Of a DNA stretch of 22,705 bases, positions 1-22,705 are shown one piece after another (the first letter of the stretch is position 1; each line of letters begins with the position of its first letter). This DNA comes from a virus, in IMG/VR virus record IMGVR_UViG_3300017963_000771, positions 1 to 22,705 of that record. One strand, given 5' to 3'. The notes beneath the pieces are model-generated. The model was given only the letters and a program-made list of their open reading frames with translations, was not told where the DNA came from and searched no databases. A program made the position numbers and the translations under genes.

Positions 1-25
1 CTTTCGTTTTTTATCCTGCAAAAGT

Positions 26-31
26 AAGGAG
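26..31 (+). promoter_or_regulatory. Ribosome binding site of the small terminase gene
   Basis: AAGGAG lies 8 bases before the ATG at 40. It is one of the clearest Shine-Dalgarno sites in the window and fixes the start of the first gene. Only 39 bases of upstream sequence are present, so no promoter or packaging (cos/pac) site can be assessed. Confidence 0.8.
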
Positions 32-39
32 TTTTTTTC

Positions 40-558
40 ATGCTCGGGAAAACAGGAAGGCCACCTAAACCCACGGCGCTGAAGGTTTTGGAGGGAAACC
101 CCGGAAATAGGCCGTTGAACGAGAAGGAACCAGAACCCGACAAGGGAATGCCCGAAGCACCGCCCGAACTCGACCCGCTGGCCCTGGAAGAATGGAACCG
201 GCGCGGGCCTGGCCTGGTGGCCATGGGCGTCTTGACTACTATCGACACCGCTGTCTTTGCTGCCTATTGCCAGGCGTACGCGGATTGGCGTCACGCTCGG
301 GAGAGTTTGCGGGCTTTAAAGGCCACCTTGCCGCCTGGGAATGTCTCTGGGGCCTTCCTTTCAAAGACGGGCCAGGGCGGCTTGAAAAAGTCCCCCCTGG
401 TAACAGTGGCGAACGAATGTGCCTTCGCTATGATCCGGTTCGCTGCTGAACTTGGAATGACGCCATCGGCAAGGGCCAGGCTGGAAGTCATACCCGTCGA
501 GGATTCCAGGGATAAAGAATTCGACGAGCTTTTATTCTCGGCCAAAAAATCCAGCTGA
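40..558 (+). CDS. Terminase small subunit (P27 family)
   Basis: This 172-residue protein is the DNA-recognition subunit of the packaging motor. It binds the packaging start site on the concatemer and hands the DNA to the large subunit. The N-terminus (GRPPKPTALKVLEGNPGNRP, residues 6-25) is the hallmark of P27-type small terminases, in which a Gly/Arg/Pro-rich start precedes a helical bundle. The remaining residues are helix-rich with a charged C-terminus ending in DELLFSAKKSS. The length fits the family, usually about 140-180 residues. The large terminase starts 12 bases after its stop, the usual phage order. Family assignment is by motif and position and is strong. Confidence 0.93.
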   Translation: MLGKTGRPPKPTALKVLEGNPGNRPLNEKEPEPDKGMPEAPPELDPLALEEWNRRGPGLVAMGVLTTIDTAVFAAYCQAYADWRHARESLRALKATLPPGNVSGAFLSKTGQGGLKKSPLVTVANECAFAMIRFAAELGMTPSARARLEVIPVEDSRDKEFDELLFSAKKSS

Positions 559-570
559 CCGGCGTGAACC

Positions 571-2178
571 ATGGCAAAAAAGGGCCGCATAAAGCGGGAC
601 CGTGTAAAGCGGATAATAAAGTTTATTGAATTCCTTACGGTCCCATCTGGAAAGGGCCAGGGGAAACCCTTTAAGCTGCTGAAATTCCAGAAAGACTTTA
701 TCCGAGACGTGTATGGCCCGCACGTCCGGAACCGTCGCCAGGTCCGTCGAGCGATCCTTTCAATGGGTCGGAAGAATGGAAAGTCAACCTTTCTGGCGGC
801 GCTGGCCCTGGTGCATCTGTGCGGCCCTGAATGTATCCTGAACGGAGAGATTTACACCGCTGCCAATGAGCGGGAACAGGCGGCGATAATTTTCAAAATC
901 ATAACTCAGATTGTGCGGGCAACGCCGAAGCTGGCTCCGTTGCTGGGCATCATTGAAAGCAAAAAGCGGATCGTCCACTATGAGAGCGGTTCGATATATC
1001 AGGCTCTATCTGCGGAAGCGTCTTCCAAGTTCGGGGCGAACCCCACTTTCGTTATTTATGACGAGCTGTCCCAAGCGAAAAAGGAAGACCTTTACGACGC
1101 GCTCGATACATCCATGGGCGGGCGGGAAGAACCCCTATTTATCATTATCTCCACGCAATCAGCCGACCCTGAACACCTGCTGTCAAAGCTGATAGACGAC
1201 GGGCTGAATTCGGACGACCCGACCGTGGTGGCGCATCTTTATGCCACACCGGAAAAGGAGATCGTGAACGGGAAGGAAAAAGAGGTTGATGTTTTTGACG
1301 AGGCTACCTGGCAGGCCAGCAACCCCGCACTGAACCGCTTTCGGTCCCTGGAAGACTTGCGTTCCCTGGCCCGCAAGGCAAAGCGAATGCCGAGCCGGGA
1401 AGCTGCCTTCCGGAATCTGTACCTGAACCAGCGCGTTGATTCCCGAACCCCCTTCATTGCCCGCGCCGAATGGGTCGCCTGTGCAGGGGAAAAGGGGCTG
1501 GAGAAGGGCGAACCGGTGTACCTGGGGCTCGACCTGTCGGCAACGACAGACCTGTGCGCCCTGGTGGCCCTTTCGGCTGAAGATGGCGACCGGATTGCTG
1601 CCTGGTTTTGGAAGCCGGGAAGCCTGATCGAAGACCATGAACGGCGGGATCGCGTGCCGTATAAAGTCTGGGCCGACCAGGGCTATATCGACGCTCCGGA
1701 AGGGCGCACGGTCGATTATGGGTATGTCGCTCAGATGATCGCCGAGCTTTCCATGGACTATACCGTTGTCGGCCTGGCCTACGACCGCTGGCGCATTGAA
1801 AATCTGCTGCGAGAATTCAATGAAGATGTCGGAATCAATGCCTACGTGGACGGGAAGGACACCGCCCTTGATGAAGGGCTGCGGCTGGTCCCATGGGGCC
1901 AGGGATACAAAGACATGGCGCCAGCCCTGGACGCCCTGGAACAGGCCGTAATGTCCCGCAGTTTTCAGCACACCAGCAACCCGGTTTTAACCTGGTGCTT
2001 TTCCAACGCGATTTCTATTTCCGATCCAGCTGGCAACCGAAAGCTCGACAAGTCGAAATCCCGGTACCGGATTGATGGAGCCGTAGCGACCGCCATGGCC
2101 ATCGGCCTGAAGGCCCGCGATAACCAGGAAGATGAAGGGCCTTCCGTTTATGAAGAACGCGGCCTGCTCGTTATGTAG
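571..2178 (+). CDS. Terminase large subunit (ATPase-nuclease packaging motor)
   Basis: The motor of about 535 residues pumps DNA through the portal and cuts concatemers. The N-terminal ATPase domain shows a Walker A motif (GRKNGKST, about residues 66-73), a Walker B motif (VIYDE, about 161-165) and a coupling motif (STQS, about 194-197). The C-terminal RNase H-like nuclease domain has three acidic positions in the expected order: LGLDLS near 322, AYDRW near 406 and RIDGAVA near 503. These place it in the Terminase_1 (HK97/YmfN-like) group. The ATG lies in a CCATGG context with only a weak Shine-Dalgarno, 12 bases after the small subunit, so translation may depend on the upstream gene. It looks intact. 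Confidence 0.96.
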   Translation: MAKKGRIKRDRVKRIIKFIEFLTVPSGKGQGKPFKLLKFQKDFIRDVYGPHVRNRRQVRRAILSMGRKNGKSTFLAALALVHLCGPECILNGEIYTAANEREQAAIIFKIITQIVRATPKLAPLLGIIESKKRIVHYESGSIYQALSAEASSKFGANPTFVIYDELSQAKKEDLYDALDTSMGGREEPLFIIISTQSADPEHLLSKLIDDGLNSDDPTVVAHLYATPEKEIVNGKEKEVDVFDEATWQASNPALNRFRSLEDLRSLARKAKRMPSREAAFRNLYLNQRVDSRTPFIARAEWVACAGEKGLEKGEPVYLGLDLSATTDLCALVALSAEDGDRIAAWFWKPGSLIEDHERRDRVPYKVWADQGYIDAPEGRTVDYGYVAQMIAELSMDYTVVGLAYDRWRIENLLREFNEDVGINAYVDGKDTALDEGLRLVPWGQGYKDMAPALDALEQAVMSRSFQHTSNPVLTWCFSNAISISDPAGNRKLDKSKSRYRIDGAVATAMAIGLKARDNQEDEGPSVYEERGLLVM

Positions 2179-2221
2179 TCCATTCATGGGGTTCGGGCTT
2201 CCTGCTCCAGGTCCGGAGCCG

Positions 2222-2252
2222 AAAGGGCCTTCCCCATAGATGGAACCCTTTT
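2222..2252 (+). other. Imperfect hairpin after the large terminase gene
   Basis: AAAGGG (2222-2227) pairs with CCCTTT (2246-2251), and TTCC (2230-2233) pairs with GGAA (2242-2245), leaving a CC bulge and an 8-base loop. A short T run (2249-2252) overlaps the 3' arm. It could be a weak terminator or an RNA processing site in the 117-base gap between the terminase gene and the small membrane protein gene. A smaller CGGAA/TTCCG hairpin follows near 2261-2276. No promoter is evident in the gap. Confidence 0.35.
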
Positions 2253-2295
2253 CATTGCGACCGGAAGAAAATTCCGTTAAATTCCGAGATAAGCC

Positions 2296-2472
2296 ATGAA
2301 GCTATTCGCTGACCTGTTGGCATTAACTGGCGTGGTTATACTGACTTACGGGCTTTCCCTTTTTTCCCTGGCCCTGGCCCTTTCGGTTTTGGGCTTCCTA
2401 CTCTTACTTGCGGGGTGTCTTATCCAATGGAACAGCAGACCAGAACGTCGAGATGGTGGGCCGGGGGTTTGA
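2296..2472 (+). CDS. Small two-helix membrane protein upstream of portal
   Basis: This gene encodes 58 residues beginning MKLFADLLALTG. Two hydrophobic stretches (about residues 6-22 and 24-43) are followed by a polar, arginine-containing tail (NSRPERRDGGPGV), so a small two-helix membrane protein is likely. Its stop overlaps the portal ATG at 2472 in a TGATG arrangement, which suggests translational coupling. Small membrane proteins of this kind, for example DUF1056-like ones in phages of Gram-positive bacteria, occur at the same place between large terminase and portal genes in many phages. Their function is not settled. The Shine-Dalgarno is weak. Gene reality is inferred from the overlap, the clean hydrophobic pattern and the conserved position. 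Confidence 0.7.
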   Translation: MKLFADLLALTGVVILTYGLSLFSLALALSVLGFLLLLAGCLIQWNSRPERRDGGPGV

Positions 2473-3695
2473 TGGCCCGCATTGTGCGGCCACGAGCAGA
2501 GTCAAACAACGCCCTTGAACGCCTGATTCTGGATACCTACGGCGGCGTTTCTACTGCCAGCGGTGTCAATATTACCCCCGATTCAGCCATGCGGATCGGG
2601 GCTGTTTATTCCTGCGTCCTGGTGCTGTCTCAGTCCGTGGCGCAGCTGCCGCTGCACCTGTATCGCCGGGAGGGCCGGGATCGGGTGCGGGTGGACGAGG
2701 ATCCGCTTTCGCCGCTGGTGGGCTGGCAGCCGAATTCGTGGATGACGGGGTATGATTGGAAACAGCTGTCGATGGTTCACTTACTGCTGCGGGGAAATTC
2801 CTACTGGCTGAAGACTCGGGGGACGAATCGGGGCCTTCGTGAATTGATTCCCATTCATCCGGATCGGATAAAGGGGGTCGTCCAGGATGAACTTTACCGG
2901 ATCTTTTACAAGGTGGCCCGCAGCAAAACCGAAGTGGACACCATTCCGCAAGACGACATCCTGCATTTTCGGGGCATGTCCTTTGACGGAATTATCGGCT
3001 TGAACCCCATCGAATACGCGCGGGAAATGATGGGACTTGCCACGGCGGCCGAACAGCATGGCGCGAAGACCTTCGCCAACGGGGCCAGGCTGGCGGATAT
3101 CCTGCGGCACCCCGGCAAGCTGTCCAAAGAAGCAGCCGACCGGCTGGAAGAATCCTTCCAGGAAAATTACGCCGGGATAGAAAACGCGTACAAAACAGCT
3201 GTACTCGAGGAAGGAATGGAGTATACCCGCATGGCCATGACGGCGGACGATGCTCAATTCCTCGAAACCCGACAGTACCAGCGTTCCGAGATTGCTGGTT
3301 TCTTCCGCGTCCCCGCCCATTTCATCAACGACCTTACTCACGCCACCTTTTCAAACGTCGAGCATTTAGACCTTGCGTTCGTGAAGCACAGCTTGACGCC
3401 CTGGCTGGTGACGATTGAACAATCGCTGCAGCGCGATTTGATGAGCGCCGAACAGAAGCTCGACCACTATTTCAAATTCGCTGTTGACGGTATTCTGAGG
3501 GGGGATACAATGACCCGGAGCGTCGCGTACCAGCGGGCCATTATGGGCGGGTGGATGAACCCCAATGAAGTCCGCGAACTGGAAGACCGGAACCCCTATG
3601 AAGGCGGTGACGAATTCCAGATTCAGTCTAATATGATGCTCGTCACGGAAAAGGAGAACGACGATGCCGAGACAGCGCAGCAGCAAAGACCGTGA
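2472..3695 (+). CDS. Portal protein (HK97 family)
   Basis: The portal forms the dodecameric ring at one capsid vertex, through which DNA enters and leaves and on which the head assembles. With the ATG at 2472 the product has 407 residues, typical of HK97-type portals. Diagnostic stretches are AVYSCVLVLSQSVAQLPLHL near the N-terminus, DILHFRGMSFDGIIGLNPIE in the middle, and RSEIAGFFRVPAHFINDL in the stem/wing region. The same frame is open upstream with a GTG at 2415 and an ATG at 2427. The 2472 start is preferred because it overlaps the stop of the preceding membrane protein gene and gives a family-like N-terminus. The last 32 bases overlap the protease gene. Confidence 0.94.
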   Translation: MARIVRPRAESNNALERLILDTYGGVSTASGVNITPDSAMRIGAVYSCVLVLSQSVAQLPLHLYRREGRDRVRVDEDPLSPLVGWQPNSWMTGYDWKQLSMVHLLLRGNSYWLKTRGTNRGLRELIPIHPDRIKGVVQDELYRIFYKVARSKTEVDTIPQDDILHFRGMSFDGIIGLNPIEYAREMMGLATAAEQHGAKTFANGARLADILRHPGKLSKEAADRLEESFQENYAGIENAYKTAVLEEGMEYTRMAMTADDAQFLETRQYQRSEIAGFFRVPAHFINDLTHATFSNVEHLDLAFVKHSLTPWLVTIEQSLQRDLMSAEQKLDHYFKFAVDGILRGDTMTRSVAYQRAIMGGWMNPNEVRELEDRNPYEGGDEFQIQSNMMLVTEKENDDAETAQQQRP

Positions 3696-4491
3696 AGCCA
3701 CCGCCCGCTATTGGGGGAAGTCCCTGGAGCGGCCCGACTGGTTCAGCGTCCGAGGGGAAGCCGGGGAAGACCTGGAAGTCTTCATATACGATGTAATCGG
3801 CTGGCCCTTTGACGATGTTTCAAACCTGGTGCAGCTGTTAGCCGCCGAGCCCGAGCGCAATGTTTATGCCCGCATCAATTCCCCCGGCGGTGACGTGTTC
3901 GATGGGCTGGCCCTGTTCAATGCCCTTAAGTCTCACCGGGGGCGCGTCACGACTCGTATTGAAGGGCTGGCGGCGAGTATGGCCAGTGTAATCGCCATGG
4001 CCGGGGATGAAGTGCAGGCACACAAGTCCGCTATGCTGATGATACACGAGCCGTGGGTGTTTGCCGCAGGCGACCAGCACGAACTCCGCGATATTGCCGA
4101 AGTGCTGGGCAAGATTTCCGGAAACCTGCTGAACATCTACTACGAGAAGGCCGGGGCGGGCAAGCGGCAGCTGCGGCAAGAAATGGAAGACGAAACCTGG
4201 TTCACCGCTGAGGAAGCGAAAACCAGGAACCTGATTGACACGGTACTGGACGAGCCGGTTGAGAAGACCGCGTTCGACCTGTCCATGTTCAACCACGCCC
4301 CTGAAGGTTTTCGCAAGCCAGAGGGGCGCGACCTTTCGGAACGCGAAGTTGAGCGGGCCTTGCGGGATGCCGGAGCCAGCAAGAGCTTTGCCCGAGAGGT
4401 TGTACACAACGCAGTAAAGCCCTTGCGGGATGCCGGGGTTGAATCTGCAACCGAGGCAGCAAATACCCTGCTGGAATCCCTGCGGGCGTAG
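3664..4491 (+). CDS. ClpP-like prohead maturation protease (S14 family)
   Basis: This 275-residue serine protease processes the prohead, removing the capsid delta domain before expansion. The ClpP fold is clear. INSPGGDVFDGLALFNAL (residues 71-88) is the oxyanion-region signature, Ser105 lies in GLAASMAS, His128 in MLMIHEPW, and Asp176 in EMEDETWF is the likely third catalytic residue. The C-terminal 55 residues are a charged helical tail with a repeated LRDAG motif, as in other phage members. The start is supported by AAGGAG at 3651-3656, 7 bases upstream, inside the end of the portal gene. The portal-protease-capsid order is diagnostic. All catalytic residues are present. Confidence 0.94.
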   Translation: MPRQRSSKDREATARYWGKSLERPDWFSVRGEAGEDLEVFIYDVIGWPFDDVSNLVQLLAAEPERNVYARINSPGGDVFDGLALFNALKSHRGRVTTRIEGLAASMASVIAMAGDEVQAHKSAMLMIHEPWVFAAGDQHELRDIAEVLGKISGNLLNIYYEKAGAGKRQLRQEMEDETWFTAEEAKTRNLIDTVLDEPVEKTAFDLSMFNHAPEGFRKPEGRDLSEREVERALRDAGASKSFAREVVHNAVKPLRDAGVESATEAANTLLESLRA

Positions 4492-4534
4492 CTGCTGCAA
4501 ACCGACCACGTTTCACTTTTGGAGAATGGGAACC

Positions 4535-5758
4535 ATGGACGAACTTAGGAAAATGATAGAGGCGATCGGCAGGGCTTTCGAGGAATTCAAAGCTGCCAAT
4601 GACGAGCGCCTGAAGGCCATCGAAGCCAAAGGCAGCGCCGACCCGCTGCTGGCCGAGAAGGTGGAAAGGATCAACGCCGACCTGTCTCAGCTGGGACAGA
4701 TGAAAAACCAGCTGGAAGGGCTCGAAACGGTCCTGGCCCGCGCAGCCCTGCCGGGTGGGGGTATCACCGCCAGCGAGGAAGAGAAGGCCAGAGCCGAACA
4801 CCGCAAAGCCTTCGCCAGCTACTTCCGGAAGGGCATCGAGGCGGGCCTGGCCGAACTGGAAGTCAAGGCCGCGCTCACCAGTTCCAGCGATCCCGATGGC
4901 GGGTTCACCGTACCCGAAGAACTGGAAGCCACCATCGACCGGGTGCTGGCCACCGTTTCGGCCATGCGCGGCGCGGCCACCGTGCGCAGCATCGGCACGG
5001 ACACGTACAAGAAACTGACCAGCCAGGGCGGTTCGACTTCTGGCTGGGTCGGTGAGCAGGCCACCAGGAGCGAAACCACCGCGCCGACGCTGGCACAAAT
5101 CGCCATCAACGTGAAGGAAGTCTACGCGATGCCTGCGGCCACGCAGACCTTGCTGGACGACAGCGCGGTCGATATCGAGGCGTGGCTGGCCGACGAAGTG
5201 GGTATCGAATTCGCGGAAGAGGAAGGGCAAGCCTTCATCTCGGGTTCCGGCGTCGAAGAACCGATGGGGATTCTGTCATATTCCACCGTGGCGAATGCTT
5301 CCTATGCCTGGGGGAAGCTGGGCTATATCGCCACCGGGGAAGCTGCTGCCTTCACCGACGCGGACAAGCTCATAGACCTACAGCACGCGCTGAAGAGCGG
5401 CTACCGCCCCGGCTCCGCGTGGATGATGGCCGATTCGATTCAGGCCCACGTCCGGAAATTCAAGGACGGTGAAGGGAACTATATCTGGCGTCCCGGCCTG
5501 GAGCCCGACGCACCCGATACCCTGCTGGGAAAGCCGGTACTGGTGGACGACAACATGAACACCATTTCGGCCGGTACCTACCCCATCGCCTACGGCAATT
5601 TCGCGCGCGGGTATCTGATCGTGGACCGCATCGGAATCCGCGTCCTGCGTGATCCCTTCAGCAGCAAGCCCTACGTCCTTTTCTACACCACCAAGCGGGT
5701 CGGTGGCGGTGTGGTGAACTACGAGGCAATAAAGTTGCTGAAAGTCGCGGCAAGCTGA
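4535..5758 (+). CDS. Major capsid protein (HK97 fold)
   Basis: This 407-residue protein builds the icosahedral shell. Residues 1 to about 105 are charged and coiled-coil-like (MDELRKMIEAIGRAFEEF onward), the delta/scaffolding domain expected to be removed by the upstream protease. The mature domain begins near ALTSSSDPDGGFTVPEE (from about 113), a recognisable HK97-family opening, and contains GWVGEQATRSETTAPTLAQI and SGSGVEEPMGIL. The frame is open back to 4430, but that extension overlaps the protease gene. GGAG at 4521-4524 is 10 bases before the ATG at 4535 and too close to the in-frame ATG at 4526, so 4535 is chosen. Hairpins follow the gene immediately. Confidence 0.96.
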   Translation: MDELRKMIEAIGRAFEEFKAANDERLKAIEAKGSADPLLAEKVERINADLSQLGQMKNQLEGLETVLARAALPGGGITASEEEKARAEHRKAFASYFRKGIEAGLAELEVKAALTSSSDPDGGFTVPEELEATIDRVLATVSAMRGAATVRSIGTDTYKKLTSQGGSTSGWVGEQATRSETTAPTLAQIAINVKEVYAMPAATQTLLDDSAVDIEAWLADEVGIEFAEEEGQAFISGSGVEEPMGILSYSTVANASYAWGKLGYIATGEAAAFTDADKLIDLQHALKSGYRPGSAWMMADSIQAHVRKFKDGEGNYIWRPGLEPDAPDTLLGKPVLVDDNMNTISAGTYPIAYGNFARGYLIVDRIGIRVLRDPFSSKPYVLFYTTKRVGGGVVNYEAIKLLKVAAS

Positions 5759-5761
5759 ACA

Positions 5762-5776
5762 GGGGAGAGAACCCCC
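5762..5776 (+). other. Small hairpin after the capsid stop codon
   Basis: GGGG (5762-5765) can pair with CCCC (5772-5775 or 5773-5776) across a short AGAGAA loop, four bases after the capsid stop codon. It sits directly before the larger hairpin at 5776-5820. It may protect the 3' end of the capsid message or form part of a compound terminator. Confidence 0.4.
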
Positions 5777-5820
5777 ACAGGGGCGCGGTTGCTCGTCCTG
5801 GACCGGGAAACGCCCCTGTG
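5776..5820 (+). terminator. Strong stem-loop between capsid and decoration genes (possible terminator)
   Basis: CACAGGGGCG (5776-5785) and CGCCCCTGTG (5811-5820) form a perfect 10-base-pair stem. Inside it CGGT (5786-5789) can pair with ACCG (5802-5805). The only T run is TTTT at 5829-5832, nine or more bases after the stem, so this is not a textbook intrinsic terminator. It could cause partial termination, or stabilise or cleave the message after the highly expressed capsid gene. The rest of the 111-base gap holds the ribosome binding site of the next gene (GAAGGGGAA, 5855-5863). Confidence 0.6.
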
Positions 5821-5869
5821 CATCGGAGTTTTCACACAGTAGCACAACCCACACGAAGGGGAACGAACC

Positions 5870-6301
5870 ATGCCACACAAAGACCTGTACCACAACATTC
5901 AGGTTTCGCAGATTCTCGACCCGATAGTGGTGAGCGCCACGGCTACCCATACCGATATCGACCTGGCAGGAGCGAACTCGGCCTGCCTGCTGGTCAATAC
6001 CGGCCTGGATGCAGGGTCGGGACTGTCGGGATCGCACAAGCTCGTTTTCACCCTGAAGCACAGCGACGACGGCACGACCTATGCCAACGTGGAAACGAAG
6101 GATATGGAAGACCTGACCGTCGCCAGCGGCGTAGTTATCACCATCGACGCGGTGGGGGAAGACAACACGCTGTACAAGCTGGGGTATAAGGGCGGGAAAC
6201 GGTATCTGGAACTGAAGTACACCGAGACCGGAACCGTGTCCATGCCGATGGCGATTACCCTGGTGAAAGGTGATCCTCGGGACATTCCCGAGATCTCGTA
6301 G
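5870..6301 (+). CDS. Putative capsid decoration protein (hypothetical)
   Basis: This 143-residue protein has no signal peptide or membrane segment. Alternating hydrophobic strands and turn-rich segments (KHSDDGTTYANVETKDM, GYKGGKRYLELKYTETGT) suggest an all-beta sandwich or barrel. Proteins with the same opening style (DLYHNIQVSQILDP), a central HSDDG segment and a final GYKGGKRYLELKY block are common directly after capsid genes in phages and are thought to be head-surface or minor capsid proteins. The position after the capsid gene and before a likely head-fibre gene fits that role. A good ribosome binding site lies 7 bases upstream. A function in capsid stabilisation is inference. Confidence 0.72.
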   Translation: MPHKDLYHNIQVSQILDPIVVSATATHTDIDLAGANSACLLVNTGLDAGSGLSGSHKLVFTLKHSDDGTTYANVETKDMEDLTVASGVVITIDAVGEDNTLYKLGYKGGKRYLELKYTETGTVSMPMAITLVKGDPRDIPEIS

Positions 6302-6335
6302 TTCGCAGTTCAATTCCTGGTCTTAATTGACTACT

Positions 6336-6367
6336 CGGGCGGGCTCCAATTCATCGGGGCCCGCCTG
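6336..6367 (+). other. GC-rich intergenic stem-loop
   Basis: CGGGCGGGC (6336-6344) pairs with GCCCGCCTG (6359-6367): nine pairs including one G-U, with a 14-base loop. No T run follows, so termination is unlikely. It is more plausibly an mRNA stability or processing element between two structural genes. The rest of this 95-base gap holds a purine-rich ribosome binding site (AGGAAAGAGAG, 6378-6388). Confidence 0.5.
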
Positions 6368-6396
6368 GGGCAACCACAGGAAAGAGAGAAGAGAAC

Positions 6397-7353
6397 ATGT
6401 CGTATCAACCGAAGACCTATCGGGACAAGGGTGGGGACAGAATAGTCGTAGCGGATGGCGGCGAAATCCTGGTTCAGCCTGGGGGCAGGCTCACCGGGGG
6501 GAATCCCTACGGCGCGGCCGACTACTATGTAGACGGCAACCGCTCCAGCGCCGGCGATGGCTCCAGCTGGGACGATGCATTCGATACCCTGGCTGCGGCC
6601 ATCACCGCCAGCAATACCAGCATCGGCCTGTCGGCGAACCGCTGGTGGGCCAGGCGAAACCGGATCTTCGTCTGCGGCGACGAAGAGATCGACGAAGACC
6701 TGACCGTCCTTCCCGAAAAATGCGATGTGATAGGGGTCGGCTATGACTTGTACCCCTTCCCGCGCATCATCGGCAACCACACCATCGCCGCGGCTGCCAA
6801 AGGAACCCGTTTCATCAATTGCGGTTTCTGGGACCAGGACGGGACCGCAGACCTGTTCGTGATCCCGGCAGGCTGTCACGGCCTGGCCTTCCTGGGTTGT
6901 ACCTTCCTCCCGAAGTCGGGCGGCTCCAGTGGGAAGGCCCTGGAAATCACAGACTCGGCCCACGTGCGGATCGAGGATTGCAATTTCGACGTACTGGCTG
7001 GCAGTATGACGAATATCTTCGCCCTGGCCATCAGCATCGAGGGAACGGCCAGCCCGCACGACTTCCTGATTCTCCGAAATCACATCACGGCCACGCTCGG
7101 CATTCACATTGCCGGGTCCGCAGCGGCGGTGATGGGAAGCCTGATCGGCGAGAATATCATTCGGGCCACCGGCCTGGCGATCAATGACGACACGGACGAT
7201 GTTCAGGTTGTCAATAATCGTTGGATGACGGACGTGGACACTTCGACCAGCACCGCAGGCTACGACTTCAATTTGCAATTGGCGGCGGGGAATATCCAGA
7301 TGGGCGCTTCCGGTCTTTGTGACACGATCCCTTTCACCAAGATCGCGGAGTAA
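6397..7353 (+). CDS. Right-handed beta-helix protein, putative head fibre or spike
   Basis: The product has 318 residues. Residues 1-35 (MSYQPKTYRDKGGDRIVVAD followed by GGEILVQPGGRL) form a short glycine-rich segment resembling the capsid-anchoring N-termini seen in phage head-fibre proteins. From about residue 42 it reads as a parallel beta-helix: YYVDGNRSSAGDGSSWDDAF is the usual pectate-lyase-like opening, and repeated strand-turn units such as FINCGFWDQDG, LAFLGCTFL, VRIEDCNFDVL, LILRNHI and VQVVNNRW follow. Such folds bind or cleave polysaccharides in phage spikes. The position inside the head cassette, before the connector genes, argues for a capsid-borne rather than tail-borne fibre. 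No catalytic residues can be assigned by eye, so it may only bind glycans. The fold call is good and the role is inference. Confidence 0.75.
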   Translation: MSYQPKTYRDKGGDRIVVADGGEILVQPGGRLTGGNPYGAADYYVDGNRSSAGDGSSWDDAFDTLAAAITASNTSIGLSANRWWARRNRIFVCGDEEIDEDLTVLPEKCDVIGVGYDLYPFPRIIGNHTIAAAAKGTRFINCGFWDQDGTADLFVIPAGCHGLAFLGCTFLPKSGGSSGKALEITDSAHVRIEDCNFDVLAGSMTNIFALAISIEGTASPHDFLILRNHITATLGIHIAGSAAAVMGSLIGENIIRATGLAINDDTDDVQVVNNRWMTDVDTSTSTAGYDFNLQLAAGNIQMGASGLCDTIPFTKIAE

Positions 7354-7357
7354 AAAA

Positions 7358-7394
7358 GCCGAAGAAACCCAAGCGGCCGAAGAAGCCTAAGAAG
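7358..7394 (+). repeat. Degenerate decamer repeat encoding a Lys-Pro pattern out of frame
   Basis: Three copies of GCC(G/T)AAGAA(A/G) start at 7358, 7376 and 7385 in the 61-base spacer after the beta-helix gene. Read in the frame that starts at 7353 they encode alternating Lys-Lys-Pro units, but that frame is not the frame of the upstream gene and has no start codon. The ribosome binding site AAGGAG of the next gene follows at 7401-7405. Confidence 0.55.
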
Positions 7395-7414
7395 CCCGGA
7401 AAGGAGCGTTTTAA

Positions 7415-7930
7415 ATGCCTGTGGTTCGATTTCCCGAATACGCCAGCCTGGTTAGAGCGGGCCAGGTCTTTGGCGTTTCCAACCAGGCGGTGAAGAGCAC
7501 GACCGCCGCCCTGGCGACCACCTGGACCGGCCTGGCCATCAATAACCCAACCGGCTCGGGCGTTAATCTCGAAATGCTGGGCTTCCATTGCCAGCAGGTC
7601 GCCGCTGGGGTAGCTGGGGCCGTGGGGCTGATGATCGCAAATAGTACCGGCATTGCTGCGGAACTCACCCCGAAAAACCAGCTGATCGGCGGCGGGGCTG
7701 GGAAGGCCCTGGCCGATACTGCCGCCACCATCGGAACCCCGATCCTGTACCGGGTGTTCGGTTCGCTGGGGTCGGTGGCCACCACCGCTTACGCCCTGGA
7801 GCAGGGAATCAACGTAGACCTGAAAGGCTCGTTGATAATCACGCCAGGAAATACGGTGCTGACCTACACCACCGCCGCCACCACGAACGCGCTGATCTTT
7901 TCGTTTCTCTGGAACGAGCAGCCCGTTTAA
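7415..7930 (+). CDS. Hypothetical structural protein, first of two tandem paralogues
   Basis: This 171-residue all-beta protein is rich in Ala, Gly, Thr and Val, with no signal peptide or clear membrane helix. It aligns with its downstream neighbour over two blocks: TWTGLAINNPTGSGVNLEML (about residues 36-55) and the C-terminal block TPILYRVFGSLGS to FLWNEQPV (109-172). It is therefore one copy of a duplicated gene. Its place between a probable head-fibre gene and the connector genes suggests a virion surface component, such as a capsid decoration or head-fibre partner, but no function can be assigned. AAGGAG at 7400-7405, 9 bases upstream, supports the start. Confidence 0.7.
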   Translation: MPVVRFPEYASLVRAGQVFGVSNQAVKSTTAALATTWTGLAINNPTGSGVNLEMLGFHCQQVAAGVAGAVGLMIANSTGIAAELTPKNQLIGGGAGKALADTAATIGTPILYRVFGSLGSVATTAYALEQGINVDLKGSLIITPGNTVLTYTTAATTNALIFSFLWNEQPV

Positions 7931-7946
7931 ACAGGCAGGTATCGCC

Positions 7947-8480
7947 ATGCACGATATTACCCGCGAGTCTTACCAGATTGTGCAAGCCTGGGGCGGGAAA
8001 TATACCGGCTGGGTCGAATCCGACCAGGTATGGGCGGTGACGAATGATGGCCCTTCGTCCACAACCGAAGGGAAGACTTCACCCTGGCTCGGGCTGGGGA
8101 TCTACAATCCGCCCGACTCAGGGGTTGAAGTTATCATTCTACATATCTGTTCGGCCCTGGCCAGCCCTGGCCCTGTCCCCCTGGCGCACCATGGAGCCTT
8201 CGGGGTTCAGTGCGTCCACGAACTTACCCCGACAAGCCTGCTGGAGCCTGCAAACCAGCATTTCGGCCATGGGGGCGGGAACGCGGTCGTAGCGTTTGAC
8301 GCGGCCACCTTTACCGCCTGCACGCTGCAGCGCATTCTCGGGGAAGTGGGATCGGTTCACGAGGACGTTAACGGGGGCATGGTCCTATATCCAGGATACA
8401 GCCTATTGACGCACTTCACGAAGGCCCTGACGGATGCCGTGATTTCAACGTTTCTATGGGCCGAGGAACCCATAGAATAA
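7947..8480 (+). CDS. Hypothetical structural protein, second of two tandem paralogues
   Basis: This 177-residue protein is homologous to the preceding gene product. Shared features are PWLGLGIYNPPDSGVEVIIL (residues 46-65) and an ending with LQRILGEVGSV and STFLWAEEPIE, which match LYRVFGSLGSV and FSFLWNEQPV in the other copy. It differs in the middle, where it carries more His and Cys residues (for example AHHGAFGVQCVHEL). Divergence between copies suggests an old duplication with specialisation, perhaps two related subunits of one surface assembly. The start has only a weak ribosome binding site (GGCAGGT). A strong terminator-like hairpin follows seven bases after the stop. Function is unknown. 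Confidence 0.7.
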   Translation: MHDITRESYQIVQAWGGKYTGWVESDQVWAVTNDGPSSTTEGKTSPWLGLGIYNPPDSGVEVIILHICSALASPGPVPLAHHGAFGVQCVHELTPTSLLEPANQHFGHGGGNAVVAFDAATFTACTLQRILGEVGSVHEDVNGGMVLYPGYSLLTHFTKALTDAVISTFLWAEEPIE

Positions 8481-8486
8481 ACCACA

Positions 8487-8570
8487 GGGGGGGGATCGGT
8501 CAGACCTGGCGACGGATGGAATGATGTGGGGCCTTCTCCGCTGGGCAACTGAACCGATCCCCCCCCTTTT
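8487..8570 (+). terminator. Stem-loop terminator after the head accessory cassette
   Basis: Eight Gs plus ATCGGT (8487-8500) pair perfectly with ACCGAT plus eight Cs (8553-8566), a 14-base-pair stem directly followed by TTTT (8567-8570). The loop is long (52 bases), which is unusual for an intrinsic terminator and could hold internal structure. It occupies almost all of the 105-base gap and ends 15 bases before the next start codon. Partial termination here would lower expression of connector and tail genes relative to capsid genes. Confidence 0.7.
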
Positions 8571-8585
8571 ACCAAACGAGCGGCC

Positions 8586-9155
8586 ATGATAACGCGAATC
8601 AGTTCAGCCCCAGCTGTCGAGCCGGTCACATTGACCGAGGCGAAAATGCACCTTCGTCTTGCCACGACAGAAGCAGCCGCCGCGCTCTATACCAACGACG
8701 ACAACCTGTTGAACGCGCTGATCGTGGCGGCTCGGACTCACGCTGAGAACTACACCAGGCGGGCCTTTATTACGCAGACATGGATTGCGTATCTGTCGAG
8801 TTTTCCCAAAACGCTACGGCTTCCATATCCCCCCTTCCAGTCCGTTACTTCGCTGACGGTCGAGGGAACCGCCTTTACAGACTTCACGGAATCGAAGGCG
8901 GGCATTCTGGAGCCGACAGACACCTGGCCCATTCTGTCTTCGTCCCCTGGCGCAGATCCCATCGTAATAACCTTCAAAGCGGGATACGGGGACGCAGCTG
9001 CAAATGTTCCCGATCCCATTCAACACGCAATCCTACTGCTTATCGGCCATTGGTACAACAACCGGGAAGAATCCGTTGTCGGGGTAAGCGTGGCCAAATT
9101 GGTCGAGGCCGCTGAAGCCCTGTTGAACCCTTATCGCTGGTATGACTTGCCATGA
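8586..9155 (+). CDS. Head-tail connector (HK97 gp6 / phiE125 gp8-like)
   Basis: This 189-residue adaptor is expected to form the ring that extends the portal after packaging. The signature is the N-terminal PVTLTEAKMHLRL, then the helical ALIVAARTHAENYTRRAFITQTW, then LPYPPFQSVTSLTV and ITFKAGYGD, ending in helices (IQHAILLLIGHWYNNRE). This strand-helix order is typical of the gp6/phiE125 gp8 connector family, and the length is normal. The stop overlaps the next start (ATGA). The ATG follows the stem-loop terminator closely and lacks a good Shine-Dalgarno sequence. Confidence 0.9.
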   Translation: MITRISSAPAVEPVTLTEAKMHLRLATTEAAAALYTNDDNLLNALIVAARTHAENYTRRAFITQTWIAYLSSFPKTLRLPYPPFQSVTSLTVEGTAFTDFTESKAGILEPTDTWPILSSSPGADPIVITFKAGYGDAAANVPDPIQHAILLLIGHWYNNREESVVGVSVAKLVEAAEALLNPYRWYDLP

Positions 9156-9472
9156 GAGTCGGACGCATGGATAGAATCGTAACCCTGAAGCTGCGTTCCG
9201 TTTCAGGCCAGGATTCATACGGGGAAGAAACGGAAACGTTTTCTGAAGTCCCCATCTGGGCCGAGCGAATGAGTTTTCAGGGTGCGGAAAGGTTTATAGC
9301 GGAGCAGCGTCTTGCCACGCAGTCGGCTGTCTATGTAACCCACTACCGGGAGGACGTAAACACCGACGACAAGCTGGTGGACGGCAGCGACACTTTCGAC
9401 ATTCACGCAGTCTTACCCATCGGTCGACGGGAAGGGCTGCGGCTGGTCTGTCTTCACACCGAGGCGGCATAA
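9152..9472 (+). CDS. Head closure / head-tail joining protein (SPP1 gp16-like)
   Basis: The 106-residue product has the small beta-barrel pattern of the phage head-tail joining family: MDRIVTLKLRSVSGQDSYGE, then a WAERMSFQGAERFIAEQRLA segment, then strands VYVTHYREDVNTDDKLV and FDIHAVLPIGRREGLRLVC. It sits between the gp6-like connector and the gp10-like gene as expected, and probably forms the stopper ring that keeps DNA in the head. ATG 9152 overlaps the previous stop. An alternative in-frame ATG at 9167 would also give a family-like N-terminus. Confidence 0.9.
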   Translation: MRVGRMDRIVTLKLRSVSGQDSYGEETETFSEVPIWAERMSFQGAERFIAEQRLATQSAVYVTHYREDVNTDDKLVDGSDTFDIHAVLPIGRREGLRLVCLHTEAA

Positions 9473-9987
9473 TGGCGCAGGAACCTTTTTCTTTTCGCCT
9501 GGAAGGGCTGGAAGAACTCGACCGCATGTTGCAGCAGCTACCGAAGGCCATGGGGAAGACGGCCCTTCGGAATGCCCTGAAAAAGGCAGCGGTCCCGGTA
9601 CGGGATGCCGCCAAAGATGGAGCCCCGCACGGCCCGACCGGCGACCTGGGGGACAGTATTGAAATCAGCGGCCGACTCACCAAGAATCAACGGCGCGGGC
9701 GCAGGCGGCAGAAAGATGTCGTGGAAATCTTCGTAGGCAGCACCGACAATAAAGCGCACCTGGTTGAATGGGGGACCGCAGAAAGATTCCGGAAGGGAAG
9801 CGGTGGGGCAACCGGGAAAATGCCAGCTGAACCCTTTATGACTCGGGCATGGGTGAGAACCCGCAGGAAGGCCCTGAAGATTATAACGGAAGAACTGGCG
9901 AAGGAACTTGTCAAGGCAGCTGCCCGCCTGCGAAAACGGGCCGTCAAGGGAACCCTGAGTAAGCGCGTAGAAAGGGAGCTACTATGA
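9472..9987 (+). CDS. Tail completion protein (HK97 gp10-like)
   Basis: This 171-residue protein belongs to the HK97 gp10 family, needed to complete the tail end that joins the head. Evidence is the N-terminal FRLEGLEELDRMLQQLPKAM, then ALKKAAVPVRDAAKDGAPHG with TGDLGDSI, and the conserved AHLVEWGTAER followed by PAEPFMTRAW. The central section and C-terminus are very basic (for example KNQRRGRRRQK and RLRKRAVKG), and the protein is longer than the usual 110-150 residues. The start overlaps the previous stop (TAATG). Confidence 0.9.
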   Translation: MAQEPFSFRLEGLEELDRMLQQLPKAMGKTALRNALKKAAVPVRDAAKDGAPHGPTGDLGDSIEISGRLTKNQRRGRRRQKDVVEIFVGSTDNKAHLVEWGTAERFRKGSGGATGKMPAEPFMTRAWVRTRRKALKIITEELAKELVKAAARLRKRAVKGTLSKRVERELL

Positions 9988-10367
9988 GTCTCGCCACCGC
10001 CTTCCGCACCGCTTTGACGGGGGACGCTGGGGTTTTAGCCCTGGTGTCAACTCGCGTGTACTGGAAGCGATTGCCACAAATGCCCACTTACCCCGCCATC
10101 ACTCTGGAGCTTATAGACGGCGACCCTAACAACGCGCTGAATGCCGTTTCGGGCCTGCATTGGGCTCGGGTCCGAGTCAACAGCTGGGGTTCAACATACG
10201 GTGCTGCCTATGAATTAGCCGCTGCGGTTACGGCCGCTCTGAACGGCCAGAAGACGTCAACCTTGCGGTCCCTGGTTTCACAGGGAAAGCGAGATTTTTT
10301 CGAGCCTGAAGTCCCCGCCTATTACCTGTCGGAAGACTTCAGCACCTTACACACCGAATCCTCGTAA
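9984..10367 (+). CDS. Tail terminator-like protein (DUF3168)
   Basis: This 127-residue protein matches the DUF3168 pattern: ATAFRTALTGDAGVLALVSTR, then YPAITLELIDGD, RVRVNSWGSTYGAAYELAAA and a final FEPEVPAYYLSEDF strand pair. DUF3168 proteins resemble tail terminators that cap the tail tube and contact the head closure ring. The position right before the tube protein gene is standard. AAAGGGAG about 6 bases upstream supports the start, which overlaps the previous stop (ATGA). Confidence 0.88.
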   Translation: MSLATAFRTALTGDAGVLALVSTRVYWKRLPQMPTYPAITLELIDGDPNNALNAVSGLHWARVRVNSWGSTYGAAYELAAAVTAALNGQKTSTLRSLVSQGKRDFFEPEVPAYYLSEDFSTLHTESS

Positions 10368-10384
10368 CCAGTGAGGGAATAGAA

Positions 10385-11017
10385 ATGTCGGACGCCATAG
10401 AAAGCCAAGGCGCAAAGCTGGAAATCGGAACCGGCTCGGGTGGTGCGGATAGTATTACCGCCATCACCGAAGCGGGGATAATGCAGGTTACTTCGGCAGG
10501 CCATGGTAATTCGGCCGGTGATGTCGGGGCGTTCGCTTCCGTTGGGGGCATGACGGAACTGAACGGTCAAACTCTGATGATTATAGCCACGGAAACGGAC
10601 GAGATGTTTTTCGATGTCGATTCCACGGGCTATACCACATACACCAGCGGAGGAACCTTTACCCCGGTCACGTACACCGAGGTTTCGGAAGTGACCGACT
10701 GGGACGGGCCTGGCGGTGCGGCGGCGGTGATAGATGTATCGCACCTGCAATCGACCGCAAAGGAAAAAATGATGGGGCTGATGGACGAAGGCCAGCTGAC
10801 CTTGACGGTAAACTGGATTCCTTCGGACACCGGACAGCTTGCCCTGCAAACGGCCCGCGCAGCCCGCACCCTGAAGAACTTCCGACTGACCTACAGCGAC
10901 GGCACCATCCAGACTTTCAGCGCCTACGTGCTGAACTTCTCGACGGCGGTCAGTGTGGACGATAGGGTCGTGGGCTCCATCACGTTGGAAATCTCCGGCC
11001 TGGTGACGACAACGTGA
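10385..11017 (+). CDS. Major tail tube protein with an inserted domain
   Basis: This 210-residue protein should polymerise into the tail tube. The tube fold is recognisable from TEVSEVTDWDGPGGAAAVID (about residues 98-117) through LTLTVNWIPSDTGQLALQ, LKNFRLTYSDGTIQTFSAYV and VVGSITLEISG. Between the first strand (KLEIGTGSGG) and that core lies an insertion of about 70 residues (24-93), with TSAGHGNSAGDVGAFASVGG and DVDSTGYTTYTSGGTF. This resembles the small domain often annotated in phages as E1 FCCH-like (AHGFSNGDVV, DSTGYTAYTSGG). The insert probably decorates the tube surface. The stop overlaps the next GTG start. Confidence 0.87.
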   Translation: MSDAIESQGAKLEIGTGSGGADSITAITEAGIMQVTSAGHGNSAGDVGAFASVGGMTELNGQTLMIIATETDEMFFDVDSTGYTTYTSGGTFTPVTYTEVSEVTDWDGPGGAAAVIDVSHLQSTAKEKMMGLMDEGQLTLTVNWIPSDTGQLALQTARAARTLKNFRLTYSDGTIQTFSAYVLNFSTAVSVDDRVVGSITLEISGLVTTT

Positions 11018-11382
11018 ACCCCATAACGGGGGAGGTGGAAGTACAGCTGAACGGGGAAACCTTCACTCTTCGTTTTGACTGGAACGCCCTGGCAGCAATC
11101 GAGGAAGCCCACGGAGAGAACCCGAACCTGTTCACTCCTGATGTGGTCGCCTCGGTTGCTGCTATCGGGTTCAAACGCCACCATCCGGAAATGACGGCAG
11201 AGCGCATTATGGAAATATCCCCGCCTTTAATGCCCTTTGCACAGACCGTTCAGAAGGCCCTACAATGGTCATATTTCGGCCTTGAATTCATCCCCGACGA
11301 AGACGAAGACTCAAAAAAAAAGACAAGCCCCGACAGGGGTGGATTCTGGCGGCTTTTACTGCGGCGCTGGCGCAAGAAATAG
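11014..11382 (+). CDS. Tail assembly chaperone, unshifted product (lambda gpG-like role)
   Basis: This 122-residue product starts with GTG, overlapping the tube gene stop. The N-terminal VQLNGETFTLRFDWNALAAI resembles GTA/TAC-type tail assembly chaperones, which bind tube protein or tape measure during assembly and are absent from the finished tail. In the zero frame the protein ends soon after an acidic stretch (PDEDEDSKKK) with an arginine-rich tail (RLLLRRWRKK). The A-rich site at 11316-11322 allows a longer product by -1 frameshift, described separately. The gene's place between tube and tape measure genes is diagnostic. Confidence 0.85.
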   Translation: MNPITGEVEVQLNGETFTLRFDWNALAAIEEAHGENPNLFTPDVVASVAAIGFKRHHPEMTAERIMEISPPLMPFAQTVQKALQWSYFGLEFIPDEDEDSKKKTSPDRGGFWRLLLRRWRKK

Positions 11383-11585
11383 ATCCGGAAACTTTCTGGA
11401 GATTGACGCCTTATGAAACGCGCCTGGCCATGAAGGGGAACCGGGAGCGGCATATAACGCAGGCGTGGTACATTGCAGCATTATCCCGACATAAGAAGCT
11501 GAAAGGGCTCGACGTGCTGCTGGGAAAACAGAAGAATATGCTCGGGCTCCGAGATGCCTTGAAAGGCTTCGGAAGGGTAAAATAA
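11014..11585 (+). CDS. Tail assembly chaperone, -1 frameshift product (lambda gpGT-like role)
   Basis: The joined reading is 11014-11322 then 11322-11585: 103 residues in the zero frame followed by 87 in the -1 frame, 190 in total. The -1 frame is open from the slippery site to a TAA that ends one base before the tape measure ATG. It encodes a family-like domain, DKPRQGWILAAFTAALAQEI followed by DPETFWRLTPYETRLAMKGN; the FWRLTP motif is typical of the second TAC domain of phages and gene transfer agents. There is no ATG in the -1 segment before that motif. Lambda-type tails make a G and a GT protein this way, with GT bridging tube protein to the tape measure. Confidence 0.82.
11316..11340 (+). 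promoter_or_regulatory. Programmed -1 ribosomal frameshift site
   Basis: The heptamer A AAA AAG (11316-11322) is in the correct zero-frame phase and lies within nine As (11313-11321). It is one of the most efficient bacterial slippery sequences. Five bases downstream GCCCC (11327-11331) can pair with GGGGT (11336-11340) around a GACA tetraloop, a spacing suitable for a stimulatory hairpin. The downstream -1 frame encodes a recognisable chaperone domain. Confidence 0.85.
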
Positions 11586-11586
11586 A

Positions 11587-13551
11587 ATGGCAATAGAAAT
11601 CGGCGCACTTCGCGCCATGCTGTCGGCTTCCTCGGCCGCGTTCGCTGCGGATATGGGAAAGGCCCGACAGGCTTTGCAAACGAATGCTTCAAAGATGCGC
11701 CGCGCCATGGGCCAGGTCGGGGATGCGTTCAAGTCCGCGCTCGGGCACCTGAAAAGGTTTAGCGGCCTGGCCATTGCAGGCGGCGCCGCTGGTATGGCCG
11801 CGCTGATAAAGAAGTCGATCGACACCGCCACCGAACTCGGGAAGTTTTCTACTGCTGTTGGTGTCTCGGTTGAATCCCTTTCCTCGCTGAACTATGCCGC
11901 TGCTTTGACCGGCGTGGAACTGGAAGACTTGGCCGATGGACTGAAGACGCTGGCTGAAAATGCCGTGGACTTTGCCATCGACACCGGTCCTGCGGTGGAA
12001 GCCTTCAAGGCGATGGAGATCAACGTAAAGGACAGTAACGGGGCCATAAAAGCCGCCGATGTCCTTATGCTGGAAATGGCAGACAAGTTCGCCGCTTTGG
12101 AGGATGGAGCCCTAAAAACTGCCTTCGCCGCGCAAGTTTTCGGGGACGAAGCTGGGGTTCGGTTGACGACCTTCCTGAATCAGGGCTCGGAAGCTATCAG
12201 GCGGCAGATGGAGGAAGCCCGCCAGCTGGGGCTCGTGGTGGACGACGAAGCCGTAGCAGCTGCGCGGAACTTCAATGCACAGCTGGCCACCTTGACGGCC
12301 AGGCTTCAGGGCTTCGGAATGCAGATTGCCACGAATGCACTACCGGCGCTCAACCAGATGGTCGCAACCCTGGTGCAGGCGTCCAATTCAGGCGACAAGT
12401 TCGGAACGGCATTATGGAAATCGCTGCGGTCCCCTGGTGAACTGAAACGAGCCCGCGAGGAAGTGGAGAAGTGGGCCGAGATTCAGCGGAAAATGAGCGG
12501 CACCGTAGCCGAACGGCTGGAAGTCCTTCCGTATAAGCTGGTGGACTACGAAGGGGAACTGGCTGCGGCCCGCACCCGGCTGGCGATGGCCGAGTTTGAA
12601 GTACGGAAACAGAAAGAAGCCCACGACGCGGCGGTTGAGACAGCCAGGGCCGAAGAAGAGCGGCAAAAGCAGGAAGCCGAGAACCGCAGACAAAACACCA
12701 TCGCCACGACCGAAAGGCTGCTGGCCCTGGAGGAAGAAAAGCGGAAGAAAGAAGAACTGGAAGCCCTGGAGAAGGCCGCAGCTGAACGCGCTGAGCGGGA
12801 AGCCGAGCGAGTCAAAGACCTGGGGGAAGACACGATAACGAGCCTGGAAAGGGAAATCGCCCTTTTCGATTCCAGTTCCCGAGCGCAACGGGTGCAGTTT
12901 GAAATCGCACACGGTAATATGCAGAAACTCAGCGAAGACCATAAGCAGCGAATTCTCGAGCTGGCCCGCGAATTGGATCTGCTGGAAACCCTGGCCGAAT
13001 TCGATGAAGAATTCGCCGACATGGGAAAGGGTATCAATCAGACCACGGACGAAATGACGCGCAATATAGAGCGATGGGGGGAAAGATCCACAGACGCCTT
13101 GACCGAGTTCGTCACGACCGGGAAGGCGAGCTTTACGGACTTTGCCAATTCGGTCATACGGGACTTGATTCGGATGCAGGTTCAGCAGCGGTTGACCGGT
13201 CCCCTATTTGAAGCGCTCGGGGCCACCTTCGGGGCTCCAGCGGTGGAAGGCAGAGCCTTCGGCGGTCGGGTCCGCAGGGGGGGATTCTATGAAGTGAACG
13301 AGCGCGGGCCTGAACTGTTGCAGATGGGGAACCGTCAATTTTTAATGATGTCCCAGCGGGAAGGGAGCGTAACGCCCCTGGCCGGGGAAGCCGCTGGCAA
13401 GCTGGCAACCGGGGAAGGCCCGAACCTGCGGATTGTCAATGTCCTGGATCCGAACGTCATGGACGATTGGGCTTCGTCCCCCATGGGGGAACGGATCATT
13501 CTCAATACGATGGCTCGAAACAAGACGCAGATTAAAAGGATTCTGAATTGA
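11587..13551 (+). CDS. Tape measure protein (lambda-like C-terminus)
   Basis: The 654-residue protein sets tail length and helps DNA entry. The N-terminus is helical, with FSGLAIAGGAAGMAALIKKS (about 58-77) as a hydrophobic segment that could insert into a membrane. Residues about 335-417 are a long highly charged coiled coil (for example EEERQKQEAENRRQ and LEEEKRKKEELEALEKAAAE). From about 500 it has the lambda-type tape measure C-terminal motif ALTEFVTTGKASFTDFANSV followed by IRDLIRMQVQQRLTGPLFEA, then a glycine-rich GGRVRRGG and NERGPELLQ segment. At the usual 0.15 nm per residue the tail would be about 100 nm. No lytic transglycosylase or peptidase domain is visible. The start lies one base after the chaperone stop. 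Confidence 0.93.
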   Translation: MAIEIGALRAMLSASSAAFAADMGKARQALQTNASKMRRAMGQVGDAFKSALGHLKRFSGLAIAGGAAGMAALIKKSIDTATELGKFSTAVGVSVESLSSLNYAAALTGVELEDLADGLKTLAENAVDFAIDTGPAVEAFKAMEINVKDSNGAIKAADVLMLEMADKFAALEDGALKTAFAAQVFGDEAGVRLTTFLNQGSEAIRRQMEEARQLGLVVDDEAVAAARNFNAQLATLTARLQGFGMQIATNALPALNQMVATLVQASNSGDKFGTALWKSLRSPGELKRAREEVEKWAEIQRKMSGTVAERLEVLPYKLVDYEGELAAARTRLAMAEFEVRKQKEAHDAAVETARAEEERQKQEAENRRQNTIATTERLLALEEEKRKKEELEALEKAAAERAEREAERVKDLGEDTITSLEREIALFDSSSRAQRVQFEIAHGNMQKLSEDHKQRILELARELDLLETLAEFDEEFADMGKGINQTTDEMTRNIERWGERSTDALTEFVTTGKASFTDFANSVIRDLIRMQVQQRLTGPLFEALGATFGAPAVEGRAFGGRVRRGGFYEVNERGPELLQMGNRQFLMMSQREGSVTPLAGEAAGKLATGEGPNLRIVNVLDPNVMDDWASSPMGERIILNTMARNKTQIKRILN

Positions 13552-13552
13552 T

Positions 13553-16120
13553 ATGGCGGCGATCCTTTTTCCTTACCGGCCTATCGGAACCATCGTAGAG
13601 CGATGGGCCTGGAATACCGACCTGATTGAAGCCAAAGACGGGAAGGAAACTCGACGCGCCGTTCGGGAAGTCCCCCGGCTTTGGTTTGAATGGGATGTAC
13701 TGGTAACGGATCGGGTGTATAACTCACTCGTCCGTGCTCAACATTCCCTGACGTTCAAGGTTCCCATCTGGCAGGAAGGGGAAGTAACGACCAGCCAGAT
13801 AACCGCAGGCGCATCCACAGTGGCGGTTGATACTGATGTCGGGGACTGGCGAACATCTTTCATTATCTGGGCTTCTGAGACTTCGAACGAAGTTTTAGAT
13901 ATTGATTCCGTGGGCTCAGATATTATCAACATTGACGGGACAGTCGGTAGCACCTACGCAGCTGGGGCGGTGGTGGCACCGATCCGAACGGCCAGGCTGG
14001 CGAACCTGGTGCGCCTGCGCGACGATTCTATCTTCAGCCTGCTGCGGCTCACCTGGATTGTCACCGACCCGACCGCCTTCACGGCCTACGACTGGTCCGT
14101 GCAGCTGCTCGACGATGATGTAATTACGGACCTGTATGTGAAGGAAGGGGAATTCGTGGGCCGCACCCTGCAAGCGGCTGTCGAGGAATACGACTTCGGG
14201 ACCGGCGAGGTAGGTTTCGAGGTTCAGTACGACGAAGACAAATGGGGGATGCCGGCGATGAATTATGAAGTGTTCACCCCGGCTGAAGCCTGGCAATGGA
14301 AAACGTGGTTCCATAAAATGCAGGGCCGGTTCGGACATTTCTATCTGCCGACCTTCAAAAAGGACATTATACTCGCTGATGATTTCACCGCGTCCGACCG
14401 GTGGCTCACTATCGAGAATATCGGCTACGTGACTTATCTCGACGCACTGACCAGCAATAAATATTTACTGTTCCAGCGACCGGGGAACCTCGATCCGCTA
14501 CCCCGGTATATCACCGAATCAGCTGCGGTTGATTCAGATACAGAACAGATCCGGATTGACTCTAATCTCGGTTTCGCTGGTACACCGGAATCCTTCACGG
14601 CGATATCCTGGTTACATGCCTGTCGCCTGGCCGCTGACCAGGTAGAGCTTGCGTTTTCACCAGGAAGCCGAACGACTGTCTCTGTCCCTGTAATCGAGCG
14701 TATAACGAGCCTGGCCGATATTCCCGATCCAGACCCAGAAGAATACGAGATCGCGCTTTACGTGGCCGTTACAGGCACCTATGCCGACGATTATTATGAT
14801 ATCTTGACCGACCTCGGCTGGAATGTGACCATTTACGCAGACGGAACCTTGCCAGCGGTGGGGAACCATGATTTCGACGCCATTTTTGCACAGGGGTTCG
14901 GCATCAGCCAGGCCACGAACGGGGCTCTACTCCGGAGCTATGAGGCCGCAGGCGTCCCCGTCCTGGTCGGCTGTTCCTCGGGGGATATGTCCAGCAATTT
15001 CGGTTCGCTGCTGGCCGAGATGGGGTTCGCCACCAACAGCAACAGCAACAGCGGTTCGTCTCCGGTGAAACAGAAAGACCCGTCATTCCACCAGGTTGCA
15101 GGCCATGAAATTCTGAATGGAACCACGCAGGATGAAGAAACGGGCGAATGGTCAACGAACCTGCGGCTCGGGAACCCGCAGGCCATCACTACCCGAGATG
15201 ATGCTTACGGGAAGAAGGACTACATTTGGGACGATGCCAGCCCCATCGGGACGACGCTGGCCTGGTCCTGCATTCCTACTGACGATCCAGGGGACCGCAG
15301 GCAGATCGGTATAATTGCCATAGACGCCGGGGAAGACGGCTTCACAACGCGCTGTCTATTTCTGGGGCATCTACAGACCAGCAGCGCCGATCAAATGTCT
15401 GACGACGGAAAGGCGCTTCTGCACAATGGTTTGAAATGGATTCTCTCGGACTTCCAAAGTTTTGCCGCTATTCCGCTCACCCATTCGGGCCTTGACACCT
15501 TTGCGCTCACCGCCTCGGGCTCTGAATTCTGGAAGGGCGCGAACGGCTCGGCTTCCAGGGTAACTTCGGTCGATCCCCCGAACACCTATCAGGGAACCGG
15601 GCTGAATGTACAGGGGACTGACCAGTACATTTATAGCTTCGGGGAAGTCTCTGGAAATTGGGAATTTCATTGTCAATGGATCTATCGGGGAGCGGGCGCA
15701 GGGAACAACCGTTTCGGCTTCGCCTGGAACTGCCAGATAAACCACCAGACGGGCGGGGGCGTGGATATCCTCGACGGGTATGTCTTCCAGCTGGACAACG
15801 TTGACGGGGCCTGGGTGCGCTACTACGCGCAGTACAACGACCCGCCTGGGGAATGGGTGCAGGCCAGCCAGTTTATTTCGGGAACGTCGGCCGATTGGGA
15901 TGGTGATGTTTTATATAATTCTCAGCTTCGGTTTTACGATAACCTCTTTCAGTATCGCCAGTGGAAAGAAGGACAAGACGAACCGCCTGGAGCCTGGGGC
16001 GCGGGCGGCGCTGCCTACACCACTCCGAACTCGGGCCAGGTTGGGCTTTACATTGAACTCGGTAATCCTACCTGTGAAGTAGACATTTCGTATGTGAAAC
16101 TTTTCACCCCGACCTCGTAA
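13553..16120 (+). CDS. Composite tail hub-like protein with GATase1-like and ConA-like domains
   Basis: This 855-residue mosaic protein has three parts. Residues 1 to about 390 look like a tail hub/distal tail protein: FPYRPIGTIVERWAW and a two-part layout ending in WKTWFHKMQGRFGHFYLPTF, with a probable beta insertion at about 80-145. Residues about 397-632 form an alpha/beta domain like class I glutamine amidotransferase-like (GATase1/ThuA-like) folds: EIALYVAVTG, LGWNVTIYADG, DAIFAQGFG, AAGVPVLVGCSSGDM, and a terminal FLGHLQ with DDGKALLHNGLKWIL. Residues about 640-855 read as a concanavalin/LamG-like beta sandwich (WEFHCQWIYRGAGAGNNRFG, GYVFQLDNVDGAWVRYY, QLRFYDNLFQYRQW), probably glycan binding. 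The position right after the tape measure fits a distal tail component. Catalysis is doubtful, although Cys474 and His606 sit at suggestive places. Confidence 0.78.
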   Translation: MAAILFPYRPIGTIVERWAWNTDLIEAKDGKETRRAVREVPRLWFEWDVLVTDRVYNSLVRAQHSLTFKVPIWQEGEVTTSQITAGASTVAVDTDVGDWRTSFIIWASETSNEVLDIDSVGSDIINIDGTVGSTYAAGAVVAPIRTARLANLVRLRDDSIFSLLRLTWIVTDPTAFTAYDWSVQLLDDDVITDLYVKEGEFVGRTLQAAVEEYDFGTGEVGFEVQYDEDKWGMPAMNYEVFTPAEAWQWKTWFHKMQGRFGHFYLPTFKKDIILADDFTASDRWLTIENIGYVTYLDALTSNKYLLFQRPGNLDPLPRYITESAAVDSDTEQIRIDSNLGFAGTPESFTAISWLHACRLAADQVELAFSPGSRTTVSVPVIERITSLADIPDPDPEEYEIALYVAVTGTYADDYYDILTDLGWNVTIYADGTLPAVGNHDFDAIFAQGFGISQATNGALLRSYEAAGVPVLVGCSSGDMSSNFGSLLAEMGFATNSNSNSGSSPVKQKDPSFHQVAGHEILNGTTQDEETGEWSTNLRLGNPQAITTRDDAYGKKDYIWDDASPIGTTLAWSCIPTDDPGDRRQIGIIAIDAGEDGFTTRCLFLGHLQTSSADQMSDDGKALLHNGLKWILSDFQSFAAIPLTHSGLDTFALTASGSEFWKGANGSASRVTSVDPPNTYQGTGLNVQGTDQYIYSFGEVSGNWEFHCQWIYRGAGAGNNRFGFAWNCQINHQTGGGVDILDGYVFQLDNVDGAWVRYYAQYNDPPGEWVQASQFISGTSADWDGDVLYNSQLRFYDNLFQYRQWKEGQDEPPGAWGAGGAAYTTPNSGQVGLYIELGNPTCEVDISYVKLFTPTS
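15035..15052 (+). repeat. Three tandem AACAGC hexamers
   Basis: (AACAGC)x3 encodes Asn-Ser-Asn-Ser-Asn-Ser in a flexible stretch of the GATase1-like domain (about residues 495-500), followed by GSS. Copy number changes would keep the reading frame and only alter linker length. Confidence 0.8.
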
Positions 16121-16129
16121 GGGAAGACC

Positions 16130-16903
16130 ATGGCCGCAATCGAACTATTTGAATTCCTGGTCGATGGTACATACTACCGATACACTTCAGGCAGCGTCAC
16201 CGTTGATAAAGGGGGGAATGATTTTACTGCGGTTCCCATCAGCCGGGGAACCTTCCCCAATACGGACGACCTGAACAAGACGACCCTGGAAGTGAAGGCC
16301 ATGCGGGACAATCCTTTCGTCGTTGCCGCCCTGGCCAGCCCACAGCCTGCGGACTTGACGGTCTATGGGGAATACTCGGGCGGCACCTGGGCAACCATAT
16401 GGAAAGGGCGCATGGTGGCCCTGTCTCTACATGGGGCCGAGGCTACGGTCGTGACGGAAAGCCTGCTGTCGATCATCAACCGCGCCGCCCTGGTGGCCCG
16501 CTATCAGATCCTTTGCAGGCACGTTTTATTTTCAACGCAATGTGGTGTCACGAAGGCGACGTATAAGTTCACTGGAACCGTGGACGCCATCAATGGAACC
16601 ACCATCACCGTTACGGGCCTGAATGGGGAAACGGACGGATACTATGAAGGGGGGTACGCCAAGTTCGGAAGCTATGACTATAGAATGATAACCAGCCATG
16701 TCGGGAACGACATTGTGATTTACAACAGCGTCCCCGGCCTGGTGGTCACAACCGCCGTAGACGTGTATCCAGGTTGCGACCATTCCGAGACAGATTGCAA
16801 AGATAAATTTTCGAACCTGGTCAATTATGGCGGCTTCCCCTACATTCCCACGAACAACCCCTTCGGAACCGATGTAACCAAGCCCCGAAAGCGGAGAAGA
16901 TAG
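16130..16903 (+). CDS. Tail tip protein, BR0599/DUF2163-like (lambda gpL-like role)
   Basis: This 257-residue protein has two halves. The N-terminal beta domain (FEFLVDGTYYRYTSG, LEVKAMRDNPFV) matches DUF2163-type hub proteins. The C-terminal half carries the BR0599 signature PGCDHSETDCKDKF with NLVNYGGFPYIP. Four cysteines, C129, C138, C216 and C223, have CX8C and CX6C spacing. Lambda gpL, an equivalent tail-tip protein, holds an iron-sulfur cluster on four cysteines, so a cluster is plausible here. It probably links the hub to the central tail tip protein encoded next, as in gene transfer agents. AAGGGAAG precedes the ATG. The very basic C-terminus ends KPRKRRR. Confidence 0.88.
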   Translation: MAAIELFEFLVDGTYYRYTSGSVTVDKGGNDFTAVPISRGTFPNTDDLNKTTLEVKAMRDNPFVVAALASPQPADLTVYGEYSGGTWATIWKGRMVALSLHGAEATVVTESLLSIINRAALVARYQILCRHVLFSTQCGVTKATYKFTGTVDAINGTTITVTGLNGETDGYYEGGYAKFGSYDYRMITSHVGNDIVIYNSVPGLVVTTAVDVYPGCDHSETDCKDKFSNLVNYGGFPYIPTNNPFGTDVTKPRKRRR

Positions 16904-16914
16904 GAGCGGGAACG

Positions 16915-19341
16915 ATGCCCTTAATAGAGAGTATCGGCGTATTCGTCTTTATGAAGGCGGTTGAATATCTCAACCAGCCCCGGCATTATTCAACCTCGGT
17001 TCACGATCCGTGGGAAACGCTGGATATACCCGAAGCCGAAAGCGGTTCCCCGATTCCAGTTATCTTCGGAACGCGCTGGCTGAATGTGCCGAATGTGGTA
17101 TGGTATGGGGACACGAAGACGCAGAATGTGAAGGTGAAAGAGGGCTCGATCCTTCCCTTCGGCATCGGGGACAAAAAGACAACGGTACATCAAAAGTATT
17201 ACATGGGGATGCACCTTGTATTGTGCCATGCTCCGATTGATGCGGTGAAACAGATCCGCGCCGAAGGGGCAACGCTTTATTCAACCCCAGACATTACCAC
17301 GAACACCACGATTTCGATTGACAAGGAAAATGCCTTCGGGGGAAAGCTGCAATACGGGGGCGTTGTGGGGGATGTAGACATTGAATTCGGCGGGGCGGCT
17401 CAACCTATCAACACGTATTTGTCGGGGATTCTGGGCTCCGATATTCCCGCCTACAGGGGCGTTGTCGGGGCGGTCTTGAATCAATGCTATGTGGCGGCTC
17501 AATCCGCAGAAGTGCGGCCCTGGTCTTTCTACCTGTCAAACCTGGACAGCAACAGCTGCGGCCCGAATTCCCTGGATATGAACCCCGCCCACATTATCGA
17601 CCTGTGTTTGACGGAACCGTGGGGCCTGGGGCGGGATTCGGCCGATGTGGATTCAACCTCATTCACCACAGCGAACACGCAGCTGGACACCGAAGAACTT
17701 GGCTTGTCGTTGGCCTGGATGAGCAGCGCACCCATTCAAGAATTGATTGAAAATGTACTGCGTCATATCATGGGGGTTTTATATACCGACCCTGAAGACG
17801 GTAAGTTTCATTTAACCCTGATGCGGAACGGGGATTCGTCGGCCCTGTCTTTGGATGAAACAAACGTAATCGAGATTATTTCCTACAGTAAGCCGCTGCT
17901 GACCGAACTGGTCAATCAGGTTATAGTCAAGTACAAAAGCCGGGACGACCGCGACCAGACTATTACCCTACACAACCAGGGATTGATTGAACAAACCGGC
18001 GTCGTCACCACGCAGGAAATCGAATACGATATGGTGGTGGAGGAAGCCACCGCGCAGAAACTTGCGGCCAGGGATCTGCGGAACCTGTCAACGCCCCTGG
18101 CCCGTATCGAAATGCTGGTGAACCGGGAAGCCCTGGATGTCCGGATCGGCCAGATTGTGACGCTTACTTGGGACCGCTATAGCCTGGATGAAACAGATTT
18201 TCGGGTGATGGAAATTGATTACGGCAATCTACAAGGCGGGGAAATCCGTATCACCGCTGTTGAAGACATTTACGGGGTGGATACAGCCGTCTACGCTTCC
18301 CCCCCTGCAACGAAGTGGGTGAACCCTTTCAATGAACCTGCGGACGCTACGAACCGCTATGTCTATGAATCCCCGTACTGGGAACTGATTCGGTTTTTCG
18401 GTTCCACGACAACTGTCTGGGACGAGATTGCCGACGATGCAGGCTGGGTGCAAGCGGCCATCGAGAAGCCTTCAGGGGACGCCTTTCAATATGAATTCTG
18501 GACGAGATTGACTGCGGATTCCTATGACGAGGAAGATGATATCGCCGATTTCAGCCCGACCGGAACCTTGACGGAAGACCTTGACCCAGAAGTAACCACC
18601 AGCACGACCTTGACGGAAGTCTATGATTTTGACCTGGTGGCCCTGAATACGTACTGCATCATCGGGGACGAATTCTGTGAAGTGACGGCCTTCAATGCCA
18701 CGACCGGGGCTATCACTTTAAAGCGCGGCGTACTGGACACGGTTCCGGTGTCTCACTCGCTGGGGGATCGGGTGTATTTCGCACAGGATGCAACCGCAGA
18801 CGATCCGACCGAATACGCCTCGGCTGATGTGGTGAAGTCAAAGGCCCTTCCTTCCACATCGCTCGGAACCCTGGACATAGGGGACGCGACGGAAGACACC
18901 ACGACCATGGACGACCGGATGTATCGGCCGTATCCCCCTGGTAACTTCCAGCTGAATTCGTCGGCCTGGCCCGCCTTCATCACCGGGGCGCTGACGGTCA
19001 CTTGGGCGCACCGCAACCGGCTGACGCAGATTTCCGGATTCACCCAGCAAGACACCGGCGATATCGGCCCTGAAGCCACGACCACTTACACCGTCAAAAT
19101 CTGGGACGAGGAAGACGACCTGATCGTCAATTCCACCGGGATCGCCACCACCAGCTACGCCCTGTCGATTGCAAATGAAATCACCCTTTCGGCCCTGGCA
19201 GCTGGGGCGCGGCCGAATGAGACAATGCGGGTGCTGGTGTCTTCCCAGCGCGACGGGTTTGATTCCTGGCAGGAACACGATTTCGTGATTGTCGAATGCC
19301 GAGGTTATGGCATGTTTTACGGAGCCTATTACGGGGAGTAA
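16915..19341 (+). CDS. Large tail tip protein (lambda J / GTA megatron-like)
   Basis: This 808-residue protein is probably the central tail tip or host-contact hub. GSPIPVIFGTRWLNVPNVVW near residue 45 is a typical opening of these proteins. Residues about 240-460 contain the phage-tail_3-type core (IQELIENVLRHIMGVLYTDP, LTELVNQVIVKYKSRDDRDQ, RIGQIVTLTWDRYSLDETDF). A domain with ALNTYCIIGDEFCEVTAF and TGAITLKRGVLDT follows, then a fibronectin III-like C-terminal region (FITGALTVTWAHRNRLTQ, YTVKIWDEEDDLIV). It starts 11 bases after the BR0599 gene, leaving no room for the NlpC/P60 peptidase gene usually found here. AGGAG supports the start. A TIM-barrel glycosidase region, as in true GTA megatrons, is not visible. 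Confidence 0.88.
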   Translation: MPLIESIGVFVFMKAVEYLNQPRHYSTSVHDPWETLDIPEAESGSPIPVIFGTRWLNVPNVVWYGDTKTQNVKVKEGSILPFGIGDKKTTVHQKYYMGMHLVLCHAPIDAVKQIRAEGATLYSTPDITTNTTISIDKENAFGGKLQYGGVVGDVDIEFGGAAQPINTYLSGILGSDIPAYRGVVGAVLNQCYVAAQSAEVRPWSFYLSNLDSNSCGPNSLDMNPAHIIDLCLTEPWGLGRDSADVDSTSFTTANTQLDTEELGLSLAWMSSAPIQELIENVLRHIMGVLYTDPEDGKFHLTLMRNGDSSALSLDETNVIEIISYSKPLLTELVNQVIVKYKSRDDRDQTITLHNQGLIEQTGVVTTQEIEYDMVVEEATAQKLAARDLRNLSTPLARIEMLVNREALDVRIGQIVTLTWDRYSLDETDFRVMEIDYGNLQGGEIRITAVEDIYGVDTAVYASPPATKWVNPFNEPADATNRYVYESPYWELIRFFGSTTTVWDEIADDAGWVQAAIEKPSGDAFQYEFWTRLTADSYDEEDDIADFSPTGTLTEDLDPEVTTSTTLTEVYDFDLVALNTYCIIGDEFCEVTAFNATTGAITLKRGVLDTVPVSHSLGDRVYFAQDATADDPTEYASADVVKSKALPSTSLGTLDIGDATEDTTTMDDRMYRPYPPGNFQLNSSAWPAFITGALTVTWAHRNRLTQISGFTQQDTGDIGPEATTTYTVKIWDEEDDLIVNSTGIATTSYALSIANEITLSALAAGARPNETMRVLVSSQRDGFDSWQEHDFVIVECRGYGMFYGAYYGE

Positions 19342-19347
19342 AAGACC

Positions 19348-19854
19348 ATGGCCGCAACCGTTGGGGGAAATTTAGGACTGTCGCATTCGTGGGCCTTCCG
19401 CGAATCTGGCTGGAAAACCGGGATGGACGCGAACCTGTTGAAGCTCGACGCCCTGGTTCAGCTGAACGTGATATCCAATGTCGTCACCGCACCACCTGGC
19501 GGGGAAAGCGATGGGGATATCTACATCATACCAGCCGGGGCGACAGGGGACTGGTCGGGCAAGACGAACCAAATTGCTGTCTATGTTGTTTCGGCGTACA
19601 GCTACTATACACCGAATACGGGCTTCCTGGCTTACGTCCAGGCCGATGGCAATGTCTATGCCTATTCCGGAGCGGCCTGGGTCGCCATTGCAGGCGGCGG
19701 CGGTCCCCTTCCTGCGGGCACCTGGTCCGACCCTTTCAACTTTGCTTCAGGCGCGGCGTATGCCTGGTTCGATGTGACTAATTCGGTGTGGCGGGGGAAG
19801 ATCGGATCCGCACCCAGCGGGGAAACCGATGGCAATATTTTCATCCTCGGATAA
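19348..19854 (+). CDS. DUF2793 domain protein, tail-associated
   Basis: This 168-residue protein carries a DUF2793 domain at about 45-112: PPGGESDGDIYIIPAGATGD, QIAVYVVSAYSYYTPNTGFL, then YVQADGNVYAYSGAAW. The N-terminal WKTGMDANLLKLDALVQL is the usual lead-in. DUF2793 occurs in phage tail fibre or tip-associated proteins, so it may connect the tail tip with the following fibre-like protein. The C-terminus (APSGETDGNIFILG, 155-168) repeats the first strand of the domain (APPGGESDGDIYIIP, 48-62) and then stops, as if a second copy had been cut short. The start context AGACCATGGCCGCAA is identical to that of the gene at 16130. Confidence 0.78.
   Translation: MAATVGGNLGLSHSWAFRESGWKTGMDANLLKLDALVQLNVISNVVTAPPGGESDGDIYIIPAGATGDWSGKTNQIAVYVVSAYSYYTPNTGFLAYVQADGNVYAYSGAAWVAIAGGGGPLPAGTWSDPFNFASGAAYAWFDVTNSVWRGKIGSAPSGETDGNIFILG
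19817..19847 (+). repeat. Partial duplication of the DUF2793 start
   Basis: Bases 19817-19847 match 19499-19529 at 25 of 31 positions in the same frame. The copy ends at the gene's 3' end, so the protein closes with the first strand of an incomplete second repeat. Confidence 0.6.
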
Positions 19855-19869
19855 AGGAGAAGGCAACCC

Positions 19870-22599
19870 ATGAAATACGCAAAGCAGCTTTTTCTCGTTG
19901 GGCTGTTCCTGGCCCTTTCGGCCACGCTGGCAGCTGGGGGGATTCATACCCATTTACCCCGAGGGGTGAACGCTGCGCACGACACCGTTGAAGTGGATGC
20001 CGGCGACCAGTTCATCGCCGCGAACGTGGACGCTGACACGGTGGATGTGACCGGGGATGTAACCGCAGGCTTTTTCTATGGGGACGGCTCCAACCTGACC
20101 GGAGTGGGCCTTTCTGCTTCTTCTGCGGTGACTCTTTCTGCAAAGGCAGGCGAGAATATTGATGCGGGGGAAGCAGTATACATCTCGGGGGCAACCGGCC
20201 AGGTTCCGCAAGTTTCCCTGGCTGATAATACCGATCAATCAAAATCCCAAGTAATCGGCGTGGCGGCTGAAACGAAGACGACCGGACAGACGATTCTCAT
20301 TCGTGTCAAGGGCCTGGTAACCGGGCTCGATACATCAACGCCAGGCTGGAGCGATGGTGAACAGCTGTACTTGTCTGCGGCTGGGGCGCTGGTCAATTCC
20401 CGGCCCACTTCGGGCGAAGTGTGGACCGTCGCCTACGTGGCCTATTCCAATGTAAGCACCGGCAAACTTTTAGTCGCCATCGGGACCGAACCGCATTACC
20501 TGGCAGCTGCCAGCGGGGAGGATGTAGAAATTCGGCTCGGGGATTCAGGCGGGGTTACGTCCCTGGAGATTGAAGACTACGGCGATAATGTGGTGGCGAA
20601 GATCAATAGCGACGGGGGATTCCTGGCAACCGATTATGTGCTCGATGGAACTACCCTGACGGCCACCTTTTCAGAGGCGAATTCGGCCCTGGATGGGATC
20701 GGGGTAACGGTCACCGCTGCGAACTTGACCGAACTCACGGACGCCTCTGAAACTACCCTGCACAGCCATGCAGGCGGCGGCGGCGCACTGGACGATTCAG
20801 TTACCACCGATTCCATGCTCATAAATGATGAATTGACGACCGGGGGTTTTCTGCGTCGCAGAGAAAGGGCGGCTTTCAAATTGCAGGATATTCGGGACGG
20901 GGCCGACAACGGATACTCCATTCAGGATATCATTCAATACAAAGACGAATACTTTGCTTCTATGGATCTCGGGGCCGGTGGGTATGGTATTCTGTTTCAT
21001 ATGAACCCTGACACTTCATCATATGGCCTATTCACCGAAGAAGACAATCCAGGCAGCGGGCGCGCGCCCTGGTGTTTTGCCATCTATAAAGGCGACCTTT
21101 ATGTGGGATATGGACAGGATGCCAACGACGGCGATATTGCTGTCTGGAACGAAGCCCTCGGCGACTGGACTGTGGTCTATGACGGTTCCTATGATACCGT
21201 CTACGATTTGCAGGTTTATGGAGATTCCCTTTATGCGGGAATGGGGGATGCGTCCGGAGAGGGGGATATCCTCTCGACTGGCGATGGAAGTTCCTGGGTA
21301 GTGACTCATAACACGATAGACTATACCGCCAAAGCCCTGGAAGTGTGGAACGGAAAACTGTATGCCGCTACATCCACCGCCGCAGCTGGCGGATATGGCT
21401 ATCTGTGGGAATACGATGGGGATACCTGGACGGTAATAGGGAACCCAAACACGACCCACGATATTATATGCCTGAAGGGCTTCGGCAAATATCTATTTAT
21501 GGGTATGGGGGACAGTTCCAATGAAGGCGACCTTTACACCTGGGACGGGGACGCCTTCAATACTTTTTCTCTGGATACTTCCTACGACAGAATAGACGCC
21601 CTGGAAGTGTATAACGGAAGGCTGATAATCGGCTATTATGACGGGTCTGACGGTGGCGATGTGGTGGCGTTAAATGGGGAAGATGGGACGACGACTATTC
21701 TGAACCTGAGCGGAACAACGGATGCAACCGCAGCCCTTTATGCCGACAGGGATGGAACCTTGTGGATCGGTTCGGGATTCGGGAATGACCAAGCGGCAAT
21801 CTATAAATACAGTTCGGGGGGCAATCAATATCAGGGGGAACAAGATCCGCTTTTATATGATCGACACTTCCGAAAAAAAGTGACATTTAAGGATTCGATT
21901 CAAACATCAGGGGCGTTTTATTCCACGAACAATATTTTGCTCGGGACAGAGAATTCCCATGGCGGCGATTTGTCGATTGTTATCTCTACCGGAACCAGCC
22001 CCACGGAAACGGTGACTGGCGCTGCTGCTTTGTTTGTGGAAGATATTGCGGGTAGTGCAGAAATGCGGGTGCGGGATGAAGCCGATAATGTGACTACTAT
22101 ATCCGCTAATGTGGGGGGATATCCTGCCAGCCTGGCGGTCGATGCCCTGCACCCTTATGCTGCCATGTTTGAAAATTCAAGGGTCGGTCTTCGGACCTAC
22201 ATGGCCACGCGCAGAGCGTATAAATTGTTGCAACAAATGGCCCATGCTGGGGGATTTTTGTCCGCAGATTCCACGATTATTGCCGAGGTGGACATATCGG
22301 TCCGCGATTGGGACGCCGATCAAGAACAGCTGAGAATAAAACACCAGCTGTTACGAGATGCTTGGTTTCTGGAACGCAACAGGCTGATCGCCCTTTCCGA
22401 TTCTATTCTGGCAAATTGGGAAGAACCAGCCGAGGCACCGATTCTGCGGGCTTTGGGCCATACCATTGAACCGCCCCTGCCTAAAATTCCAGACTTGAAA
22501 GACGCACCCCCGTTATATGAAAAAAAGCCCCGCCCTGCCTGGATAACAGAATCCCTTCGTAGGCAGGGCAAAGAGTACCCCCCGCCATTGAGGGGGTGA
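19870..22599 (+). CDS. Fibre-like protein with signal peptide and seven-bladed beta-propeller
   Basis: This 909-residue protein has several regions. Residues 1-22 (MKYAKQ, then LFLVGLFLALSATLAA) are a classic Sec signal peptide without a lipobox cysteine. About 64-80 contains FFYGDGSNLTGVG, common in fibres and surface proteins. About 86-206 is a beta domain found in many phage fibres (AGEAVYISGATGQVPQVSLA, GLVTGLDTSTPGWSDGEQLY). About 345-650 holds seven repeats of roughly 41 residues with a L-Y-G/A core followed by a D-W-T-like end, fitting a beta-propeller. About 700-746 has LFVEDIAGSAEMRVRDEADN, typical of phage fibre C-terminal halves. The end is helical and then proline-rich (IPDLKDAPPLYEKKPRPAW). 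AAAGGAG upstream supports this ATG. It is probably a receptor-binding or surface-displayed protein. Confidence 0.75.
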   Translation: MKYAKQLFLVGLFLALSATLAAGGIHTHLPRGVNAAHDTVEVDAGDQFIAANVDADTVDVTGDVTAGFFYGDGSNLTGVGLSASSAVTLSAKAGENIDAGEAVYISGATGQVPQVSLADNTDQSKSQVIGVAAETKTTGQTILIRVKGLVTGLDTSTPGWSDGEQLYLSAAGALVNSRPTSGEVWTVAYVAYSNVSTGKLLVAIGTEPHYLAAASGEDVEIRLGDSGGVTSLEIEDYGDNVVAKINSDGGFLATDYVLDGTTLTATFSEANSALDGIGVTVTAANLTELTDASETTLHSHAGGGGALDDSVTTDSMLINDELTTGGFLRRRERAAFKLQDIRDGADNGYSIQDIIQYKDEYFASMDLGAGGYGILFHMNPDTSSYGLFTEEDNPGSGRAPWCFAIYKGDLYVGYGQDANDGDIAVWNEALGDWTVVYDGSYDTVYDLQVYGDSLYAGMGDASGEGDILSTGDGSSWVVTHNTIDYTAKALEVWNGKLYAATSTAAAGGYGYLWEYDGDTWTVIGNPNTTHDIICLKGFGKYLFMGMGDSSNEGDLYTWDGDAFNTFSLDTSYDRIDALEVYNGRLIIGYYDGSDGGDVVALNGEDGTTTILNLSGTTDATAALYADRDGTLWIGSGFGNDQAAIYKYSSGGNQYQGEQDPLLYDRHFRKKVTFKDSIQTSGAFYSTNNILLGTENSHGGDLSIVISTGTSPTETVTGAAALFVEDIAGSAEMRVRDEADNVTTISANVGGYPASLAVDALHPYAAMFENSRVGLRTYMATRRAYKLLQQMAHAGGFLSADSTIIAEVDISVRDWDADQEQLRIKHQLLRDAWFLERNRLIALSDSILANWEEPAEAPILRALGHTIEPPLPKIPDLKDAPPLYEKKPRPAWITESLRRQGKEYPPPLRG
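22520..22569 (-). terminator. Possible minus-strand intrinsic terminator inside the fibre gene end
   Basis: GCCCTGCCT (22532-22540) and AGGCAGGGC (22561-22569) form a perfect 9-base-pair stem, extended inside by GGAT/ATCC (22541-22544 with 22551-22554). Read on the minus strand, the stem is followed by GGGGC and seven Ts (22526 down to 22520), the form of an intrinsic terminator. The hairpin overlaps codons for the fibre C-terminus. No convergent minus-strand gene is visible before the window ends, so it might block antisense transcription, or the symmetry could be chance. Confidence 0.45.
22577..22597 (+). other. Hairpin overlapping the fibre stop codon
   Basis: ACCCCC (22577-22582) pairs with GGGGGT (22592-22597) around a nine-base loop, ending in the first base of the stop codon. 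No T run follows on the plus strand. It resembles the other GC-rich hairpins that follow structural genes in this window. Confidence 0.4.
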
Positions 22600-22644
22600 A
22601 AATCATAACGGGCCGTGATGCCCAAAAAAAGAAAGGACGCTGCC

Positions 22645-22705
22645 ATGTTTCGAGACGAGGCTGGAAAGATTTCAAACGTGCGGGTAATGTCTTTTATGTG
22701 CCTGC
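22645..22705 (+). CDS. Start of a small protein, possibly holin-like (truncated by window end)
   Basis: Twenty codons are visible, beginning MFRDEAGKIS and turning hydrophobic at VMSFMCL as the window ends. GAAAGGA (22631-22637) is 7 bases upstream of the ATG, so the start is convincing. Small phage proteins that begin with a short charged segment (D-E-x-G-x-x-S-x-x-R-V-M-S-F) followed by membrane helices are common after tail genes and are often annotated as holins or phage membrane proteins. This assignment is by resemblance of the first residues and position only. Confidence 0.5.
   Translation, partial: MFRDEAGKISNVRVMSFMCL

Follow-up and report, generated by a model that had tools for sequence, protein, structure and literature searches.

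A described counterpart of the protein considered here is gp49 of phage JBD30, in which residues 175–567 comprise two tail-tube-like β-sandwich cores, each with an OB domain, and build a trimeric ring, while domains I and II (residues 2–174), the first of which wraps the fibres, lie outside that ring (PMC11445458). Other distal tail proteins (Dits) are decorated with additional modules: the evolved Dits of Lactobacillus, Lactococcus and Streptococcus phages carry carbohydrate-binding modules and promote adsorption (PMC7291167, PMC10688798), and the outward domain of the Dit of roseophage R4C, a Gram-negative siphophage, is counted by its authors among glycan-binding accessories (PMC10276861).

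The window, i.e. the whole stretch of 22,705 nucleotides (22.7 kb) of an IMG/VR virus record that was analysed here, is a siphophage head–tail module with genes for the small and large terminase, portal, a ClpP-like protease, an HK97-type capsid, connectors, tail tube, tape measure and the tail tip. Starting 2 bases after the stop of the tape-measure gene, an unbroken ORF runs from an ATG at 13553 to a stop codon at 16118–16120 and encodes a Dit that continues into two further domains (Table 1).

Table 1. The extended Dit, its parts and its neighbours in the tail gene block of the window.
Feature	Position	Strand	Basis or remark
Tape measure protein, immediately upstream of Dit	11587..13551	+	PF09718, E 5e-15
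Distal tail protein with C-terminal extension	13553..16120	+	855 aa
Dit core, residues 1–385	13553..14707	+	equivalent to domains III–VI (186–547) of JBD30 gp49
Pro/Asp-rich linker, residues ~386–396 (SLADIPDPDPE)	14708..14740	+	sequence; indel relative to L002
α/β domain, residues ~397–634, GATase1-like fold (low confidence), elbow Cys474	14741..15454	+	AF2, Foldseek
Predicted ConA-like (L-type) lectin domain, residues ~637–855	15461..16117	+	AF2, Foldseek, family alignment
Upper baseplate protein (JBD30 gp50-like)	16130..16903	+	Phage_BR0599, TIGR02218
True baseplate hub (JBD30 gp53-like)	16915..19341	+	phrog_1101, E 1.6e-241; phrog_1180, E 1e-14
gp51-like small protein domain fused to hub N-terminus	hub residues 7–77	+	phrog_1180

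A Dit with a C-terminal extension in two phages

Residues 3–382 of the protein match PHROG 1082 ('tail assembly protein') with an E-value of 3.2e-68, residues 13–370 align to residues 186–547 of JBD30 gp49 (PDB 8rk3; E 7e-17), and the same core also matches the distal tail protein 8vjh (E 4e-8). The alignment to gp49 spans the two tail-tube-like cores together with the two OB domains, domains I and II being absent from the window protein, and the gene lies where a Dit gene is expected, between the tape measure and the upper baseplate and hub genes. By these matches, residues 3–382 are a Dit and not a hub. Because the core holds two tandem cores like those of gp49, its ring would probably be a trimer.

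The same three-part protein is encoded by a second phage (contig L002), where it is 57% identical overall and reaches the contig end. Another contig from the same metagenome (L014; 3300028610) overlaps the 3′ end of L002 with its own 5′ end by ~55 bases with few mismatches and supplies the last ~40 codons as well as the genes downstream, and the gene order of the two contigs is that of the window. The fusion is real because the three-part protein recurs in L002; an assembly chimera was rejected, since an independent syntenic phage carries the same fusion. A first-pass annotation of the window had described a tail hub-like protein fused to a GATase1/ThuA-type and a ConA-like lectin domain and had proposed looking for the fusion in other phage genomes. 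Its three-domain layout is borne out by the Dit match, the predicted models and the recurrence in L002, and the fusion stands as an intact ORF, with the difference that its first part is a Dit and that the hub is encoded by a separate gene (Table 1).

Beyond these two phages, from which alone the fusion is known, neither the middle nor the C-terminal domain was found in phage records, plasmids, IMG/VR and GTDB searched by pattern or in ~400 genomes searched by HMM. Four further candidates (L003–L006) were rejected as relatives, being RecD-like helicases with a chance 8-mer in common. To place the extension among related Dits, 152 loci were collected with the hub as bait; most contained a Dit, and more than 100 of these were complete. 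The Dits fall mainly into two groups, one with an N-terminal extension of ~130–230 residues and usually at least two genes between tape measure and Dit, the other ~375–400 residues long and mostly encoded directly after the tape measure. Among the more than 100 complete Dits, a C-terminal extension of more than 13 residues is confined to those of the window and L002, the apparent extensions of 81–83 residues in L114, L118 and L028 being alignment-edge effects or a broken ORF, and 12 phage records from several genera likewise show no C-terminal Dit extension where the genes are annotated. A strict pairing of N-terminal extension and fibre genes was discarded as a general rule, since in Chi-like phages the extension is present but the intervening genes are missing.

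The survey also turned up other decorated forms. Five Rhodobacterales-type loci (L086, L102, L104, L107 and L118; Dit ORFs of ~556–561 aa) contain ~140 additional residues inserted between the two cores, apparently a separate route to a decorated Dit, and two others (L009, L010) encode Dits of 757 aa with an N-terminal extension of 356 residues, twice the usual size.

Several neighbours of the Dit gene are worth recording as well. JBD30 gp53 and gp51 correspond to phrog_1101 and phrog_1180, respectively; the N-terminal phrog_1180 domain of the window's hub is a second gene fusion within the same tail tip, as JBD30 has a separate small gene for gp51. The window lacks both of the small genes that separate the upper baseplate protein from the hub. 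Relatives of the hub point to Burkholderiales or other Proteobacteria as possible hosts. Further downstream, a 909-aa protein (19870–22599) that begins with a hydrophobic, signal-like stretch and contains propeller-like repeats (Reg_prop, weak match) is likely to be the receptor-binding protein. Shortly past the capsid gene, the head gene block encodes a 318-aa protein (6397–7353) with a weak right-handed β-helix match, and two adjacent paralogues of unknown function (7415–7930 and 7947–8480) lie between the capsid and connector genes; the best match of both is a single L002 gene (76% and 35%), suggesting a duplication in the window's lineage.

Predicted folds of the two added domains

The ~470 residues past the Dit core have no noteworthy sequence match in Pfam, PHROG, NCBIfam or the PDB, and the C-terminal domain matches no curated family by sequence. 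The latter does carry a phage motif, R-x-W-x2-G-x2-E-P, at residues 802–812 (RQWKEGQDEPPGAW), which suggests that the domain is common in phage tail proteins: a scan of IMG/VR for R-x-W-x2-G-x2-E-P-x2-W yielded at least 52 stretches that share the domain pattern, among the matches listed, and the window's domain aligns over its full length with domains from other phage proteins. On the resulting family profile it scores 13.2 bits, compared to at most 10.7 in 500 shuffles, a score that is partly circular, the aligned stretches having been selected through a motif taken from the window; the C-terminal domain of L002, which is without the EP motif, does not score on this profile.

Using 33 aligned rows, AF2 returned an all-β model of the C-terminal domain (pLDDT 55, pTM 0.54), and Foldseek against the PDB matched this model to ERGIC-53, VIP36, Emp46/47, calreticulin and legume lectins, with probabilities mostly of 0.99–1.00 and E-values down to 1.9e-4. 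This moderate-confidence model supports a ConA-like lectin fold for residues ~637–855, in agreement with the jelly-roll lectin domain that had been read from the sequence at the outset. Sugar binding is usual for ConA-like folds. A joint alignment that included lectin fragments was rejected, the fragments having fallen on the wrong half, and no useful match emerged when the first AF2 model was compared with viral models by Foldseek.

For the middle domain, the AF2 alignment consisted of two sequences, and pLDDT reached 75–87 over most of the first ~100 residues, the rest being poor (mean of 37 for the two-domain model). Up to Cys474, the modelled strand–helix order is Rossmann-like, and the top 12 Foldseek matches in the PDB are all class I GATases, including GMP synthase, aminodeoxychorismate synthase and PhzE, with probabilities of 0.90–1.00 and none below an E-value of 0.001. 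In addition, the L002 homologue weakly matches OST48_N (E 0.009), which we take to be a family of the GATase1 clan, and the domain end, FLGH...LLHNGLKWIL, resembles by eye the ThuA end, LGH...L..GL.WA. Among known folds, the low-confidence model is closest to GATase1.

Assignment to a family within or beyond this fold is another matter. Profile comparison gave 20.0 for ThuA, 21.5 for GATase and 24.6 for response regulators against a shuffled-column baseline of 13 ± 2.5, in which single shuffles reached 20–22; all three values lie above the mean of the shuffled columns. These scores fit an α/β pattern without naming a family. Single-profile HMM tests were not significant, the ThuA profile (PF06283) did not match, and a comparison with the 3keto-disac_hyd profile was not decisive. 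The profile check for ThuA or GATase1 that had been proposed at first thus did not single out a family for the middle domain: a GATase1-like fold agrees with the low-confidence model and the one weak profile hit, whereas the suggested membership in ThuA is not supported, its scores being no better than those of GATases or response regulators.

The same data leave some room for a different α/β fold, of the flavodoxin or receiver type, which would not alter the layout of the protein. Only ~100 residues are well modelled, GATase and ThuA profiles do not outscore those of response regulators, and receiver and flavodoxin folds do occur in the Foldseek list. They rank after the GATases, however, which take the first 12 places, and neither the OST48_N match of L002 nor the ThuA-like domain end is in their favour. 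We consider such a fold less likely than a GATase1-like one, though with an appreciable probability.

Proposed role of the C-terminal arm

Taken together, we read the protein as an evolved Dit whose C-terminal arm, composed of a GATase1-like and a lectin domain, aids adsorption to a host glycan, and we assign this reading a probability of roughly two in three. Residues 1–385 would form the Dit ring joining the tail tube to the baseplate, from which the C-terminal ~470 residues would hang as three two-domain arms. The terminal ConA-like lectin would bind a host surface polysaccharide and the α/β domain, without catalysing a reaction, would act as a scaffold or weak binder. The arms would promote adsorption alongside the main receptor-binding protein. 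Of the glycan-binding or glycan-modifying tail-tip fusion postulated by the first-pass annotation, binding is accordingly the half that we retain.

A protein-binding function would be an alternative for the arm as a whole. Here, the extension would replace the lateral tail fibres (gp47/gp48 in JBD30) and bind a pilus or another protein instead of a glycan. The gene order is compatible with this idea, given that the tape measure and Dit genes of the window are not separated by gp47/gp48-like fibre genes and that the fibre-wrapping N-terminal part of gp49 is missing. Yet, such a replacement is not required because many short-Dit relatives without the fibre genes have no extension either, and the ConA-like fold favours glycans. 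We therefore regard fibre replacement as improbable.

Divergence between the two phages bears on whether the arm has any role in adsorption. Identity to L002 is 70% for the Dit core, 44% for the middle and 45% for the C-terminal domain, while the neighbouring upper baseplate protein, hub and DUF2793 protein are 71%, 66% and 78% identical, respectively. The arm thus diverges faster than the core, at a pace close to that of the probable receptor-binding protein, the 909-aa product, which is among the fastest diverging (43% to its L014 homologue). This would fit host contact, although the tape measure (46%), which is no host-contact surface before ejection, diverges equally fast, so that divergence alone is no proof of it. 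Decorated tail proteins can be dispensable, and the extension might in principle be a passive structural decoration without a role in adsorption; its divergence, much faster than that of the core, and the usual sugar binding of its terminal fold make this quite improbable.

Equally hard to sustain is an enzymatic reading, with the α/β domain acting on host glycans as a Cys-dependent hydrolase or transferase and the lectin keeping the substrate in place. GATase folds are usually enzymatic, and Cys474 follows the fourth strand of the modelled domain, at a nucleophile-elbow position, and is conserved in L002 together with His513 and His518, which may possibly point to an unusual active site. Cys474 and the GH pair with His606, at the ThuA-like domain end, indeed lie where the first-pass annotation had placed them; the active site that it drew from them is not supported. 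In L002, Ala replaces His606 and Glu replaces Gln608, so that the GATase triad is not conserved: an intact HxE is found in neither protein, and the Cys-His-Glu triad was accordingly not recovered when GATase membership was assessed. Moreover, the elbow changes from GCSSG in the window to GCGSS in L002, the conservation of one Cys between two sequences at 44% identity is close to expectation, and no match links the domain with any known glycan-active family. A more specific version, in which a divergent GATase1-fold Cys hydrolase uses Cys474 with His513 or His518 to modify host glycans at the tail ring, is less credible still, and we know of no description of a catalytic role for distal tail proteins of the JBD30/PHROG 1082 family.

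Relation to known systems

The adsorption arm proposed here suggests that the tail-tip ring of Gram-negative siphophages can carry C-terminal lectin modules, in parallel to the internal insertions in the Dits of Gram-positive phages, and makes the protein a candidate for a GATase1-like fold put to use in a virion. Were binding to hold, the arm would give the phage a second means of host recognition, separate from the usual receptor-binding proteins, with consequences for predicting host range from phage genomes. Within the part of the literature covered, the combination of domains was not found described, as the first-pass annotation had supposed: 'distal tail protein' and 'glutamine amidotransferase' were not paired, nor was ThuA mentioned in the texts on phage or distal tails.

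The best fold matches of the two added domains come from outside these tail systems. The C-terminal domain most closely resembles the L-type lectins ERGIC-53, VIP36 and Emp46/47 (1r1z, 2dup, 2a6w), from which it differs at ~12% identity, the lectin assignment being one of predicted fold. Similarly, the middle domain finds its best fold matches in the GATase1 superfamily (GMP synthase subunit A, ThuA, OST48) and has the elbow Cys in common with it, whereas the triad is not conserved, sequence matches are not significant and the model is of low confidence.

Among Dits, JBD30 gp49 (PDB 8rk3; PMC11445458) resembles the window protein in its double core, its OB domains and its place in the tail gene order. 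It has the N-terminal domains I and II and no C-terminal extension, whereas the window protein shows the reverse, with two C-terminal domains added, and JBD30 has the fibre genes that are absent here. Like the window protein, the evolved Dits of Gram-positive phages, which act as accessory adhesins, combine a Dit with predicted carbohydrate-binding domains. Their modules, however, sit in internal Dit loops, while the extra domains of the window protein are C-terminal, past residue ~386, include a GATase1-like domain and are attached to a JBD30/GTA-type Dit. The R4C Dit, in turn, forms a hexamer in which each subunit has a single core and an internal insertion domain but no lectin or GATase-like extension. 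The principle of a decorated Dit is already known; the novelty lies in where the modules are placed, in the GATase1-like domain and in the type of phage.
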